Assembly: GCA_016932255.1 (NCBI GenBank)
Contig: JAFGDE010000014.1
Coordinates: 62,001-126,000, forward strand
Direction: 5' to 3'
Origin: Candidatus Saganbacteria bacterium
Lineage (GTDB): Bacteria > Margulisbacteria > WOR-1 > O2-12-FULL-45-9
Length of the DNA stretch: 64,000 bases
Part shown: in pieces, positions 1 through 64,000 of the stretch
Position numbering within the stretch: position 1 is the stretch's first letter
Layout of the letters: each line of letters opens with the position of its first letter
Notes under the pieces: model-generated
The model's database searches: none
The model's input: the letters and a program-made list of their open reading frames with translations, nothing else
Told to the model about the DNA's origin: nothing
Position numbers and translations under genes: made by a program

Positions 1-1064
1 AGCTGGCTTTCTGCATCGGTAAAGACCTGGCGGGACACCCGATCGTGGGGGACCTTGAGAAAATGCCCCACCTGCTGATCGCCGGCACGACCGGTTCTGG
101 CAAGAGTGTCTGCATCAATTCGCTGATAACCAGCATTTTGCTACGGGCCGCGCCGCATGAGGTCAAGTTCATCATGATCGACCCGAAAATGGTCGAGCTC
201 TCTATCTATAACGGTATCGGCCACCTGCTGGCCCCTGTCGTGACCAACGTGAAAAAAGCGGCGATCACGCTTAAGGCCTGGGTGCTTCAGGAAATGAACC
301 GCCGCTACCAGCTTTTCCATGATGCGGGCGCGCGCAATATCACCGCTTATAATAAAAAAGGCAAGGACCCGGCTGATAGACTGCCGCATTTGGTCGTTGT
401 GGTCGATGAACTGGCCGACCTGATGATGGTTGCGGCAAATGAGGTGGAGGGGGCCATTTGCCGTATTGCCCAAATGGCGCGGGCTACCGGCATCCATATG
501 GTCATTGCCACCCAACGGCCTTCTGTTGATGTTATTACCGGATTGATCAAGGCCAATATTCCGTCACGCATCGCCTTTGCCGTGGCCACGCAGATTGATT
601 CCCGGGTCATTCTTGACTCGTCCGGTGCGGAAAAGCTCCTGGGCCGTGGCGATATGCTCTATAGCCCGATTGGTGCGATGAAGCCGACCAGGCTGCAGGG
701 CGCTTTTGTCACGGATGGAGAGACTGAAAAGGTCATTGAATATATTAAGAAACAATGCGAACCGGAGTATATCGAAGAGATCCAAACGCTCAAGCCAATG
801 GACCTGGAACGCGGAGCAGGCGCTTCCAACGGTGATGGCGCCGACCGCGACGAGCTGTTCGGTGAAGTAGCCAAGCTGATCGTGGGCAGCGGCCAGGCTT
901 CGACCTCGTACGTGCAAAGGAAATTCCGGATCGGTTATAACCGTGCCGCGCGCTTGATGGATGAAATGGAAGCCGCAGGCATAGTCTCAGCGCCTGAAGG
1001 GGAGAATAAACCGCGCAGGATATTGGCCACTACGGAAAGTCTTGCTTCACTGGGGATAAGTTAA
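1..1064 (+). CDS. ftsK: DNA translocase FtsK/SpoIIIE, C-terminal part (5' end outside window)
   Basis: ATP-driven DNA pump that moves the chromosome terminus through the closing septum. The reading frame is open from the first bases of the window, so the N-terminal membrane and linker regions lie outside it. The motor domain begins with the family sequence [15 protein letters not shown] (Walker A at about nt 84-110), followed by a Walker B stretch [11 protein letters not shown] near nt 395-425 and the [15 protein letters not shown] segment. The C-terminal 65 residues (about nt 855-1050) form the winged-helix gamma domain that reads KOPS orientation sites ([20 protein letters not shown]). It ends just before a convergent hypothetical gene. 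Identification is very secure; only the true start is unknown. Confidence 0.96.
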
Positions 1065-1116
1065 TCTCTTTGGCTAGAACAGCCTGCTCGCGTTCGACCA
1101 TCTCTTATTTTGGTCC

Positions 1117-1788
1117 TTACAGGCAGGGTTGGTTAAAGAGTCCGCGCTTTTGTCTTGAGCTGATCGATATCCTCGGTAAATTGTGCTCATTTTTCGTGCT
1201 AATTACCATATTGATCTCTACATCAACATCTTCCGATTCAGCTTCTGAAAGATCGATCGGTCCTCGATCCTCGTGATTGACCTCGACGACCCGGGCCCCT
1301 TTTGACAAGCCGAGAAAAAAACCTAGAGCGATTACGTTATGCAAATAGAGTCTATTTATCCCTTCGGCCGCAATATGGTTCAAAGCGATGCTGGCCATAG
1401 CCTGACCGATCCCTTTGAGACCTCTCCTGGCTTCTTCAATAACCCTCATGGCCAACTTCTCGTTTTGCCCCATATAATCATGGCTCATTGAGGTTATTGC
1501 AATTTGTTTGCGAGGAACCATCTGATAATCAAAATGTCCTATCAGTGTCGGGAGCAAGGGCAGGTCCTGATTTGGCTCAAGAGCCAGGATCCTGTAAGGC
1601 GTTCCGTAAAAAACAGTGGAGCCTGTTTCTCCCTCAAGGAGACGGAAGAGGATCTCTCGACCCTGACCATTGACAATTGTACTGATCTCATGTTGACGAA
1701 CTTGGACCCTGCCGGGGTTTTGTCTCACTAGACGTCTCTGAAGGGCAGTTGGGATAGAAATTAATGATAGTTTTATAGATGATGGCAT
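1117..1788 (-). CDS. hypothetical protein, 223 aa
   Basis: I do not recognise this family. The ATG at 1788 has a GAGG ribosome-binding site eight bases upstream (in ATGAGGCTGGATA), which supports it being real. The product is soluble, with no signal peptide. It has a hydrophobic stretch near residues 150-165 (LYLHNVIALGFFLGLSKGA) and an acidic segment near 175-190, and its C-terminal 20 residues are basic. It stands alone between ftsK (convergent) and the DUF89 gene (divergent). It could be a small enzyme or acyltransferase-like fold, but nothing in the sequence settles that. Confidence 0.6.
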   Translation of the reverse strand: MPSSIKLSLISIPTALQRRLVRQNPGRVQVRQHEISTIVNGQGREILFRLLEGETGSTVFYGTPYRILALEPNQDLPLLPTLIGHFDYQMVPRKQIAITSMSHDYMGQNEKLAMRVIEEARRGLKGIGQAMASIALNHIAAEGINRLYLHNVIALGFFLGLSKGARVVEVNHEDRGPIDLSEAESEDVDVEINMVISTKNEHNLPRISISSRQKRGLFNQPCL

Positions 1789-1846
1789 TATCCAGCCTCA
1801 TATAAATATCGATCATTTTCGTCTATAATTTCATGGTCTGATTAGG

Positions 1847-1852
1847 TATAAT
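1847..1852 (+). promoter_or_regulatory. -10 box (TATAAT) close to DUF89 gene start
   Basis: TATAAT ends nine bases before the ATG at 1862. No Shine-Dalgarno sequence lies between, so transcription from it would give a leaderless or nearly leaderless mRNA. A second TATAAT lies at 1824-1829. No good -35 was found for either. Confidence 0.4.
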
Positions 1853-1861
1853 GGTCATGAT

Positions 1862-2713
1862 ATGAAAGCTTTTCTGGAATGCATCAGCTGTATCATCCGC
1901 CAGACCATCGATATCCTCTATCGCACGGTTAAAAAACCTGCCGCAAGGCACAAGATCCTCTCCGCAGTGATTCGGGAATTGGCCGGAACTGATATCCACC
2001 GACTGACCCCGCCGGAAGCGACCAAGCGGGCGCATAAGATCATCCATCAAATGACCGGGATCAAAGACCTGTATCAAAAGCTTAAAAAGCAGAATAATAA
2101 GGAGGCCATGGCACTTTATCCTTATCTGAAGCGCTTGGTCCGGCAGGCCAAAGACCCTCTGCTGATGGCTGTCAGACTGGCCATTGCCGGCAATATCATA
2201 GACTACGGCGCGCTGGCCGAGTTCAATATCAAGAATACGGTCCGGGATGTCTTGAACAAAAAATTCGCTGTTCTCGATTACGGCCGTTTTAAGCGCGAAC
2301 TGGAAAAAGCACGGCTGCTGCTCTATATCGGCGATAATGCCGGCGAGATCGTCTTTGACCGGGTCCTGATCGAAGAGTTGGCCGGACAGCTCGAGGTTGT
2401 TTTCGCGGTCAAAAGCCGGCCGGTCCTGAACGACGTCCTGATGGCCGACGCTAAAATGGTCGGCCTGGACCGGATCGCCCGGGTCATCGAGAGCGGTTCT
2501 GACAACGCGGGCACAGTGGTCAAGCAGACCCGGCCAGAGTTCAAGAAACTATTTGAACAGGCTGATATCGTTATTGCTAAAGGCCAGGGCAATTTTGAAA
2601 CTCTTGATACTGAGAAGCGGCCGATCTATTTCCTGCTCAAGATGAAATGTCCCTGCCTGGGCAGGGCTGTCGGGCTTAAGGCCGGTGATATTATATTAAA
2701 AAGATCGCGCTGA
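1862..2713 (+). CDS. DUF89/ARMT1-like metal-dependent phosphatase
   Basis: 283-aa member of the DUF89 family, which contains metal-dependent damage-control phosphatases acting on phosphorylated metabolites. Visible features are the N-terminal CxxC pair (C7, C10), the active-site DNAGE motif at residues 158-162 inside LLLYIGDNAGEIVFDR, and KGQGNFE at 240-246, which matches the conserved KGxxNFE of the family. The last part contains another CPC. The substrate cannot be predicted. It overlaps the start of the next gene, a corrinoid-type binding protein, so the two may be co-transcribed. Confidence 0.85.
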   Translation: MKAFLECISCIIRQTIDILYRTVKKPAARHKILSAVIRELAGTDIHRLTPPEATKRAHKIIHQMTGIKDLYQKLKKQNNKEAMALYPYLKRLVRQAKDPLLMAVRLAIAGNIIDYGALAEFNIKNTVRDVLNKKFAVLDYGRFKRELEKARLLLYIGDNAGEIVFDRVLIEELAGQLEVVFAVKSRPVLNDVLMADAKMVGLDRIARVIESGSDNAGTVVKQTRPEFKKLFEQADIVIAKGQGNFETLDTEKRPIYFLLKMKCPCLGRAVGLKAGDIILKRSR

Positions 2714-3513
2714 TATTATTTGTGCTTTGCTGTGCTCAAGTAGCGGGCATTGCTCTGCCGCAAAGGATCATCTCGGCCATGCCTTCGGCGACAGAGATGC
2801 TTTTTGCCCTCGGTCTTGAGGACAGGATCGTCGGCGTGACCATCAATTGTAACTGGCCGCCCCAGGCCAAGGCCAAAGCAAAGATCGGGGGCTTTTTCCT
2901 CAACCTGGAAAAGATCGTTTCCCTCAGGCCGGACATGGTCGTCATGGTCGCTGGTGCGCAGGACCAGAGCATTGCGGAGTTAAGGTCACGCGGCCTCCCT
3001 GTGACAACCATCCGCTCAGGCTCACTGGCGGATATTCTGAGCGAAGCAGAACGGTTGGGTCAATTGACCGGCCGGACAACAGAAGCTGAAGAATTGACTA
3101 GCGGCATGAGGCTAAGGCTGGCCAGTGTGGAGGCCAAGGTCAGGGGCCTGGCGCGGCCCACGGTCCTGGTCGTGGTCGGGACAAAGCCGCTGGTCGTGGT
3201 CGGGGAGAACAATTTTATCGCGGACATCATCGACTTGGCCGGAGCAGAAAATGTCGCGGCCGGCGCGGAAACCGCTTATCCGCAATATAGCCTTGAGGCA
3301 TTGCTAGAAAGCGATCCAGAATATATAATATTTCCAGAAGGGTTGATCGACCCGGCCGAGCTTGGCCAGGACCCGCGCTGGCAGAGTTTGAGCGCAGTGG
3401 CAGGCGGCCGCCTGCTTTTTATCGATCCAGATGTGCTGACGCGGCCTGGCCCCAGATCGGTTCAGGCGGTAGAACAAATAGCGGAGTTCATTCATGAACA
3501 AGAAACTCAATAA
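2695..3513 (+). CDS. btuF: periplasmic corrinoid/iron-chelate-binding protein (BtuF/FhuD type)
   Basis: Substrate-binding component of a FecCD-type importer. The mature part opens with the family sequence IISAMPSATEMLFALGL, then DRIVGVTINCNWPP and NLEKIVSLRPDMVVMV, ending with the C-terminal lobe. The usual ATG/GTG/TTG starts give GTG at 2722, which would cut off most of the signal peptide. The same frame upstream reads KKIALILFVLCCAQVAGIA, a good signal sequence, and the only start-like codon after the upstream TGA (2686-2688) is an ATT at 2695, with AAGG about 13 bases before it. I chose that start, with reservation. It overlaps the DUF89 gene and is followed with overlap by the permease gene. 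Confidence 0.8.
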   Translation: MKKIALILFVLCCAQVAGIALPQRIISAMPSATEMLFALGLEDRIVGVTINCNWPPQAKAKAKIGGFFLNLEKIVSLRPDMVVMVAGAQDQSIAELRSRGLPVTTIRSGSLADILSEAERLGQLTGRTTEAEELTSGMRLRLASVEAKVRGLARPTVLVVVGTKPLVVVGENNFIADIIDLAGAENVAAGAETAYPQYSLEALLESDPEYIIFPEGLIDPAELGQDPRWQSLSAVAGGRLLFIDPDVLTRPGPRSVQAVEQIAEFIHEQETQ

Positions 3514-4477
3514 ACGCCAGGCCTGGTTAGCTTTCCTGGTTCTGATGCTGGGATTAATCGCGGTCTTTATTCTTTCGCTCTTTTTTGGCTCTGTTTCTAT
3601 TGCTCCGGAAAAGCTCTGGCAAAGCGAGATTGTCTGGCAGATCAGGCTGCCGCGGGTGATCCTGGCCGGATTGATCGGCCTCTTGCTTTCGCTCTCCGGC
3701 GTGATCCTGCAGGGTGTTTTACGCAATCCTTTAGCCGACCCTTATATCCTGGGTATTTCCGCCGGCGGCGCTGTGGGCGCGGCCCTGGCCATCAGCATGG
3801 GCGGCGGCATCGTGGTCCTAGGCATGAGCTCAGTGCCGATCGCTGCCTTTATTTTTTCGCTGCTGGCCGTCTTTATCGTTTACAAGCTGGCCAAGGTCGG
3901 CGGCAGGACCGCGCCTGAGACCCTGATCCTGGCCGGTGTGGCGCTCTCGGCTTTTTGTTCCGCCATTCTGGCCCTGATCATAATCGTGTCCGGCAATCTA
4001 CAGACGATATACTTCTGGCTGCTGGGCAGTCTGGCCTGGGCCAGCTGGGGCAATGTTATCACGGTCGCGCCTTATGCCCTGATCGGCGCCGGGATCGTAT
4101 ATTTCTATTCCAAGGAACTTAACGCCTTGCTTTTAGGCGAAGAAATGGCCGCTACTTTGGGCATCGATGTTGAGCAGGTCAGGCTGATCCTCATTGTGGT
4201 TGCTTCGGTCATGACGGCTGCGGCCGTGTCCGTGGCCGGCCTGATCGGTTTTGTCGGCTTGATCGTGCCGCATTGGGTTCGCCTGCTGATCGGGCCGAAC
4301 CACCGGCTGCTAATCCCTATTGCAAGCCTTTCCGGTATGCTGCTGATGATCCTGGCCGATACCCTGGCCAGGACCATGCTGGCGCCGCTGGAGATACCGA
4401 TCGGCATCATTATGTCCCTGATCGGCGCGCCGTTCTTCCTTTATCTCTTGCGTCGCAGGAGGGCGCCGGGCAAATGA
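3494..4477 (+). CDS. btuC: FecCD-family ABC transporter permease (BtuC type)
   Basis: 327-aa polytopic inner-membrane permease with about nine to ten hydrophobic helices. The family stretches are LPRVILAGLIGLLLSLSGVI (about residues 52-70), NPLADPYILGISAGGAVGAA, and GLIGFVGLIVPHWVRLLIGPNHR near residue 250, which is the coupling-helix region. It starts inside the end of the binding-protein gene and ends in an ATGA overlap with the ATPase gene, so the three form one operon. BtuC and siderophore permeases are hard to separate by sequence, so vitamin B12 is a likely but not certain substrate. Confidence 0.92.
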   Translation: MNKKLNKRQAWLAFLVLMLGLIAVFILSLFFGSVSIAPEKLWQSEIVWQIRLPRVILAGLIGLLLSLSGVILQGVLRNPLADPYILGISAGGAVGAALAISMGGGIVVLGMSSVPIAAFIFSLLAVFIVYKLAKVGGRTAPETLILAGVALSAFCSAILALIIIVSGNLQTIYFWLLGSLAWASWGNVITVAPYALIGAGIVYFYSKELNALLLGEEMAATLGIDVEQVRLILIVVASVMTAAAVSVAGLIGFVGLIVPHWVRLLIGPNHRLLIPIASLSGMLLMILADTLARTMLAPLEIPIGIIMSLIGAPFFLYLLRRRRAPGK

Positions 4478-5247
4478 GCATCCTCAAGGTCGAACAGCTG
4501 GTTTGCGGATACCATCCGAAATATCCGGTGATCAAGGGCCTGAGCTTTTCGGTCGAAGACGGGCAATTCGTCGGCGTTGTGGGGCCCAACGGTTCCGGCA
4601 AAACCACTTTGCTGCGGGCCTTGATCGGTATGGTCACGCGTTCGCAAGGCTCGATCTATGTCAGCCAGTACCGTCTGGAAAACCTGGATCGCCGCGACCT
4701 GGCCCGCCGCATTGCCCTGGTGCCTCAACTGATGGAACCGGTCGAAGGTTTTTCTGTTGAAGAGCTGATCATGCTCGGCCGCACGCCTTATTTTGACCGG
4801 CTGAAATTTGATGACAAGCGCGACCGGGCCGCGGTCAGATGGGCGATCAGAGAGCTGAAGCTGCAGGACCTGAAAGACAGGCCGGTGGCCGAGCTTTCAG
4901 GCGGCGAATTCCAGCGTGTGGCCATTGCCCGGGCCCTGGCCCAGCAGCCGAAAGTGATGCTGCTGGACGAACCGACCTCCCATCTTGATATTCGCTATCA
5001 GGTCAGGATCTGCAAGCTGTTGCGCAAGCTGCGTTCCCGCCGTTCGATCATTGCGACCTTTCATGACCTGAACCTGGCCTCGCGTTACTGCAGCCGCTTG
5101 ATCCTGCTCAAGGACGGCGAGCTGGTTGCTGCAGGCTCGCCGGAAAATGTCGTTACACCGGAGAATATCTGGAAGGCTTATCGTTTGAAAGTGACTGTCA
5201 GAAGCAATCCGCGCACCAGAAAAGCCAAGTACGTGCTCCTGCCCTAA
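4474..5247 (+). CDS. btuD: ABC transporter ATP-binding protein (BtuD/FecE type)
   Basis: ATPase that powers the corrinoid/iron-chelate importer. The start is the ATG at 4474, overlapping the permease stop as ATGA, with AGGAGGG about 11 bases upstream. A longer frame opening at 4273 exists but lies wholly inside the permease gene. Walker A is GPNGSGKTT, the signature is LSGGEFQRVAIARAL, Walker B is KVMLLDEPTSHLD, and the switch histidine is in ATFHDLNLA. It ends with a basic tail and overlaps the stop of the convergent aminotransferase gene by four bases, with no terminator between. Confidence 0.94.
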   Translation: MSILKVEQLVCGYHPKYPVIKGLSFSVEDGQFVGVVGPNGSGKTTLLRALIGMVTRSQGSIYVSQYRLENLDRRDLARRIALVPQLMEPVEGFSVEELIMLGRTPYFDRLKFDDKRDRAAVRWAIRELKLQDLKDRPVAELSGGEFQRVAIARALAQQPKVMLLDEPTSHLDIRYQVRICKLLRKLRSRRSIIATFHDLNLASRYCSRLILLKDGELVAAGSPENVVTPENIWKAYRLKVTVRSNPRTRKAKYVLLP

Positions 5248-6107
5248 GCCCGCTTCGTTTCGTCCCAAAACAGGCTTAACAGGCTGGTGGTTATCGAGCC
5301 GGGCCGGCCGCTGCCTATTTTCTTTTTCCAGATCCGGGTTACCGGCATGACGCCGCCGCCTGAAAAAGTGATGAAGCATTCATCAGCGGTATAAAGCTCT
5401 TTGGGCGAGATGTTCTTTTCCACGACCCTGATGGCGGACTGCCGGGCCAGCCTGATAACGGTTTTCCGGGTCAGGCCGGCCAGGATCGGTGAGGTCAGGG
5501 GCGGCGTATAGACGATCCCATGCTTAACGATAAAGATATTACTGATCGAGCCTTCGGCCAGATTGCCGCGGCTGTCCAGCAGGAGCGATTCCTCTGCTCC
5601 GGCCAGCTCCGCTTCCATTTTAGCCAGCACGCCGATAAGGTAATTGAGGGATTTGAGCCTGCTTGTGGGTAGATCAGGCCGGCGCAGTGAAGAAATGACT
5701 GCTTTCCAGCCTTGAGCATAGGCTTTGGCTGATGGGGGTTTCAGCTTCTCAGCTATGATCAGCAGGGTCGGTTTGCCCAGAACGTTCTTTGACCCGAGTC
5801 CGTGTTCTTTGGCCAGTCCCCTGGTCAGGATGATCTTGATATATGTTTCCTGGAAATTATTGGCAGCCAAAGTCATCAATACGGCCTGTTTTAGATCATG
5901 AGCAGAAGGGGCTCGGGGAATTTTTAATTGCCTTGCCGCGGCCAGCAGCCTTTTAATATGCTCATTGAGCTGAAAAAGCTTGCCATTGAAGGTACGCAGA
6001 GATTCAAAGACGCCGTCGCCGTAAAGCAAACCGCGATCGAGCGGGCTGATGCACGCTTGATCAAGAGACCGTATTTTACCGTTCAGAAAGATCTTGGTTC
6101 TTTTCAT
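5244..6107 (-). CDS. class IV PLP aminotransferase (PabC/IlvE-like)
   Basis: Fold-type IV pyridoxal-phosphate enzyme, either aminodeoxychorismate lyase or a branched-chain/D-amino-acid transaminase. I start it at MKRTKIFLNG (6107), where family homology begins, rather than at upstream codons lying in the preceding kinase gene. Motifs are PLDRGLLYGDGVFES, the PLP lysine in SRLKSLNYL, and SRGNLAEGSISNIF, whose glutamate binds the PLP pyridine nitrogen. A pabB gene lies at the far end of this window, which makes 4-amino-4-deoxychorismate lyase plausible but not proven. No ribosome-binding site is evident, and it follows the kinase gene by eight bases. Confidence 0.83.
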   Translation of the reverse strand: MKRTKIFLNGKIRSLDQACISPLDRGLLYGDGVFESLRTFNGKLFQLNEHIKRLLAAARQLKIPRAPSAHDLKQAVLMTLAANNFQETYIKIILTRGLAKEHGLGSKNVLGKPTLLIIAEKLKPPSAKAYAQGWKAVISSLRRPDLPTSRLKSLNYLIGVLAKMEAELAGAEESLLLDSRGNLAEGSISNIFIVKHGIVYTPPLTSPILAGLTRKTVIRLARQSAIRVVEKNISPKELYTADECFITFSGGGVMPVTRIWKKKIGSGRPGSITTSLLSLFWDETKRA

Positions 6108-6115
6108 TTGATCAT

Positions 6116-8590
6116 TTAGATAACGAAAGTGAAACGGCTGCCTTTGCCCAGGCCGCCCGATTCTGCCCAAAGTTTGCCGTCATGGGCCTCGACGATCTCC
6201 CGGGCAATGGACAGCCCCATGCCGATGCCGCCGCACGATCTTGTGTACGATGTATCAACCTGATAAAAGGGCTTGAAGATCTTCTCCAGTTCGCCGTCTT
6301 CAAGCCCGATACCTGAATCAGCAATAGAGACCTTCAACTGGTCATGATCTTTTTCGATGGCGATATTAATCTCGCCCTTGACCGGCGTGAACTTGACGGC
6401 ATTGCCCAGGATATTGTCAAAAGCCCGCAATAATTTTTTGCGGTCGCCCATGAGCGCAAGTTTTTCAGAAGGACAGAGCAGGGTCAGGTTGATATGTTTT
6501 GCGGCAATGGCGTTGGCTGATGCATCAAGGCTGGCCTGAATGACCTCCTCAATGAATAAAGGTTCTTTTTGTAATTCCAGCGGCCGGCCGGATTCAATGC
6601 GCGAGATATCAATGACCGAATCGATCAGATCATGCAGATGGTTGCTCTGCCCGAGAATGACCTTGAGCGCTTCTTTCTGTTTAACTTCCAAACGACCCAG
6701 GCTTTCGTCTAACAGCAAAGAGAGGTAGCCTTTGATCGGCGTCAGGGGTGTGCGCAACTCATGGCTGACCACAGAAAGGAATTCATGCTTGAGCTGCTCG
6801 ACTTTTCTCAAGCTGGAAATGTCCTTGATAATTAGAGATAAGCCGATGATCTGTTCTGCTTGGTCATGGATTGGCGATATGGTCAGGAGCAAGGGCAAGG
6901 GCTTGCCGCTTTTACTGTATTTTTCGAGCTCGATCGCTTTTAATGTGTCATTATTAATGATCCGATCGATATAACCCTGTAATTCATCACGGCTCAAAAA
7001 CGGCGGATATTTGTCCATTACCTCCTCGGCGGTATAACCAAAAATATGCTCGGCCCCCCTGTTCCAGCTCATCACCTTGCCGCTGAGATCGAAGGTCAGG
7101 ATGGCGTCGTCGCTGCCTTGGACCAGATCGTTAAGATAGTCGCGCGTTTCAGTGATGTCGCGATATAGCTTGGCGTTCTCAATAGCTATGCCGGCTTCCT
7201 GGGCCATGGTCAGCAGCAATTCAAGGTCTTCAGGGCTGTAAGGCTCGCCGGAAAGTTTTTCTCCGAGGCAAAGGATGCCGACCAAGCGGCCTTTGGTAAA
7301 GGAGGGGATGGCCACACTGGCGCCGAAGCGTTCCAGTTCGCCGCCAATGGCAAGCATTTGAGCCTTTAGCTCATTGCTCGAAAGACTGCTGTTCTGCTGC
7401 GAACGGCATTCTTCCAGAACAACGGCGTCCTTGGCCTGGGCCAGGTATTTGGCCAGAGCGCTGTCCGGCGAAAGCTGCTGCTTGAGGAAGTCAGCCGGGT
7501 GGCCGTTAGTCTTTTCCACCAGATAATGTTTGGCTTTTTCCTCGAATAAAAGTACGGCCACGCTCTTGACGCACATGGCTCGCACGATAGTGCGATCGAT
7601 CAAACGGAACAAGGTGTTCAGATCGGTCACAGAAACGATCAGCTTGGTGACGTCCTTGATCACCTGCTGATATTCAATGGTCCGGCGGAAGAATATCCTG
7701 TCCGTCATATTCTGTAAGTGGTGGCGCACCGGCATAAAGGTGACGGCGATGACAAAGGCGGCTGGGATGGAGGCCCAGAATGAATATCGGCCATAATAAG
7801 AGCGGAAAAGCGATTCAAAAATGATCACGACCAGGACATAAAAGAAAGTGATGGCAAAGGTCATCAGGCTATAGGCCGTGGTTTTCTTCAGGACCAGAGA
7901 AATGTCCATCAAACGATATTTGAGCATGGCATAAGCCGTTGTGCCGACCAGGATAAGCGTTCCCAGCGGGCCCATAAAGATCAGGTCAGCGGAGCCGAAG
8001 AGATGGACCGAGCTCAGATTGAAGCCGACAACGATCAATATCGTTGACAGGATGCCGGAAAAGAAATATTTATATTTGTTCTTCTCAATCAAAGGAGCCC
8101 GATTATAATTGCGGATAAAATTGTAGCCTGCCAGGGTAAAATAGCTGATTATATAAAGATAGAAAAGCAGTTGGTGGGAGCCCAGTGAAATGACCAGAGC
8201 ATCATTAATTGGGTTTGCTGAGATTATCAGGCCCCAGAGAATGAAGTAGCTGATCAGAATAGAAGGCAACAGATAGATAGTCAATGCCGCTGCCGAATAA
8301 TGCATCTTTCTGTTCGGGAACGTCTGGCTGAAAAAGAAAGTCAGCAAAGGGATCGGGACAGCGGTCAGCAGGACCAGCTGGGAGCAGTCCAACCCCAGGA
8401 TATTGTTGATCTGTAAATAGAGCAGGGCAATGGAGTTAGACCAGAGCCAGAGGCAGCCTGCTACCAGGGAAAAGAGCAGGTGCACCTGCTTCCGTTCGGA
8501 ACGGAAATAAACGAATAGCCCCATCAGCAGGGTCAATGCGCCGGTCGTGAGCGACAGCCAGGCTGAAATGGGCGAATAATTAATGACCAT
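6116..8590 (-). CDS. membrane histidine kinase: 7TM, GAF, PAS, HisKA, HATPase
   Basis: 824-aa sensor kinase. The first roughly 240 residues hold seven hydrophobic segments of the histidine-kinase 7TM type. A GAF domain follows (about 310-470), then a PAS domain (about 490-590, with MSWNRGAEHIFGYTAEEVMDKYP). The HisKA box has its phosphoacceptor in FLSVVSHELRTPLTP near residue 608. The HATPase domain has the N box NILGNAVKFTP and G boxes ADSGIGL and GGIGMGLSIA. It lies directly behind the KASIII gene, three bases apart, so both probably share the promoter at 9741-9769. No response regulator is adjacent downstream; the CheY-like protein at 9781 may serve it. Confidence 0.93.
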   Translation of the reverse strand: MVINYSPISAWLSLTTGALTLLMGLFVYFRSERKQVHLLFSLVAGCLWLWSNSIALLYLQINNILGLDCSQLVLLTAVPIPLLTFFFSQTFPNRKMHYSAAALTIYLLPSILISYFILWGLIISANPINDALVISLGSHQLLFYLYIISYFTLAGYNFIRNYNRAPLIEKNKYKYFFSGILSTILIVVGFNLSSVHLFGSADLIFMGPLGTLILVGTTAYAMLKYRLMDISLVLKKTTAYSLMTFAITFFYVLVVIIFESLFRSYYGRYSFWASIPAAFVIAVTFMPVRHHLQNMTDRIFFRRTIEYQQVIKDVTKLIVSVTDLNTLFRLIDRTIVRAMCVKSVAVLLFEEKAKHYLVEKTNGHPADFLKQQLSPDSALAKYLAQAKDAVVLEECRSQQNSSLSSNELKAQMLAIGGELERFGASVAIPSFTKGRLVGILCLGEKLSGEPYSPEDLELLLTMAQEAGIAIENAKLYRDITETRDYLNDLVQGSDDAILTFDLSGKVMSWNRGAEHIFGYTAEEVMDKYPPFLSRDELQGYIDRIINNDTLKAIELEKYSKSGKPLPLLLTISPIHDQAEQIIGLSLIIKDISSLRKVEQLKHEFLSVVSHELRTPLTPIKGYLSLLLDESLGRLEVKQKEALKVILGQSNHLHDLIDSVIDISRIESGRPLELQKEPLFIEEVIQASLDASANAIAAKHINLTLLCPSEKLALMGDRKKLLRAFDNILGNAVKFTPVKGEINIAIEKDHDQLKVSIADSGIGLEDGELEKIFKPFYQVDTSYTRSCGGIGMGLSIAREIVEAHDGKLWAESGGLGKGSRFTFVI

Positions 8591-8593
8591 TAA

Positions 8594-9703
8594 CTACCCC
8601 AGATTGCTGAGCAGGAAACCGCCTACCATCCATTTGCTGGACTCAATAGTGATCCCAGCCAGCAACTGATCCTTTTTGAACATTTTTTTCTCGAGCAATT
8701 CATCCAGCGAAACGATCACTGAAGCAGCGCCTGTATAACCCTTTTCTTTTACGTTACTGAACCATTTCTCATGCGGCACAGCGTAGATCTTCAAGGCCTC
8801 GCTTTTGCCTTTTTCCAGTAATTTAAGGGACGGGATAGTAACGATGACATGATCGATATCTTCCGGTTTGACCGCGCAAACGTCAAGCATTCTGTTGAAA
8901 CCCTGGCCCAGGATGGCCGGAGCAAACTGCTCAACAGCCTTATAATTCTGGCCGAAATGCTGATGACCGGCTTCATAGGCGGCTTTCAGGTCATAACCTG
9001 AACCGCCGTGGCAAAAGGTCATACCGGCTTCCAGCTTGCCGCCGAGAGATTCATTGTAAACGGCCGTGACCTTAAGGCCGCTCTTCATCTTGTCATGGCC
9101 GCGCAGTACAACAGCGGCGGCGCTGTCAGAGATGAACCAGCGCAGCAGCAGATGCTCCGGCCCGATCTTTTCCGGATTATATATTTCCGATCTAAGGTAA
9201 GCTGAGGAGAATTGAGTATAGACGGCCAGCGCGTTCTTGTAGCGGCCGAGCCGAATGCCGTCATGGGCGATCTGCATGACCTTGGTGATGCCTGTGCAGT
9301 TCGAATGGATCTCCATCTCTGCGCATCGCTCTATGCCAAGTTCTTCCTGGATCAGGGTGGTTGTTGGGGGGGTCTGGTGGTCGGGCATGAGATTGCCTAA
9401 GAGGATACAATCGATATCTGCCGGGCCCATGTTTGCCTTGGCTAAAGCCTGTCGAATGGCTTTGACCGCCATGCTGGTGTTGGTCTCAGTCTGTTGCCTG
9501 GTGCCGGGATCGATGGCAAAATGACATTGCTCAATACCGATGCGGTTCTTGGAAAGGGACTTAAGTTTTTTGATCATCCGTTTAAGCCGTTCCGGGGCAT
9601 GGGAGAGGGGGCCAAGTACAGCTTCGATCTGGTCAAAGGCGACCGGTTCGCCAGGCAGGAATACGCCGGTTGAGAGCAACTCGACTTCCTTGAGATCAGC
9701 CAT
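8594..9703 (-). CDS. KASIII-like (FabH-type) thiolase-fold protein with altered active site
   Basis: 369-aa ketoacyl-ACP synthase III-like protein. The nucleophile region is clear: HSNCTG with Cys136, preceded by CILLGNLMPDHQTP and followed by WFISDSAAAVVL. The two other catalytic residues of FabH are not seen. The position of the HQAN-type histidine reads IPSLK (about 290-294), and the usual GNTSAAS reads GYTGAAS (322-328), so the Asn is replaced by Tyr. It is therefore unlikely to be housekeeping FabH and may be an acyltransferase or condensing enzyme for a special product. It has an AAGGAG ribosome-binding site and its own promoter, and lies between signalling genes, which could point to signal-molecule synthesis (inference). 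Confidence 0.82.
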   Translation of the reverse strand: MADLKEVELLSTGVFLPGEPVAFDQIEAVLGPLSHAPERLKRMIKKLKSLSKNRIGIEQCHFAIDPGTRQQTETNTSMAVKAIRQALAKANMGPADIDCILLGNLMPDHQTPPTTTLIQEELGIERCAEMEIHSNCTGITKVMQIAHDGIRLGRYKNALAVYTQFSSAYLRSEIYNPEKIGPEHLLLRWFISDSAAAVVLRGHDKMKSGLKVTAVYNESLGGKLEAGMTFCHGGSGYDLKAAYEAGHQHFGQNYKAVEQFAPAILGQGFNRMLDVCAVKPEDIDHVIVTIPSLKLLEKGKSEALKIYAVPHEKWFSNVKEKGYTGAASVIVSLDELLEKKMFKKDQLLAGITIESSKWMVGGFLLSNLG

Positions 9704-9740
9704 GCCTTGCTCCTTTCAGAGGAATCGTCCGCTACCAGCA

Positions 9741-9769
9741 ATTATATTATCGACGTGAAAGGATTACAA
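9741..9769 (-). promoter_or_regulatory. sigma-70-type promoter for the KASIII-kinase genes
   Basis: On the minus strand TTGTAA (9764-9769) and TATAAT (9741-9746) are separated by exactly 17 bases. A 37-base leader with AAGGAG runs to the KASIII ATG at 9703. It makes the KASIII and 7TM kinase genes a unit separate from the signalling cluster upstream. Confidence 0.6.
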
Positions 9770-9780
9770 CAGGAATTTTA

Positions 9781-10146
9781 TTAGCCGAGGTTCTTTTTGA
9801 TGATCTCGACCAGTTTGAAGGGGTCGAAGGGTTTGGGGATATATTCAATAGCGCCGAGTGATTTGCCTTTTTTGATGTTCTCATCAGTTGAGCGAACAGA
9901 AACGATTATTATCGGGATATTGGCTGTTTTTGCGTCGACCTTTAGTTTTTCGCAGACCTCGAAACCGCTCATCTCCGGCATCATGATATCGAGCAAGATC
10001 AGGTCCGGCTGGTTCTGTTTGGCTTTTTCCAGCCCGGAAGTTCCGTCCACGGCGGTCAGGATGTCAAGACCTTCGCTGCGCAGGATATTGGCTATCATTT
10101 CCGCAGTGGCTGGATAATCCTCAATAATTAATATTTTTTTTGCCAT
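9781..10146 (-). CDS. single-domain response regulator (CheY-like)
   Basis: 121-aa receiver with no output domain. The start is ATG at 10146, one base past the stop of the upstream kinase gene, with the strong site GAGGGGGAGCC inside that gene's end. An upstream in-frame extension lies in kinase coding sequence and is rejected. Receiver features are IIEDYPA, phosphoacceptor Asp53 in LILLDIMMPEMSGFEV, the Thr/Ser position in IIIVSVRS and the lysine in YIPKPFDP. It is the last gene of the signalling cluster and the natural partner of the kinase directly upstream. Confidence 0.93.
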   Translation of the reverse strand: MAKKILIIEDYPATAEMIANILRSEGLDILTAVDGTSGLEKAKQNQPDLILLDIMMPEMSGFEVCEKLKVDAKTANIPIIIVSVRSTDENIKKGKSLGAIEYIPKPFDPFKLVEIIKKNLG

Positions 10147-10147
10147 A

Positions 10148-11689
10148 TTAGGCTCCCCCTCTTTTTTCCACAGGCAAAGTAAAGATAAAGCTAGCGCCTC
10201 GACCAAGTCCCGGAGATTCAGCCCAGAGCTTACCGCCATGCAATTCGATAAGTTCCTTGGCTATGGCCAAGCCCATGCCAATGCCACCGGCCGCCCGAGA
10301 ATAGGAACTGTCTATTTGAAAGAACTTGGCAAAGATCTTCTCTAGATATTCTCTCGCAATCCCGATCCCATTGTCAACCACTTCGATCTTGATGTTAGTT
10401 CCGTCAAGCCCGGCTTTGATAGTGATCCAGCCGCCTTTAGGCGTGAATTTGAGCGAATTGCCGATCAGATTGGTCATGACCCGCTTCAGTTTGATCTCAT
10501 CGCCCATGATCGTAGGCAATGGCCCAGGGATCTCAACGCTAAGCCTGAGGCCGCGCTCTTCAACGCTCAGTTTGAGCGCTTCAATGATGTCATCGATCAT
10601 CTTTTTAATCGAGAGCGGCTGCAATTCCGCTGGGATGGGCTTGCCTAGCTCCAGCCTGGAGATATCGAGTACGCTGCCGATCAGGTCCTCAAGATGATCG
10701 CTCTGACGCATGAGGATGTTCAGAGCGTGCTTTTGCTGATCGGAAAAATCGCCCATTTTGCCGCCCAGCATCAATGCCAGATAACCTTTGATTGGCGTTA
10801 TCGGCGTTCTCAGTTCATGGCTGACCAAGGACAGAAATTCCGTCTTTAACCGGTCAATAGCCTGCAGTTTGCTCATATCCTCCTTCAGATCCCTCATCAT
10901 ATGCATGATCGCCTTACGGCTGTTCTCCAGATCGACGGTCCTGGCTTCGATCTTTTTTTCCAGGTCCTTACGGGATTCCTCGAGCTCTTGTGTGCGCTCT
11001 CTGACCCTTTGTTCAAGATCGTTGCGGGCGCAGGATAGGTCTTCCAGGATATTCTGTATCGCCCGGCGGGAGTTCTCGGCCTGGGTCTGGCTTTGCTGCG
11101 CCTGCTCAAGACTTTGTTTTAGCTGATTAGAAACGCGTTTCATATAATAAGTAAAGAATCCGCCGCCAAGCGCGCAGGCTAAATACAGCAGGAACATGCC
11201 GGTCAAATAATCCAGATTGTATTCAAGATCGCGCCAGTGTAAGGCAACGTCCTCATATATGCTGTAATGGGGAATAATGCCGTTGTAATCCAGCAGGAAC
11301 ATCAGGATCACGCCAAAATAGGCGCTGACAGCCAGTAAAATGCTGGCTTTCAGATCGATGATAAAACCGGCCAATAAAATGATAATACCCGGCAAGAATA
11401 ACCAGGTATTTTCTGTGCCGCCGTTAAAGTACAGGGCAACTATTGTCAGGGCTGTGTCCAGAAGCAGGGAAAAAAAGACCAGGGGAGCTGTGTTTATTCT
11501 CCGATAATACATCAGCCAGAGCAAAATATTGGTCAACGCTAAAACGGACAAGATCAAAAAAGAGGAAATCGCTGAGGGCAAGGCGATGATGCCGAAAATG
11601 ACCTCTCCGACAACCAGCAGGGCGATTCCGGCCAGCACGATCCATTTAAGGATCATATAGAAATTAATACCGATATTCTCTTCTCTCAT
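10148..11689 (-). CDS. 6TM membrane histidine kinase with long coiled coil
   Basis: 513-aa sensor kinase. Six hydrophobic segments fill residues 12-180 and include the stretch YFNGGTENTWLFLPG and a YNGIIPH turn. A related layout (YYSGGPQS, VNGILPH) is seen in the kinase-less protein at 14604-15515, so the two share an input domain. A heptad-rich coiled coil covers residues 185-280. HisKA follows with His291 in SLVSHELRTPITP, and a HATPase domain ends the protein (NLIGNSLKFTP, VDNGIGIA, GGIGMGLAIA). It sits between the TM-PAS protein (three bases) and the receiver (one base). Confidence 0.93.
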   Translation of the reverse strand: MREENIGINFYMILKWIVLAGIALLVVGEVIFGIIALPSAISSFLILSVLALTNILLWLMYYRRINTAPLVFFSLLLDTALTIVALYFNGGTENTWLFLPGIIILLAGFIIDLKASILLAVSAYFGVILMFLLDYNGIIPHYSIYEDVALHWRDLEYNLDYLTGMFLLYLACALGGGFFTYYMKRVSNQLKQSLEQAQQSQTQAENSRRAIQNILEDLSCARNDLEQRVRERTQELEESRKDLEKKIEARTVDLENSRKAIMHMMRDLKEDMSKLQAIDRLKTEFLSLVSHELRTPITPIKGYLALMLGGKMGDFSDQQKHALNILMRQSDHLEDLIGSVLDISRLELGKPIPAELQPLSIKKMIDDIIEALKLSVEERGLRLSVEIPGPLPTIMGDEIKLKRVMTNLIGNSLKFTPKGGWITIKAGLDGTNIKIEVVDNGIGIAREYLEKIFAKFFQIDSSYSRAAGGIGMGLAIAKELIELHGGKLWAESPGLGRGASFIFTLPVEKRGGA

Positions 11690-11692
11690 GCT

Positions 11693-12892
11693 TCAGTTGA
11701 CCTGATATTTGGCCGGCCGGCCGAGCTCAACCAGCAATCGGTTGATCTCTTTTTTAAGATTAATCATATCCAATTCCCGGCCGATCATAAATTTGTTCAT
11801 TTTTTCCAGTTCGGCAGCATGCTTGGCCAGCGCATCATTAGCCTGTTTGTATTCCGTGATGTCGGTATCAAGGCCGCGATAACCAAGCACTTTCCCGTTG
11901 CTATCCATGACTGGGCTGCCGCTTGTTTCCAGATAGACAAGGCTGCCGTTCTTGTGCAGATTCGGGTTGACAAACTTGCGAAAGGATTCCTGACTGGAAA
12001 AAGCGCTTAGGGCGGCCTGCGTCAGCTCTTCTTTGCCCTCAGGAGCAAAAAGGTCGTAAAAATATTTTTTACCAACGAGCTCTTCCGGCTTGTAACCCAG
12101 GATTTTTTCGACTACCTGATTGCTATAGTTGTAGCGGCCAGCCGCGTCGACCTCCCAGATCCATTCCTCGGCCAGTTCCGCTGTCTGCCTGAACCTGGCC
12201 TCGCTTTCCTTGAGCTCCTTGTTCCTCTGATAAAGTTCGGCGTTAGTTTCTTCAAGTTTTTTTTCCAGCTGCTGCCTCAGCCGCCCGATCTCACTGCGTG
12301 ATTCAGCCAGGGCGCCGGCTTTGCGCTTGATGTTTCGATTATAATAGAAAAGTATCTGAGAACTGAGAAAAAGGATTATCAGGAGAAAAGCAGGCTGGAT
12401 CAGCCGTGCCGGAAATGTTAAATAAGTTCTCTCAGGGTTGATCGGCAGGTAGCCGATTAATTCCAGGTAGAGGCTGCTGAGATACACCAGAGCAATAAAA
12501 ACGGCCGTAATCATGCTGGCGCGCACAGAGAGCAGGCTGGCCAAGATTATCGGGATAAAGAACAGGGAATTGATCAGGCTCTGGCTGTCTGAGATCTGGT
12601 GGATGGCCAGGATGATTGCTAACGAATCTAGCCAGAGCTGGCCGATCGCCAGCCAGGCAAGGCTGCGTTTAGCGCGCAGCCAGATGTAATAGGGAAGACA
12701 AACAATGATCTCGGCCAGGCAAATGCTGAAAACGGGCCAGTAATTGAGCAAGAAATGGAAATATGTCAGGTAGAAAATGGTCCAGGCAAGCAAGAAACAG
12801 GCGGCGGCGAGAAGCCTGATAATAATGAACCATGCAATGAGTTGGGCGATCTCATCCCGATCAAGTTCAAGCAATGATCTTAGCTTGCTCAT
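11693..12892 (-). CDS. membrane PAS sensor protein without kinase domain
   Basis: 399-aa protein. Six predicted membrane helices lie in about residues 18-185, then a coiled coil (190-235) and a PAS/PAC domain (about 236-355, with AGRYNYSNQVVEKILGYKPEEL and GYRGLDTDITEYKQ). The C-terminal tail is MIGRELDMINLKKEINRLL. No HisKA, HATPase, GGDEF or HTH domain is present. The tail motif recurs at the ends of the PAS protein at 12889 and the TM protein at 14604. It overlaps the upstream PAS gene by four bases. It probably acts by pairing with a separate kinase (inference). Confidence 0.85.
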   Translation of the reverse strand: MSKLRSLLELDRDEIAQLIAWFIIIRLLAAACFLLAWTIFYLTYFHFLLNYWPVFSICLAEIIVCLPYYIWLRAKRSLAWLAIGQLWLDSLAIILAIHQISDSQSLINSLFFIPIILASLLSVRASMITAVFIALVYLSSLYLELIGYLPINPERTYLTFPARLIQPAFLLIILFLSSQILFYYNRNIKRKAGALAESRSEIGRLRQQLEKKLEETNAELYQRNKELKESEARFRQTAELAEEWIWEVDAAGRYNYSNQVVEKILGYKPEELVGKKYFYDLFAPEGKEELTQAALSAFSSQESFRKFVNPNLHKNGSLVYLETSGSPVMDSNGKVLGYRGLDTDITEYKQANDALAKHAAELEKMNKFMIGRELDMINLKKEINRLLVELGRPAKYQVN

Positions 12893-13458
12893 GTATTGTA
12901 TTTACTTTGCCTGTTCAGTTCAGCTAAAAGCGAATCAACCTCTTTTTCCAGCTCGATCATCCTGAGCTCCCGGCCAACGGCCAGGTCATGGAATTCCTTG
13001 AGCTCAGCCAGCTTCTTCTCAAGTTCGGATTGTATCTGTTTGATCTTTGATGTGTCGGAAAAGGAAATGAAATAACCGACCACTTCGTTTTCCTGGCTGC
13101 GTCTGACGGCTGAGGAGACTACCACCTTGATCTCAGCGCCGGACCTTGTTTTGATCGAGTTATCGATGTTCTGGATCCCGCCGTGTTCCAGGGTTTCTTG
13201 ATGGATGTGCTGGAAGATCGCCGGGTCCTTGATATATTCGGTCAAGCGTGTGCCGATCAAATCCTCTCTCGGGATATCCAGGAATTTTTCCATTGAGCTG
13301 TCAACGTCCATGATGATGCCGGCAGGGTTCAGGTAGGCGATAGATACGGGAATGAATTCCCAGATATCCTTGATATAATCTTCCAGCTCAAAGACTTCCT
13401 GCTCCAGCAGTTGATAATTGGACAAAGTACTATTGTTACCAGCTGACTCGGAAGCCAT
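12889..13458 (-). CDS. soluble PAS domain protein with GREL-MI tail
   Basis: 189-aa cytoplasmic protein with one PAS domain (about 35-145: IPVSIAYLNPAGIIMDVDSS, then GYFISFSDTSKIKQ). A coiled coil ends in FHDLAVGRELRMIELEKEV. There is no output domain. The ATG at 13458 has GGAG eight bases upstream and lies 23 bases inside the end of the upstream gene; it overlaps the next gene by four bases, so translational coupling is likely. Confidence 0.83.
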   Translation of the reverse strand: MASESAGNNSTLSNYQLLEQEVFELEDYIKDIWEFIPVSIAYLNPAGIIMDVDSSMEKFLDIPREDLIGTRLTEYIKDPAIFQHIHQETLEHGGIQNIDNSIKTRSGAEIKVVVSSAVRRSQENEVVGYFISFSDTSKIKQIQSELEKKLAELKEFHDLAVGRELRMIELEKEVDSLLAELNRQSKYNT

Positions 13459-14023
13459 GTTTTACTTCTCCTTTTTCCAGCGATGGGTCCCTGTCGCAAC
13501 GAACATTGGGCCCCAGGGAATACTGGGCAATGCGCTGGAAATAACCTTCCAAGTACCCGACCATGATCGGTGGAAGCTCAATGCCCGTGATCGTGACAGC
13601 GACGCATCTATCAGTTTCATGATAATCTGAAAAGACGCGGCCAATGCTGTAATGCCGCTGCCACATTTCCGGGGCTTTAGCGAACGTGGCCCTGATCGAA
13701 ATAAATGATTTGAGAAGCAGCTTAATCAGAAAGGATAATTTTGGTGCGGTATTGCCCATGGCCTTGATGTCTTCGTTGCTCAGGCTAAAGAGCTCTTTGA
13801 TCGCTAGAAGCGAAATAACGCGCAGGCCGAGCGGCAGCCATTCCATCGCCTTGGCCTTGCGGTAATCTATCGGTACGCCGAGTTCCTTGACCCTCGCCTC
13901 CAGTTGGGCCAGGCCCGCCTCACCAAACTTCTTTCTGATATATTCAGCATCGGTCTGAAAAACAACCCCCTTAGTCATTCCGGGCATGGCTAGGAACCGT
14001 TTTATTTCCGTTTCTGTCAGCAT
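13436..14023 (-). CDS. V4R/heme-sensor-like small domain protein, paralog B
   Basis: 195-aa soluble protein, clearly paralogous to the product of the next gene upstream on this strand. Both open with ...KGxVFQxDAxYxKxxFG, share an AMEWxxxGxRxxSLLAIKE(V/L)FxLSxxD block, then WxRHxxxG and a GYF segment, and end in a short motif finishing with W. The layout resembles small-molecule or heme-NO-type sensor domains (DUF2378/V4R-like), but I cannot name the family firmly. This copy lacks the C-terminal Cys-x-F...CHEY pattern of paralog A, having KHGFRVSW instead. The AGGA site precedes ATG 14023. Confidence 0.68.
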   Translation of the reverse strand: MLTETEIKRFLAMPGMTKGVVFQTDAEYIRKKFGEAGLAQLEARVKELGVPIDYRKAKAMEWLPLGLRVISLLAIKELFSLSNEDIKAMGNTAPKLSFLIKLLLKSFISIRATFAKAPEMWQRHYSIGRVFSDYHETDRCVAVTITGIELPPIMVGYLEGYFQRIAQYSLGPNVRCDRDPSLEKGEVKHGFRVSW

Positions 14024-14032
14024 GGATATATC

Positions 14033-14617
14033 CTACCAGGTAAAAGTATATTCATGACAATCATCGCCGCGAAAGGTACACTTTGTTTCAGAGGCCCTGG
14101 CGCCCGGCATGACCAGGCGCATGATGCCGCTGAAGTAACCCTCTTCATATTTGCAAAAAACAGGGTCCAGGTCAATGCCCTTTAGCCTGATGACCACGCG
14201 TTTATGCTCCTCGTTGATCTCGACTAATTCCAGTTCGCCGCTATCCCAGTGGCGCCGCCAGACCATCGGAGCGGCATTAAAGATCTTTTCGACCGTGGCA
14301 AAAAACTTAAGCAGCATCTTGATGATAAAGGAATGCTTGGGCCCTTCCAGCCCCATGGCAAACATGTCGTCGTCGCTCAAGGTGAAGACCTCTTTTATCG
14401 CCAAAAGGGAGAATATTCTTGTGCCGGCCGAGTACCATTCCATGGCCCTGGCATCCTCATATTTAAGCTTCTGGCCCCATTCCTTGAGTTTAGCTTCAAC
14501 CTTAACTAAGCTGTCCGACCCGAAATGCCTTTTCATGTAGCTGGCATCGGACTGGAAGACCGTGCCTTTGACCTTGCCCTTGAGCGCTAAGATTCTTGAA
14601 ATATCAGTCTGTTCCAT
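14033..14617 (-). CDS. V4R/heme-sensor-like small domain protein, paralog A
   Basis: 194-aa paralog of the preceding entry. The start is chosen at ATG 14617 (MEQTDISRIL) because it aligns with the paralog's N-terminus and has GGGAG eight bases upstream; ATG 14623 is possible, and the longer frame from 14671 lies in the upstream gene. The C-terminus has CTFRGDDCHEYTFTW, resembling the metal- or ligand-binding ends of V4R-type domains. It overlaps the upstream membrane protein gene by 14 bases. The role is presumably ligand sensing for the adjacent kinase system (inference). Confidence 0.68.
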   Translation of the reverse strand: MEQTDISRILALKGKVKGTVFQSDASYMKRHFGSDSLVKVEAKLKEWGQKLKYEDARAMEWYSAGTRIFSLLAIKEVFTLSDDDMFAMGLEGPKHSFIIKMLLKFFATVEKIFNAAPMVWRRHWDSGELELVEINEEHKRVVIRLKGIDLDPVFCKYEEGYFSGIMRLVMPGARASETKCTFRGDDCHEYTFTW

Positions 14618-15515
14618 GGGCATCACTCCCAACTTTTTTCTTAAGATCTTTAAGTTCTTTTTCCAGGGCAATCATTCTGAGTTCCCGGCCGACAGCAAGA
14701 TCATGGAACTGTTTAAGTTCTTTGATCTTATTCTCGAGATCTTGTTTAGCTGTTTCAAGTTCTTTGGTGCGCGAACTCACTTTTTCCTCCAGCTTGTACT
14801 GAAAATGCTCCAGCTCATGAACTTTTTGCTCAAGTTCCTGATTGAGAGAAAAAAGCCTTGAATCGCGCTGGCTGATCGCTTTTGTGCTTTGATCGAGCTC
14901 CTGGCTCAGCAGATTCTGGGAAGAGCGGTGCTGGCGCAGCTGCTTAGCCGCGGCATAGGACAGAAAAATAATACAAGCGAAAGTCAAGCAGTAAGCCAGT
15001 GGAGTAATTCGCAGGTAACTTGAGGCGGCATACTGGGCGGCTGGCAGGAACTCAGGGAAAATGTCCAGATGCGGTAATATGCCATTGACCTCCAGCAATA
15101 ATTCTCCTAAGTAAGATATTCCGGCTATGACCGTTATGCCGATAACCCCCCAGAGAGGCAGGGTCAAGCCAGCCAGCGTACTAATGACCAAATAAATAGC
15201 TGGGACAAAGCTTTGCGGCCCGCCGCTGTAGTAGGTCGTGACCGCGAGAAGCAAGCAGTCAAAAGCCAGCAACAAGAAGTATATCTTGTGGGCGGGGAAA
15301 GGGATTCTGTCGATCAGCCAGAGGCAGAGACTGCTGACTGCCAGAAACAGCACAAAAATAATGCTGATCGGCAATATCGGATATGGGATGCCAAAATGGA
15401 AAGCCATAAGAGCCAGGATAAAAAGTGCCGGGACTAGTAATTTACGTACTGCCAGATCAAGCGGCCTGGCGATCTCCAGAAATTCCTGATTAATCGTTTC
15501 CTGTTGTTCTGCCAT
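14604..15515 (-). CDS. 6TM membrane sensor with coiled coil and GREL-MI tail, no kinase domain
   Basis: 303-aa protein. Six membrane segments (about residues 18-185) share features with the kinase at 10148, including the YYSGGPQSFVPAIYL loop and VNGILPH. A long coiled coil (190-280) leads into FHDLAVGRELRMIALEKEL. No catalytic or DNA-binding domain follows. The gene is the first of the close-packed signalling run and overlaps the next gene. It may be a kinase-less receptor partner. Confidence 0.82.
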   Translation of the reverse strand: MAEQQETINQEFLEIARPLDLAVRKLLVPALFILALMAFHFGIPYPILPISIIFVLFLAVSSLCLWLIDRIPFPAHKIYFLLLAFDCLLLAVTTYYSGGPQSFVPAIYLVISTLAGLTLPLWGVIGITVIAGISYLGELLLEVNGILPHLDIFPEFLPAAQYAASSYLRITPLAYCLTFACIIFLSYAAAKQLRQHRSSQNLLSQELDQSTKAISQRDSRLFSLNQELEQKVHELEHFQYKLEEKVSSRTKELETAKQDLENKIKELKQFHDLAVGRELRMIALEKELKDLKKKVGSDAHGTD

Positions 15516-15544
15516 ATTCGGTCCTAATTTAGCGGCAAGCCTGC

Positions 15545-16771
15545 CTATGATTCATCAATGGCGGCTTCTTTGGCCTTGAACAGAGCGATCTTGGTGCAGA
15601 CCGGCCCAAGTATCTCGTTGAAAGCCACGGCCATCAAGGTTATATTCAGGATGATCGCACGGAAATCATAGTAACTCGAGGATCTGGTGATTAACAGGGT
15701 CAGACCAATGGCCACGCCGGCTTGGGGAATAAGGGTCAGGCCCAGGTATTTTCTGATCGGATCGCTGGCCCCGGAAAAAGTCCCGCCAAGGTAGGCGCCG
15801 CCCACCTTGCCAAAGATACGCGCAGCTACAAAGATTGCAGCCCAGCCCAGCATGGCAAACCCTACGCTGGTAAAGATGCCCAGATTGAGATGGGCCCCGG
15901 CCAGGACAAAGAAAAAGCAATAGAGCGGAGGGGTCAGCTTTTCCAGATTGATGACAATATCATTGTTCTTGCTGGAAAGATTGATCAAGGTCAGTCCTAG
16001 GAACATATTAGTCAACAGGGCGGAGGTCTGTGAAATGGAGGCCAGGCCGATGCCCAGCAGCACCACCGCCAGGACGATAATCAGGTCATCGGTCATTTCC
16101 TTGGCCACTTTGACCAATAAATGGGTGGCCAGCCCCAGGATCACTCCGATAGCTAAAGCGACCAGTATCTCAACGAGCGAAGCTGAAAGAGAACTGACCG
16201 CAGCTTCACTGAAGGTCGCCAGATTTTTAACGTCAATGGTCAGGATAAGGCCGAACAGAACAATGGCAATGGCATCATCCAGGGCCACCACGGCTAGCAC
16301 AGTCTCAGTGAACGGGCCGCGAGCCCGATATTCTTTAATGATCGCGACTGTGGCAGCCGGTGCTGTAGCGGTTGCAATGGCCGCCAGAGGGATAGCGGCT
16401 TCCAAAGGCATTTTAAACAGATAGAGCAGGGAGAGGACCAGGATAAAGGCGCCGATAGCCTGGAGCAGGGTGATCAACACCAACCCCCAACCAAGGCGTT
16501 TAATCAGCGAAAAGCTCAGTCCAGCGCCGATGACCAGGGCGATAATGCCCAGGGCTAACTGAGGGATAAAGTCGAGCTGGGCCAGGGAATTTTCATTGAA
16601 TAACTGGAAAAGAGAAGGGCCGAAAATAATACCGGCGATAATATAGCCGGTAACCCGGGGCAGATGGATCAGATTGACCAACCGGCCAAAGAAGAAACCA
16701 AAGATCAGTAAAACCGAAGCCAGCAAAAAAATATCTTGATTCAATATCCGTAGTAGCTCTTCAAAAATCAT
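15545..16771 (-). CDS. CPA2-family cation/proton antiporter (KefB/NapA-like)
   Basis: 408-aa inner-membrane protein of about 12-13 helices. The frame has the CPA2 layout: LPRVTGYIIAGIIFGPSLF near the N-terminus, ATATAPAATVAIIKEY and LAVVALDDAIAIVLFG (the paired-aspartate ion site, DD in helix 5) mid-protein. No TrkA-N or RCK nucleotide-binding tail is present, consistent with an Na+/H+ type rather than KefC. It lies 16 bases after the CBS gene on the same strand. Confidence 0.9.
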   Translation of the reverse strand: MIFEELLRILNQDIFLLASVLLIFGFFFGRLVNLIHLPRVTGYIIAGIIFGPSLFQLFNENSLAQLDFIPQLALGIIALVIGAGLSFSLIKRLGWGLVLITLLQAIGAFILVLSLLYLFKMPLEAAIPLAAIATATAPAATVAIIKEYRARGPFTETVLAVVALDDAIAIVLFGLILTIDVKNLATFSEAAVSSLSASLVEILVALAIGVILGLATHLLVKVAKEMTDDLIIVLAVVLLGIGLASISQTSALLTNMFLGLTLINLSSKNNDIVINLEKLTPPLYCFFFVLAGAHLNLGIFTSVGFAMLGWAAIFVAARIFGKVGGAYLGGTFSGASDPIRKYLGLTLIPQAGVAIGLTLLITRSSSYYDFRAIILNITLMAVAFNEILGPVCTKIALFKAKEAAIDES

Positions 16772-16787
16772 TAGTAAATTCTAGAGA

Positions 16788-17243
16788 TCAATCAAGAGAA
16801 CCTTCTTCGAGCAGGATGTGCGCCAGACTAACGCGGTCCACGACCCCGATCAATCTTTTGTCCCGCACAACAGGCACGCGCTTCAGGTCCTTATGCAGCA
16901 TCAGTTCGGCCACGTCCGCAGCTGAAGTGTCCTCTTTGACGGGGAAAAAGGTCTTGCTCATGTAATCCTTAACCTTGGCTGAGCCGACCTGGGTCAATTT
17001 CTTGACGACCTGGGAAAGATTGCCCAGGCCGATAACGTCGGGGTTCTCGATCTTAACCTTTTCCGGAAAAATGTTGGTGATCAGGTCGCGCTCTGAGATC
17101 CAGCCGGAGACCTCGTTCTTATTATTGACCACCGGTATGCCGTTGATACCGCGCAGTGAGAGGACCTCGGCCACATCTTTAAGCGGCGTGTCCTCGGTCA
17201 CAGAGGTCAGGTCCCGGCTCATGATATCCTTTACTTTTTTCAT
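16788..17243 (-). CDS. tandem CBS domain protein
   Basis: 151-aa soluble protein made of two CBS motifs: VKDIMSRDLTSVTEDTPLKDV... (residues 3-60) and VKDYMSKTFFPVKEDTSAADV... (about 90-145). Such pairs bind adenine nucleotides and report energy state. It starts one base after the PfkB gene stop and precedes the antiporter, so it may regulate either partner (inference). Confidence 0.9.
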   Translation of the reverse strand: MKKVKDIMSRDLTSVTEDTPLKDVAEVLSLRGINGIPVVNNKNEVSGWISERDLITNIFPEKVKIENPDVIGLGNLSQVVKKLTQVGSAKVKDYMSKTFFPVKEDTSAADVAELMLHKDLKRVPVVRDKRLIGVVDRVSLAHILLEEGSLD

Positions 17244-17244
17244 G

Positions 17245-18192
17245 TTAACTGACCTTCCTTACTTTGGCCATCAGTCGCAGTTCTTCGACCTCGGCCTTGG
17301 AATTGGGGTGATTGCGGTGTTCCTTGTGCCGCGCCGTTGATAGGACGGCGCCCAGACCGTACTTGAGTGCTTCGCCGGTATTATTCGTCTTGAGATAATT
17401 GTGGATAAAGCCGCCCAGCAGCGAATCCCTGACCCCGAGCTTATTGGCTGATTTGCCCGGCTCAATCTCGCCATGCCAGGCTTCGTCCTTGGTTACCACC
17501 GTGTACTCAAAACTATGGCTGTTAAGTATGACCATATCAGCCCCCTTGGCAATGAAGAGGTCGCGGGCTACCGGCGGCCGCAGCTCGATCTCACAGACAT
17601 TCTTGCCGCAAAGGTCTTCACAGCCACGCATGTCGGGGTTCAGGATAAAGACCCGGACGCCGTCGCAGAGGCAGTCTTTAATTATATGCTCCTGAACATT
17701 GAGCACGACCTTGACCTTTTTTCTGTTGGCTGTCTGGATCAATTCCTTGACAAAAGCAGGGGAAACGCCGTTGGGCAGGCTGCCGCCGATCTCGATCAAT
17801 TCAGCCGAGGTCAGCAAGCGGTCAAAATTATCCTTGAAACTGTTCAAAAAACGGCGTTCGATCGGCGCGCCCTCCTCAACGAACAGGGTCTGCCGGTTCT
17901 GCGCTTCTTCAATAATGTAAAAGTCGGTCCGGATCTCCCTGTTAATATAGATAAAATTGGTGGTCACGCCGATGTTCCTCAAAGCTTCCTCGAACATCCG
18001 GCTGCCTTGGCCGCCGAGAAAACCGGTGGCGACCACCTCTTCGCCGAGTATGGCCAGGGTGCTGGCCACATTGACGCCTTTGCCGCCGGGCATTTGTATC
18101 GTGGAGTGGGTCCGGTTCATTTGGCCGATCTCAACGTCATGCAAATAGAGTAAATGGTCATAAGCGGGATTTAATGTGATGGTGACGAACAT
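17245..18192 (-). CDS. PfkB-family sugar kinase, 1-phosphofructokinase-like
   Basis: 315-aa ribokinase-fold kinase. It opens with ITLNPAYDHLLYL, as in FruK/LacC proteins, and has the substrate signature PGGKGVNVASTLAILG and an EIGGSLPNGV stretch. The catalytic aspartate region reads GVRDSLLGGFIHNYL where the family usually has GAGD. The Asp is kept, but one glycine is replaced by Arg, so specificity may be shifted. Likely substrate is fructose 1-phosphate or tagatose 6-phosphate. No PTS genes are in the window. A GAGG site lies before ATG 18192. Confidence 0.85.
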   Translation of the reverse strand: MFVTITLNPAYDHLLYLHDVEIGQMNRTHSTIQMPGGKGVNVASTLAILGEEVVATGFLGGQGSRMFEEALRNIGVTTNFIYINREIRTDFYIIEEAQNRQTLFVEEGAPIERRFLNSFKDNFDRLLTSAELIEIGGSLPNGVSPAFVKELIQTANRKKVKVVLNVQEHIIKDCLCDGVRVFILNPDMRGCEDLCGKNVCEIELRPPVARDLFIAKGADMVILNSHSFEYTVVTKDEAWHGEIEPGKSANKLGVRDSLLGGFIHNYLKTNNTGEALKYGLGAVLSTARHKEHRNHPNSKAEVEELRLMAKVRKVS

Positions 18193-18267
18193 TTTTGCAC
18201 CTCTTCAGCAATTGCTGTTGGGTATTTTAGCATATGCTTTCGATCAATTCTAGCGAAGTTAAAAGAA

Positions 18268-18294
18268 AAAGCCCCCGCCAGAGGCGGGGGCTTT
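18268..18294 (-). terminator. rho-independent terminator
   Basis: Perfect 12-bp stem AAAGCCCCCGCC with a 3-base loop, followed on the minus strand by TTCTTTT. It lies just downstream of the outer-membrane protein gene and is the clearest intrinsic terminator in the window. Confidence 0.9.
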
Positions 18295-18316
18295 AACAAT
18301 TAAACCTTGACCGAAC

Positions 18317-18970
18317 TTAGAGCTGGTAGCCGACTCCCAGACCGATCTGACCACTGGAAAAATTGCTGCCGCCCTTGGGTGTGATCGACTGCAGAGTGTA
18401 TTCAACAAACACCGCGCCCTGGCTGGACCAGGCAATAGCGGAACCGACCGTCGCGTCCAGCTGGGTGGCATCGCCGACATCGCCGGAGGTGCTGCGATAG
18501 GCAACTCCGCCGTAAGGAATGAACGGGGCCATGAGCTTGCTCACGCCAACGCCGAGAGAGATCTGGGTGCCGCTGTTGGTCGTATCTGTCAGCGGGTTTT
18601 TAATTCGGACCGAAAGAGCCTTGAGCCCGGCGCCGATGGCAACGGAAACAGGGGCTTCCTGCAACACTGCATATTTCAGGTTAAGGCCTGCCAGGGTGCC
18701 GGAGCCTTCAACGCCGGAGGGCAGACCGCCCATGGTGCCATAAGCAGCGTTGACATAAAGATCGAGCATGTCCATCAGGCCGTAGCCGACGTAACCTCCC
18801 AGGGTTGTCAGCGTGTAACCACTGATGTTGCCGTAGTTGGAGTCCTGCAGGCCTGCGCCCAGGACCGCCCACTGACCAGTGCCGATCGGGTTAGCCGTGA
18901 CCAGCAGTTCAGCAGAAGCAACGGAAGCGATAAATGATAATGAAAGCAGAATAACTAGAACTTTTTTCAT
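18317..18970 (-). CDS. secreted outer-membrane beta-barrel-like protein, 217 aa
   Basis: The N-terminal signal peptide MKKVLVILLSLSFIASVASA is cleaved after SVASA. The mature part alternates short amphipathic beta strands rich in Gly, Ala and Tyr (GGYVGYGLMDMLDLYVNAAYG, SLGVGVSKLM) and ends in GQIGLGVGYQL, a typical barrel closing strand. The size suggests an 8- to 10-stranded barrel. It has AGGAGGG before ATG and its own terminator, so it is a single-gene unit. The specific role is unknown. Confidence 0.78.
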   Translation of the reverse strand: MKKVLVILLSLSFIASVASAELLVTANPIGTGQWAVLGAGLQDSNYGNISGYTLTTLGGYVGYGLMDMLDLYVNAAYGTMGGLPSGVEGSGTLAGLNLKYAVLQEAPVSVAIGAGLKALSVRIKNPLTDTTNSGTQISLGVGVSKLMAPFIPYGGVAYRSTSGDVGDATQLDATVGSAIAWSSQGAVFVEYTLQSITPKGGSNFSSGQIGLGVGYQL

Positions 18971-19022
18971 TTTACCCTCCTTAACAGGAATGCTGAGCCG
19001 TTCGAGCGACTATCACCCCCTT

Positions 19023-20657
19023 TTATGTTTTCTTGAAGCGGTTCACGACCCTGGCCGCTTCGATCAACATGTCAGCGGCCAGTACTAATAATACTGCCGC
19101 TATGGTAAAAAGCAAGTAATTATTTGTCTGGAAGAATGATACCATTTCATAGACCAGAGCGCCAATGGTTGTCACGGTCATAAAAATAGCCGGGACCAAG
19201 GTGTAAAGGGACGGTTGTTTTTTCTGGAACAGGTAAACAGATGCCAGGATAAGCACCAGTGCCGCGATCAGCTGGTTCGACGCGCCAAAGACCGGCCAGA
19301 TAGCTGTCCAGGAGCCCAGGGCCAGCCAGAGCGAGACCAAAACGATCAGCGCGGTCGAAAAATATTTGTTCTTGAACAGTTTAAGGCCCAGGGCCTGACC
19401 GAACATCTCTTCAGTCAGGTATCTGGTGATCCGGGTGGCGCTGTCCAGCGTTGTCAGCACAAAAGCATTAAGCGTGAACATGGCGATGAGCGAGCCGATC
19501 GTGGCGCCGACGAGAGGCGCGACCAGCTGGCCGAAGCCTTTGCCAAAAGTGACGATCCAGCCGCTTTCTTTTATCAGCTCGGGGTAGACCGATCCGCTGG
19601 GCCCGCCGGTCCAGTGAAGTCCCGCGCAGACCGCAATGATCGCCAGGAGCGATAAAACTCCCTCCAGTATCATGCTGCCGAACGTCACTTTTTTAGCTGC
19701 GGGCTTTTGCGGCAGCTGTTTTGAGGTAGTGCCGGAGGAGATCAAAGAATGAAAGCCGGAGATCGCGCCGCAGGCGATGATCACAAACATCATTGGCCAG
19801 AGCGGCCCTTGCCCGCTTTGCGAGCTGATAAAGACCGGCGCGTTCATTTTCGGCAGGGTGACAAATATCCCCAGATAGCCCAGGATCAAGCCAAAGAACA
19901 GGATAAAGGCCGAGAGATAATCCCTGGGCTGCAGCAGAATATTGACCGGCAGGATCGAGGCGATAAAAGCATAGGCCAGCAAGATGATGATCCAGATGGT
20001 CAGCGCATTAGGCAGGGCAAGGCTGATCGGAAAGATCATGCCGAGGTAGATAAAATATCCCATGAGGACAAGAGCGACTATTGTCGCCTGCCATTGATTG
20101 ACCTGCCAGCGGTACAGCATCAGGCCCAGCAGGACCGCGGTCAGGACCATGCCCAGACTGGGAATGACGATCCTGGGCTCTTCGATCATGGTCTTGGCCG
20201 TGACCGCGGCAAAGACAGCCACGACCAGGATAAGGGCCAGCCAGAGAAAGATCGAGAAGACCAGCCGGCTGCGCCGGCTGAGCACGCTCTCGGCCACATG
20301 GCCTACGGTCTTGCCGTTATGCCGCAGCGACAGCATCAGAGCGGAGAAGTCATGCACCCCGCCGATAAAGATGCTGCCGATGACGATCCAGAGCAGGGCC
20401 GGGCCCCAGCCGAACAGTGAGCAGGCGATGACCGGGCCGATGATGGGCCCGGCGCCGGCGATCGAGGCAAAATGATGACCAAAAAGCACGGTCCAATGCT
20501 TGGCCGGGACGTAATCCAACCCGTCCTCGTTCTGCACCGCCGGGGTTTGCTTGCTTTGGTCAACGCGCCAGACCTTTTTCTCGATGAAATTTGCGTAAAA
20601 GAGATATCCTGCGGCAAACAATACCAGACCGGTTATGGCGACTAATAGTGAGTTCAT
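19023..20657 (-). CDS. cstA: CstA-family carbon starvation protein (pyruvate/peptide transporter)
   Basis: 544-aa polytopic membrane protein with about 14-16 helices. The family block is unmistakable: YVPAKHWTVLFGHHFASIAGAGPIIGP near residues 50-80, GGVHDFSALMLSLRHNGKTVG, then SGFHSLISSGTTSKQL. CstA proteins take up pyruvate or peptides when carbon is short. It is shorter than the 700-residue E. coli protein, as in many CstA homologues. No LytS/LytT-type regulator is adjacent. Confidence 0.93.
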   Translation of the reverse strand: MNSLLVAITGLVLFAAGYLFYANFIEKKVWRVDQSKQTPAVQNEDGLDYVPAKHWTVLFGHHFASIAGAGPIIGPVIACSLFGWGPALLWIVIGSIFIGGVHDFSALMLSLRHNGKTVGHVAESVLSRRSRLVFSIFLWLALILVVAVFAAVTAKTMIEEPRIVIPSLGMVLTAVLLGLMLYRWQVNQWQATIVALVLMGYFIYLGMIFPISLALPNALTIWIIILLAYAFIASILPVNILLQPRDYLSAFILFFGLILGYLGIFVTLPKMNAPVFISSQSGQGPLWPMMFVIIACGAISGFHSLISSGTTSKQLPQKPAAKKVTFGSMILEGVLSLLAIIAVCAGLHWTGGPSGSVYPELIKESGWIVTFGKGFGQLVAPLVGATIGSLIAMFTLNAFVLTTLDSATRITRYLTEEMFGQALGLKLFKNKYFSTALIVLVSLWLALGSWTAIWPVFGASNQLIAALVLILASVYLFQKKQPSLYTLVPAIFMTVTTIGALVYEMVSFFQTNNYLLFTIAAVLLVLAADMLIEAARVVNRFKKT

Positions 20658-20722
20658 AACGGATTTTGGCCTTAGTTTAATTCAAGTTTTAGGGCTTGTC
20701 AATCGAGATAAACAAAAAGCCT

Positions 20723-20750
20723 TTGACTTTGATTTCCATAGGATTATAAT
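20723..20750 (+). promoter_or_regulatory. sigma-70-type promoter of the LolCDE-like operon
   Basis: TTGACT (20723-20728) and TATAAT (20745-20750) with a 16-base spacer, followed by a short leader with AGGAGG before ATG 20771. Confidence 0.65.
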
Positions 20751-20770
20751 CGCAAACAGGAGGCGATGCT

Positions 20771-21457
20771 ATGCCTATTTCCAGGATGGAAAACGTGATC
20801 AAGAATTATAAGATCGGTAAAGTAGAAGTCCCCGCCTTGCGCGGGGTTTCAATTAATATTGATGAAGGGGAATTCATCTCGATCGCCGGACCGTCGGGCT
20901 CCGGCAAGACCACGATGCTCAATCTTTTCGGTTGTCTGGATAAACCGACCGAAGGCTCTGTCTTTATCAATGACCAGGATGTTTCCCGACTGTCCTCAAA
21001 CCAGCTGGCTGACGTGCGCAACAGGAACCTGGGTTTTGTTTTTCAGACCTTTAACCTGATCCCGGTGCTGACGGCGTTTGAGAACGTAGAATTCCCGTTG
21101 GTTCTTTTAGGTGAGCGCAGCTCAGCCAGGCGCAAAGACAAGGTCATGGACATCCTGGCGGATGTCGGCCTGGCCGAGCTGGTCCACAGGAAGCCTTTAG
21201 AAATGAGCGGCGGCCAGCAACAGCGTGTGGCTATTGCCCGGGCGCTGGTCAAGCGGCCCAAGGTCGTGCTGGCGGATGAGCCGACCGCCAATCTGGATTC
21301 GGTAACCGGCGAGGCGATCCTGAAGCTGATGCTGGAAATGAACCAGAAGACCAACGCAACATTTATTTTTTCGACCCACGATCCCATGGTCATGAATTAC
21401 GCCCGGCGCCTGGTGCGCGTGCACGACGGCCAGATCCAATCGGATGAAAGGATCTAA
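20771..21457 (+). CDS. ABC transporter ATP-binding protein (LolD/MacB type)
   Basis: 228-aa ATPase of the type that powers FtsX-fold extractors rather than classic importers. Walker A GPSGSGKTT, Q-loop VFQTFNLIPVLTAFENVEFPL (LolD-like), signature MSGGQQQRVAIARAL, Walker B VVLADEPTANLDS, switch His in STHDP. An AGGAGG site precedes the ATG. It is followed without a gap by two permease genes. With these and the LolA-like gene it forms a probable export or lipid-trafficking operon. Confidence 0.93.
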   Translation: MPISRMENVIKNYKIGKVEVPALRGVSINIDEGEFISIAGPSGSGKTTMLNLFGCLDKPTEGSVFINDQDVSRLSSNQLADVRNRNLGFVFQTFNLIPVLTAFENVEFPLVLLGERSSARRKDKVMDILADVGLAELVHRKPLEMSGGQQQRVAIARALVKRPKVVLADEPTANLDSVTGEAILKLMLEMNQKTNATFIFSTHDPMVMNYARRLVRVHDGQIQSDERI

Positions 21458-22687
21458 ATGCTTTTAAGGCTGGCATTCAGGAATATATTTAGGCATTTTA
21501 CCAGGACATTCCTGACCTTTCTGGCGATCGCCATCGGCCTGATGTTCCTCATCATCATAGATTCCATGCTGACCGGCATCGATCAAGAATCATTTGACAG
21601 GATCATCAATTATGAGACCGGCCACATTAAAATATTTGACCGGGGTTATCGTGAGGACGAGGAGAACTTGCCTTTGGATAAATCGATCGACAGCCCGGGC
21701 CGCATTGTGAAAGCAGTCGGTCTGGAGCCGGAAGTCGCGGGCGTGACAAGCCGGATCAATTTCCGGATAATGCTCTCGGATGGGATCGACCAATATCCGG
21801 CGGTAGGCATCGCGGTCAGCCCGAGCGACGATGAGGCGGTCTTTCTTTTAAAGCAGGCGGTGACCAAGGGGGAGTTCTTTTTTACAGCCAGCGAGGAGTC
21901 CATTCTGTTAGGCGAGGGGCTGGCTGAGGACTTTGACGTTGATGTGGGCGATTACATGACCATCCTGATGCGCACCAAGTACGATACTTTCCAGGCGCTG
22001 GACCTGCGCGTTAAAGGCATCCTCAAGACCGAGGACCCCAAGATCGACTGGGCGGCGGTGGTCATTCCTTTAGGGTTGGGCAAGGAATCGCTGGACATGG
22101 GGCAGGGTGTGACCGAGATCGATATCAAGATCAAGGACCCGGCCAGGCTTGAGGAATTTCGTGACATGCTGGCGCAAAAGATCCCTGCTCTGGAGGTCGT
22201 TACCTGGAAAGAACTGGCCGAGGATGTATTGGCCATTGCCCGGGCCAAACGCGGCGGAACGTCCATCATGCTCTTCTCCATTTTTCTGATCGCTTTGATC
22301 GGCATCAGCAACACGATCCTTCTGGCCGCCTTTGAAAGGACGCGAGAGATCGGCATGATGGCGGCCATGGGCATGCGGCGTGGGCAGATCGTCCGTTTGT
22401 TCGTTTTTGAAGGTGCGATGATCGGCTTCTTTGGCAGTATTACGGGGTGCTTGCTCGGAGTTCTGCTTAACATTCCTTTTGTTAAATATGGTATCAACTG
22501 GGGCATTCTGATGAGGGATGTGGGAGACGTGGGTTATCGCATCACCGGGGTGTCACGCGGTGTCTGGAACATTGATACGTTCGTCATCGCTTTTGTCGCC
22601 GGGATCGTGATCTCGGCCCTGACTAGTATTTATCCGGCCTGGGTGGCCAGCCGCCTGGAGCCGACCGAGGCCTTGAGGAAAGCTTAA
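21458..22687 (+). CDS. FtsX-fold ABC permease, LolC/LolE-like (first of pair)
   Basis: 409-aa protein with one N-terminal helix (LTFLAIAIGLMFLIIIDSML, about 18-37), a large periplasmic domain (40-265), and three C-terminal helices (270-300, 320-350, 375-400) ending EPTEALRKA, the standard LolC/E/MacB layout. It starts directly after the ATPase stop and is paralogous to the next gene. The pair resembles LolC plus LolE, so it may extract lipoproteins or other lipidated cargo. Confidence 0.9.
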   Translation: MLLRLAFRNIFRHFTRTFLTFLAIAIGLMFLIIIDSMLTGIDQESFDRIINYETGHIKIFDRGYREDEENLPLDKSIDSPGRIVKAVGLEPEVAGVTSRINFRIMLSDGIDQYPAVGIAVSPSDDEAVFLLKQAVTKGEFFFTASEESILLGEGLAEDFDVDVGDYMTILMRTKYDTFQALDLRVKGILKTEDPKIDWAAVVIPLGLGKESLDMGQGVTEIDIKIKDPARLEEFRDMLAQKIPALEVVTWKELAEDVLAIARAKRGGTSIMLFSIFLIALIGISNTILLAAFERTREIGMMAAMGMRRGQIVRLFVFEGAMIGFFGSITGCLLGVLLNIPFVKYGINWGILMRDVGDVGYRITGVSRGVWNIDTFVIAFVAGIVISALTSIYPAWVASRLEPTEALRKA

Positions 22688-23923
22688 ATGCTCAAGATCG
22701 CTTTAAGGAATATATTACGCAACAAGCGGCGTTCGGTGCTGACTGGTCTGTCAATCGCGGTGGCGGTGATGATCGCCATCTACATGTGGTCGCTGATCGA
22801 AGGGGTCATGGACAACCTGTTCGACAATACGGTCCGGATGACCAGCGGCCATGTCCGGATACTCAACAAAGAATATGTTAAACGTGAGAAAATGCTGCCC
22901 CTGGAAGCCAATATCCAGGGTTATAAAGCGGTCGAGAAGATCGCGGCGGCCAACTCCAACGTCACGCTGACCGCGGGCAGGATCAAGTTCGGCGTGCTGC
23001 TGGAGCATGAGGGCAGCAATAAACCGGTATTCGGCATCGGGATCGTGCCCAGCCTCGAGAACCAGGTCTCCCGCCTGGACCAGAAGATCGTCGCGGGCAG
23101 GCTGATCGAGCCGGGCAAGGAAGAGATCAATATCGGAGCCATGCTGGCCAACGAGCTTGGATTGAAGATCGGTGACACTCTGACTGTAGTAACGCAGACC
23201 GCTTATGGGTCCATCACTGCCATGAACCTCACGATCGTCGGGGTCTTCAGCTATGGAGTAATAAGCGTTGACAAGACGACCTTTTTTATGCCTCTCTCCA
23301 AGGCGCAGCAGCTGCTGGACCTGAACAACGCGGTGACCGAGATATTCGTTTTTGTCAAAGATATGAACAAGGCACCGGAAGTCGCCCGGGAGATCCAAGC
23401 CAGTCTGGAGCAGGTTTACGGAGATGAGTACACGACCAAAAGCTGGCGTGATGTCAGTTTCTATTGGGCATATATGAGGCTGGCCAAAGGGGTTTATGCA
23501 GTGATCTACTTTTTGATCCTGTTCCTGGCCAGCTTTACCATTTTAAATACAATGTATATGTCCGTGCTGGAGCGTGTCAAAGAGATCGGCATGATGAAAG
23601 CGCTGGGATTAAAGGACCGGCAGGTCATGGGGATCGTCATCCTGGAAGCATTGATGATCGGCACCATTGCCAGTTTTATTGGCGCGATCTGGGGTTCCGG
23701 GATCGCCTATTACCTTTCGGTGGAAGGGATTGACCTTAGCTCGACCTTTGAGCAAATGGATAGCTTTAATTTCCCCTTATCCTCGGTCTACCGCGCGCTT
23801 TTCCGCTGGGGCATAGTCTTTTTCGGTTTTTGCATGGGGATCCTTTTCTCGGTCGCGGCTTCGATCCCGCCGTCCCTGCGTGCGGCGCGCATGGAACCAA
23901 CGGAGGCACTGCGTGAACTTTAG
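22688..23923 (+). CDS. FtsX-fold ABC permease, LolC/LolE-like (second of pair)
   Basis: 411-aa paralog of the preceding protein with the same topology: N-terminal RNILRNKRRSVLTGLSIAVAV, periplasmic domain to about residue 265, three C-terminal helices and terminal EPTEALREL. The N-terminal periplasmic part keeps the motif (S/T)GH(I/V)+I shared with its partner. Its last codons overlap the GTG start of the LolA-like gene by 11 bases. Confidence 0.9.
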   Translation: MLKIALRNILRNKRRSVLTGLSIAVAVMIAIYMWSLIEGVMDNLFDNTVRMTSGHVRILNKEYVKREKMLPLEANIQGYKAVEKIAAANSNVTLTAGRIKFGVLLEHEGSNKPVFGIGIVPSLENQVSRLDQKIVAGRLIEPGKEEINIGAMLANELGLKIGDTLTVVTQTAYGSITAMNLTIVGVFSYGVISVDKTTFFMPLSKAQQLLDLNNAVTEIFVFVKDMNKAPEVAREIQASLEQVYGDEYTTKSWRDVSFYWAYMRLAKGVYAVIYFLILFLASFTILNTMYMSVLERVKEIGMMKALGLKDRQVMGIVILEALMIGTIASFIGAIWGSGIAYYLSVEGIDLSSTFEQMDSFNFPLSSVYRALFRWGIVFFGFCMGILFSVAASIPPSLRAARMEPTEALREL

Positions 23924-24770
23924 ACAGCGAGGACGGAACCCCCGACTGAACGTCGCGGTTCCTATAATCACCAAGAAGAGAAAAGGAGCCGAGGCGTTCA
24001 GCCTCAGGCTCCTGCTAACTTTGAGTTTGTGTTTGTTTGCATTGCCGTCAGTGGCTTTAACCGGCGAGGAGATCATTGACCAGGTCGACAAGAATATGAC
24101 CTTCGGCACGGCCAGGACAGAGGCCAAGATGGTCATTCATGTGAGCGGACAGGAGCGCGTTAAGACCATGGCGTCCTATTCTGAGGGAGAGGACAAAAGT
24201 TTTTCTGAATTCCTCTCTCCGCCGCGGGACAAAGGCGTTAAGTACCTTAAGATCGGCGATAATATGTGGATGTACCTGCCTTCGGTCGATAAGATAATCA
24301 AAATCGCCGGCCATATGCTCAAACAGTCGATGATGGGATCTGATTTCAGCTATGAAGACGCTCTGGAAAGCAATAAACTGAAGGAAAAGTACGCCGTTCA
24401 ACTGGTCAGCCAGGAAACCATCTATATTAAATTCCGCCGCGGCACAGAAGAAGTGACCAAGGCGCGGCCGTGTTACGTGCTTGATCTGACGGCCAAGGTC
24501 AAAGATGTCAATTATCATAAGATAAGGATTTGGGTCGACCGGGAGATCTTTGTGCCCGTGCGCGAAGAATTGTTCGCCTTGTCCGGCAAGAAGCTCAAGG
24601 TCATGATCCTGGGCGATGTCCAGAAACACGGCTCCCGCTATTATCCCAGATACGTTTCCATGAAGAACCTGCTGCGCGAGGATTCATTGACCGAGATGAT
24701 TATCACTGACATCAAGTTCGATGTGCGCATCCCGAAAGATACATTCACGCAGCGGAACCTTAAAAATTAG
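23913..24770 (+). CDS. LolA-like outer-membrane lipoprotein-sorting protein
   Basis: 285-aa periplasmic protein of the LolA-like/DUF4292-type fold. After a signal helix (LLLTLSLCLFALPSVALT) comes GEEIIDQVDKNM, then a beta-rich half-barrel with FLSPPRDKGVKYLKIGDNMWMYLP and a C-terminal part IWVDREIFVPVREELFA. I start it at GTG 23913, which has GGAGG six bases upstream and overlaps the permease stop. The 35 residues before the hydrophobic core are unusually long because two palindromic hairpins lie inside them (see the repeat entry). It presumably carries cargo from the adjacent transporter to the outer membrane. Confidence 0.82.
   Translation: MNFRQRGRNPRLNVAVPIITKKRKGAEAFSLRLLLTLSLCLFALPSVALTGEEIIDQVDKNMTFGTARTEAKMVIHVSGQERVKTMASYSEGEDKSFSEFLSPPRDKGVKYLKIGDNMWMYLPSVDKIIKIAGHMLKQSMMGSDFSYEDALESNKLKEKYAVQLVSQETIYIKFRRGTEEVTKARPCYVLDLTAKVKDVNYHKIRIWVDREIFVPVREELFALSGKKLKVMILGDVQKHGSRYYPRYVSMKNLLREDSLTEMIITDIKFDVRIPKDTFTQRNLKN
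23935..24012. repeat. paired palindromic element, copy 1 (inside coding sequence)
   Basis: Two hairpins in series. The first (23935-23962) is GGAACC, inner stem CGAC, loop TGAAC, GTCG, GGTTCC. The second (23985-24012) is GGAGCC, GAGGC, loop GTTCA, GCCTC, A, GGCTCC. The loops are reverse complements of each other, so the two are inverted copies. They encode residues in the n-region of the LolA-like signal peptide. Confidence 0.75.
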
Positions 24771-24773
24771 CGC

Positions 24774-25598
24774 ATGCTCATTTCTGTAATCATTCCTGTC
24801 TATAACCGCCGCGTCATGGTCCAGGAAGCGATCGCTTCGGTCCTGGCCCAGGACTATCCTGATATCGAGCTGATCATCGTTGAGGACGGCTCCGACCCGA
24901 TCCACCGGATGAGCCCGCCCCGGACCATGAAAGAAATGGTTAGGTATTATTACCGGCCCCATCGCGGCGTGGCCTCGGCCAGGAATTTTGGCGCTTCGGT
25001 GGCCAACGGCACTTATCTGGCATTCCTTGATTCGGACGACCTCTGGGACAAACATAAACTGGTCAAACAGTTGAGGCTTTTGAAGGAGCATCCTGAGTAC
25101 CGTGTCTGCTACACCAACGAGCGCTGGTATTTAAGAGGGGAGCATCTTAACCAAAGCGCCAAACATGCCAAGCAGGGCGGCTGGATCTTTAAGCGATGCT
25201 TGCCGCTTTGCCTGATCAGCGCCTCATCTATCCTGATGGAAAAAAAGGTCTTTCTGGACCTGGGCGGGTTTGATGAATCCCTGCCGGTTTGCGAGGACTA
25301 TGATCTCTGGCTCAGGCTGACCCTTAAGTATCAGATAGGCTACATTGACGAGCCGCTGGTCTTTAAGCGGGGCGGCCGGCCAGACCAGCTGTCGAAAAAG
25401 TACTGGGGCATGGACAGGTTCCGTGTCCGCGCCCTGGAAAAACTGCTCAAGCAAAAGCTCGATGACCAGAAAGAGAACTGGGTGCGCAAGGAACTAGCTT
25501 TCAAATACTCCGTGCTGATCAAAGGCTGCTGGAAGCACGGCCGGTATTTTCGCCTGCTCTATTATTGGTTCAGAGGCCGGATGGCCCTGAGAGGTTGA
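24774..25598 (+). CDS. glycosyltransferase family 2
   Basis: 274-aa GT-A fold enzyme. SVIIPVYNRRVMVQEAIASVL opens the nucleotide-sugar domain, followed by IIVEDGSDP, GVASARNFG, and the metal-binding FLDSDDLW with the DSD aspartates. An ED pair in LPVCEDYDLWLRL fits the catalytic base. The C-terminal 50 residues are basic and aromatic-rich. It sits within the transporter operon, three bases after the LolA-like gene, suggesting that the exported cargo is glycosylated or a glycolipid (inference). Confidence 0.9.
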   Translation: MLISVIIPVYNRRVMVQEAIASVLAQDYPDIELIIVEDGSDPIHRMSPPRTMKEMVRYYYRPHRGVASARNFGASVANGTYLAFLDSDDLWDKHKLVKQLRLLKEHPEYRVCYTNERWYLRGEHLNQSAKHAKQGGWIFKRCLPLCLISASSILMEKKVFLDLGGFDESLPVCEDYDLWLRLTLKYQIGYIDEPLVFKRGGRPDQLSKKYWGMDRFRVRALEKLLKQKLDDQKENWVRKELAFKYSVLIKGCWKHGRYFRLLYYWFRGRMALRG

Positions 25599-25600
25599 AC

Positions 25601-26701
25601 ATGATTAAGCGCGTTTGTGTTTTTATCTGCCTGCTGTTCATGCTGTGCTTTTGTGCGGCAGCCCAGCCGGTGACCATGGTCGGTTATTATGAGAACCTGA
25701 TCGTGGGCGGCGCGAACCGCAACGGCGATATGATGGGCGGCAACCTGGGCCGGCTGCGGCTGCGTCTGGATACGGAGCCGTGCTTTGACCTGCTGCTGCA
25801 CCTGGAGCCGGAATACGATCTTCTGGCCAAGACCAATTCTTTGCCGCTGGCCAATGTTTCAGGGCTTGACCAGCTGGTCTGGGACCGGGCCTATTTTGTC
25901 TGGCGGCTAGCCTTTGCTGATATCACGTTGGGCAAGCAGCGCATTGCCTGGGGCGCGGGCTACATCTGGAACCCGTCCGATGTCTTTAATCCTTTCACTC
26001 TCTCGTTTGCTGTTGATGATGATCAGGATAAAACACCGATTGCCCTGCGCTGTGAAATGCCGTTGGGTGCGGCCTCAGGCCTAGATATTTTCGTTGAGAC
26101 CGATGAGCCCTGGTCTGAAGGTAAAAAAGGCGCGCGGCTCCGCGGTAATTATGATATTTATGATGTTTCGCTCAGCTATGTTGACCGCGGCAGCGGTGCT
26201 TTTCAGATCGGGTTTGATACGACCGGCGAGCTGTTCACGCTGGGCATTAGGGCTGAAACAGCGCTCATCTCGGTCCCGGGCGCCAACCGTTATATCCAGA
26301 CCGTTCTGGGAGGCAACTATACTTTTGATAACGGCTGGGGCCTTGATCTGGAGTATTATTTCAACGGCTTGGGCCAGAAGAGCATGGCTGATTATGAATG
26401 GAGCAAGCTTTTAAGCGGTGACCTGTCACAGCTGGGCATGGATTATTATTATATCGGGACCAACAAGCTATTGGATGAGCTGACCGACCTGCGATTCTCG
26501 CTCCTGCTCAATGCCGATGACCTGAGCTTTATCTTTTATCCGGCCTTGTCGCACAACCTGTTCCAGAACTTTGACCTCTCACTTGAGGCGATGTTCAGCG
26601 GCGGCCAGCCCGGCAGCGAATACATGCCCACAGCAGCGGAAGACCCGAGCTATCTAATGGGCAGCAACCTGATCCTGTTGCGCGGCAGGTATAGTTTCTA
26701 A
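25601..26701 (+). CDS. outer-membrane porin-like beta-barrel protein
   Basis: 366-aa secreted protein. I start it at ATG 25601 (MIKRVCVFICLLFMLCFCAAAQP), with GAGG upstream; a longer frame from 25565 lies in the glycosyltransferase gene. After the signal peptide, repeated amphipathic strands with aromatic ends follow (RLRLRLDTEPCFDLLLHLEPEY, WGLDLEYYFNG), and it closes with LILLRGRYSF, a C-terminal Phe as in outer-membrane barrels. It may be the outer-membrane end of the LolCDE-like pathway; the function is not known. Confidence 0.8.
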   Translation: MIKRVCVFICLLFMLCFCAAAQPVTMVGYYENLIVGGANRNGDMMGGNLGRLRLRLDTEPCFDLLLHLEPEYDLLAKTNSLPLANVSGLDQLVWDRAYFVWRLAFADITLGKQRIAWGAGYIWNPSDVFNPFTLSFAVDDDQDKTPIALRCEMPLGAASGLDIFVETDEPWSEGKKGARLRGNYDIYDVSLSYVDRGSGAFQIGFDTTGELFTLGIRAETALISVPGANRYIQTVLGGNYTFDNGWGLDLEYYFNGLGQKSMADYEWSKLLSGDLSQLGMDYYYIGTNKLLDELTDLRFSLLLNADDLSFIFYPALSHNLFQNFDLSLEAMFSGGQPGSEYMPTAAEDPSYLMGSNLILLRGRYSF

Positions 26702-26739
26702 GCCCTTCGACCCCTCGACTTCGCCCGGGGCTCAGGGCT
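26701..26739. repeat. inverted-repeat element (AGCCCT...AGGGCT hairpin)
   Basis: AGCCCT at 26701-26706 pairs with AGGGCT at 26734-26739. An inner CCCC/GGGG pair (26711-26714, 26727-26730) strengthens it. It fills the gap between two convergent genes and could stop transcription both ways, although there is no U tract. Confidence 0.5.
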
Positions 26740-27316
26740 ACGCGAAAGTGCTAAAGCTTGAGGCGTCCCAGTTGGTGGGGTTGTACTTGTGATACTCCGG
26801 TTCCTTGCCTTCGATAAAAGCATTGATCATCCTGGTCAGGCGGTCAAGCTCCTTGCCGCCGATATTCTCTGATAATTTTGGTTTGCCGGTCATGATATCA
26901 ACCACGGTTACACCAACATCGCTGATGATCTTGATGTCCTCCGGTTTGACCAGACCGTTCTCTGCTTTCCAGGCGTAGAATTCCGGGTTTTTTCTGTCCC
27001 GCAAACCGATGATAAAGAGGTATTTCTGGTGATGCGCCAGGTCCTGTTCCGAAGGATAAGGCAGGCCTTTAGGATGAGTATGATAAACTCCCAAATATTC
27101 CAGTTTATGCTTGATCAGGAACTTGTAAGCCCGCTCAATATCCTCCGATGAGATACCAAACTTGTTCGTGCTTTCCTGGCTGATCTTGTTGGCAATGGGC
27201 AGCACGCCGGTGATCGTATCCTTACGGCCGCCCAGGATGCCGCCGGTCTCGTTGGGGTAGGCGCGCATGGCCTGTTTCATTATTATATTATATTGACGTT
27301 CGGTTATTTTGAACAT
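26738..27316 (-). CDS. JAMM/MPN metalloprotease domain protein
   Basis: 192-aa protein. The N-terminal 125 residues form a JAB/MPN domain with all zinc and catalytic residues: Glu23 in ETGGILGG, then H79-T-H81-P and S89/D92 in HTHPKGLPYPSEQD. Such prokaryotic proteins cleave isopeptide or peptide bonds next to ubiquitin-like or sulfur-carrier tails. The C-terminal 60 residues are an uncharacterised hydrophilic tail. No ThiS/MoaD-like or E1-like gene is adjacent, so the substrate is unknown. Confidence 0.88.
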   Translation of the reverse strand: MFKITERQYNIIMKQAMRAYPNETGGILGGRKDTITGVLPIANKISQESTNKFGISSEDIERAYKFLIKHKLEYLGVYHTHPKGLPYPSEQDLAHHQKYLFIIGLRDRKNPEFYAWKAENGLVKPEDIKIISDVGVTVVDIMTGKPKLSENIGGKELDRLTRMINAFIEGKEPEYHKYNPTNWDASSFSTFA

Positions 27317-27322
27317 GTTATT

Positions 27323-27394
27323 GGGTTCTGGGCACTAGGTTCTAGGATTGATTTTAATATAGCCAGAACCCAGTACCTAGTACCCAGAACCTAG
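27323..27394. repeat. long imperfect inverted repeat between JAMM and pyrophosphatase genes
   Basis: The left arm (27323-27346, GGGTTCTGGGCACTAGGTTC...) matches the reverse complement of the right arm (27363-27394), which itself carries alternating TACCTAG/TACCCAG units. The spacer is about 16 bases. The arms share roughly 20 of 23 positions. It lies in the only gap between divergent genes here. Confidence 0.6.
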
Positions 27395-27421
27395 ATAGAT
27401 TTTATCACAACAGAGCGTTTC

Positions 27422-27451
27422 TTGACACTCAGCTGCAACGTAGCATATAAT
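27422..27451 (+). promoter_or_regulatory. consensus sigma-70 promoter of hppA
   Basis: TTGACA (27422-27427) and TATAAT (27446-27451) with an 18-base spacer, then a 40-base leader with GAAAGGGG before ATG 27498. It is the most canonical promoter in the window, consistent with strong expression. Confidence 0.75.
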
Positions 27452-27497
27452 GGCGGTTTGGTTTGGTCATTTATGAAAATGAAAGGGGAAAAACATC

Positions 27498-29504
27498 ATG
27501 GATCTTTGGATAATCCTGGTCGGTCTGCTGGGTCTGGGTTACGCGCTGTATCTTTTCTGGAGTATCGCCCGCACAGAGGTGCGCTCGGAGCGCATGAACG
27601 AGATCGCGGCCGCGATCCACAAAGGCGCCATGGCTTATCTCAAGCGGCAATATCTCAGCTTGAGCGTTTTCATGGCGGTCGTCTTCCTCGCGATGGTGGT
27701 CTTTATCGGTTGGCAGATTGCTCTGGCCTATATCGCGGGCGGTCTTTTCTCCATGCTGGCCGGCTTCATCGGCATGAGTGCCGCGACCAAGGCCAATGTC
27801 CGGACCGCGGCGGCCGCGGGCACCTATAACCAGGGCAAATCCCTCGGTACCGCTTTTATGGGTGGAGCGGTCATGGGCATGTCCATCGCCAGTCTCGGCA
27901 TCATCGGGCTGGGCCTTATCTGGCTGTTGATCCCAGATCTTAAGACCAAAGCCCTGGTCGTTTCAGGTTTTTCCATGGGCGCTTCCTCAATCGCCCTGTT
28001 CGCCAGGGTAGGCGGCGGCATCTATACCAAGTCAGCTGACGTGGGCGCTGATCTGGTCGGTAAAGTTGAGGCCGGCATCCCTGAGGACGATCCGCGCAAC
28101 CCGGCAGTCATTGCTGACAACGTGGGCGATAACGTCGGCGACGTCGCCGGCATGGGCGCTGACCTGTTCGAGTCATATGTTGGTTCTGTTGTAGCAACGA
28201 TGGCACTAGGCGTACTAATGACCCCATCAACGTTGAACTGGATGCTCCTGCCGCTAGTCCTGATCGTGGTCGGCGCGGTCGCTTCTTTTATCGGCACGCT
28301 GTTCATCAAGCTGATCCAGAACGCCGACCCGGCTGCGGCGCTTAACTATGCTACTTATGTGGCCGGCGGCCTGTTCATAGTGGCGGCTTTCTTTGTGGTC
28401 AACTGGCTGCTGCCCGGCAACCTGGGCGTTTTCTGGGCTATTCTCTCCGGTATCCTGGTCGGCGTGGCCATCGGCAAATTTTCCGAATACTATACTTCCG
28501 GCAAGACCGTCAAGGAACTGGCCAAGTCCTGCGAGACCGGCCCGGCTACTAATATCATCAGCGGCATTGCTATCGGTATGCGCAGTACGGCTCTGCCGAT
28601 CCTTTCGATCTGTGTCGCTTTGCTCATCTCTTATCATTTCGTTGGCCTTTACGGCGTTGCTATTGCCGCGGTCGGCATGCTGGGGACCATCGGCATCATT
28701 ATGTCAGTTGATGCTTACGGCCCGATCGCTGACAACGCCGGAGGCATCGTGACCATGGCTGAACTGCCGCCAGAGGCCAGGAAGATTACCGACAAGCTCG
28801 ATTCTCTGGGCAATACGACCGCTGCCATTGGCAAGGGTTTTGCCATCGGCTCGGCCGCCCTGACCGCTTTGGCCCTGTTTGCTGCTTATACCCAAACCGT
28901 CGGCATCAACAGCATTAACCTGCTTGAGATTACGGTCGTGGTCGGCTTTTTCATCGGTGCCTTGATGCCGTTCCTCTTCTCGGCCCTGACCATGCAGGCG
29001 GTTGGCCGGGCGGCTTACGCCATGGTCGAAGAAGTCCGGCGCCAGTTCAAGGAGATCGCTGGTCTAATGGAGAACAAAGCTAAACCGGATATCGAGCGCT
29101 GTGTTGATATCTCGACCAAATCAGCGCTCAAAGAGATGCTGATTCCGGGCATTATGGCCGTTATCGTGCCACTGCTGGTCGGGTTGTTGCTCGGTCCGAC
29201 CGCTCTAGGCGGTTTCCTGGCCGGTTCATTGGGCACCGGGGTTCTGCTAGCGATCATGATGGCCAACAGCGGTGGGGCTTGGGACAACGCTAAGAAATTG
29301 ATCGAGGACGGATATCTTGGCGGCAAAGGCACGCCGGTGCACGCGGCCGCGGTCGTGGGCGATACGGTCGGTGATCCATTCAAGGATACTTCCGGGCCTT
29401 CGATCAACATCCTGCTCAAGTTGATGTCGGTCGTTTCGCTGGTCTTTGGACCGGTCATTGCCAAATTCTATCCGGTGATCATGTCGGCCTTGCATCTAAA
29501 ATGA
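27498..29504 (+). CDS. hppA: membrane-bound ion-pumping pyrophosphatase, K+-dependent type
   Basis: 668-aa enzyme with about 16 helices that couples pyrophosphate hydrolysis to H+ or Na+ export. The Mg-PPi site appears as [18 protein letters not shown] and [22 protein letters not shown], and again near the C-terminus as [31 protein letters not shown] (about residues 438-453) carries Ala where K+-independent enzymes carry Lys, marking the K+-dependent subfamily. Whether it pumps H+ or Na+ depends on the position of a gate glutamate I cannot place with certainty. It overlaps acyP by four bases. Confidence 0.96.
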
Positions 29505-29770
29505 AACGGCTCCATGTCCACTATACTGGTTTTGTCCAGGGAGTGGGCTTTCGTTTCACCGCAGTGGATGTGGCGCAGAAGCATGGCTTAAGCGGCTGGG
29601 TGCGCAACCTGCCTGATGGTCGGGTCGAGTTCCTGGCTGAAGGAGAAGAAGACAAGCTCCGCAGCTGTCTCAATGACCTTGATTCTCGTTTAGGCCGGAA
29701 CATCAGGGATAAACAGGTCAATTGGGAACCGGCAACAGGCCAGTTTCAGGGTTTTCACGTGGCATTTTAG
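29501..29770 (+). CDS. acyP: acylphosphatase
   Basis: 89-aa alpha/beta sandwich enzyme that hydrolyses carboxyl-phosphate bonds such as acetyl-phosphate. The family start [14 protein letters not shown] contains the catalytic Arg (GFRF), and the catalytic Asn is in [15 protein letters not shown] 29501 overlaps the hppA stop (ATGA), so translation is coupled to the pyrophosphatase. Its last 53 bases overlap the convergent beta-lactamase-like gene. Confidence 0.94.
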
Positions 29771-30641
29771 CCGGTTCATCTTCACCGGTAAATATCTTGT
29801 AGACCAGTTGGGAAATATCCCTGATCAGGTCCTGAGCAGCATTTTTATCTTCCAGGCCGAAAGTGAAAACGGACAGGATGTAATCTCCAGCCGGAGAATA
29901 GATGATCCCGGCATTGTTCATCACTTTATTATGATTGCCGGTTTTATCGGCTACCATGGTCCCTGCCGGCAGGCCCCGGCGCAAGCCCCAGCGATAGCGC
30001 TGCTGTTTCAGATAGCCCAGCATTTCTGCCCTGGCTTCGCTGGAAAAGGTCGGCCCATCCTGGATCCTGGCCAGCAGATAAGCGGTATCAGCGGGTGAGG
30101 CCGTATTGGCAGCTTCGCTGGTCGGCTCAAGCAGCATGGTTGGGTCGGTGATGCTGATCGAGCAGAGGCTAAGGCCGTTGTTCATATAGGCATTGATATT
30201 CTCCAGGCCGACACGCTTGACCAGCATGTGGCTGGCGGTATTGTCGGAACTGACGATCATCAGACGCGCCAGGTCGCGCAGTCGATACTGTCTTTTTGTC
30301 CTGATCCATCTGAGCAGGCCTGAGCCGCCGACCTTGTCTTCATCCTGCAGTTCGATCGTTTCGTCAAGGTCAAGGGCATTGATCTCGCTCAGATGATAAA
30401 CCGTTGCCATGACCGGCAGCTTGGCGATCGAGGCAGCAGGGAATTTCCAGCGGCCATTGATCTGCAGCTCTCTACCGCTCTCAAGGTCGATAAAACAGAT
30501 GCCGACCTGGTTGGGGTAGGCTGAGATGAGCTGGTGCAGCTCCTTGTCCAGCTTGATCAGCTTGGTTGCGCTGAACTGGGCAAGGCTTTCGCCGGCAAAC
30601 AGGCAGGACAGGCAGAGGACCAGGCAGAGCGAGCGCAACAT
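29718..30641 (-). CDS. secreted class A-type serine beta-lactamase-like protein
   Basis: 307-aa protein with an N-terminal signal sequence ([18 protein letters not shown]). The active-site motifs are S71-I-A-K74, S132-D-N134 and K233-T-G235. The omega-loop region has [10 protein letters not shown], keeping Glu172-Pro in a class A-like position but not the usual Asn four residues on, so hydrolysis of beta-lactams is uncertain; a peptidoglycan peptidase role is possible. The 20-residue tail after residue 285 is Pro/Glu-rich and overlaps the acyP gene. The start has no ribosome-binding site but a TATAAT seven bases upstream. Confidence 0.82.
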
Positions 30642-30648
30642 GGAAGTA

Positions 30649-30654
30649 ATTATA
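30649..30654 (-). promoter_or_regulatory. -10 box (TATAAT) next to the beta-lactamase-like start
   Basis: On the minus strand TATAAT ends seven bases before ATG 30641, with no ribosome-binding site in between, which predicts a leaderless mRNA. No clear -35 is seen. Confidence 0.4.
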
Positions 30655-30687
30655 GCACGAACCTGGCCTTCGACCGCCCTTATACTG

Positions 30688-30693
30688 TATAAT
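30688..30693 (+). promoter_or_regulatory. -10 box (TATAAT) before the large barrel gene
   Basis: TATAAT lies 15 bases before ATG 30709. No strong -35 is seen, and the start has no good Shine-Dalgarno sequence. Confidence 0.4.
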
Positions 30694-30708
30694 GATTGAT
30701 GCTCTTCA

Positions 30709-33700
30709 ATGCCTTATCATTCAAGGAATTTGGCAATATTCATTCTGTTTTTAGTGCTGGTTTCCGTTGCGGCCGCGGCTGCGGAGAACGCTGGTTTGTA
30801 CTATGAGCAGGCCATCTACACAGATGATTATGCCCTGAGCTTTTTTCCGGTTTATCCGGCTGTGATCGGCGGCCCAGCGACCCTCAGGCTCAGGACCTTT
30901 TCACCGGCCATGAAAGTGACCCTGATCTCCGATCGTTTCAAGCGTATCGATATGGTCTATCGTGACGGCCACTGGTGGGGCCAGTTCAAGATCCCGGAAG
31001 ACTATCAGTCAGGCGGCCACTTCTTTACTGTTTGGATCAAGAGCGCGGCCTTTGATCCTCACGGCATAAGGCCGGTCTGGAACAAGAGCGTTGTCTGGTA
31101 TAAGGCCTTGCACAAAGAGGAGCCGCAAAGTGCCCTGAAATCCGGCGAGGCATTGCCTCTGCCGCCGGGGATAAGCGCTGAGGCAAAAGAACCATTGCCC
31201 CAACTGCCGGGGGAGCTGGTCAACCTGGCGGTAGTTGAGCCGGTCTCAGCTTCCGGCCTGACGATCAAAGGCAGCCAGGTGATGGCTTTCAGGTCGCGGT
31301 CAGTGTCAGGTTCAAAAGAAGGCGAGGCAGAAGGCACTGCTCAAAGCCGGGAAGAGACCCTGAGAATAAACATTTCCGGGCAGGCAGCTGAGACCGAGAT
31401 CGAGGCTTCTTTATTCCGTTCTTCAGCCAGCGGCGTTTCCCAGGTGGCAGAGCGGGAAGAGAATATCTCGATCCTGCTGCGCCACGGCAGCTATGAGGCT
31501 TATCTGGGGGATTTTACTGCTGATCTGAACGAAACCGAGTTCACCCGGCTGGATAAAGTGCTGCAAGGCGGCTGGCTCAAGGGCGATCTGGGCGGCTGGG
31601 GTTTCCAGACGCTTTATTCTTCTCCCAAAGGCCGGTCCGAATATCAACGGATGTATGGCGACAATACTCAAGGGCCGTATTCTCTAAGTTCTTCGCCAGC
31701 GGTGATCAACAGCGAACAGGTCAGTGTTGACGGCTTGCGCCAGGAACGCGGCAATGATTATACGATCGATTATCAGGCCGGCACGGTCCGCTTCCTTAAC
31801 CGGGTGATCGACCGCCGCTCGATCATCGAAGTGCGTTATGACCGGCGCGAAACTATTTATCAGCACTCGACTTATGGCCTGCGACTGTTCAGCCGGCCGA
31901 AGCCGGACCTCAAACTGGGCCTGACCTATCTTAATGATTCCGACAGCCTGACGGATGCGCAGTCCATCCGCTCGAGCATGAGCCAGGAGGCGGTTGATCC
32001 GCAGGGCCATTGGGTTTTGGGCGGCGATGCCAGCTATGTCAGCGAACCGATCACGGTCTTGGCTGAAGCGGCTTATTCCGTCAGAGATCTCGACCTTCTG
32101 TCTGCGGGCACGAGCCTGGAGACCGGCCGGGCAGGCAAGCTCAGTTTAAGCTCAGTGCTTGGGCCTCTCAGTATAAGCGGGCATGTCAAACGCGTCGGCC
32201 CCAAGTTTGCGCCGATCGCAGAAGCCGATCCGCAGCAGGATGTCTTAAACTACGGCGCTGGCTTCAGTTACCGTCCAGGCCCGGTCTTTGGCCTGAGCGC
32301 TGATCACGAGCAGGAAAACTTCCAGCAGTCAGGTATTGAATATAATAATCTTTATAAGCGGGCGCGGTTGCGCTTGACGCCCGCTGGCTTGCCCGACCTC
32401 TTTTACGATCATTCCGAATCAGACGAAAGCAATGATCCTGTCAGCGGCAGTTTGATCAGGCGGGCGATCACGCGTGATTCAGCGGAACTGCGCCACCGCT
32501 TCGGGCCGTTATCGGCCAGTCTCAAAGGCAGCTTGGAAGAGTGGCTGCGTCAGTCGCCTTCCCTGGAAGTAACGGATTACCGGCGGCTGGACCTGGGCCT
32601 GGCCACCCTGGGCAACGATCAGGCAAGGTTAAGCTCCAATCTGGAGCTGGAACAGCGCCAAGAGCCTGACGGCACTGAGCCGGACAAGCGCACTTACGAT
32701 CTCAAGCTGACGCTGTCGCCTGACGAGAACTTCTTCTGGTCATCTGCCTGGCAGTCGATCGATGACTCGGCTGAGGGTTTGACCAGCGTGCTTGATTTGG
32801 CGTTCAAGGCCAGGCTGCATCCGGCCTTGAAACTGGAAGGCAAATATACGATCAATAGCCTGGTCGATGATCTGCCGGCAACGGTTGAGGCAGTAGCCAA
32901 GCAATCGGGTTCATTGTCCTTTGATCTCAGGCCGTCGCGGCAGTTCCGTTTGCGCTATCTGTTCAAGCCTAATTTCACGACGATCCTGCGCACCGGCACG
33001 CTCAGCTATAATAATGAGCAGCAGCGGGCGGAGTTCAACTATCTGCCGAATAAGTATCTGATGTTCGGTTTGATCGGCCGGCTGGGCCGGAATTATTCGG
33101 TCGATCCATATGACTATCCGGACTATTCGGCCAAGAACACTTCCAGCGACATGGACTCAACGCTTTACACGATCAAGATCGCTCCCTGGCCGATCGTTTC
33201 AACAGAACTCAATTTTTTCCGGGAGCAAACTTTAAGCCAGACACTGGCCTCGACCCAGGAACCGTATAGCTATGTTCCCGGCCGGGCTCAACAGGGGAGG
33301 TTCGATGTTTCACTTAAGACATCTGTGACAGAGCGATTCTATGTTGACTCAAGCTACAGTTTTGAGCGCATCCAGGAATCAAGCGGGGAAAGTTGCGCCA
33401 ACCTGGCCGATAATAAAACCTATACTGCCGCGCTCAAGGGCAGTTGGAACTATTCTGATAACTGGACATTCTCTTTGCTCAGTTCTTTCAGCCGGACAAC
33501 TGATTATCTGCTTTCCAGAGTGACCTATACGCTGACGCCCGGCCTTGAGATCGTTTACCGCCAGGGAGAACGGCTGCGCCTCGATCTGGGCTATACCCAT
33601 GCCAGGTCATATGCCGGCGCTGAGACCCGGGTGGATACTTTTACCTTCAAGACAAGATATTCGGTCAGCGATTATGTCAGACTTAATCTTTTAGCCCAGC

Positions 33701-33768
33701 AGGAAAATAGCTCGGCGCCCGATTACCGGCTGACCGATATCAGCGGCAACGTTGAGATCAGGCTCTAG
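30709..33768 (+). CDS. large outer-membrane beta-barrel protein, 1019 aa
   Basis: Secreted protein with signal peptide LAIFILFLVLVSVAAAAAEN. Residues 30-140 look like an immunoglobulin-type beta domain (ATLRLRTFSPAMKVTLISD, VYRDGHWWGQFKIPED). From about 210 to the end the sequence alternates short beta strands and acidic loops, with VDGLRQERGNDYTIDYQAGTVRFLN near 345, a small inserted domain often seen in such proteins, and closes with YRLTDISGNVEIRL. No TonB box or plug is recognised. It could be a translocon or surface-scaffold barrel; the cargo is unknown. It is monocistronic. Confidence 0.78.
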   Translation: MPYHSRNLAIFILFLVLVSVAAAAAENAGLYYEQAIYTDDYALSFFPVYPAVIGGPATLRLRTFSPAMKVTLISDRFKRIDMVYRDGHWWGQFKIPEDYQSGGHFFTVWIKSAAFDPHGIRPVWNKSVVWYKALHKEEPQSALKSGEALPLPPGISAEAKEPLPQLPGELVNLAVVEPVSASGLTIKGSQVMAFRSRSVSGSKEGEAEGTAQSREETLRINISGQAAETEIEASLFRSSASGVSQVAEREENISILLRHGSYEAYLGDFTADLNETEFTRLDKVLQGGWLKGDLGGWGFQTLYSSPKGRSEYQRMYGDNTQGPYSLSSSPAVINSEQVSVDGLRQERGNDYTIDYQAGTVRFLNRVIDRRSIIEVRYDRRETIYQHSTYGLRLFSRPKPDLKLGLTYLNDSDSLTDAQSIRSSMSQEAVDPQGHWVLGGDASYVSEPITVLAEAAYSVRDLDLLSAGTSLETGRAGKLSLSSVLGPLSISGHVKRVGPKFAPIAEADPQQDVLNYGAGFSYRPGPVFGLSADHEQENFQQSGIEYNNLYKRARLRLTPAGLPDLFYDHSESDESNDPVSGSLIRRAITRDSAELRHRFGPLSASLKGSLEEWLRQSPSLEVTDYRRLDLGLATLGNDQARLSSNLELEQRQEPDGTEPDKRTYDLKLTLSPDENFFWSSAWQSIDDSAEGLTSVLDLAFKARLHPALKLEGKYTINSLVDDLPATVEAVAKQSGSLSFDLRPSRQFRLRYLFKPNFTTILRTGTLSYNNEQQRAEFNYLPNKYLMFGLIGRLGRNYSVDPYDYPDYSAKNTSSDMDSTLYTIKIAPWPIVSTELNFFREQTLSQTLASTQEPYSYVPGRAQQGRFDVSLKTSVTERFYVDSSYSFERIQESSGESCANLADNKTYTAALKGSWNYSDNWTFSLLSSFSRTTDYLLSRVTYTLTPGLEIVYRQGERLRLDLGYTHARSYAGAETRVDTFTFKTRYSVSDYVRLNLLAQQENSSAPDYRLTDISGNVEIRL

Positions 33769-33801
33769 CGCCTCTGCCTTTTAAATCAAGGTTTTCCGTG
33801 A

Positions 33802-33807
33802 TAGAAT
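33802..33807 (+). promoter_or_regulatory. extended -10 (TGATAGAAT) of ruvC
   Basis: TAGAAT with a TG one base upstream ends seven bases before ATG 33815. There is no ribosome-binding site, which predicts a leaderless ruvCA message. Confidence 0.45.
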
Positions 33808-33814
33808 ACTTTTA

Positions 33815-34297
33815 ATGCTTACCTTAGGCATTGATCCAGGAACAGCCACCACAGGCTTCGGGCTGGTCTCTGAACAAGGGGACAGGCTGGTCTTTGTCGA
33901 TCACGGTGTTATCCGCACTCCCAAGACCGATACTTCCCAGGCCAGACTGCGCAAGATCTATCTTGAGCTTAGGAAGCTCATCAATACCTATAAGCCCAGG
34001 ATAATCGCGGTCGAAAAGCTGTTCTTTGGCGTTAATTCCAAGACAGCCATAGCTGTGGGCCAGGCGCGGGGCATGAGCCTCTTGGCAGCGGCCGAACAAA
34101 AAGTGCCGGTCGCGGAATATTCGCCGCTCCAGGTCAAAATGGCAGTGACCGGCTATGGCAAAGCTGACAAAAAGCAGGTCCAGCAGATGGTCAAGACATT
34201 GCTCAAGCTCGATGACCTGCCCAGACCAGATGACGCGGCTGACGCCCTGGCCATTGCGATCTGCCATTTACACTCTTACAGACTGGCAAGCTTATGA
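33815..34297 (+). CDS. ruvC: Holliday junction resolvase RuvC
   Basis: 160-aa endonuclease that cuts four-way junctions. Catalytic acids are in LGIDPGTATTGFG (Asp), AVEKLFFGVN (Glu) and the C-terminal DDAADALAIAICH pair. Length and motif spacing are standard. It overlaps ruvA by four bases (ATGA). ruvB is not in the window. Confidence 0.97.
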   Translation: MLTLGIDPGTATTGFGLVSEQGDRLVFVDHGVIRTPKTDTSQARLRKIYLELRKLINTYKPRIIAVEKLFFGVNSKTAIAVGQARGMSLLAAAEQKVPVAEYSPLQVKMAVTGYGKADKKQVQQMVKTLLKLDDLPRPDDAADALAIAICHLHSYRLASL

Positions 34298-34893
34298 TCT
34301 CCCATCTCAAAGGCACTTTAGAGCATATCGATAAGAATCACCTGGTCATTGACGTGGGCAATATCGGCTATCAGGTCTTTGTTTCCGGCGGCACGCTGGC
34401 ACGACTGCCCAAGATCGGCGACAATCTTCATCTTTATACTTATCAGGTCGTGCGCGAGGACGATATTTCGCTTTACGGTTTCCTGACCAAAGAGGAGCGC
34501 AACCTGTTCCGCCTCCTGCTCAGCGTCAGCGGCATCGGGCCCAAGGCCTCGATGGCGATAATCTCCGCTTTCCCTATCGATAAGATCGTTGCTGCCATCA
34601 CCCAGGCTGATGTGGACCTGATCTCGACGGTGCCCGGCATCGGCAAGAAGACCGCGCAGAAGCTGGTCATCGAACTGAAGGAGAAGGTGGCCAAAGCCTA
34701 CGCGATCAAGCCGGCTGACACGGCGGTCGGCATTAAAGGCGATCAGCCCGTGATCCAGGACGCGATCGCGGCCCTGATCTCGCTGGGCTACAGCCCGCGC
34801 GAGGCCAGGGAGACCATCCTCAAGTCGGATATCGATCTTTCCTCGGGCAATGTCGAAGCCATCCTCAAGCAGGCGTTAAAAAGCCTGGTCTAA
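34294..34893 (+). CDS. ruvA: Holliday junction branch-migration protein RuvA
   Basis: 199-aa junction-binding subunit. Domain I begins MISHLKGTLEHIDKNHLVIDVGNIGYQV; two helix-hairpin-helix motifs follow (LLSVSGIGPKASMAI and ISTVPGIGKKTAQKLVIEL); domain III (about 150-199) has ALISLGYSPREARE. The end overlaps the convergent yqeG-like gene by four bases. Confidence 0.97.
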   Translation: MISHLKGTLEHIDKNHLVIDVGNIGYQVFVSGGTLARLPKIGDNLHLYTYQVVREDDISLYGFLTKEERNLFRLLLSVSGIGPKASMAIISAFPIDKIVAAITQADVDLISTVPGIGKKTAQKLVIELKEKVAKAYAIKPADTAVGIKGDQPVIQDAIAALISLGYSPREARETILKSDIDLSSGNVEAILKQALKSLV

Positions 34894-35387
34894 AGCCGAT
34901 CCAAAACCCACTTCTCAGCTTGTCTCATCCAGACGCGCGGCGAGAAAGTTTCCGGGGTCAGGTGCTTGACGAAAATAGTGTAGATACCCAGCATGTTCGC
35001 GCCAAGTATATCCGTGAACAGCTGATCGCCGATCATGGCAGCTTCGGCCGGAGCAGCTTGTAGGGTTTTCAAGGCGCGGCGGAAAGCAAAGGGCAGAGGT
35101 TTAAGGCCCAGCCCGGCGGCAGGCACACCCAGTGTTTCGCTGAAATAGTTGACCCGGCTGGGGTGGCGGCTGTTAGAAGCGAGAAAAAGCCTGAAGCCTT
35201 CGGCCTTTCTCTGATTGACCCAGTCAAGCACTTCGGGTGTTACATCGTTCATCCTGCGGGGGATCAGCGTGTCGTCAATATCCAGGATCAACGCCTTGAT
35301 CCCGGCCTGCTTCAGGCCGGTGAAGTCGATCTCCTGGATATTATTGACGATCTGGTCTGGTTTAAGCGGCTTGAACCAACCGTTCAA
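34890..35387 (-). CDS. YqeG-family HAD IIIA phosphatase
   Basis: 165-aa HAD phosphatase. Motif I is LILDIDDTLIP, motif II is FLASNSRHP, motif III Lys is in LKPLPFAFRRAL and motif IV is MIGDQLFTDILGAN. The family includes YqeG and mitochondrial PTPMT1-independent PGP phosphatases, so phosphatidylglycerophosphate is one possible substrate. The start overlaps the DUF4911 gene by 26 bases. Confidence 0.9.
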   Translation of the reverse strand: MNGWFKPLKPDQIVNNIQEIDFTGLKQAGIKALILDIDDTLIPRRMNDVTPEVLDWVNQRKAEGFRLFLASNSRHPSRVNYFSETLGVPAAGLGLKPLPFAFRRALKTLQAAPAEAAMIGDQLFTDILGANMLGIYTIFVKHLTPETFSPRVWMRQAEKWVLDRL

Positions 35388-35592
35388 TTTCCAATCTCCC
35401 GCTCAGGTAGTCGAGCAGTTTCTCAAAGTCGGCTTGAAAGTCAGGCGATACCATCAGTTTAAGAGTAGCGAAGTTCCCCGTTTCCGGTTTGGGGGTGCGG
35501 ATCGCGGCCATGCCCTCAAAAGCCTCGAAGAAAGGGCAGATCAGGTAGATGTCCTCTTTCTTTATCCTTAGAAAATAGTCGATCGAGTCCAT
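35362..35592 (-). CDS. DUF4911-like small protein, 76 aa
   Basis: Small soluble protein reading FFEAFEGMAAIRTPKPE then TLKLMVSPDFQADFEKLLDYL, the general pattern of DUF4911 proteins often found beside yqeG. The function is unknown. It overlaps yqeG and is preceded by the paired palindromic element copy 2. Confidence 0.7.
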   Translation of the reverse strand: MDSIDYFLRIKKEDIYLICPFFEAFEGMAAIRTPKPETGNFATLKLMVSPDFQADFEKLLDYLSGRLEIERLVQAA

Positions 35593-35605
35593 TGTTTACG
35601 CGCTC

Positions 35606-35679
35606 GGAACCTGAGAGTGAACCTCTCGGTTCCTCGCGCTCACCTCAAAATGGAGCCGCGACGTTTAGTCGCAGGCTCC
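35606..35679. repeat. paired palindromic element, copy 2 (intergenic)
   Basis: Same build as copy 1. The first hairpin (35606-35633) is GGAACC, T, GAGAG, loop TGAAC, CTCTC, GGTTCC. The second (35652-35679) is GGAGCC, GCGAC, loop GTTTA, GTCGC, A, GGCTCC. The inner stems differ from copy 1 but still pair. It lies between the binding-protein gene end and the DUF4911 start, and may terminate the upstream transcript. Confidence 0.75.
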
Positions 35680-35685
35680 TGACTT

Positions 35686-36477
35686 TTAGAGTTTTTCGAT
35701 GTAGAACAAGACGATGACCGGCTTGTCCTGGTATAACTGCTGATTGATCTGTTTCAACTTGGCGTGCCGCTCGCTTTTGAGCGCCAGAGCAAAACCGCTG
35801 ATCTGGTCCAGCAGTTTATCGACCTGCGCATTGCTATAGCCGGTAAAGTTGACGTCCGCGCCTGTCTTGAACAACGGCTCAATCAGGTCGGCGCTGTCAA
35901 CGTCGCTGACTTCGGCCTCACTGGTAAAGAGCTTGTCAATGCCTGCCTTGTAGCCCATCAGGAATATGTCATGTTTACCTGAAGCCAGTTCAGCCGCCCA
36001 CTTTTCCTCGTCCGCGGCGTCGATCTCGACCAGGTCAAGTTTAATGCCGATATAGCGCAGGTCGGCCTGGATCTGCTTGGCGATCTCGATCGTCATCAGG
36101 CCGTCAGTGTGCAGCAGTGACAGGCCCTTGATCCTGGGGTCTGACATGGAGTAGCCGGCCTCTTTCATCAGGGCCTTGGCAGCGGCAACATCCTGAACCG
36201 CCGGTTTCAGGTCAGGATCATAACCCAGCATGCCGGGCGGGATCGGGCTGATCGGCGTGACCTCTGAGCTGACGATCTTCTCGGCAATGCGTTTTTTGCT
36301 CAGGGCCTGATCGATCGCCTGCCTGACCGCAAGGTCTTTGACCGGGACCTCTTTCAGGTTGAAGCCCAAAAACCAGATGCCGTCGTACTGCGGCAGCTTG
36401 GCGGCAAAAGCCGCGCAATTGCTTAGCACCAGCAGGGCCAGGATCCAACAAACACCTATAGCCATTTTATTTTTCAT
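35686..36477 (-). CDS. short family 5 solute-binding protein, C-terminal lobe only
   Basis: 263-aa protein starting at ATG 36477 (GGAAGGAAA site), with signal peptide MAIGVCWILALLVLSNCAAFA. The mature protein begins at a point matching the middle of DppA/OppA-type proteins (FLGFNLKEVPVKDLAVRQAIDQAL), runs through PGMLGYDPDLKP and ADLRYIGIKLDLVEID, and ends in the normal C-terminus (QLYQDKPVIVLFYIEKL). The usual first 250 residues are absent, yet a signal peptide is attached, so this looks like a stable half-protein rather than random decay. No permease genes adjoin. It overlaps fumB by 11 bases. Confidence 0.8.
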   Translation of the reverse strand: MKNKMAIGVCWILALLVLSNCAAFAAKLPQYDGIWFLGFNLKEVPVKDLAVRQAIDQALSKKRIAEKIVSSEVTPISPIPPGMLGYDPDLKPAVQDVAAAKALMKEAGYSMSDPRIKGLSLLHTDGLMTIEIAKQIQADLRYIGIKLDLVEIDAADEEKWAAELASGKHDIFLMGYKAGIDKLFTSEAEVSDVDSADLIEPLFKTGADVNFTGYSNAQVDKLLDQISGFALALKSERHAKLKQINQQLYQDKPVIVLFYIEKL

Positions 36478-37039
36478 ATGTTTTCCTTCCTTCCTCAAAT
36501 AGGTCATTGCCTTTACTGTCGATCGCTACGATCGCCGGAAAGTTCATCACGTCAAGCTCCAGGACCGCTTCCGGACCGAGATCGGGATAAGCGAGCACAG
36601 TTGATCGTCTGACGTGCTTTGATAGCGCCGCGGCCGCGCCGCCTGGTACGACCAGATAAGCGGCGTTGTGTTTCTTCATGGCTTTTTTGACCGCGTCGCT
36701 GCGCCGGCCCTTGCCGATGGTGATCTTAACCCCGACCTTGAGCAGATCGGGGGTGAACGGGTCCATTCTTGTGGCAGTGGTCGGGCCGATCGAACCGATG
36801 GCAAAGCCTTTGCGCGCCGGGGTCGGTGAAGCGTAGTAAAGTATTGCGCCTTCCGGTTCAAAAGGAGGCTGCTTGCCGAAGATCTTGTGAGCCGAATCCC
36901 TGGCCGCGTAGATCTTACCGCAGATTAACACCCTGTCGCCGGCCTTAAGGGCGGCCACGGCCTTGTCGCTGAGCGGCGGGACCAATTTGATGGTCCTGGC
37001 TTTGAGCGGTTTCTTCTTTTTTGCTATTTTCTTTGCCAT
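36467..37039 (-). CDS. fumB: class I fumarate hydratase, beta subunit
   Basis: 190-aa beta subunit of the oxygen-sensitive [4Fe-4S] fumarase. Family blocks are LKAGDRVLICGKIYAARDSAHK, YYASPTPARKGFAIGSIGPTTATRMD, and KGRRSDAVKKAMKKHNAAYLVVPGGAAAAL. The N-terminus is Lys-rich. It directly follows the alpha-subunit gene and forms with it and mdh a small malate-fumarate operon. Symbol follows the two-subunit naming and is approximate. Confidence 0.92.
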   Translation of the reverse strand: MAKKIAKKKKPLKARTIKLVPPLSDKAVAALKAGDRVLICGKIYAARDSAHKIFGKQPPFEPEGAILYYASPTPARKGFAIGSIGPTTATRMDPFTPDLLKVGVKITIGKGRRSDAVKKAMKKHNAAYLVVPGGAAAALSKHVRRSTVLAYPDLGPEAVLELDVMNFPAIVAIDSKGNDLFEEGRKTYEK

Positions 37040-37882
37040 TTAGATAACTGCCTCTTTATAGCGATGCGCGTGGCATTCAATATTGACCGCGACAGGCAGG
37101 CTTGAAATATGGCAGGGCCCTTTGACGATGTTGACCGCCAGCACTGTCGTGCTGCCGCCTAGGCCCATGGGGCCGATGCCGCTGGCATTGATCCTTTCCA
37201 GCAATTCCTTTTCCCATTTGGCGATGTCAGAGGAGCTATGATGCGTGCCGACGCGGCGCAGCAGGGCTTTTTTAGCCAGCGCCGGCGCCTGATCGAAGCT
37301 GCCGCCGATGCCGATCCCGACGATCATGGGCGGGCAGGCGTTCGGCCCTGCCTGGACCGCTGTTTCGACGATAAAATCGCTGATCTCCTGCTGGCTGGAG
37401 GTGGGCTTGAACATTTTGACCGCGCTGCAGTTCTCGGCCCCGCCGCCTTTGGTCAGCACGCCGATCTTGATCTCTTCGCCGGGCACTAGCTTGAGATTGA
37501 TCACGGCTGGAGTGTTGTCGTTTGTGTTCACGCGCTTGAGCGGATCGGCAGTAACTGATTTTCTCAGGTAGCCTTCGTTATAGCCGCGGCTGACGCCTTC
37601 GTTGACCGCTTCGGTCAGGTCGCCGCCTATCAGTTGCACTTCCTGGCCCAGTTCGATGAAAACGAACGCCAGGCCACAGTCCTGGCAAATGGCCAGTTTA
37701 TCGCGCCAGGCGATCTTGGCGTTATTGATCAGTTGTCTTAGGATCTCCCGGCCGTTCGGTGATTCTTCCTTGGCCAAAGCCTTGTTCAAAGCCTCGACCA
37801 CGTCATCAGACAGGTTGGTATTGGCTTCAATACAGAGCTTCTTGACGGTATCGGTGACGCGTTTAGCGACTACTTCACGCAT
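37040..37882 (-). CDS. fumA: class I fumarate hydratase, alpha subunit
   Basis: 280-aa catalytic subunit. The cluster-ligand cysteines lie in AICQDCGLAFVF, GGGAENCSAVKM and QAGPNACPPMIVGIGIGGSFDQA. The C-terminal block GIGPMGLGGSTTVLAVNI is standard. It starts inside the end of mdh (13-base overlap). The reaction is fumarate to malate, in either direction; together with pckG it fits C4 metabolism. Confidence 0.94.
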   Translation of the reverse strand: MREVVAKRVTDTVKKLCIEANTNLSDDVVEALNKALAKEESPNGREILRQLINNAKIAWRDKLAICQDCGLAFVFIELGQEVQLIGGDLTEAVNEGVSRGYNEGYLRKSVTADPLKRVNTNDNTPAVINLKLVPGEEIKIGVLTKGGGAENCSAVKMFKPTSSQQEISDFIVETAVQAGPNACPPMIVGIGIGGSFDQAPALAKKALLRRVGTHHSSSDIAKWEKELLERINASGIGPMGLGGSTTVLAVNIVKGPCHISSLPVAVNIECHAHRYKEAVI

Positions 37883-38796
37883 TTTTGATTATTGGCCTTG
37901 ATGGCCTCGGCCGAACGTTTGAGCGCGGCCTCTTCTGCTTTAGTCAGCTCGATCTCCACTATTTGTTCCGCGCCGCCTTTGCCAAGTTTAGCCGGCAGGC
38001 CGATGTAGAGGTCGTTCAGGCCGTACTGGCCCTGGGCCAGGACAGAGGAGGGGATCAGTTCTTTTTTATCTTTGAGGATAGCCTCGGCCATGCGGACAGC
38101 GGCCGCGGCCGGAGCGTAATAAGCTGAGCCGGTCTTAAGGTGTGCCACTATCTCAGCCCCGCCGTTCTTGGTGCGCTCGACGATCGCGTCGATCTTAGCC
38201 TGCGGCAGGAGTTCCGTGATCGGTTTGCCTGAGACCTTGGTCTGGCTGGGCACCGGTACCATCAGGTCGCCGTGAGTTCCCAGTACCATGGCGGAAACGG
38301 AAGTCAGGGGGACGTTAAGTTCGATCGCGATAAAAGCAGCCATGCGGGCCAGATCGAGCAATGGCGCCATGCCGACGACCTTTTCCGGAACAAAGCCTGA
38401 GGCTTTCCAGGCTAGGTAAGTCATGGTGTCCAGCGGGTTGGTCACCGTCAAAATGATGCTGTTCGGAGCGTGTTGTTTGATGTTTTGAGCGACCGAGCTG
38501 ATGATCTGTGCGTTCTTTTTAAGCAGGTCGTCGCGGCTCATGCCCGGCTTTCTGGCCAGACCGGCGGTCACGATCACGATATCTGAGCCGGCAATGTCTT
38601 TATAATCATTGCTGCCGGTCACCAGGCTGTCATAGCCCACGATCGGGCCGGCCTGGAGCATGTCCAGGGCCTTGCCCTGCGGGACACCTTCTACTATATC
38701 AAGCAGCACAACATCGGCGAGTTGTCTGGCGGCCAGGCCGCGGGCTGCTTCAGCGCCAACGTTGCCGGCGCCGATAACACTGACTTTGGGGGTCAT
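37870..38796 (-). CDS. mdh: malate dehydrogenase (LDH-like type)
   Basis: 308-aa NAD-dependent enzyme. VSVIGAGNVGAEAARGLA is the Rossmann loop, ARKPGMSRDDLLKKNAQI the mobile substrate loop with the Arg that selects malate, TNPLDTMTYLAWKASG the Asn site, and LGTHGDLMVPVPSQTKV the catalytic His. I start it at ATG 38796 by homology; an ATG at 38808 would add four residues but overlaps a TATAAT box at 38807-38812. It leads the mdh-fumAB run. Confidence 0.94.
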   Translation of the reverse strand: MTPKVSVIGAGNVGAEAARGLAARQLADVVLLDIVEGVPQGKALDMLQAGPIVGYDSLVTGSNDYKDIAGSDIVIVTAGLARKPGMSRDDLLKKNAQIISSVAQNIKQHAPNSIILTVTNPLDTMTYLAWKASGFVPEKVVGMAPLLDLARMAAFIAIELNVPLTSVSAMVLGTHGDLMVPVPSQTKVSGKPITELLPQAKIDAIVERTKNGGAEIVAHLKTGSAYYAPAAAAVRMAEAILKDKKELIPSSVLAQGQYGLNDLYIGLPAKLGKGGAEQIVEIELTKAEEAALKRSAEAIKANNQKCVK

Positions 38797-38814
38797 GACA
38801 GAGGGCATTATAAT

Positions 38815-39621
38815 TCAGCTAACGTTGTTTGTCAATTCAACGAATTCTTCAAGTGAGAGGGTTTCCGGTCGTCGGGACAGGTCTATTTTTGTTGATCTTA
38901 TATTAAATTCTTTAAGTGAATTGCTTAGCTTTTTGCGGCGCTGCTGAAAGGCTGCGTGGACCAGGTCAAAGAGCTTTTTCTCGCTCTTTACTGGGAATTT
39001 CGGGGTTTGAAAAGGTCTAAGCACTACTACGGCCGAGCCGACCTCGGGCCAGGGATAAAAAGATGATTTTGAGACCAGGGAATTAAGCTCCACCTCGCAG
39101 TGATACTGGACAAAGATGGAAAACGAGCCGTATTTTTTGGAGCCGGGCTTGGCAGCCATGCGCTCGGCCACTTCTTTCTGTACCATAAGCACGGCAACTT
39201 CGGGCCGGTGCTTGGGGCTGACGATCTTTTCGACGATCGGAGCGGTGATGTAATAGGGCAGGTTGCCTACGACCTTATATTTGCGGCCCAGGGCCAGCTT
39301 GTCCAGATCGACCTTGAGTATGTCGCGGCCTTCGAAACTGATATTGTTGAACTGCTTGAGCACGTCCTTGCTGATCCTGAGCAATTCCTTGTCGATCTCA
39401 ATAGCGATCACGTGATGGGCTTGCGCTGCCAGCTCGCCGGTCACAATGCCCAGGCCTGAGCCGATCTCGATCACCAGGTCATCCCCGGTCAATTCAGCGG
39501 CTTTGACGATGCGTTGAAGCACTCCCGGGTCAACGAGAAAATGCTGTCCCAATCTCTTGCGCGGCAGACGGTTATAGCTGGCCAGAAGTTCTCTGGTGAT
39601 CTGGGAAAGGGTCGGCTTCAT
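38815..39621 (-). CDS. rsmA: 16S rRNA dimethyladenosine transferase (RsmA/KsgA)
   Basis: 268-aa SAM-dependent methyltransferase that dimethylates two adenines near the 3' end of 16S rRNA. The AdoMet motif is VIEIGSGLGIVTGELA, preceded by RLGQHFLVDPGVLQRIV, with catalytic NLPYYITAP. The C-terminal small domain (about 190-268) is present. It overlaps the pdxA stop by four bases, as part of one minus-strand run. Confidence 0.96.
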   Translation of the reverse strand: MKPTLSQITRELLASYNRLPRKRLGQHFLVDPGVLQRIVKAAELTGDDLVIEIGSGLGIVTGELAAQAHHVIAIEIDKELLRISKDVLKQFNNISFEGRDILKVDLDKLALGRKYKVVGNLPYYITAPIVEKIVSPKHRPEVAVLMVQKEVAERMAAKPGSKKYGSFSIFVQYHCEVELNSLVSKSSFYPWPEVGSAVVVLRPFQTPKFPVKSEKKLFDLVHAAFQQRRKKLSNSLKEFNIRSTKIDLSRRPETLSLEEFVELTNNVS

Positions 39622-40610
39622 TTATGGCGGGCGAAATGCGCCGCGACCTTGATCGCCTCGATCAGGCTGTTGGGGTTGGCCCAGCCTTTACCCGCGATAT
39701 CAAAGCCCGTGCCGTGATCGACCGAGGTCCGCACGATCGGCAGTCCAACGGTCACGTTAACTGATTTGTTGAATGATAGAAGCTTGAGCGGGATCAGGCC
39801 CTGGTCGTGGTACATGGCCACCACTAGATCGAACATGCCGATATTGGCCAGATAGAAGATGGCGTCAGGCGAGACCGGCCCATTAACATTGATGCCGAGT
39901 TTTTTGGCTTCGTCAACAGCCGGTTTAATGATCTTGATCTCTTCATCGCCGAACAAACCAGCTTCGCCGGCATGGGGGTTAAGGCCGGCCACGCCGATGC
40001 GCGGTTTCTTGCCCCTCAGTTTGAACAGGGTCTCATGGGCCAGCTTGATCCTGTTGACGATCTTTTTCTTGTCCAGGTGCTTGCTGACATCCTTGAGCGG
40101 CAGATGTGTCGTGACCAGCATGATCCAAAGCGTGTCGGAAACGAACATCATGGCATAGTTCTTGGCATGGGTGCGCGCGGCCAGGATCTCGGTGTGCCCC
40201 TGATATTTATATCCGGCTTTGTGCAAGGATTCCTTATTGATCGGTCCGGTGGCGATGGCGTCTATCTTGCCGTCCAGAGCCAGCTTGACGGCTTTGTCGA
40301 TGTAGTCAAAAGCCGCTTTGCCGGCGGCTTTTGAGACCTGGCTGGTCTTAAGCCTGGGGCTGACGTTGTTCAGGTCAAGCACATCGATCACGCCGCGGCT
40401 GAACTTGGCCTCAGAGACCTTCTTGACCGGGTTGATCTCAATATTAGGGATCTTGGCGACCTTCAGCCCCTGGCGCATGGCCCTGCGGTCGCCGATAACC
40501 AGGCAATTGGCGGTCAATTGGAGTTCCGGGGAAATCAAGGCCTTGGCGCAGACTTCGGGGCCGATGCCGGCCGGATCCCCCATGGTGACGCCGATAATAG
40601 GTCTATCCAC
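39618..40610 (-). CDS. pdxA: 4-hydroxythreonine-4-phosphate dehydrogenase
   Basis: 330-aa NAD-dependent enzyme of pyridoxal-phosphate synthesis. Starts IIGVTMGDPAGIGPEVCAKAL; metal-binding histidines appear in YQGHTEILA, TTHLPLKDV and AMYHDQGLIPLK; and VGLPIVRTSVDHGTGFDIAGKG is the signature near the end. It overlaps the aminotransferase gene by eight bases. Other steps of the DXP-dependent pathway are not in the window. Confidence 0.96.
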   Translation of the reverse strand: MDRPIIGVTMGDPAGIGPEVCAKALISPELQLTANCLVIGDRRAMRQGLKVAKIPNIEINPVKKVSEAKFSRGVIDVLDLNNVSPRLKTSQVSKAAGKAAFDYIDKAVKLALDGKIDAIATGPINKESLHKAGYKYQGHTEILAARTHAKNYAMMFVSDTLWIMLVTTHLPLKDVSKHLDKKKIVNRIKLAHETLFKLRGKKPRIGVAGLNPHAGEAGLFGDEEIKIIKPAVDEAKKLGINVNGPVSPDAIFYLANIGMFDLVVAMYHDQGLIPLKLLSFNKSVNVTVGLPIVRTSVDHGTGFDIAGKGWANPNSLIEAIKVAAHFARHK

Positions 40611-41778
40611 TGTACCTTATCCCTGCCTTTTTCAAGCGCTCAACAGCCTGGCTGATCTTTTCATCGGAATCGACCAGCGCCATCCTGACATAACCTTCAC
40701 CCAGATCGCCAAAGCCGATGCCGGGCGAGAGCACCACATCAGCTTTGTGCAACAGATGTTCGACGAAAGTCATGGCGTTGAAACCGGCGGGCACAGGGAT
40801 CCAGAGATAAAAAGTGGCCATAGGCTTTTTCAATTTCCAGCCCAGCGAGTTCAAACCCTCAACCGCGATGTCCCGCTTCATTTGGTAGCCCAGGCGCATC
40901 TCATCCAAGTATCTCTTTTCTGTCTTGAGCGCGACTGTGCCGGCCTTGACCGTGGCGGCAAAGGGTCCGTAATCCAGATTGGTCTTGATGCATTTAAGAG
41001 AGTTGACCAGCTCTTTGTTGCCGACCGCATATCCCAGGCGCCAGCCGGCCATGCCAAAAGTCTTGGACAGGCTGTGGAATTCAATGCAGACGTCCTTGGC
41101 GCCGGGGATCGAGAGGCAGGAGATGGGTTTCTTGCCCTCGAAATAAAGCTCGGCGTAAGCGAAGTCGTGGATCAGGATCAGGTTGTGCTTCTTGGCAAAA
41201 CGGACCGCTTTCTCAAAAAACTCTTTTGGCGCGGTCGCGGCTGTGGGATTGGTCGGATAGGAAAGAGAGAGGATCTTGGCCTTGTTGGCAATGCTCTCGT
41301 CAATGATATCGAGTTCCGGCAGGAAACCGTTCTTTTCGACTGTCGGCAGGATGATGGGCTCAGCACCCGCCAGGGCCGGACCGCGAAAATGTGAGGGATA
41401 CATCGGCAGAGGCACAAGTAAAGTATCGCCGGGGTTAAGGTAAGCCATATAAAAATGAGCCAGACCTTCCTTGCTGCCAACAAGAGTGGCAACCTCGTCC
41501 TTGTGAATGCTTATGCCGTATTGCTGTTTACACCAGTGGCAGACCGCGGCGATGAAGTCCGGGTCGCCTTCAAAGGACGAGTATTTGTGGCTTTTCGGTT
41601 CGTTTAAAGCCTTGATATGAGCCTCGATCGCGGCTTTGGGTGGCAGGTGGCTGGGCGAGCCGATGGTCAGATCGATCAGGTCTTTGCCCTTGGCGCGCTC
41701 CTCCTCTTTCAGCTTATCGAGCAAAGCGAAAACATAGGTCGGCAGTTTTGAAAGACGTTCAGCCTGTTCGAATTTCAT
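40603..41778 (-). CDS. class I/II aminotransferase (LL-diaminopimelate or related type)
   Basis: 391-aa PLP enzyme. The start is ATG 41778 (MKFEQAERL) with GAGG six bases upstream; the frame opens four residues earlier. Features are SKLPTYVFALLDKLK at the N-terminus as in DapL/AspC-like groups, LPMYPSHFRGP, YPTNPTAATAP, IHDFAYAELYFEGK and the PLP lysine in HSLSKTFGMAGWRLGYAVGN. The specific amino acid is not certain; alanine, aspartate or LL-diaminopimelate are options. Confidence 0.88.
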   Translation of the reverse strand: MKFEQAERLSKLPTYVFALLDKLKEEERAKGKDLIDLTIGSPSHLPPKAAIEAHIKALNEPKSHKYSSFEGDPDFIAAVCHWCKQQYGISIHKDEVATLVGSKEGLAHFYMAYLNPGDTLLVPLPMYPSHFRGPALAGAEPIILPTVEKNGFLPELDIIDESIANKAKILSLSYPTNPTAATAPKEFFEKAVRFAKKHNLILIHDFAYAELYFEGKKPISCLSIPGAKDVCIEFHSLSKTFGMAGWRLGYAVGNKELVNSLKCIKTNLDYGPFAATVKAGTVALKTEKRYLDEMRLGYQMKRDIAVEGLNSLGWKLKKPMATFYLWIPVPAGFNAMTFVEHLLHKADVVLSPGIGFGDLGEGYVRMALVDSDEKISQAVERLKKAGIRYSG

Positions 41779-42622
41779 TATAATCCTCAAACGAATCCTT
41801 GGCGTGATATGAGCTTCGGACGAACGGCCCGGCGATCACTTTCAGGCCCAGGCTTTGGCCGAAAACCTGGAATTCATCATATTCTTCAGGTCGGATATAT
41901 CTGGCGACCGGGACCTGACCCTTGCCCGGTGCCAAATATTGGCCAATGGTCACAATGTCGCAACCAGATTTTTTGAGGTCAGTTATGACTTGAAAAACCT
42001 CGGCTCGACTTTCGCCTAATCCTACCATAAAGCCGCTCTTGGTGTAAATATCGTTCTGCAGCTCTTTAGCTTGTCGCAGTAATTTGAGCGACCTTTGGTA
42101 ATCGGCCTGGGGCCGGATCTCTGAATAAAGCCTCGGCATGGTCTCAACATTATGGTTCAATACAGTCGGTCTAGCTGCCAGGACAGTGCGTAATGGTTTC
42201 GCGTCGCCTTGGAAGTCAGGGATCAGCACTTCGATCCGTAGTTTATTGTTCATGTCCCATAATTTTTTGATCACCGCGGCGAACTGGCCGGCGCCGCCGT
42301 CCGGCAGGTCGTCCCGCGTTACCGAAGTGATAACCACATAATCCAGACCGAGCTTGGCTGCCGCCTGGCTGATGCGTTCGGGTTCTTTGCTGTCCAGCGG
42401 CATGGGCCGGCCGTGCTTGACCCCGCAGTAGCGGCAATTCCTGGTGCAAATATCGCCCAGGATCATGAAGGTCAGGGTGTTTTTGGCAAAGCACTCGCCG
42501 ATATTGGGGCAGCTGGCTGATTCGCACACCGTATGGATAGACGGATCGCCGATCAAAGAACGGATCCGGCGGATATTCTTAAGTTTAGGGACGTTTTTGA
42601 CCAGATGTCGGGGCAGCGCCAC
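41759..42622 (-). CDS. lipA: lipoyl synthase
   Basis: Radical-SAM enzyme that inserts two sulfurs into octanoyl groups on lipoyl domains. The auxiliary cluster is CESASCPNIGEC (three Cys), the SAM cluster is CTRNCRYC, and the C-terminal RSSY motif is in FVRSSYHAKDSF. I favour GTG 42622, giving a 287-aa protein that starts just before the family's conserved N-terminus; an ATG at 42658 is also open. The first bases overlap the 3' end of pilT. lipB is not in view. Confidence 0.94.
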   Translation of the reverse strand: MALPRHLVKNVPKLKNIRRIRSLIGDPSIHTVCESASCPNIGECFAKNTLTFMILGDICTRNCRYCGVKHGRPMPLDSKEPERISQAAAKLGLDYVVITSVTRDDLPDGGAGQFAAVIKKLWDMNNKLRIEVLIPDFQGDAKPLRTVLAARPTVLNHNVETMPRLYSEIRPQADYQRSLKLLRQAKELQNDIYTKSGFMVGLGESRAEVFQVITDLKKSGCDIVTIGQYLAPGKGQVPVARYIRPEEYDEFQVFGQSLGLKVIAGPFVRSSYHAKDSFEDYNEIRTG

Positions 42623-43667
42623 TGAGGATCTTGTCCAGCCTTTCCCGGTTGATTGCATAAGCGATCGCCTCGTCCCGGCTGATCTGGTTGGCCTTATACA
42701 GCTTGGCGATCGAAGAGTCCATCGAGGTCATGCCGAATTTCTGGCCAAGTTCGATCATGGAATAAATATCCTGTGTTGCCCCTTTACGAATGATATTGCG
42801 GATCGCCGGGGTGGCCACCAGGATCTCCTGGGCCAGGACCAGGCCCTGGCCGTCCTTGCGCGGGATCAGCTGCTGCGATAGTATGCCCTGCAAGGTGAGC
42901 GAGAGCATGGAACGGATCTGCGGCTGCTGGTGAGGCGGAAAAACATCGATGATGCGGTCAACCGACTGGACCGCATCCTGAGTGTGCAGGGTCGAGATGA
43001 CCAGATGGCCTGTTTCCGCGGCCGTAATGGCCATCTGGATCGATTCAAGGTCGCGCATTTCTCCGACCAGGATGACATCGGGGATCTGGCGCAGGACGCG
43101 CTTCAGGGCTTCGGCAAAAGAGATCGTATCCAGGCCGACCTCACGCTGCTCGACGACCGAGAGCTTTGGACCGTGCACGAACTCGATCGGATCCTCGATC
43201 GTGATGATGTGGCAGGCGCGATTGGCATTGATCTGGTCGATCATTGAGGCCTGGGTCGTTGATTTGCCGCAGCCGGTAGGGCCGGTCACTAGGATCAGGC
43301 CGCGTTCCAGCGTGGTGAAATCCTTGACGATCGTGGGCATTTTAAGATCTTCAAGCGAGGGTATTTCCCTGGGGATGCGGCGGATCGTGGCCGCGATCGA
43401 ACCTTTCTGCAGGTGCAAATTGACGCGGTAGCGGCTGTGCTGGTCCTCAGCCGCCGTGTCCAGTTCTTTCCAGTTCTCAAATTCCTTGAGCTCGTCAGGC
43501 CGCAGGAAACAATCAAGCAGGCTTCTGATGGCTTCACCCGTCAGCTTGGTCTCCCCTTCCTGGAAAAGGGAGTTGTTGATGCGAAGATACGGCGGATGTC
43601 CGGCGACCAGCAGCAGGTCGGACGCCTTTTTTTGGTTCAATTGAAGCAACAGGCCTTTAATGTCCAT
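42585..43667 (-). CDS. pilT: type IV pilus retraction ATPase PilT
   Basis: 360-aa hexameric ATPase that pulls pili in, giving twitching motility. The N-terminal PAS-like domain has ASDLLLVAGHPPYLRIN; Walker A is GPTGCGKSTT (about 129-138); the Asp box and Walker B are ITIEDPIEFVH and VILVGEMRDLES; the His box is TGHLVISTLHT. The C-terminal AIAYAINRERL resembles the PilT AIRNLIRE region. AAGGAG precedes the start. It is divergent from the prepilin peptidase gene. Confidence 0.95.
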   Translation of the reverse strand: MDIKGLLLQLNQKKASDLLLVAGHPPYLRINNSLFQEGETKLTGEAIRSLLDCFLRPDELKEFENWKELDTAAEDQHSRYRVNLHLQKGSIAATIRRIPREIPSLEDLKMPTIVKDFTTLERGLILVTGPTGCGKSTTQASMIDQINANRACHIITIEDPIEFVHGPKLSVVEQREVGLDTISFAEALKRVLRQIPDVILVGEMRDLESIQMAITAAETGHLVISTLHTQDAVQSVDRIIDVFPPHQQPQIRSMLSLTLQGILSQQLIPRKDGQGLVLAQEILVATPAIRNIIRKGATQDIYSMIELGQKFGMTSMDSSIAKLYKANQISRDEAIAYAINRERLDKILSGAAPTSGQKRP

Positions 43668-43684
43668 TGGCTGACTCCTTGGTT

Positions 43685-43713
43685 TTGACTTTAAATTTGG
43701 TTTACTATATAAT
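43685..43713 (+). promoter_or_regulatory. sigma-70-type promoter of the prepilin peptidase operon
   Basis: TTGACT (43685-43690) and TATAAT (43708-43713) with a perfect 17-base spacer, 46 bases before ATG 43760. Confidence 0.7.
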
Positions 43714-43759
43714 TTCTCTAACGCAAAGTCAAGGTGAGCGCTTTAGGGCGCGGGGATCA

Positions 43760-44554
43760 ATGTTCTATCTGGCCTTTCTTTTTTTGATTGGAACAGTTAT
43801 CGGCAGTTTTCTCAATGTTTGTATTCACCGCATTCCACGCGGGGAGTCGATCGTTTATCCCTCTTCCCACTGCCCTTTTTGCGGCAATAAGCTCAAAGCC
43901 ATTGATTTGGTGCCGTTACTGGGTTTCTTGTTCTTGGGCGGCAAATGCCGTTACTGCCGAAAACAAATATCTTGGCGTTATCCTTTGGTCGAGGGACTGA
44001 CCGGGGCATTGTTCGTCCTTTGCGGACTTCATTTCATAGCCTCGCCCCTCTGGCTGGTCTTCTCACTGGGCTTTGTTTCGGTCATGCTCATGCTTTTTTT
44101 TATCGACCTTGAGCATATGGTCGTGCCCGATACCGTCAGCGTTATTGCCATATTCTGGGGCTATGCTTTTAATTTTATCAGGACATTTTACTTCTTAGAG
44201 AAGGGCAGCGGCTTCAACCCGTTCCTTTCCGCGCTGATCGGCATGCTGCTGGCCTACGGCACGCTTTATTCTATCGGGGTCCTGGGCCAGTTCATCTTTA
44301 AAAAGGAAGCCATGGGTGAGGGGGACCTTTATATCGGGGCGGTCCTGGGCGCTTGCCTGGGCTGGCAGGGCGCGCTGTCCGCTATTTTTCTCGCTTATTT
44401 GCTGGCTGGCGTTACAGCGATCTTCTTGCTGCTGCTGAGGCGGCTTAAATTCGGTGATTATATGCCCTTTGGCCCTGCTCTGGTCAGCGGGGGGCTGCTG
44501 GTCTTTTTCTATGGCCGGCAACTGCTTAATTGGTACTTAAACTTATACTTTTAA
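43760..44554 (+). CDS. pilD: prepilin leader peptidase/N-methyltransferase
   Basis: 264-aa inner-membrane aspartate protease that cleaves and methylates type IV pilins. The start is ATG 43760 after GGGGATCA; a longer frame from 43667 covers the promoter and is rejected. The N-terminal methyltransferase part has GSFLNVCIHRIPRGES and two CxxC pairs (CPFCG, CRYCRK) for zinc. The protease aspartates are in FIDLEHMVVPD and GEGDLYIGAVLG. It is followed at short distance by ftsB. Confidence 0.94.
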   Translation: MFYLAFLFLIGTVIGSFLNVCIHRIPRGESIVYPSSHCPFCGNKLKAIDLVPLLGFLFLGGKCRYCRKQISWRYPLVEGLTGALFVLCGLHFIASPLWLVFSLGFVSVMLMLFFIDLEHMVVPDTVSVIAIFWGYAFNFIRTFYFLEKGSGFNPFLSALIGMLLAYGTLYSIGVLGQFIFKKEAMGEGDLYIGAVLGACLGWQGALSAIFLAYLLAGVTAIFLLLLRRLKFGDYMPFGPALVSGGLLVFFYGRQLLNWYLNLYF

Positions 44555-44560
44555 AATGCA

Positions 44561-44821
44561 ATGAAACGATACGGCCTATTATTGTTTATATTGCTGGTCC
44601 TGTACTTTATTTTTTTGATACGTCAGGATATAATTGACAATCTGGAGCTTAAGCGCGAGCAATCACGTCTTGAGACCAGCCTTGACCGCGAAAAGGTATT
44701 GGGCAGAGGGCTGCGGCAGAGATTGGACGCCCTCAAACAGGACAGCGAGATCGAGAAATTAGCCAGGCTGAGGCTGGGCCTGGTCAAAAAAGACGAGACA
44801 GCTTTTAAAATAATAAAATAA
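44561..44821 (+). CDS. ftsB: FtsB/DivIC-like septum formation initiator
   Basis: 86-aa bitopic protein: a short cytoplasmic start, one membrane helix (LLLFILLVLYFIFLI, residues 5-19), a coiled coil (25-60) and the family end DSEIEKLARLRLGLVKKDETAFKI. It acts in the divisome with FtsL and FtsQ. It sits six bases after pilD. Confidence 0.86.
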   Translation: MKRYGLLLFILLVLYFIFLIRQDIIDNLELKREQSRLETSLDREKVLGRGLRQRLDALKQDSEIEKLARLRLGLVKKDETAFKIIK

Positions 44822-44847
44822 TATCTTAACCGCAGGGGGTGAAAGAG

Positions 44848-45252
44848 TTGCCGATAGAGATCGGATCAGAGATCGAAGGAAAAGTAACGGGCATCGCTAA
44901 TTTCGGTGCATTCATTGAATTGCCTGAAACAAACGTCGGGCTGGTGCATATTTCGCAGATAGCCGACGCTTACGTAACGGATGTTAGCAAACACCTTAAG
45001 GTCGGAGATATCGTCAAGGTCAAGGTTCTGGGCATGGCCAAGCAGGGTAAGTATGACCTGTCAATCAAGCAGGTCGGCAAGCCCAGCTGGCAGCAGCAAG
45101 CGCCCAAGCGCAAACCGCGGGACCAGAAAGACAGACCTCAGCCAGGGACTTTTGAAGATAAAATCACTAAGTTCCTCAAACAAAGCGAGGAAAAGCTGCA
45201 GGATTGGCGCAAGAACCTGGATTCCAAACAAGGGGTTAGGAAGAAACGCTAA
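44848..45252 (+). CDS. S1 domain RNA-binding protein (YabR/general stress protein 13 type)
   Basis: 134-aa protein with one S1 OB-fold domain in residues 3-75 (IGSEIEGKVTGIANFGAFIEL, then GLVHISQIADAYV and LKVGDIVKVKVLG), followed by a basic Pro/Lys-rich tail. I prefer TTG 44848 because GGGGG stands eight bases before it and homologues start at this point; GTG 44839 is in frame just upstream. It lies next to ftsB, as in Firmicutes. It is followed directly by the tRNA-Leu island. Confidence 0.85.
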   Translation: MPIEIGSEIEGKVTGIANFGAFIELPETNVGLVHISQIADAYVTDVSKHLKVGDIVKVKVLGMAKQGKYDLSIKQVGKPSWQQQAPKRKPRDQKDRPQPGTFEDKITKFLKQSEEKLQDWRKNLDSKQGVRKKR

Positions 45253-45258
45253 CATTCT

Positions 45259-45308
45259 GCCCGGGTGGTGGAATGGCAGACCTGCCTGCCGGCAGGCAGG
45301 CACAAGGG
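45259..45308 (+). pseudogene. 5' fragment of tRNA-Leu interrupted by a 20-bp palindrome
   Basis: The 22 bases at 45259-45280 and the following block from 45301 (CACAAGGGACTT) are identical to the first 34 bases of the intact tRNA-Leu at 45633. Between them stands CCTGCCTGCCGGCAGGCAGG (45281-45300), a perfect palindrome, with no target duplication. After GGGACTT the tRNA match ends. The sequence reads in frame into the GIY-YIG gene. Confidence 0.8.
45281..45300. repeat. 20-bp perfect palindrome, copy 1
   Basis: CCTGCCTGCCGGCAGGCAGG, inserted in the D-arm region of the tRNA-Leu fragment. An identical copy lies at 48841-48860. Translated in one frame it gives PACRQAG. Confidence 0.9.
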
Positions 45309-45352
45309 ACTTTGTTTTTTTAGTAAGTGGACGAGGATCGGGGTGTGGCGGG

Positions 45353-45598
45353 ATGATCTTTTATCTTTATATCCTTCAAAGTTTGAAGGATAATAATATT
45401 TATATTGGTATTACTTCCAATTTAGAGGAACGCTTAAAAAGACACAATGCTGGGTACGAAAGAGCGACTAAAGGAAGAATACCATTCAAGTTAATACATT
45501 CGGAAAGTTTTGCAAATCGGATCGAAGCGCGAAATAAAGAAAAATACCTCAAAAGCGGGTTCGGTCGCGAGATGATCCGAAAGCTCCTGCTACAATAA
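45353..45598 (+). CDS. single-domain GIY-YIG endonuclease-like protein
   Basis: 81-aa protein. FYLYILQSLKDNNIYIGITSN holds the GIY-YIG signature (LYI...YIG), with catalytic Arg in LEERLKRHNAG and Glu in EKYLKSGFG. It consists of the nuclease module alone, as in UPF0213-type proteins. The start is ATG 45353; the open frame continues upstream through the tRNA fragment, giving a fusion-like reading. It stands between two tRNA-Leu copies, so it may be part of a mobile cassette (inference). Confidence 0.87.
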   Translation: MIFYLYILQSLKDNNIYIGITSNLEERLKRHNAGYERATKGRIPFKLIHSESFANRIEARNKEKYLKSGFGREMIRKLLLQ

Positions 45599-45613
45599 TC
45601 ATTTCCTCAGTGG

Positions 45614-45619
45614 TATAAT
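45614..45619 (+). promoter_or_regulatory. -10 box (TATAAT) of tRNA-Leu
   Basis: TATAAT 13 bases before the mature tRNA 5' end at 45633; no good -35 is visible. Confidence 0.45.
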
Positions 45620-45632
45620 CCGTGATAATCAT

Positions 45633-45715
45633 GCCCGGGTGGTGGAATGGCAGACACAAGGGACTTAAAATCCCTCGGCCGCAAAGCCGTGCCGGTTCAA
45701 ATCCGGCCCCGGGCA
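45633..45715 (+). tRNA. tRNA-Leu (anticodon UAA)
   Basis: 83-base type II tRNA. Acceptor GCCCGGG pairs with CCCGGGC. The anticodon arm AGGGA-CTTAAAA-TCCCT gives anticodon UAA (codon UUA). A long variable arm (CGGCCGCAAAGCCGT) marks leucine, and the T arm is CCGGTTCAAATCCGG. CCA is not encoded. It is the intact member between two fragments. Confidence 0.95.
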
Positions 45716-45745
45716 GTAAGGCTTAAACGGCAAAGGACGTGATTA

Positions 45746-48700
45746 ATGGCCGTTCGAGATATGTTTGACAAATATCTTCGATCTGTTTCCTCCAAGTTTT
45801 CACACAAAGAAACATCCGAAATGGGCTATCGCCCGGACTTTGAAATATTACTAAAAGGGATATTTGAGTCCATCAAGGTCAAGCGGATTGATAACGACCC
45901 GAAAGCCAGCGAAGGAAACCGGCCGGACTTTGTTTTGTACAAAGAAGTGCCGATCCTTTATATTGAAACAAAAGATATAGGGGTTTCCCTGGATAAGGTT
46001 GAGAAGTCGGAGCAAATGGCTAGGTACTTCGGCTATGCCAATCTGGTACTGACCGATTATCTCGAATTCCGTTTTTACAGGAACGGGAAGGCGTACGGAC
46101 GTCCGATAAAAATCGGCAATCATAACAGTAAAAAACGAAGTATCGATCCCCTGATAGAAAACTATGAAAGTTTAGCCAGGACATTGATTGATTTCGCGCA
46201 ATCACACAAAGAACCGATCAAATCAGGCGAGCACCTGGCCAAGATCATGGGTGGGAAAGCGCAAAGGATCAGGGATAATATACGTTATTTTCTGTCGGTC
46301 GAGTCAGAAAAAAATGAAGATATCCAGCGCGTCTATGAGGCGATCAAGAAACTGCTGGTTCACGACCTGAAAACCGATGCCTTTGCCGATATGTACGCCC
46401 AAACACTGGTTTACGGCCTGTTTGTCGCCCGCTATTACGATGATACTCCGGAAACATTCTCTCGCGAGGAAGCGCGAGAGCATATGCCGGCGTCTAACCC
46501 GTTCTTAAGACATTTTTTCGACCATATCGCGGGCCCCAGTTTTGATAAGCGTCTTAAATACATTGTTGATGAGCTTTGCTTGGTGTTTCAGCACTCGAAC
46601 GTTAAGCAGCTCATTGAACAGTACATGAAAGGTGCTGACCCGGTGATACATTTTTACGAAGATTTCCTTAAGGAATACGATCCGGTCTTGCGCAAGAAAA
46701 TGGGGGCTTATTATACGCCGTTGCCGGTGGTACGCTTCATTGTCCGCGCGGTCGATCATCTTTTGGAGAAAGAGTTCGGCCTGGCCGGAGGGCTTGCCGA
46801 CACAGCCAAGCTGGCCAATGGCAGGCATCGAGTTCAGGTGCTTGATCCAGCGGCCGGGACAGGGACATTCATCAGTGCGGTTATCCGGATGATTTATGAG
46901 CGGCTGAAAAAGCAAGGGCAAGAAGGCCGCTGGACGGCGTATGTGCACAACGACCTGTTGCCGCGCCTGCACGGATTTGAGCTGATGATGGCGCCGTACA
47001 CCATCGCGCATCTGAAATTGAGCCTGGCTTTTAAGCAGACCGGCTTCTGGAAATTCCATCGCCGGTTGGGCATTTACCTGACCAATTCCCTGGAAAAGAG
47101 CGACCATCAGCAGACCGAACTCGCTTTTGGTTTTGCCGAAAGCATCGCGGAAGAGGCAAGGGAAGCTGATAAAGTTAAGAACGAAACACCGATCATGGTC
47201 GTTGTTGGCAATCCACCGTATTCGGGCGAATCTAGCAATGCGGGCTACAAGGGTAACGATGTTTATAAAGTTGAACCAACAGGAGGCAAACTTCGTGAGC
47301 GCAATTCAAAATGGCTAAATGATGATTATGTAAAATTTATTCGTTATGCAGAGAGTATAATTGAGAAAAATGGTGAAGGTGTTGTTGCTATGATCACCGC
47401 ACATGGTTATATCGATAATCCGACTTTTCGTGGTATGCGCTATCATTTAATGAAGACTTTCAAGGATATTTATATATTTGATTTACATGGTAATGCTAAT
47501 AAAAAAGAGGTGGCGCCAGAAGGTGGTAAGGATGAAAATGTCTTTGATATAAAAACCGGTGTAGCGATTATTATTGCAGTAAAGCAAAAAATCAAAACTA
47601 ATAAATTAGCAAATATACATCGCGCAGATTGTTTTGGGTTGCGCGAGAATAAGTTCCAAAATTTGGGCAAAAACAAAATAGACAAAATGCAATGGATATC
47701 TGTTAAGCCATCTATGCCGAATTATGAATGGGTGGCAAGAGATAGGCAAATAGAATCAGAATACTTGAAAGGCTTTTCCGTAAAAGCTCTTTTTGATTTA
47801 AATAATACCGGGATAGTTACTAAAAGAGATGAATTGTGTATTCAAGATACAAGTGACTCTATGTGGCAGGCGGTGCAGGATTTTCTTAATCTTTCAGAAG
47901 CGGATGTCCGTCGAAAATATCATCTCCCAGCCGATGTTCGCGATTGGAAGTATGAATGGGCAAAAAAGGATTTGTTAGTAAGTGGGCCATCGAAGCACAA
48001 TATAACCCCAATAAATTATCGCCCATTTGACAGGAAATATCTTTATTACACTGGCAGAGCCAGGGGATTTGTTGGCTGGCCAGTTGAAAGAATTACTAAG
48101 CATTTTATTGCTGGGGATAATATTGCTTTAGTCGCGGTAAACCGATCGCCAGCAAAGACCCCTGCTTCTTATTGTTTTGTTACTAAGTCCATTATTTCTA
48201 ATGGTTATATTCGTTCTGATAGTGTAAGTATAGATACGATATTTCCTCTTTATCTTTATCTCGAGGATGGCGCTAAACAACCCAATTTCAAACGTGAAAT
48301 AGTTGCTAGTATTGAAGATTTAATTGGCCGTGTCTTGCCCGAAGATATTTTTGATTATGTCTACGCTATTTTGTATTCCCCAAGTTACCGTAAGAAATAT
48401 AATGAATTCTTGAAAACTGATTTCCCTCGAATTCCATATCCTAAAAACAAAAAGACATTTAAGGCGCTGGTAGCATTGGGGGAAGAATTGTGTGGGTTGC
48501 ATCTGCTGGAATTACCCAAAGTAAATAAGTTTATCACTACATATCCAGTTGCCGGTTCCAATGAGGTCGAAAAGATATCTTATAAAGATGGTAAAGTATT
48601 TATTAACAAGAAGCAATATTTTGGTGGAGTGCCGGAGATTGCCTGGAATTTCTACATCGGCGGCTATCAGCCAGCGCAAAAGTGGCTTAAGGATCGCAAG

Positions 48701-48817
48701 AGGCGGACCTTAACCAATGCGGACATAGAACACTATCAAAAAATGATCGTAGCGCTGACAGAAACCGATCGGATCATGAAAGAGATCGATAAAGTTGGCG
48801 TTCCGAGTGTTAAATAA
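45746..48817 (+). CDS. single-polypeptide restriction-modification enzyme (type IIG/ISP-like)
   Basis: 1023-aa protein joining nuclease, N6-adenine methylase and recognition domains. The N-terminal PD-(D/E)xK nuclease reads RPDFVLYKEVPILYIETKD (about residues 59-77). Methylase motif I is DPAAGTGTF (about 367) and motif IV NPPY (about 489). The C-terminal part contains WNFYIGGYQPAQKWLKDRK, typical of type ISP specificity domains. No helicase domain is present, unlike full type ISP enzymes. Base composition falls to AT-rich from about 47290 to 48640, covering the recognition region. It is flanked by intact tRNA-Leu and a tRNA-Leu 3' fragment. Confidence 0.9.
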   Translation: MAVRDMFDKYLRSVSSKFSHKETSEMGYRPDFEILLKGIFESIKVKRIDNDPKASEGNRPDFVLYKEVPILYIETKDIGVSLDKVEKSEQMARYFGYANLVLTDYLEFRFYRNGKAYGRPIKIGNHNSKKRSIDPLIENYESLARTLIDFAQSHKEPIKSGEHLAKIMGGKAQRIRDNIRYFLSVESEKNEDIQRVYEAIKKLLVHDLKTDAFADMYAQTLVYGLFVARYYDDTPETFSREEAREHMPASNPFLRHFFDHIAGPSFDKRLKYIVDELCLVFQHSNVKQLIEQYMKGADPVIHFYEDFLKEYDPVLRKKMGAYYTPLPVVRFIVRAVDHLLEKEFGLAGGLADTAKLANGRHRVQVLDPAAGTGTFISAVIRMIYERLKKQGQEGRWTAYVHNDLLPRLHGFELMMAPYTIAHLKLSLAFKQTGFWKFHRRLGIYLTNSLEKSDHQQTELAFGFAESIAEEAREADKVKNETPIMVVVGNPPYSGESSNAGYKGNDVYKVEPTGGKLRERNSKWLNDDYVKFIRYAESIIEKNGEGVVAMITAHGYIDNPTFRGMRYHLMKTFKDIYIFDLHGNANKKEVAPEGGKDENVFDIKTGVAIIIAVKQKIKTNKLANIHRADCFGLRENKFQNLGKNKIDKMQWISVKPSMPNYEWVARDRQIESEYLKGFSVKALFDLNNTGIVTKRDELCIQDTSDSMWQAVQDFLNLSEADVRRKYHLPADVRDWKYEWAKKDLLVSGPSKHNITPINYRPFDRKYLYYTGRARGFVGWPVERITKHFIAGDNIALVAVNRSPAKTPASYCFVTKSIISNGYIRSDSVSIDTIFPLYLYLEDGAKQPNFKREIVASIEDLIGRVLPEDIFDYVYAILYSPSYRKKYNEFLKTDFPRIPYPKNKKTFKALVALGEELCGLHLLELPKVNKFITTYPVAGSNEVEKISYKDGKVFINKKQYFGGVPEIAWNFYIGGYQPAQKWLKDRKRRTLTNADIEHYQKMIVALTETDRIMKEIDKVGVPSVK

Positions 48818-48830
48818 ACTCTAAACCATA

Positions 48831-48875
48831 CCGGTTCAAACCTGCCTGCCGGCAGGCAGGTCCGGCCCTCGGCAG
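48831..48875 (+). pseudogene. 3' fragment of tRNA-Leu interrupted by a 20-bp palindrome
   Basis: CCGGTTCAAA (48831-48840), then the palindrome (48841-48860), then TCCGGCCCTCGGCA (48861-48874). The outer parts match the T arm and 3' acceptor of tRNA-Leu with two changes (CCCTCGGC for CCCCGGGC). It lies 13 bases after the restriction-modification gene, the place expected for a distal attachment-like repeat. Confidence 0.78.
48841..48860. repeat. 20-bp perfect palindrome, copy 2
   Basis: CCTGCCTGCCGGCAGGCAGG, identical to 45281-45300, inserted in the T loop of the 3' tRNA-Leu fragment. Confidence 0.9.
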
Positions 48876-48886
48876 ACTTTAACGGA

Positions 48887-50155
48887 TCAAAGCTTGGTTT
48901 CAAGCAGGAGCGGGGTCAACCCGAGCCAGGCAGCCGCTCGTTGCGTGTCCTGGCCGCATTCTTTGCAAACAACCCCGATATAGGTCTTATCAAAATCCTC
49001 GACCAGGCAACTGCCTGCTCCCGGCTTGTCCAATAAAAGATCGAATGGCAGGACTCCGGCGTCGATCTCGTCCTCAGCGACGGACAAGCATAAGCGGAGC
49101 AGAACGTTCTCCAGCTGTTTGACGTTGCCCGGCCAGCTGTAATTGGCCAGCTGTTCCTTGGCTTTGGCAGAGAGGTGTTTCTTGAGGCCGAAACGTCTGT
49201 TGTTACCGGCCATAAAATGGTCGGCTAGCAGGCCGATGTCGGAAGGTCTTTCGCGCAGCGGCGGCAGGTCAATAGCTATCTGCGAAAAGTGGTCGAAAAC
49301 CTCACGGTCCTTTTCTTCAAGGCCGGGCTGACAGCCGCCGATCAATCTGGAATTAATAGGGATGTCGCTATTGCTGCCCTGGCGGAAGAATCTGCCGGAT
49401 TTGATGACCGCGAAAACATCCGGGAGCAGCAGTTCTAAATTATTGATAAAAAGGCTGCCGCTTTCGCTTCTTTCCAGCAAGCCGGCCTGAGCCTCCAAGG
49501 CGACAGAGCTGCTGCCCTTGCTCCAGCCGAATAGGGCGGCCTTGATAGCGGCAGGGCTTTGGCTTGGCGCTAAATCATAGATCAAAAAAGGGCCTGATTC
49601 AGGAGAGATCCGTTTATGGATCATTCTGGCCACGAGATATTTTTCCGTGCCTGTTTCTCCACAAATAAGCACGCGCTGGTCCGGGGTGACCGACAGGATC
49701 AATTTCCTGAGTTGAGTGATCTTTTCGCTCTGGCCGATCAGTTCATCTTCGGCCGCCATCAGCTTGCGTTGTACTGCCCGGCTTTCACCCAAGAGATTCC
49801 TTTTCCTCAAGGTCTGTTCGGTCAGCTTGAGGATATGATCGACATCAAAAGGCTTGACCACGTAATCCCTGGCGCCGTGCCGGATAGCTTCGCTGGCTTT
49901 TTGAACGTCATTGACTGCGGTGACCATGATGACCTCGAGCGAGGGATCGATCTGTTTCAGCCGTTTAAGGGTCTCCAGCCCGTCCATGCCGGGCATGCGG
50001 ATGTCAAGATAGGCCAGGTCGATCTGCTGGTCGGTCAGTATCTTAAGGGCGGCTTCGCCTGAAGCGGCAAAATAGAGCTGATAGTTATCTGCCAGGATCA
50101 GGTTAAACGATTCCCTGATCGAGCTTTCATCATCTATCAGCAGGATGTTAGGCAT
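48887..50155 (-). CDS. NtrC-like regulator with degenerate AAA+ domain
   Basis: 422-aa protein with receiver, AAA+ and HTH layout. The receiver is intact (Asp51 in LAYLDIRMPGMDGLE). The AAA+ domain is not: Walker A reads GETGTEKY (166-173) where GESGTGKE is normal, the GAFTGA loop that touches sigma-54 is replaced by KGSSSVAL, and Walker B reads GSLFINNLE (233-241) without the Asp-Glu pair. The downstream part keeps PPLRERPSDI and WPGNVKQLEN, and the C-terminal HTH region is QRAAAWLGL. It cannot be a normal sigma-54 activator. It overlaps the upstream small gene by eight bases. Confidence 0.87.
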   Translation of the reverse strand: MPNILLIDDESSIRESFNLILADNYQLYFAASGEAALKILTDQQIDLAYLDIRMPGMDGLETLKRLKQIDPSLEVIMVTAVNDVQKASEAIRHGARDYVVKPFDVDHILKLTEQTLRKRNLLGESRAVQRKLMAAEDELIGQSEKITQLRKLILSVTPDQRVLICGETGTEKYLVARMIHKRISPESGPFLIYDLAPSQSPAAIKAALFGWSKGSSSVALEAQAGLLERSESGSLFINNLELLLPDVFAVIKSGRFFRQGSNSDIPINSRLIGGCQPGLEEKDREVFDHFSQIAIDLPPLRERPSDIGLLADHFMAGNNRRFGLKKHLSAKAKEQLANYSWPGNVKQLENVLLRLCLSVAEDEIDAGVLPFDLLLDKPGAGSCLVEDFDKTYIGVVCKECGQDTQRAAAWLGLTPLLLETKL

Positions 50156-50483
50156 GCCCGAAGCGATCGATAATGATCAGGGCCTGTTTGCGCAGCTGGG
50201 CGTCGCTCATAATACCGCGGGTGATCGTTTCGATCATTGGTTTAGCGCTTTTTGCTGCTGCCAGTGAGGCGCCAAATTCGGCTGCCAAGGCCATTTTAAC
50301 GATCTTGGTCATAGCCTGCTCGATGGTGTCATCCTTTTTCAGTTCATTGGCCAGGCCGCGCTCAAACAACTCCAGCTTGGCTATTTCTTCTGTTTCCAGT
50401 TCTGCGCCAACGTCCTTGCCCAGAATGAGCGGCAGGAATTCCTTGGCCGGGGTCCAGGTGGTTTTTCTGATTTCAGTTGTCAT
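50148..50483 (-). CDS. hypothetical protein, 111 aa, under a sigma-54 promoter
   Basis: I do not recognise it with certainty. The start is ATG 50483, directly after GGAGGTGAGC; an in-frame GTG at 50498 is less likely. The product is soluble and helical, with WTPAKEFLPLILGKDVGAEL near the start and MIETITRGIMSDAQLRKQAL near the end. It is transcribed with the degenerate NtrC gene (eight-base overlap), so it may be a partner of that regulator. Confidence 0.7.
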   Translation of the reverse strand: MTTEIRKTTWTPAKEFLPLILGKDVGAELETEEIAKLELFERGLANELKKDDTIEQAMTKIVKMALAAEFGASLAAAKSAKPMIETITRGIMSDAQLRKQALIIIDRFGHA

Positions 50484-50509
50484 TTTGCTCACCTCCACGC
50501 CTATGATAC

Positions 50510-50525
50510 AGCAACCTTATTGCCA
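50510..50525 (-). promoter_or_regulatory. sigma-54 (-24/-12) promoter
   Basis: On the minus strand the site is TGGCAATAAGGTTGCT. GG and GC are ten bases apart as required, and TGGCA and TTGCT match the consensus elements. Transcription would start near 50499, just ahead of the ribosome-binding site of the 111-aa gene. Confidence 0.72.
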
Positions 50526-50625
50526 GGCGTGGTATGCCACTTTAGCATAGAAATATGTGCAAATCAACACGAATCAGAGTAAGTAATGCACGTAGACTTG
50601 TGCAAAATTGGGGTATGCAGCGGGC

Positions 50626-51048
50626 TCAGTTATATGCGGTCAGTTTAAAATTACCCAGGACCTTGTTATGGCTGCGGGACATGATAATGCCGAGGTAAAT
50701 TCCGTTGGCTAGGGGCCGGCCGAACTCGCGCAGGCCGTCCCAGACGACCTTGTTCAATTCGCCTTTGCCGCCCGGCTCGCCTTTTTGAAAAGACATTTTT
50801 TTGATGATCTCTCCGCCGCTGCTGACGATGATCATATCGATGTCCGCATCTTCGGACAAAGTGTACTGGATAACGACATCGTCCTGCCGCGCCGGAGAAA
50901 AGGGGCTGGGCCAGACCAGAGGAAAGTCAACGATGCGCAACGGACCGCCGGCGGCCTCGGCTGAAACGAGCGTTACTCTAGCTTCGCTCGTGGCCAAAGC
51001 CGGGCTTATCAGGGTGATTGTGATCAGTAAAACAAGCAGTCTTTTCAT
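50626..51048 (-). CDS. secreted FlgD-type Ig-like domain protein
   Basis: 140-aa exported protein starting at ATG 51048 (GGGTGG site), with signal peptide MKRLLVLLITITLISPALA. The mature part reads like a FlgD Ig-like or secretion-tail domain: WPSPFSPARQDDVVIQYTLSE, IDMIIVSSGGEIIKKM, then VVWDGLREFGRPLANGIYLG. Such domains usually end larger secreted proteins, but here it stands alone. The role is unknown. It lies 50 bases after the intact ntrC-like gene on the same strand. Confidence 0.78.
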   Translation of the reverse strand: MKRLLVLLITITLISPALATSEARVTLVSAEAAGGPLRIVDFPLVWPSPFSPARQDDVVIQYTLSEDADIDMIIVSSGGEIIKKMSFQKGEPGGKGELNKVVWDGLREFGRPLANGIYLGIIMSRSHNKVLGNFKLTAYN

Positions 51049-51098
51049 TGTCGTGCCACCCGGTATATTATCGCCATATCTTGGTCCGGATTGCAAGT

Positions 51099-52472
51099 TT
51101 ATTCCAGGCCCAGTTTTTTCTCCAGGTTTATCAGGGTGTTGCGGTGGATGCCCAGCATCTTCGCGGCATGGCCTTTTCTGCCGCCGGCTTTATCCAGGGC
51201 GCGTTTAATGAATTCAGCCTCAAAACGCTGGACCGCCTTATAGAGGTCAACGTCCCGCTCTTTGGCCGGAGCGGCTTGATCGCCCTTGATCTCATGGGGC
51301 AGGTGTTCGGCGGTGATCTGCTGGCCCTTGTTCAGCACGACTAGCCTTTCGACCAGATTCTCAAGTTCACGGATATTGCCCGGCCAATCATATCGTTCCA
51401 GCAGAGTCATGACTTCTTTGCTGAAGCCTTTGATCTTCTTGCCCAGATTGCGGTTGTATTTATCCAGGAAGTAATTGGCCAGCAAGGGGATATCTTCTTG
51501 CCGTTGTCTCAACGGCGGCAGGTGGATCGGGATCACGTTCAGGCGATAATAGAGGTCTTCGCGGAATTTATATTTCTTGATGGCCGAGCGCAGGTCCGAG
51601 TTGGTCGCTGCGATGATGCGAACATCCACAGGCGTAGTGTAACCGGCGCCGATACGTTCGATCTCCCTTTCCTGGATGGCCCGCAGCAGCTTGGCCTGCA
51701 TGGCCAGGGGCATGTTGCCGATCTCATCAAGGAACAGGGTGCCGCCGCCCGCGATCTCGAACTTGCCGATCTGCCGTTGGGTCGCGCCGGTGAAAGAACC
51801 GCGTTCATGGCCGAAGAGCTCGGATTCCAGCAGGGCTTCGGGGATCGCGGCGCAGTTGACCGCGACGAACAAGCGGTCCTTGCGCGGACTGCGGTTATGG
51901 ATAGCCCGAGCGACCAGCTCTTTGCCGGTCCCGGATTCACCGGTGATCAGAATAGTGGCATTGCTTTTAGCCACGTCATCGATCACACGAAAGACCTCGC
52001 GGATCTCCTTGCTCTTGCCCACGATCTTCTCGAACTGATAATCCTGTTCGATCAATTGTTTAAGGGAGATGTTCTGCTGCTGCAGCTGCCTTTTTTCCAG
52101 GACCTTTTCCACCTGTTCCTGGAGCGCTTCGATGTCAAAGGGTTTAGTGATGTAGTCATAGGCGCCGATGCGGATGGCCTCGACCGCTTTCTTAACCATG
52201 ATCACGGCTGTTACCATGATCACTTCGATCGAGTCGTCGTGGCCTTTGATCAGTTTCAGGACCTCGATGCCATCGATCTCAGGCAGCCTGATGTCCAGTA
52301 GCACCAGGTCAATGGGCTGGTTGCGGACAACCTCAATGGCCTCTTTGCCGGACTTGGCCAGTTTGACGTTGTAATTCTCGCTCAGCAGCATCGCCATGGA
52401 TTCGCGCATGCTTTTCTCGTCATCGACAACGAGTATATTGGCCTTAGGCTGCTTATCTTTCTTTTTTATCAT
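51099..52472 (-). CDS. sigma-54-dependent response regulator (NtrC family)
   Basis: 457-aa intact activator. Receiver Asp60 is in LVLLDIRLPEIDGIEV; Walker A GESGTGKE at 178-185; sigma-54 contact loop GSFTGA at 225-230 (Ser for Ala in GAFTGA); Walker B GGTLFLDEIG; R-finger region PLRQRQEDIPLLANYFL; Fis-type HTH RKGHAAKMLGIHRNTLINLE. It overlaps the rpoN stop by four bases, so activator and sigma factor are translated together. The partner kinase is not adjacent. Confidence 0.95.
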   Translation of the reverse strand: MIKKKDKQPKANILVVDDEKSMRESMAMLLSENYNVKLAKSGKEAIEVVRNQPIDLVLLDIRLPEIDGIEVLKLIKGHDDSIEVIMVTAVIMVKKAVEAIRIGAYDYITKPFDIEALQEQVEKVLEKRQLQQQNISLKQLIEQDYQFEKIVGKSKEIREVFRVIDDVAKSNATILITGESGTGKELVARAIHNRSPRKDRLFVAVNCAAIPEALLESELFGHERGSFTGATQRQIGKFEIAGGGTLFLDEIGNMPLAMQAKLLRAIQEREIERIGAGYTTPVDVRIIAATNSDLRSAIKKYKFREDLYYRLNVIPIHLPPLRQRQEDIPLLANYFLDKYNRNLGKKIKGFSKEVMTLLERYDWPGNIRELENLVERLVVLNKGQQITAEHLPHEIKGDQAAPAKERDVDLYKAVQRFEAEFIKRALDKAGGRKGHAAKMLGIHRNTLINLEKKLGLE

Positions 52473-53812
52473 TTTATCTGTCTCTCCGGCGCCGTCGGCA
52501 GGCCCAGCTCCTTGCGGTAATAAGCCACGGTGCGCCGGTCGATCCTGGCGCCCAGCTGTTTGAGCTTTTCGGTCAGCTGGCTGTCGGACAGCGGCGCGGC
52601 CTTGTCCTCGTTCCTAACGGTCTCGACGAGCAGGGCTTTGGTCCTGGCAACGGTCAGCCCTTTGGGGCCCCGCGGACAGAGCAATTTTAACGGGAATAGG
52701 CCCTGCGGCGTCTGGATATATTTCTGTGTCACGGTGCGGCTGATGGTCGAAGGATGCAACCCGAACTCATCAGCCAGGCTTTTCTGGGTCAGCGGGACCA
52801 GCCAGGTTATGCCTTTTTCCAAAAAAGCCTTTTGGGTCCCGATTATTTTTCGTATGATCTGTTCCAAAGTTTCACTTCGCTTGTGAAAATCTTCCAGCAG
52901 TTGTTTGGCCTTTTTCAGCTTGTCTTTGAGGAATTCTTTGGTCTTTTCGTCTGTCTTGGGGTCATCCAGCATATTGAGGTAGCGCTGGGAAATGTTGATG
53001 ACCGGGCCGTACTTGGTCTCAAGGTTGATGACCTGATAGCCGTTGTCCGTCTTTTCCACGGCAAAGGAGGGGATGACATGCCTGGTCTGGCTGCCAAAAG
53101 AGCTGCCCGGGTTCGGCTCCAGGTTGCTCTTGATGAAATTGGCGATCTCGACCACGCCCTTGACCGGTATGTTCAGGGCTTTGGCCACCTTGTCATAGTT
53201 CTGTTCGCTCAGATCGCCCAGATGTTTTTCCACTGCCTGCCGCAGGACTTCCTGGAGGGCTTCGTTCTCAAAAGAATGGGCCTCGATCTGGATCAGCAGG
53301 CATTCCTTGAGGTCGCGCGCGCCGACCCCTTCCGGCTCAAAGGCCTGGATAAGCTTCAAAGCCTTATCCACGGTCGGCCTCGAGACATTGAACTCCGCCA
53401 TGATCTTTTCTCTCAACCTTGGATAATTGATGACATAGCCGAAATCGTCGATATTCTCGATAATATGCCGGGCCATGCCGGCCTGGACCTCTTCAATGTC
53501 TTCCAGCGCAAGCTGTTCCAGCAAATGGTCGATCAGGCTTTTTTCCACATTGCCGATATTCTCCAGGCCGGGCAGCTCGTTAAAGTCAGCCTCTTTTCTG
53601 ATCTTCTTGTCCGAGGTCAAGTAGCGGATCAACTCAACGTACTCGTCGCGGCGCTCGACCTCGAGCACAGGGTTTTCTTCGGCTTCTTTGGCGATCTGTT
53701 CGATCAGTTCGGGGTAGGGCAGGCTGAGCACTTTAAGCATCTGGAGCAGTCTGGGGGATAATAAAAGCTCCAGAGACTGCCTCAACTCAGGTTGAAGACG
53801 CATTTCTGCCAT
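52469..53812 (-). CDS. rpoN: RNA polymerase sigma-54 factor
   Basis: 447-aa sigma factor for -24/-12 promoters. Region I is Leu/Gln-rich (LRQSLELLLSPRLLQMLKVLSL, about 9-30); an acidic region II follows; the core-binding and HTH segments occupy 80-390 (SLADEFGLHPSTISRTVTQKYIQTPQGLFPL); the RpoN box is RIDRRTVAYYRKELGLP near the end, a slight variant of ARRTVAKYRE. There is no ribosome-binding site; TATAAT ends six bases before ATG. Confidence 0.96.
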   Translation of the reverse strand: MAEMRLQPELRQSLELLLSPRLLQMLKVLSLPYPELIEQIAKEAEENPVLEVERRDEYVELIRYLTSDKKIRKEADFNELPGLENIGNVEKSLIDHLLEQLALEDIEEVQAGMARHIIENIDDFGYVINYPRLREKIMAEFNVSRPTVDKALKLIQAFEPEGVGARDLKECLLIQIEAHSFENEALQEVLRQAVEKHLGDLSEQNYDKVAKALNIPVKGVVEIANFIKSNLEPNPGSSFGSQTRHVIPSFAVEKTDNGYQVINLETKYGPVINISQRYLNMLDDPKTDEKTKEFLKDKLKKAKQLLEDFHKRSETLEQIIRKIIGTQKAFLEKGITWLVPLTQKSLADEFGLHPSTISRTVTQKYIQTPQGLFPLKLLCPRGPKGLTVARTKALLVETVRNEDKAAPLSDSQLTEKLKQLGARIDRRTVAYYRKELGLPTAPERQIK

Positions 53813-53826
53813 GCTATAATTATAGC
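53813..53826. promoter_or_regulatory. palindromic bidirectional -10 region between rpoN and tRNA-fMet
   Basis: GCTATAATTATAGC is a perfect 14-bp palindrome containing TATAAT on both strands: minus for rpoN (six bases before ATG 53812) and plus for tRNA-fMet (16 bases before 53837). No clear -35 was found on either side. Confidence 0.55.
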
Positions 53827-53836
53827 ACGTTGGCGA

Positions 53837-53913
53837 CGCGGGGTGGAGCAGTCTGGTAGCTCGTCAGGCTCATAACCTGAAGGCCGTGGGTTCAAATCCC
53901 ACCCCCGCTACCA
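53837..53913 (+). tRNA. initiator tRNA-fMet (CAU)
   Basis: 77-base tRNA with encoded CCA. The first base C does not pair with T72 (CGCGGGG/CCCCGCT), the usual initiator mismatch position. The anticodon arm is TCAGG-CTCATAA-CCTGA: only two of the three consecutive G:C pairs of typical initiators are kept, the first being A:U. The T arm is GTGGG-TTCAAAT-CCCAC. Confidence 0.95.
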
Positions 53914-53918
53914 AATTT

Positions 53919-54010
53919 AGAAAATCGAAAGTAGAAAATAGTAAATAGGGGGAAACAAATAATATCTGGATCTCCTATTATCGATTGTCGATTTTCTATT
54001 GTCTATTCTT
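53919..54010. repeat. AT-rich imperfect inverted repeat (AAAATCGA/TAGAAAATAG units)
   Basis: The left arm 53919-53949 (AGAAAATCGAAAGTAGAAAA...) and right arm 53974-54010 are imperfect inverse copies built of TCGA and TAGAAAAT words. The right arm runs over the stop of the HI0933-family gene. A related half unit is at 63482-63507. Confidence 0.5.
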
Positions 54011-55247
54011 CTGCCGCGCTTTTCCCCGCCAAATATCCCGTGCTCCAGCACAGCTGAAGATTATAGCCGCCGGTCGGGCCGTTCAAGTCGATGATCTCGC
54101 CGGCGAAATAAAGGTTATCGATCAATTTTGAATGCATGGTACGGGGATCGATCTGTTTCAGGCTGACCCCGCCGGCAGTGGCAATGGCCTGCTCAAAACC
54201 GTGGATCCCGCTGACATGCAGGACCAGGTCTTTGAACAGATGGAGGAGTTTGGTCCGCTCCTCTTTGGTCACGCTGTTGACCTTTTTCTCTGGATCGATG
54301 CCGGACAATCGTATCATGACCGGAATCAGCGAGGCGGGCAGGAGGTCATCCAGGCTGTTCTTGAAGCTTTTGTTCAGGTTCTTCTGGAAATCACGCCGCA
54401 GCCGGGCGTCGAACTTGGCATGATCCAGGCTCGGCTTGAGGTCAAGGCGCAGTTCCACCGGCCTTTTATCGAACAGCTCGCCGATCTCCTGGCTCAGATC
54501 AAGCACGATCGGCCCACTGAGGCCGTCGTGAGTGAACAAGGCTTCGCCGAACCGCTCGCTTTTCTTTTTGTTGTCCTGATATACGCTTAACCGGACATTC
54601 CTTAAGCCCAATCCGGCCAGCTCTGCGCACCACTTCTCTTTTAGTTTTATCGGCACCAGAGTAGGCCGCAGGCGTTCGATCTTGTGGCCGAGTTCTTCCA
54701 GCCAGGCGTAAGCATCGCCGCTGGAGCCCGTGGCTGGATAGGCCAGTCCGCCGGTCGCGATTATATATTTGTCGGCCTTGATCTCTGTGCCGGCGGTCGT
54801 CAATTGTTTTATCGCCCGACCTTTGGCTATTATTTTTTTGATCGAGCTTCTGGTCTTGACGGTCACTTTCAGGGCCTTGATCCTGCCGGTCAGGGCACGG
54901 AGCACGTCCTCAGCTTTGTCGCTCTCAGGGAAGACACGCTGGCCGCGTTCGATCTTGGTCGCCACGCCGGCTGAATTGAAAAAATCAACGGTCTCTTTGA
55001 CGCCGAAAGTTGTCAGCGCGGTCAGGAGAAATTTGCCGTGTCTGCCAAAAGCTTCGGAGAAAACAACAGGATCCTCTTCTGCCTGGGTCAGGTTGCAGCG
55101 ACCTTTGCCGGTCAGAAGCAATTTCCTGCCCAGCTGGTCGTTCTTTTCCAGGAGGACCACTTTTGCGCCGGCCTGGGCGGCACTGAGCGCAGCCATCAAG
55201 CCGGCGGGACCGGCCCCGATCACCGCTATATCATATTTAATGCCCAT
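54003..55247 (-). CDS. HI0933/YhiN-family flavoprotein
   Basis: 414-aa NAD(P)/FAD-dependent oxidoreductase-like protein. The FAD fold is IAVIGAGPAGLMAALSAAQAG and VVLLEKNDQLGRKLLLTGKGRCNLTQ, typical of the family; IIATGGLAYPATGSSGDAYAWLEELGH and the C-terminal GGVSLKQIDPRTMHSK and GEIIDLNGPTGGYNLQLCWSTGY complete it. The start is chosen at ATG 55247 by homology; ATG 55265 and an upstream frame exist. The reaction is unknown; some members are linked to rRNA or tRNA modification. Confidence 0.9.
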   Translation of the reverse strand: MGIKYDIAVIGAGPAGLMAALSAAQAGAKVVLLEKNDQLGRKLLLTGKGRCNLTQAEEDPVVFSEAFGRHGKFLLTALTTFGVKETVDFFNSAGVATKIERGQRVFPESDKAEDVLRALTGRIKALKVTVKTRSSIKKIIAKGRAIKQLTTAGTEIKADKYIIATGGLAYPATGSSGDAYAWLEELGHKIERLRPTLVPIKLKEKWCAELAGLGLRNVRLSVYQDNKKKSERFGEALFTHDGLSGPIVLDLSQEIGELFDKRPVELRLDLKPSLDHAKFDARLRRDFQKNLNKSFKNSLDDLLPASLIPVMIRLSGIDPEKKVNSVTKEERTKLLHLFKDLVLHVSGIHGFEQAIATAGGVSLKQIDPRTMHSKLIDNLYFAGEIIDLNGPTGGYNLQLCWSTGYLAGKSAAEE

Positions 55248-55361
55248 TAAAGGATATTTTATCATAATATCGGCAAGCAGGGCCTTGCTCCGCGCGGCAA
55301 AGTCGGATATAATAATCACTTCTCGGACAAATCCCGGCATAATAAAAAGCAGATTGTTATC

Positions 55362-57236
55362 ATGAAAAAGAGATTAGAGTTATTAAAAGATAAATGCGGG
55401 CCAGAGAACTTCAAGAAGCTGGAGGAGCTCAATAATCCAGACGTGCTCGCATTTGTTGCCAAATATATTGCGCACTGTAATCCTGCTTCGGTCTTCGTCC
55501 GCACCGACGCCCAGAAGGACATAGATTACATCCGCCAGAAGACGATCGAGAACGGCGAAGAGCACAAACTGGCCATTAAAGGGCATACTTACCATTTTGA
55601 CGGCCCGAAAGACCAGGCCAGGGACAAGGCCAATACAAAATATTTACTGCCGCCGGACGTCCAGCTTGGGGCGGACATCCGTTCCGCTGACAAGAAAGAG
55701 GGCTTAAGCGAGATCAACGGTCTGCTCAAGAACATCATGGCAGGCAAGGAGCTCTACGTTGCTTTTTTCTGCCTGGGGCCGACCGATTCGCCGTTCTCCA
55801 TCCCGGCTATCCAGCTGACCGATTCCAGCTATGTTGCCCACAGCGAGGATATCCTGATCCGGCCGGGCTATGAAATGTTCAAAAAGCTGGGCCAGGGCAA
55901 CGGCTTCTTTAAGTTCGTCCACAGCGCCGGCGAGCTTGCCGGCGGCGTGAGCAAGAACTTTGACCAGCGCCGGGTCTATATCGACCTGGACGATGATATC
56001 GTTTACAGCGTTAACACGCAGTACGCCGGCAATACGGTCGGCTTGAAGAAACTGGCCATGAGACTGGCCATCAAGAAGGCTTCGTTCGAAGGCTGGCTGA
56101 CCGAGCACATGTTCGTTATGGGAGTGCGCGGCCCAAAAAACCGGGTCTCTTATTTTGCCGGTTCTTTTCCCAGCGCCTGCGGCAAGACCTCGACCGCCAT
56201 GCTGGAAGGGGAGCTGATCGTCGGCGACGATATCGCTTATCTCAGGAATATCGATGGCAGGATCAGGGCGGTCAATGTCGAGCGCGGCATGTTCGGCATA
56301 ATCCAAGATGTCAATAAGGACGGGGATCCCCTGATCTGGGAAGCATTGACCACGCCGGGCGAGGTGATCTTTTCCAACGTGCTGATCGACGATTCAGGCA
56401 AGCCCCATTGGCTGGGGGACGATCAAGCACTGCCCGAGAAGGGGGTCAATTACGCCGGGGAGTGGGTCCCGGGCAAGCAGGGCGCTAACGGGGATGTGAT
56501 GACCACTTCACACAAGAACGCCCGCTATACCGTGCGCTTGAGCGAATTGAAAAACTGCGATAAGAACCTGGAGAATCCGCTGGGCGTTGAGCTTTCAGGT
56601 ATTATTTACGGCGGCAGGGATTCTGACACCACGGTCCCGGTCGAGCAGGCCTTTGACTGGAACCACGGCATCCTGATGAAGGGCGCGACCATCGAATCAG
56701 AGACCACTGCCGCGACTCTGGGGCAGGAAGGGGTCAGGAAATTCAACCTGATGGCCAACATCGATTTTCTCTCGATCCCGATGGGCCGGTATATCAATAA
56801 TAACTGCGACCTGGGCAATTCCGTTGACAGGCCGCCGCAGATATTCTCGGTCAATTACTTTTTGCGCGACAAAAACGGCAAATATCTTAACGGCGTTAAG
56901 GACAAGCACGTCTGGCTTAAGTGGGCGGAGCTGCGCGCTGCCGGGGATGCGGCAGCGATCAAGACCCCGACCGGCTATATCCCAGAATATGAAGATCTGA
57001 AGCGGATCTTCAAGGACGTTCTGGGCAAGGCTTACGGCAAAGAGGACTATATTAAGCAATTCACTATCAGGGTGCCGGAGAACCTGGCCAAGATCGACCG
57101 GATCACCGATATCTATAAGACCAAAGTGCCTGACGCGCCGCATATCCTTTTTGAAGCCCTGAAAGCGCAAAAGAAGCGCCTGCAGCAAGCCCAAAAAAAA
57201 TTTGGTGATTATATCTCTCCTGAAATCCTGGTTTAA
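55362..57236 (+). CDS. pckG: phosphoenolpyruvate carboxykinase (GTP)
   Basis: 624-aa enzyme interconverting oxaloacetate and PEP with GTP/GDP. The P-loop GSFPSACGKTSTAML (about residues 266-280) is the GTP-type motif; RVYIDLDDDIVYSVNTQYAGN, GRDSDTTVPVEQAFDW and the C-terminal region support it. Slightly longer than usual. With mdh and fumarase it gives a PEP-malate-fumarate route for gluconeogenesis or anaplerosis. A TATAAT stands about 50 bases upstream. Confidence 0.94.
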   Translation: MKKRLELLKDKCGPENFKKLEELNNPDVLAFVAKYIAHCNPASVFVRTDAQKDIDYIRQKTIENGEEHKLAIKGHTYHFDGPKDQARDKANTKYLLPPDVQLGADIRSADKKEGLSEINGLLKNIMAGKELYVAFFCLGPTDSPFSIPAIQLTDSSYVAHSEDILIRPGYEMFKKLGQGNGFFKFVHSAGELAGGVSKNFDQRRVYIDLDDDIVYSVNTQYAGNTVGLKKLAMRLAIKKASFEGWLTEHMFVMGVRGPKNRVSYFAGSFPSACGKTSTAMLEGELIVGDDIAYLRNIDGRIRAVNVERGMFGIIQDVNKDGDPLIWEALTTPGEVIFSNVLIDDSGKPHWLGDDQALPEKGVNYAGEWVPGKQGANGDVMTTSHKNARYTVRLSELKNCDKNLENPLGVELSGIIYGGRDSDTTVPVEQAFDWNHGILMKGATIESETTAATLGQEGVRKFNLMANIDFLSIPMGRYINNNCDLGNSVDRPPQIFSVNYFLRDKNGKYLNGVKDKHVWLKWAELRAAGDAAAIKTPTGYIPEYEDLKRIFKDVLGKAYGKEDYIKQFTIRVPENLAKIDRITDIYKTKVPDAPHILFEALKAQKKRLQQAQKKFGDYISPEILV

Positions 57237-57254
57237 TTTTTAGCCTTTTTTTGC

Positions 57255-57260
57255 TATAAT
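57255..57260 (+). promoter_or_regulatory. -10 box (TATAAT) before tig
   Basis: TATAAT ends nine bases before ATG 57270, again with no ribosome-binding site; the upstream region is T-rich. Confidence 0.45.
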
Positions 57261-57269
57261 AATCCAGTT

Positions 57270-58331
57270 ATGAAGATCGTTGCACAGAAACGCGAAGGCA
57301 ATACGGCGATCCTTGAGATAGAGGAAGAGTATCAGGCTTTTGTCCGGGCGTATGACCAGGCGCTGGTTGCGGCGGGCAAAGAGATCAAGCTGCCCGGTTT
57401 CAGGCCGGGCAAAGCGCCCAAAGAGCTGATCGAGCGCTCGGTCAATAAGGATGTGGTCGAGGGCAGGGCGGCTCAAATGCTGATCTCCGAACTTTACCCG
57501 AGCGTGCTGGATGAGGCCAAGCTTGAGCCAGTTGATTTCCCCAACGTAGAGATCGTCCAGCAGAAAAAGAACAAGCCCTTCATTTTCAAGATAATCGTCG
57601 ATGTCTATCCCGAGGTCAAACTGGGCAAATATAAAGGTTTGAGCGTAGAGAAGAAGAAGGTCGAAGTGACGGAGACCGATGTCGACCGGATCTTGGGCAG
57701 TATCCAAAACCGTTTTGCCAAGAAAGACAAGAACGGCAAGCCCGAGCTGATGCCGTTAAATGATGACTTCGCTAAAAAGGTCAGCCATTTCGGCACGCTG
57801 GCCGAGCTGCGGGCCGAACTGGAACAGGCTCTGACCCGCGACCGTCAGGCTGAGGCCGACGCGGACATGCGCAACCAGCTGGTCGCCAGGGCGGTGGCTG
57901 AAACCAAGATGGATATCCCGCCGGCCATGATCGAGAGAGAGATAGACGTGATGATAGATGAGATGCGTGTTTCGCTGGCCAGGACAGGGTTGAGCTTTGA
58001 CGATTACCTTAAAGGCATCAAGAAAGATGAAAAGACCATGCGCGAGGATTTTCGCAAGTCAGCTGATCTGCGGGTCAGAGGCAAGGTTATTCTCAGGGCC
58101 GTGGCCGAAGCTGAAAAGATGAAGATCAACGAAGAGGACATGGAGGCTGAACTGAAGAACCTGGCCGGCTCATCCGGCGAAAAGCTTGAAGAGATAAGGC
58201 AACGGCTCAAGCAGGAAGGCCGCCGCTACATCGAGGAATACCTGCTCAGGCAAAAAGCCCTGGACTTTTTAGCGGAAAAGGCCAAGATAAAAGAAGTTAA
58301 GGCCGAGAAGCAAGAGGAGGCAAAGCAATGA
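57270..58331 (+). CDS. tig: trigger factor lacking the PPIase domain
   Basis: 353-aa ribosome-associated chaperone. The ribosome-docking signature [10 protein letters not shown] (about 43-52) is present, as is the C-terminal chaperone arm region (about 175-340). The FKBP-type prolyl isomerase domain that normally lies between them (about 90 residues) is absent: [17 protein letters not shown] runs on to [21 protein letters not shown]. The length fits this loss. It overlaps clpP by four bases. Confidence 0.92.
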
Positions 58332-58948
58332 CCGAAAAAGCTCAGCTGATCCCGATGGTCGTAGAACAGTCCCCGAAAGGCGAACGCGCTTATGACATTT
58401 ATTCGCGCCTCTTGAAAGAAAGGATCATTTTTGTCGGCACGCCGATCGACGATGTGATCGCCAATACTATTATTGCCCAGCTGCTTTTTCTGGCGGCCGA
58501 GGATGCCAATAAGGATATCGCTATGTACATCAATTCTCCAGGCGGCGTAGTCACGGCCGGTATGGCCATCTATGACACGATGCAGTATATTAATCCGCCG
58601 GTCTCGACCATTTGTATCGGCCAGGCGGCCAGCCTGGGCGCTTTGCTGCTGGCCTCCGGCAGCAAGGGCAAGCGCTATGCCCTGCCTAACGCCAGGATCA
58701 TGATCCACCAGCCGCTGGGCGGCGCTCAGGGCCAGGCGACCGATATTGAGATCCAGACCAAGGAGATTATGCGCATGAAAAAGGCGCTTAACGATATCCT
58801 GTCCAAGCACACGGGACAACCGCTGGCCAAGATCGAGAAGGACACTGACCGCGATTTCTATCTCAGCGCCAAAGAAGCCATGGACTACAGTCTCATTGAT
58901 GAGGTCATCACGACGACCGGCGAGAAACCGAATAAAAAATCAAAATAA
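58328..58948 (+). CDS. clpP: ATP-dependent Clp protease proteolytic subunit
   Basis: 206-aa serine peptidase. The triad is Ser in [14 protein letters not shown] (about 103), His in MIHQPLGG (about 128) and Asp in [14 protein letters not shown] (about 177). Starts [30 protein letters not shown] as in family. Start overlaps the tig stop. clpX does not follow. Confidence 0.97.
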
Positions 58949-58951
58949 TTT

Positions 58952-61420
58952 ATGGGCGATCCGGGCAAAAAATCCGGTAAAAGAACGTCCGACAGCAGAT
59001 CGGAGTGGTCTGAAGAGCTCCCGCTGATCCCCTTGCGCAACATCGTTGTTTTTCCCCAGATGATCGTGCCTTTGTTCATCGGCCGCAGCCAGTCGGTCAA
59101 GGCCCTGGAAGAGACCATGGCCAAGGAAAAAATGCTGGTCTTTGCTTCGCAGAAACGGGAAGAGGAAGAAGAGCCCACCCCCAAGGACATCAGCCGTATC
59201 GGCACACTGGCCGAGATAGTCCAGATGCTGGCCCTGCCTGACGGCACGACTAAGATCCTGGTCGAGGGCATCTGCCGCGTGCGCATCGAGGATTATGTCA
59301 AAGAAGAACCGTATTTCCGCGTTGAGATCTCGCGCATTCCCGAGCCGGAAGATATTTCTGTTGAAGCTGAAGCGCTGGTGCGTAACATCATCCGGCAATT
59401 CGAGGAATATGTCAAGCTCAACCGCCGCATCCCGCCCGAGACCTTGATGTCGATCATCAATGTTGATAATCCCGGCCGGCTGGCAGATCTGGTCGCGTCC
59501 TATCTCTCCCTCAAGGTCGAAGAAAAGCAGGATATTCTGGAAGCCGTTAAGGTCGAAAAAAGACTGGAGAAGCTTTCAAACATCCTGGAAAAAGAGATCG
59601 GCGTGCTGGGCGTGGAAAAAGAACTGCAGGGCAAGGTGCGCAAGCAGATCGAACGGGTGCAGAAAGAATATTACCTCAAGGAAAAACTGCGCGCTATCCA
59701 GGATGAACTGGGGGAGGAAGAGGATCTTTCCAATCCAGAGCTGGGCGATTACCGCAAGAAAGTGACAGCGGCTAAACTGCCCAAAGAGGTCAAGGATAAG
59801 GCTGACAAGGAACTGGAGCGGCTGGAGCAGATGCCTTCGATGAGCTCGGAGGCCTCGGTGGTCAGGACCTATCTTGACTGGCTCTGCGAGCTGCCCTGGA
59901 AAAAGAAAAGCCGCAGCAAGATCGACATCAAAGAGGTCGAAAAAATACTGAACGAAGACCATTACGGCCTGGACAAGGTCAAGGAGCGCATCCTGGAATA
60001 TTTTGCCGTGCTCAAGCTGACCGGCAAAATGGGCGGGACAATCCTGTGCCTGATCGGCCCTCCCGGAGTAGGCAAGACCTCGGTCGCGCGTTCGATCGCC
60101 CGGGCTATGGGCCGCAAGTTCACCCGCGTGGCCCTTGGCGGCGTGCGGGATGAGGCTGAGATCCGCGGCCACCGCCGGACCTATGTCGGCTCTCTGCCGG
60201 GACGTGTCATGCAATCGATCAATAAAGCTGGGACCAATAACCCGGTCTTTTTGCTGGATGAGGTAGATAAAATGGGCACTGATTTCCGGGGAGATCCGGC
60301 CGCAGCCCTGCTGGAAGTGCTTGATCCGGAGATGAACAGGGAATTTTCTGATCATTATCTTGAGCTGCCATTCGACCTGTCTGATGTGTTTTTTATCACC
60401 ACGGCCAATACCCGCGACCCGATCCCCAGGCCGTTGCTTGACCGCATGGAGGTCATCCAGATGTCCGGTTATTCCGAGGCAGAAAAGCTGGGTATACTCA
60501 AAGGTTACATAATGCCCAGAGAGCTGGAAAAACACGGCCTGGATAAGAGCCAGGTTGAATTTGAAGAAACGGCCCTGCGCTCGATCATCCAGGAATACAC
60601 CAGGGAAGCCGGCGTGCGCAACCTTGAGCGCGTCATTGCCAAGATACTGCGCAAGATCGCGACCAGGATCGTGCGTAAAGAAGCAGGCAAAAAAACTGTT
60701 TTAAAGAAAGAGGACCTGCCTGAATTCCTGGGTGCGCCCAAGTTCCGGGTCAGTCAGGCCGAAGAAAAAGACCAGGTCGGCTCAGCCACAGGCCTGGCCT
60801 GGACCGAAGTCGGCGGGGACACTATTCCGGTCGAAGTGACGGTTATGCCCGGCCGGGGCAATCTGACACTGACCGGGCAATTGGGTGAGGTCATGCAGGA
60901 GTCGGCCAAAGCGGCCATGAGCTATGTGCGCTCGCGCGCGGTATCGCTGGGCCTGGAAGAGAATTTTTATCGCCGCCAAGACATCCATATTCACGTGCCT
61001 GAAGGCGCGGTGCCCAAGGACGGTCCTTCAGCCGGGATTACTATCACTACGGCGCTGGCTTCGGCCTTGACCGGCATCCCGGTCAAGCATGATGTGGCCA
61101 TGACAGGCGAAGTGACCCTGCGCGGCAAGGTCCTGCCTATCGGCGGGCTCAAGGAAAAGATCCTGGCGGCTAGACGGGCCGGCATAGAACATGTTATTAT
61201 CCCGCAGGAGAACGAAAAGGACCTTGAAGAGATCAAGAAAGATCTGCCTGAAGACATCAAGATATCTTTTGTCAAAGACGTTGACGAAGTGCTCAAGCTG
61301 GCTTTAGCCGGCAATGTCGAGCCAAAGGCCGAGACAGAGCCTGAGCCGGAAGAAAGACCAAAGCCAAGGCGGCCCTACGGTTATTATCAGGGGCCTGAGC
61401 CGCCGCAGATGTTGGCCTGA
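58952..61420 (+). CDS. lon: ATP-dependent protease Lon
   Basis: 822-aa AAA+ serine protease. The LON substrate domain is in the first 210 residues ([22 protein letters not shown]), Walker [10 protein letters not shown] (about 370), and [28 protein letters not shown]-like Walker B (here ...[19 protein letters not shown]). The protease Ser is in DGPSAG (Ser about 693) with Lys in [14 protein letters not shown] (about 734). The 30-residue Pro/Glu-rich tail is extra. It follows clpP after three bases. Confidence 0.96.
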
Positions 61421-61449
61421 TCTGTCCTGCGGGACAAAGGAGGTTTCTC

Positions 61450-62349
61450 ATGTTCAATAAATTATCGTTACTGGCGGTACTGGGGTTAATGGTGACGGTC
61501 ATCAGCAGCTGCGGTGTGCGTACCGAGACAAATTATTACTATTATTCGCCGAGCTGGACGCGCGGCGGCGCGCTCATTTTTATCGGCGCGACCGACAGCG
61601 TGGAAAAGGATATCCTGGGCTCTCAGCTCAGCTCGACCTATTCTGAGTGGGTCAAAACGATCTATCCTTCCGGCACCGGGGAGTCCTCTGTTTTGTTCGA
61701 TTCATCAGGCAATCCGCCCTATGCCATGACCTGCTCGCCAACAGGCGATTACGTGGCCTACGGCAATGATCTGCGCAGCGGGCTTTACAGGACTCTGGTC
61801 ATCCGCAACATTTCCAGCGGCACCCACACAGGCATGGAACTGACGGAACTGGCGTTCAACCCGGGCGTGGTCGCTTTTGACTGGTCCAGCGATGGGACGA
61901 AGCTTGTTTACTGCACCAGCACCGAGGTCAGGACCGTTGGCACTGACGGCAGCAACGATACCCTGGTCACGGCTGAGGCTAACCTGGCGGATGTGACCTG
62001 GAAATACGGCAACCGCATCGCTTTTGTCCGCGCTTCCGGCGGCAGCAAACTGCTCTCCCTGATCAGGGACAACGGCACCAACCGCACTGACCTGAGCTCA
62101 AGTGAATCCGTTGATCTGCCGCAGATCTCGGCTTCGAACGCGGATGAGATCTACGGCGTCAGCAGCGGTGATCTGGTGATGGTCGATGTCGGCGGCGTAC
62201 CGGCCAGGTCTGTTATCAAAGCTGATTTCCCGGGGGTGCTGCCCAGGCTGTCGCCTGACGCGGCCACGCTCACCTACAGCAAGAGCAGTGAGTCAACGGG
62301 GATTTATGTGCTGAATATCGCGACCGGAGCAGAGACCAAGGTCAAGTAG
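61450..62349 (+). CDS. lipoprotein with TolB/WD40-like beta-propeller repeats
   Basis: 299-aa lipoprotein. The signal peptide ends in the lipobox VISSC (Cys about 20). Repeated blade-like stretches with TolB-type words follow (YAMTCSPTGDYVAYG, VAFDWSSDGTKLVYC, PRLSPDAATLTYSKS), suggesting a four- to six-bladed propeller in the periplasm. AAAGGAGG precedes ATG. The partner is unknown. It is convergent with pabB (eight-base overlap). Confidence 0.82.
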   Translation: MFNKLSLLAVLGLMVTVISSCGVRTETNYYYYSPSWTRGGALIFIGATDSVEKDILGSQLSSTYSEWVKTIYPSGTGESSVLFDSSGNPPYAMTCSPTGDYVAYGNDLRSGLYRTLVIRNISSGTHTGMELTELAFNPGVVAFDWSSDGTKLVYCTSTEVRTVGTDGSNDTLVTAEANLADVTWKYGNRIAFVRASGGSKLLSLIRDNGTNRTDLSSSESVDLPQISASNADEIYGVSSGDLVMVDVGGVPARSVIKADFPGVLPRLSPDAATLTYSKSSESTGIYVLNIATGAETKVK

Positions 62350-63427
62350 TTAAAGCTTCCTTAAGGGCCTGGGCTTTGTGTAAGGTTTCCTGGTATTCCC
62401 GTTCGGGGATAGAGTCAGCCACTATGCCTGCGCCCACCTGCACATAAGCTTTCGTGCCTTTGATCAGGATCGTTCTGATCACGATATTCAGGTCCATTTT
62501 CCGGCTGATCGGATCAATATAGCCGATACTGCCGGTGTAGAGTCCGCGCTTGACCGGTTCCAGCTCTTCGATGATCTCCATTGACCTGACTTTGGGGCAG
62601 CCGGTGATCGTGCCGCCCGGGAACATGGCGCAGAAGAGGTCGAACCAGTTCTTATCCGGCCGGAGTTTCCCCTGAACATTGCTGACGATATGCATGACAT
62701 GCGAGTAGCGTTCAATGACCATTTGTTCGCTGACCCTGACGGAATCATAATCGCAGACCCGGCCCAGGTCGTTACGTTCGAGATCAACTAACATGATATG
62801 TTCAGCTCTTTCTTTTTCATTGAGGATCAAATCTTCTTCTTTGGCCCAGATCGGCCGCGTGCCGGCGATCGGCCGGGTATTGGCGATGCCGTTCTCCAGC
62901 TTGATCAGGCGCTCGGGCGAACAGCTGACGATCTTAAGGTCGCCCAGGTCAAAATAGGAAGCAAAAGGGGAGGGGTTGATCCGGCTCAGGCGCTGATAGA
63001 CTGCCAGAGGTTCTCTTTTTAGATCGAGCTCCAACCGTTGGGACAGATTGACCTGATAGATATCGCCGGCCGCAATATATTCTTTAGCGCGGCTGACTAT
63101 CTGTTCGAACTCTTTTTTTGACAGGTTAGAGCCGGGGGAGGCCAGCGGCTGTTCCTGGCGCGGGCCCGAGGCTAAACGCCTCGGTTCCGTTACCTTGATG
63201 AGCTCCGGTACGATGAACAGGAAATCGGGCAGGTCAAGGTCTTTTTTGGCGCGGTCGGGCAGGGTTTCGATAAAACGGCAGCAGTCATAGCTAATAAAGC
63301 CGTAGGCCGGCTCAGTTATCGCCCTGGCCAGGTCGGCAAACGCGGTGTTATCGGAGCTGATGACCTTTTTAGGCTTGCTTCCGACTATTCTTTTGTCTTC
63401 GAAATCAAGGATGAAGTCTCCGTACAT
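62342..63427 (-). CDS. pabB: aminodeoxychorismate synthase component I / chorismate-binding enzyme
   Basis: 361-aa chorismate-utilising enzyme, making aminodeoxychorismate for folate; the GTITGCPKVRSMEIIEELE block with ITG favours PabB over TrpE. Other blocks are YIAAGDIYQVNLSQRLE, ANTRPIAGTRP and LVDLERNDLGRVC. I start it at ATG 63427 (MYGDFILDF) with GGGTGG five bases away. The N-terminal domain is short, as in stand-alone PabB proteins. The linker (about residues 82-92, TEPRRLASGPR) is coded by a palindromic element of the family described elsewhere. Anthranilate synthase is a weaker alternative. Confidence 0.88.
   Translation of the reverse strand: MYGDFILDFEDKRIVGSKPKKVISSDNTAFADLARAITEPAYGFISYDCCRFIETLPDRAKKDLDLPDFLFIVPELIKVTEPRRLASGPRQEQPLASPGSNLSKKEFEQIVSRAKEYIAAGDIYQVNLSQRLELDLKREPLAVYQRLSRINPSPFASYFDLGDLKIVSCSPERLIKLENGIANTRPIAGTRPIWAKEEDLILNEKERAEHIMLVDLERNDLGRVCDYDSVRVSEQMVIERYSHVMHIVSNVQGKLRPDKNWFDLFCAMFPGGTITGCPKVRSMEIIEELEPVKRGLYTGSIGYIDPISRKMDLNIVIRTILIKGTKAYVQVGAGIVADSIPEREYQETLHKAQALKEALTT
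63163..63188. repeat. single palindromic element, copy 3 (inside pabB)
   Basis: GGCCC, GAGGC, loop TAAAC, GCCTC, GGTTCC. On the minus strand the arms read GGAACC-GAGGC-GTTTA-GCCTC, the same build as the other copies although one outer arm is degenerate. It encodes the PabB linker. Confidence 0.6.
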
Positions 63428-63503
63428 AAAAACCACCCAAGGTCTGGATGGCCCGCGCCTATGACATGACCTGTTCTAGTTAATCGATGATCGAAAATAG
63501 AAA

Positions 63504-63532
63504 ATGGCTCGACCCGTTTTTTGCCGAGCCAT
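63504..63532 (-). terminator. possible intrinsic terminator
   Basis: An 8-bp stem ATGGCTCG/CGAGCCAT with a 13-base loop, followed on the minus strand by TTTTCTATTTTCG. It would end transcription of the 42-aa gene. Confidence 0.5.
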
Positions 63533-63600
63533 CCCTCTGATTATACCCAACACCATTCACGGTAGCAAGAAGAAGGATCTACATAGACGTTAATTTGTTG

Positions 63601-63646
63601 AAGAAGCGGATTTTTCTCCCCCACACCCCCGAAAAATCCGCTTCTT
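63601..63646. repeat. perfect 16-bp inverted repeat with C-rich loop
   Basis: AAGAAGCGGATTTTTC (63601-63616) and its exact reverse complement (63631-63646) surround TCCCCCACACCCCC. No U tract follows on either strand, so it is not a simple terminator. Confidence 0.8.
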
Positions 63647-63655
63647 GAGATATCT

Positions 63656-63775
63656 CTAACAAAGAGCCGTTTTAATAAGCCCCTCTTTACTGTCATTTTC
63701 CAGAATATAATCAATGGCTTTAAGCGAAACTAATTCAGATTTGATGAATAAATAATAAAGCCGGTGGGAAGGGAT
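63656..63775 (-). pseudogene. possible remnant ORF without start codon
   Basis: The minus strand frame from a TGA at 63776-63778 to TAG at 63656-63658 encodes 39 codons including LYYLFIKSELVSLKAIDYIL and ENDSKEGLIKTALC. It looks protein-like but has no ATG, GTG or TTG start at its head, and may be the decayed end of a gene. Low certainty. Confidence 0.3.
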
Positions 63776-63786
63776 TCACCTAATCC

Positions 63787-63915
63787 TTACACAAAAAAGT
63801 GAAAGAACTTGGCGTTTTTCGGATAGATACGCTTACCATTTCTGGTAACGTACCTACAAAAGACTTCTCTCGTCTTTTTTACGGACTTGATAATCTTTTT
63901 CGACGTCTCCTTCAT
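63787..63915 (-). CDS. small basic protein, 42 aa, unknown function
   Basis: Not recognised. ATG 63915 follows the strong site GGAGGAGGTG, and codons run to TAA at 63787. The product is Lys/Arg-rich: it starts MKETSKKIIKSVKKTREVF, has one Cys in FCRYVTRNGKRIYP, and ends KNAKFFHFFV. The excellent ribosome-binding site, rather than homology, supports it. It may bind nucleic acid (inference from charge). It lies beside the repeat-rich stretch. Confidence 0.6.
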   Translation of the reverse strand: MKETSKKIIKSVKKTREVFCRYVTRNGKRIYPKNAKFFHFFV

Positions 63916-64000
63916 AAAGCACCTCCTCCGGGGCTTAACAGCCAGCGCACCCCCGTTTAATTTTATAAATTAAATGGAGGGTGGCTGACCACAGATAAAC

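Follow-up and report, generated by a model that had tools for sequence, protein, structure and literature searches.

A GIY-YIG nuclease gene between broken and intact copies of tRNA-Leu: a probable homing-type cassette in a bacterial chromosome

tRNA genes are classic landing sites for mobile DNA, which normally reaches them via integrases. The stretch of DNA analysed here (the window, 64,000 nt long, whose positions serve as coordinates throughout) carries, in this order on the + strand, a 5' tRNA-Leu fragment, a GIY-YIG gene, a tRNA-Leu(UAA), a restriction-modification gene and a 3' tRNA-Leu fragment. No integrase was found between the fragments, where the GIY-YIG and restriction genes are the sole genes according to open reading frames and Pfam. 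Which of these components is the mobile one, and how did a tRNA gene come to lie in pieces beside a complete copy? The original prediction had described the order correctly, as ARAGORN, Rfam, Pfam and PADLOC agree, and was also right about the missing integrase; it suggested a minimal defence module, mobile and with tRNA-Leu for its site, and took the GIY-YIG gene for a second, stacked insertion. The features of the locus are as follows:

44839..45252, + strand: S1-domain RNA-binding protein gene (PF00575), left flank of the empty site; the S1 - tRNA-Leu(UAA) - response regulator synteny is class-wide
45258..45280, + strand: 5' tRNA-Leu fragment, part 1 (tRNA bases 1-22 plus one base upstream), recognised by identity with the intact copy
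45281..45300, + strand: 20-bp perfect palindrome CCTGCCTGCCGGCAGGCAGG in the D loop of the 5' fragment, without target duplication
45301..45312, + strand: 5' tRNA-Leu fragment, part 2, where homology restarts and then stops at the first anticodon base
45353..45598, + strand: GIY-YIG nuclease gene, 81 aa, single domain (PF01541)
45614..45619, + strand: TATAAT, a probable -10 element for the intact tRNA judging from its sequence, between the GIY-YIG stop codon and the tRNA
45632..45716, + strand: intact tRNA-Leu(UAA) (ARAGORN; Rfam, 58.7 bits)
45746..48817, + strand: Type IIG restriction-modification gene, one polypeptide (PF18135, PF02384, PADLOC)
48831..48840, + strand: 3' tRNA-Leu fragment, part 1 (T arm as far as GGTTCAAA)
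48841..48860, + strand: identical 20-bp palindrome, second copy, in the T loop of the 3' fragment
48861..48875, + strand: 3' tRNA-Leu fragment, part 2 (T arm and acceptor strand, two substitutions)
48887..50155, - strand: response-regulator / sigma-54 activator gene (PF00072, PF00158; synteny), right flank of the empty site

The 5' fragment matches the intact tRNA-Leu(UAA) at 35 of 35 positions (score 70 of 70, the runner-up, Leu-GAG, reaching 38), and the same tRNA is the top match of the 3' fragment (40 of 50, against 34 for Thr-GGT), so that the tRNA-Leu origin predicted for both stands against unrelated tRNAs. What had been overlooked is that both are interrupted by one and the same palindrome, which splits the 5' fragment after tRNA base 22 (homology then reaching the first anticodon base, with the GIY-YIG start at 45353) and the 3' fragment in the T loop. 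The palindrome gave no chance matches in 100 shuffles. The genome contains it 22-23 times (0 times for the reversed control), twice at the borders of the element. A group I or group II intron with an endonuclease in tRNA-Leu was ruled out by the lack of an intron ribozyme, Rfam giving no match to either group up to E=1 between positions 40000 and 54000.

At least 14 related genomes that have both flanks show the empty site that had been proposed as a check, with the S1 gene, a tRNA-Leu(UAA) within 20 nt and the response-regulator gene. One relative (G008) has a GIY cassette at this tRNA with the restriction gene absent, and another (G021) a decayed, independent occupant. These comparisons support the tRNA as a genuine insertion target, and that part of the predicted defence module survives; the restriction gene as its recurrent part does not. 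The open reading frame is a PADLOC REase_MTase_IIG (PDLC03610, 6e-291) with an N-terminal PD...ETK, DPAAGTGTF and NPPY motifs and a Type ISP C-terminal specificity domain; nuclease (its motif identified by eye), N6-methylase and specificity parts in a single polypeptide place it in Type IIG. Its homologues in G008 and G010 adjoin hisI and not a tRNA, and a recurrent link of restriction genes to tRNAs, which the original prediction had suggested looking for, was not found in 57 genomes. As it is missing at the tRNA in G008 and has its homologues at hisI, the restriction gene would be an independent passenger, a later arrival in the interval that separates the intact tRNA from the 3' fragment. 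A genomic island lacking an integrase, in which the restriction gene is the defence module and the tRNA 3' end the attachment site, would fit the flanking of that gene by an intact tRNA and a 3' fragment, as well as the empty site in relatives. However, the hisI position of the homologues, the absence of an integrase and the state of the 3' fragment (present where an att repeat would be, but palindrome-broken and with two substitutions, unlike a functional repeat) make it highly improbable. Moreover, palindrome-bearing 3' fragments occur at the same tRNA without the restriction gene in G025 and, as a remnant, in G021; such a fragment thus need not be the att site of the restriction gene.

The GIY-YIG open reading frame (PF01541, 8.5e-16) retains all active-site residues, Y6, Y17, R27, H31 and E63, which are conserved among tRNA-linked GIY genes (Y6 and Y17 in 96/96, R27 and H31 in 97/97, E63 in 97/98), and with dN 0.16 and dS 1.1-2.9 against the G008 orthologue, the gene is evidently under purifying selection. 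The predicted structure (pLDDT 94) is nearest to UPF0213 and Slx1 folds (TM about 0.7 for Slx1), not to I-TevI. No separate DNA-recognition or specificity domain is recognisable in the 81-aa protein by Pfam or in the structure model, which, like the two top folds, counts against homing; having one domain, the protein is termed 'homing-type' and not placed in the I-TevI/Seg family.

Is this arrangement peculiar to the window? Among 170 unique GIY relatives, 98 lie no more than 150 nt from an intact tRNA encoded on their own strand; for the opposite strand the count is 0 of 170 (chance expectation about 0.6 per side). The median gap to the tRNA is 3 nt, and the isotypes are many. The tRNAs represent at least 15 amino-acid types, in Margulisbacteria, Omnitrophota, Elusimicrobiota, Patescibacteria, Ignavibacteriota and Bacteroidota, the last including the cultured Ekhidna lutea and Flavivirga rizhaonensis. 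A 5' fragment of the same tRNA lies upstream of the GIY gene at 48 of the 74 loci with a tRNA downstream, above the 99th percentile of wrong-isotype controls, and of the 74 stretches on the fragment side, 27 contain palindromes (controls, 38 of 1500 windows). Such palindromes or hairpins are often inserted exactly in the D, anticodon or T loop, where the seamless insertion points fall. Many GIY loci also have 3' fragments, and at one (L020) another gene, without a Pfam match, sits between the tRNA and the 3' fragment. Far from being a second, stacked insertion, the GIY gene is, across these sequences, the recurrent part and the core of a widespread cassette. Two scans of viral contigs for this cassette returned nothing, and a phage or plasmid element was rejected: phage and plasmid matches are less than 60% identical, and one inspected plasmid match lies within a suf operon.

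The locus is thus probably best read as a GIY-YIG cassette of the homing type, free-standing and chromosomal, which disrupts a tRNA gene and spares a functional copy; its cleavage and mobility are inferred. As with free-standing homing endonucleases, the GIY gene is found within or beside its target, of which empty alleles are known. The 81-aa nuclease would probably cut tRNA genes in or near a stem-loop, and repair off a cassette-bearing copy would place the nuclease gene between the broken 5' piece and a complete tRNA. With the intact gene observed here, the host would retain a functional tRNA and the element persist within an essential gene. Broken pieces remain, on one side or on both, and the short palindromes or hairpins that mark them sit exactly in tRNA loops; in the window, the Type IIG gene would have come in later, downstream of the intact tRNA and ahead of the 3' piece. 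The presumed target sequence is still present in the intact tRNA, which leaves self-immunity unexplained.

Some tandem tRNAs are broken by hairpins where no GIY gene is present (L286, L287, L297, L299 and L300), including a tRNA-Ala (L286) and a tRNA-Gln (L287) of the same genome and some in relatives. Of the GIY genes, 72 of 170 have no detected adjacent tRNA, those inspected often lying between inverted repeats elsewhere, and isotype switches are common; all three observations were counted against homing. Could tandem tRNA duplication followed by decay be sufficient? Spare copies would gather palindromes, and GIY genes, whose mobility had another cause, would survive there because the spare is dispensable. 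The GIY-less copies and the near-identity of the window fragments to the intact tRNA speak for this, which we nevertheless hold to be improbable, as it leaves unaccounted for the exclusive use of one strand, the 3-nt median gap, the clustering by isotype, and L299, whose broken piece retains the anticodon stem of the lineage beside an intact tRNA of a different allele. The clustering amounts to 37 isotype changes on the GIY tree versus 55.3 in shuffled data (reached in 0 of 200 shuffles). In 21 of 98 cases the closest GIY outside the phylum belongs to the same isotype, versus 8.0 under shuffling (maximum of 1000 shuffles, 21). GIY phylogeny partly follows tRNA isotype, and does so between phyla too. 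The GIY alignment scan used a Leu/Arg-like subset.

The same tree bears on another explanation, in which the GIY protein is an Slx1-like, structure-specific nuclease. It would act on hairpins, among them the stem-loops that tRNA genes extrude; loop breaks would be filled with palindromes or with tandem copies of the tRNA, and their hairpin density would make tRNA genes targets. The modelled Slx1 likeness, the single 81-aa domain and tRNA-loop insertions across many isotypes are compatible with this view. So are 10 of 57 dispersed palindromes with inverted-complementary flanks, a number exceeding the 95th percentile for mismatched flanks. Yet the other 47 sites have no significant flanking hairpin, and the agreement of the GIY tree with isotype, even across phyla, suggests sequence- or homology-dependent targeting; we regard this explanation as unlikely. 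A setting of palindrome number by GIY number was rejected: the Spearman correlation is 0.50 phylum-wide and 0.20 within class (p=0.29), a loss that points to confounding by phylogeny. Only similarity to the window GIY, set against palindrome A, gave a suggestive correlation (0.43, p=0.015), and T-loop copies of palindrome A were not found in tRNA fragments of other genomes, the remaining matches being due to chance.

The gene that recurs at these tRNAs is an 81-aa GIY-YIG nuclease and not the usual integrase. The cassette would account for many small 'GIY-YIG family' genes adjoining tRNAs and for broken tRNA copies next to intact ones, and may be a source of the PACRQAG-type palindromes in these genomes. 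Since related cassettes occur in the two cultured Bacteroidota named above, cutting and homing can be tested. No earlier description of a tRNA-splitting GIY-YIG cassette was found in the open-access literature, and the tRNA-targeting element is apparently undescribed.

How does the cassette compare with known systems? In REP/RAYT systems, dispersed palindromes accompany a single nuclease gene with copies of that palindrome at its borders, the RAYT being a Y1 tyrosine transposase. Dispersed palindromes also border the nuclease gene here; it is a GIY-YIG gene in a tRNA context, with no Y1 tyrosine transposase. A tentative extension is that a single-domain GIY-YIG nuclease and matching short palindromes work jointly, as a new, REP/RAYT-like class of minimal prokaryotic mobile element, which might insert into stem-loops, chiefly tRNA loops, and carry a replacement tRNA for host survival; GIY-less tRNA-palindrome units and dispersed palindromes would be its non-autonomous forms. 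Insertions in CPR rRNA likewise encode GIY-YIG proteins, match neither group I nor group II introns and lie mostly at stem-loops; that study concerns rRNA, without mention of tRNA, and its authors judged the GIY-YIG to be outside spread by homing (PMC11270868).

The closest analogues by this comparison are the fungal mitochondrial mobile ORFs and phage SegB. In the former, an endonuclease ORF splits atp6, atp9, cox2 or nad3 and provides a duplicate of the lost end, the native end staying as a downstream relic; in the example considered it is a LAGLIDADG protein, and the targets are mitochondrial protein genes (PMC3630166). The present cassette, in contrast, involves bacterial tRNA genes, either end of which may be duplicated, with palindromes in the relics. 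SegB of phages T4/T6, a free-standing GIY-YIG homing endonuclease, likewise adjoins tRNA genes (PMC2988022, PMC13096335). As a precedent for the cutting proposed here, it cleaves them internally at the motif RAWTSGAAC (PMC13096335); in our reading, the T loop GTTCSAWTY is the complement of this motif. This T-loop-like cut motif, a wide isotype range and a link to tRNA duplication bring SegB close to the cassette (PMC2988022, PMC13096335). SegB, however, comes from phages, where it is part of T-even tRNA clusters, while the window gene is chromosomal and encodes one 81-aa domain; and cassettes of the window type, unlike SegB, are joined directly to one tRNA, in front of it or behind it, and come with broken pieces of tRNA and with palindromes in the loops.

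The gene order originally predicted for the window is borne out by re-annotation: a 5' tRNA-Leu fragment, a GIY-YIG gene (hereafter GIY), an intact tRNA-Leu(UAA), a gene for a one-polypeptide restriction-modification enzyme and a 3' fragment, all on the + strand. As proposed, both fragments are closest to tRNA-Leu(UAA), ahead of each of the other 39 tRNAs recovered from the window genome. That prediction overlooked an identical 20-bp perfect palindrome inserted exactly in each fragment, at the following points of the sequence:

45281-45300, + strand, 5' piece: palindrome in the D loop
48841-48860, + strand, 3' piece: palindrome in the T loop

A whole-genome pattern search of the window genome found the 20-mer 22 times, its 18-bp core 23 times and a reversed control pattern not once; at a density of about 22 in 1.67 Mb, the presence of two within two tRNA fragments is not due to chance. 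The intact tRNA is almost the same allele as each piece, and either duplication or the import of a similar tRNA would account for this. At the 57 palindrome sites read in five genomes (G000, the window genome, and G001, G004, G008 and G015), the palindrome is dispersed genome-wide and inserted without target duplication, with inverted-complementary flanks at about one sixth of sites, several of them inside a GGAACCTGCGAGTGAACCTCGCGGTTCC-like hairpin repeat; where located in reading frames, it encodes the peptide PACRQAG. Any relation of palindrome counts to GIY presence is confounded by phylogeny.

The window locus is the full form of an arrangement that recurs, at tRNA genes of many isotypes, among 170 unique GIY genes, gathered by whole-genome search of 57 phylum members and from 80 named loci of many phyla, the latter a non-random sample as they were retrieved with Leu/Arg-type GIY sequences. 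An intact tRNA lies closely downstream of the gene in 74 of the 170 and closely upstream in 30 (98 overall), for a chance expectation of about 0.6 per side; all 98 are on the GIY strand, and no GIY gene of the 170 has an adjacent intact tRNA on the opposite strand. The phylum set alone, free of such choice, shows tRNA adjacency in 42 of its 82 genes. A median of 3 nt separates the GIY stop from the tRNA, and in 30 cases the ORF runs up to or into the tRNA. At L024, L025, L022 and other loci, the stop codon lies within the next tRNA gene, the last codons being tRNA sequence. A 5' fragment from the same tRNA occurs at 48 of the 74 downstream-tRNA loci (0.7 expected under a wrong-isotype null), strong palindromes occur in 27 of the 74 fragment-side stretches versus 2.5% of control windows, and homology, where it restarts past an insertion, does so nearly to the base, within the D, anticodon or T loop. 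As many loci also have 3' fragments, the full form reads 5' piece, GIY, intact tRNA, optional passenger and 3' piece. Most records are metagenome assemblies, but the arrangement is no assembly artefact: one single-contig genome (G010, L030) has it, as do the isolate records L050 (Ekhidna lutea) and L053 (Flavivirga rizhaonensis).

GIY genes away from tRNAs frequently lie between short inverted repeats, such as CCCGTTAGAG...CTCTAACGGG or CCTGTTAAAT...ATTTAACAGG (loci L087, L107, L109, L115, L120, L066; L088, L102, L103, L110; L114; L105, L119), and several seem to have entered at a start codon, ATGA being repeated at both ends, which restores the host start codon.

The orthologous site was traced across relatives via the S1 gene, and an intact tRNA-Leu(UAA) begins at most 20 nt from the S1 stop in 18 related genomes. 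The empty site sought there exists: in 14 of the 18, both flanks are present, the response-regulator gene following the tRNA within 85 nt. In G008, of the same family, a GIY gene (74% amino acid identity) and tRNA-Leu are directly followed by the response regulator, the restriction gene being absent there; the contig bearing S1 terminates in a palindrome-broken 5' tRNA-Leu fragment, indicating a locus split across contigs. G021, a member of another family, holds a separate occupant that comprises a 5' fragment carrying two palindromes, the decayed start of a GIY gene, an intact tRNA and the remnant of a 3' fragment; G025 has a 3' fragment bearing two palindromes, with no restriction gene. Taken together, these sites show that occupancy is patchy and was acquired more than once, and that the GIY insertion is separable from the restriction insertion. 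G015 (L138) has an inverted tRNA-Leu(UAA) at the S1 locus, and in G002 (L130), G025 (L143) and G020 (L150) this tRNA is a clearly different allele, as if replaced in place.

The restriction gene is treated here as a passenger. Its only close homologues among the 57 genomes, in G008 and G010, adjoin hisI, a second insertion place of the same Type IIG gene (G008:C235; G010:C1:501442-504360); the hisI-side position is empty in the window genome and in the nine other relatives read. The first half of the restriction gene is 90% identical to the G008 homologue in amino acids and 82% in nucleotides, closer than the S1 gene (75-78% in nucleotides), and the remainder is diverged; this is the pattern expected when a Type IIG enzyme whose specificity part varies is shared horizontally. 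Such passengers are not unique to the window, since at L020 an unrelated gene of no recognised family sits between intact tRNA and 3' fragment.

Hairpin-broken tRNAs also occur without a GIY gene, and palindrome insertion and GIY are thus not strictly coupled. The window genome has two tandem tRNA pairs of this kind, one with a D-loop hairpin in a tRNA-Ala copy (L286, G000:C16:47300-48600), the other with two TCCCG...CGGGA hairpins in the T loop of a tRNA-Gln copy (L287, G000:C4:46300-47116). At L297, L299 and L300, an intact tRNA-Leu directly follows a palindrome-bearing 5' tRNA-Leu fragment, again without GIY; at L297 the acceptor strands of the outer pieces match each other (GCCGCTG/CAGCGGC) and the enclosed tRNA has another acceptor stem. 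The broken piece at L299 has the anticodon stem of the lineage's tRNA-Leu(CAG), as compared with the window-genome tRNA, and the adjoining intact tRNA has a different one; these stem sequences make the intact tRNA the probable newcomer.

The GIY protein is under purifying selection (dN 0.16, dS 1.1-2.9), with near-invariant active-site residues, and in a tree based on 86 columns its types cluster with tRNA isotype, both within and across phyla. The predicted fold of this single-domain protein resembles UPF0213 and Slx1 in structure comparison, so that its cutting may be structure-specific. We propose that the nuclease would break the tRNA gene and that the unit would move through repair from a cassette-bearing copy. 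A phage GIY-YIG enzyme, SegB, cuts tRNA genes at RAWTSGAAC (PMC13096335); the complement of this motif is the T-loop core GTTCSAWTY, and the T loop is also among the palindrome positions at GIY-tRNA loci.
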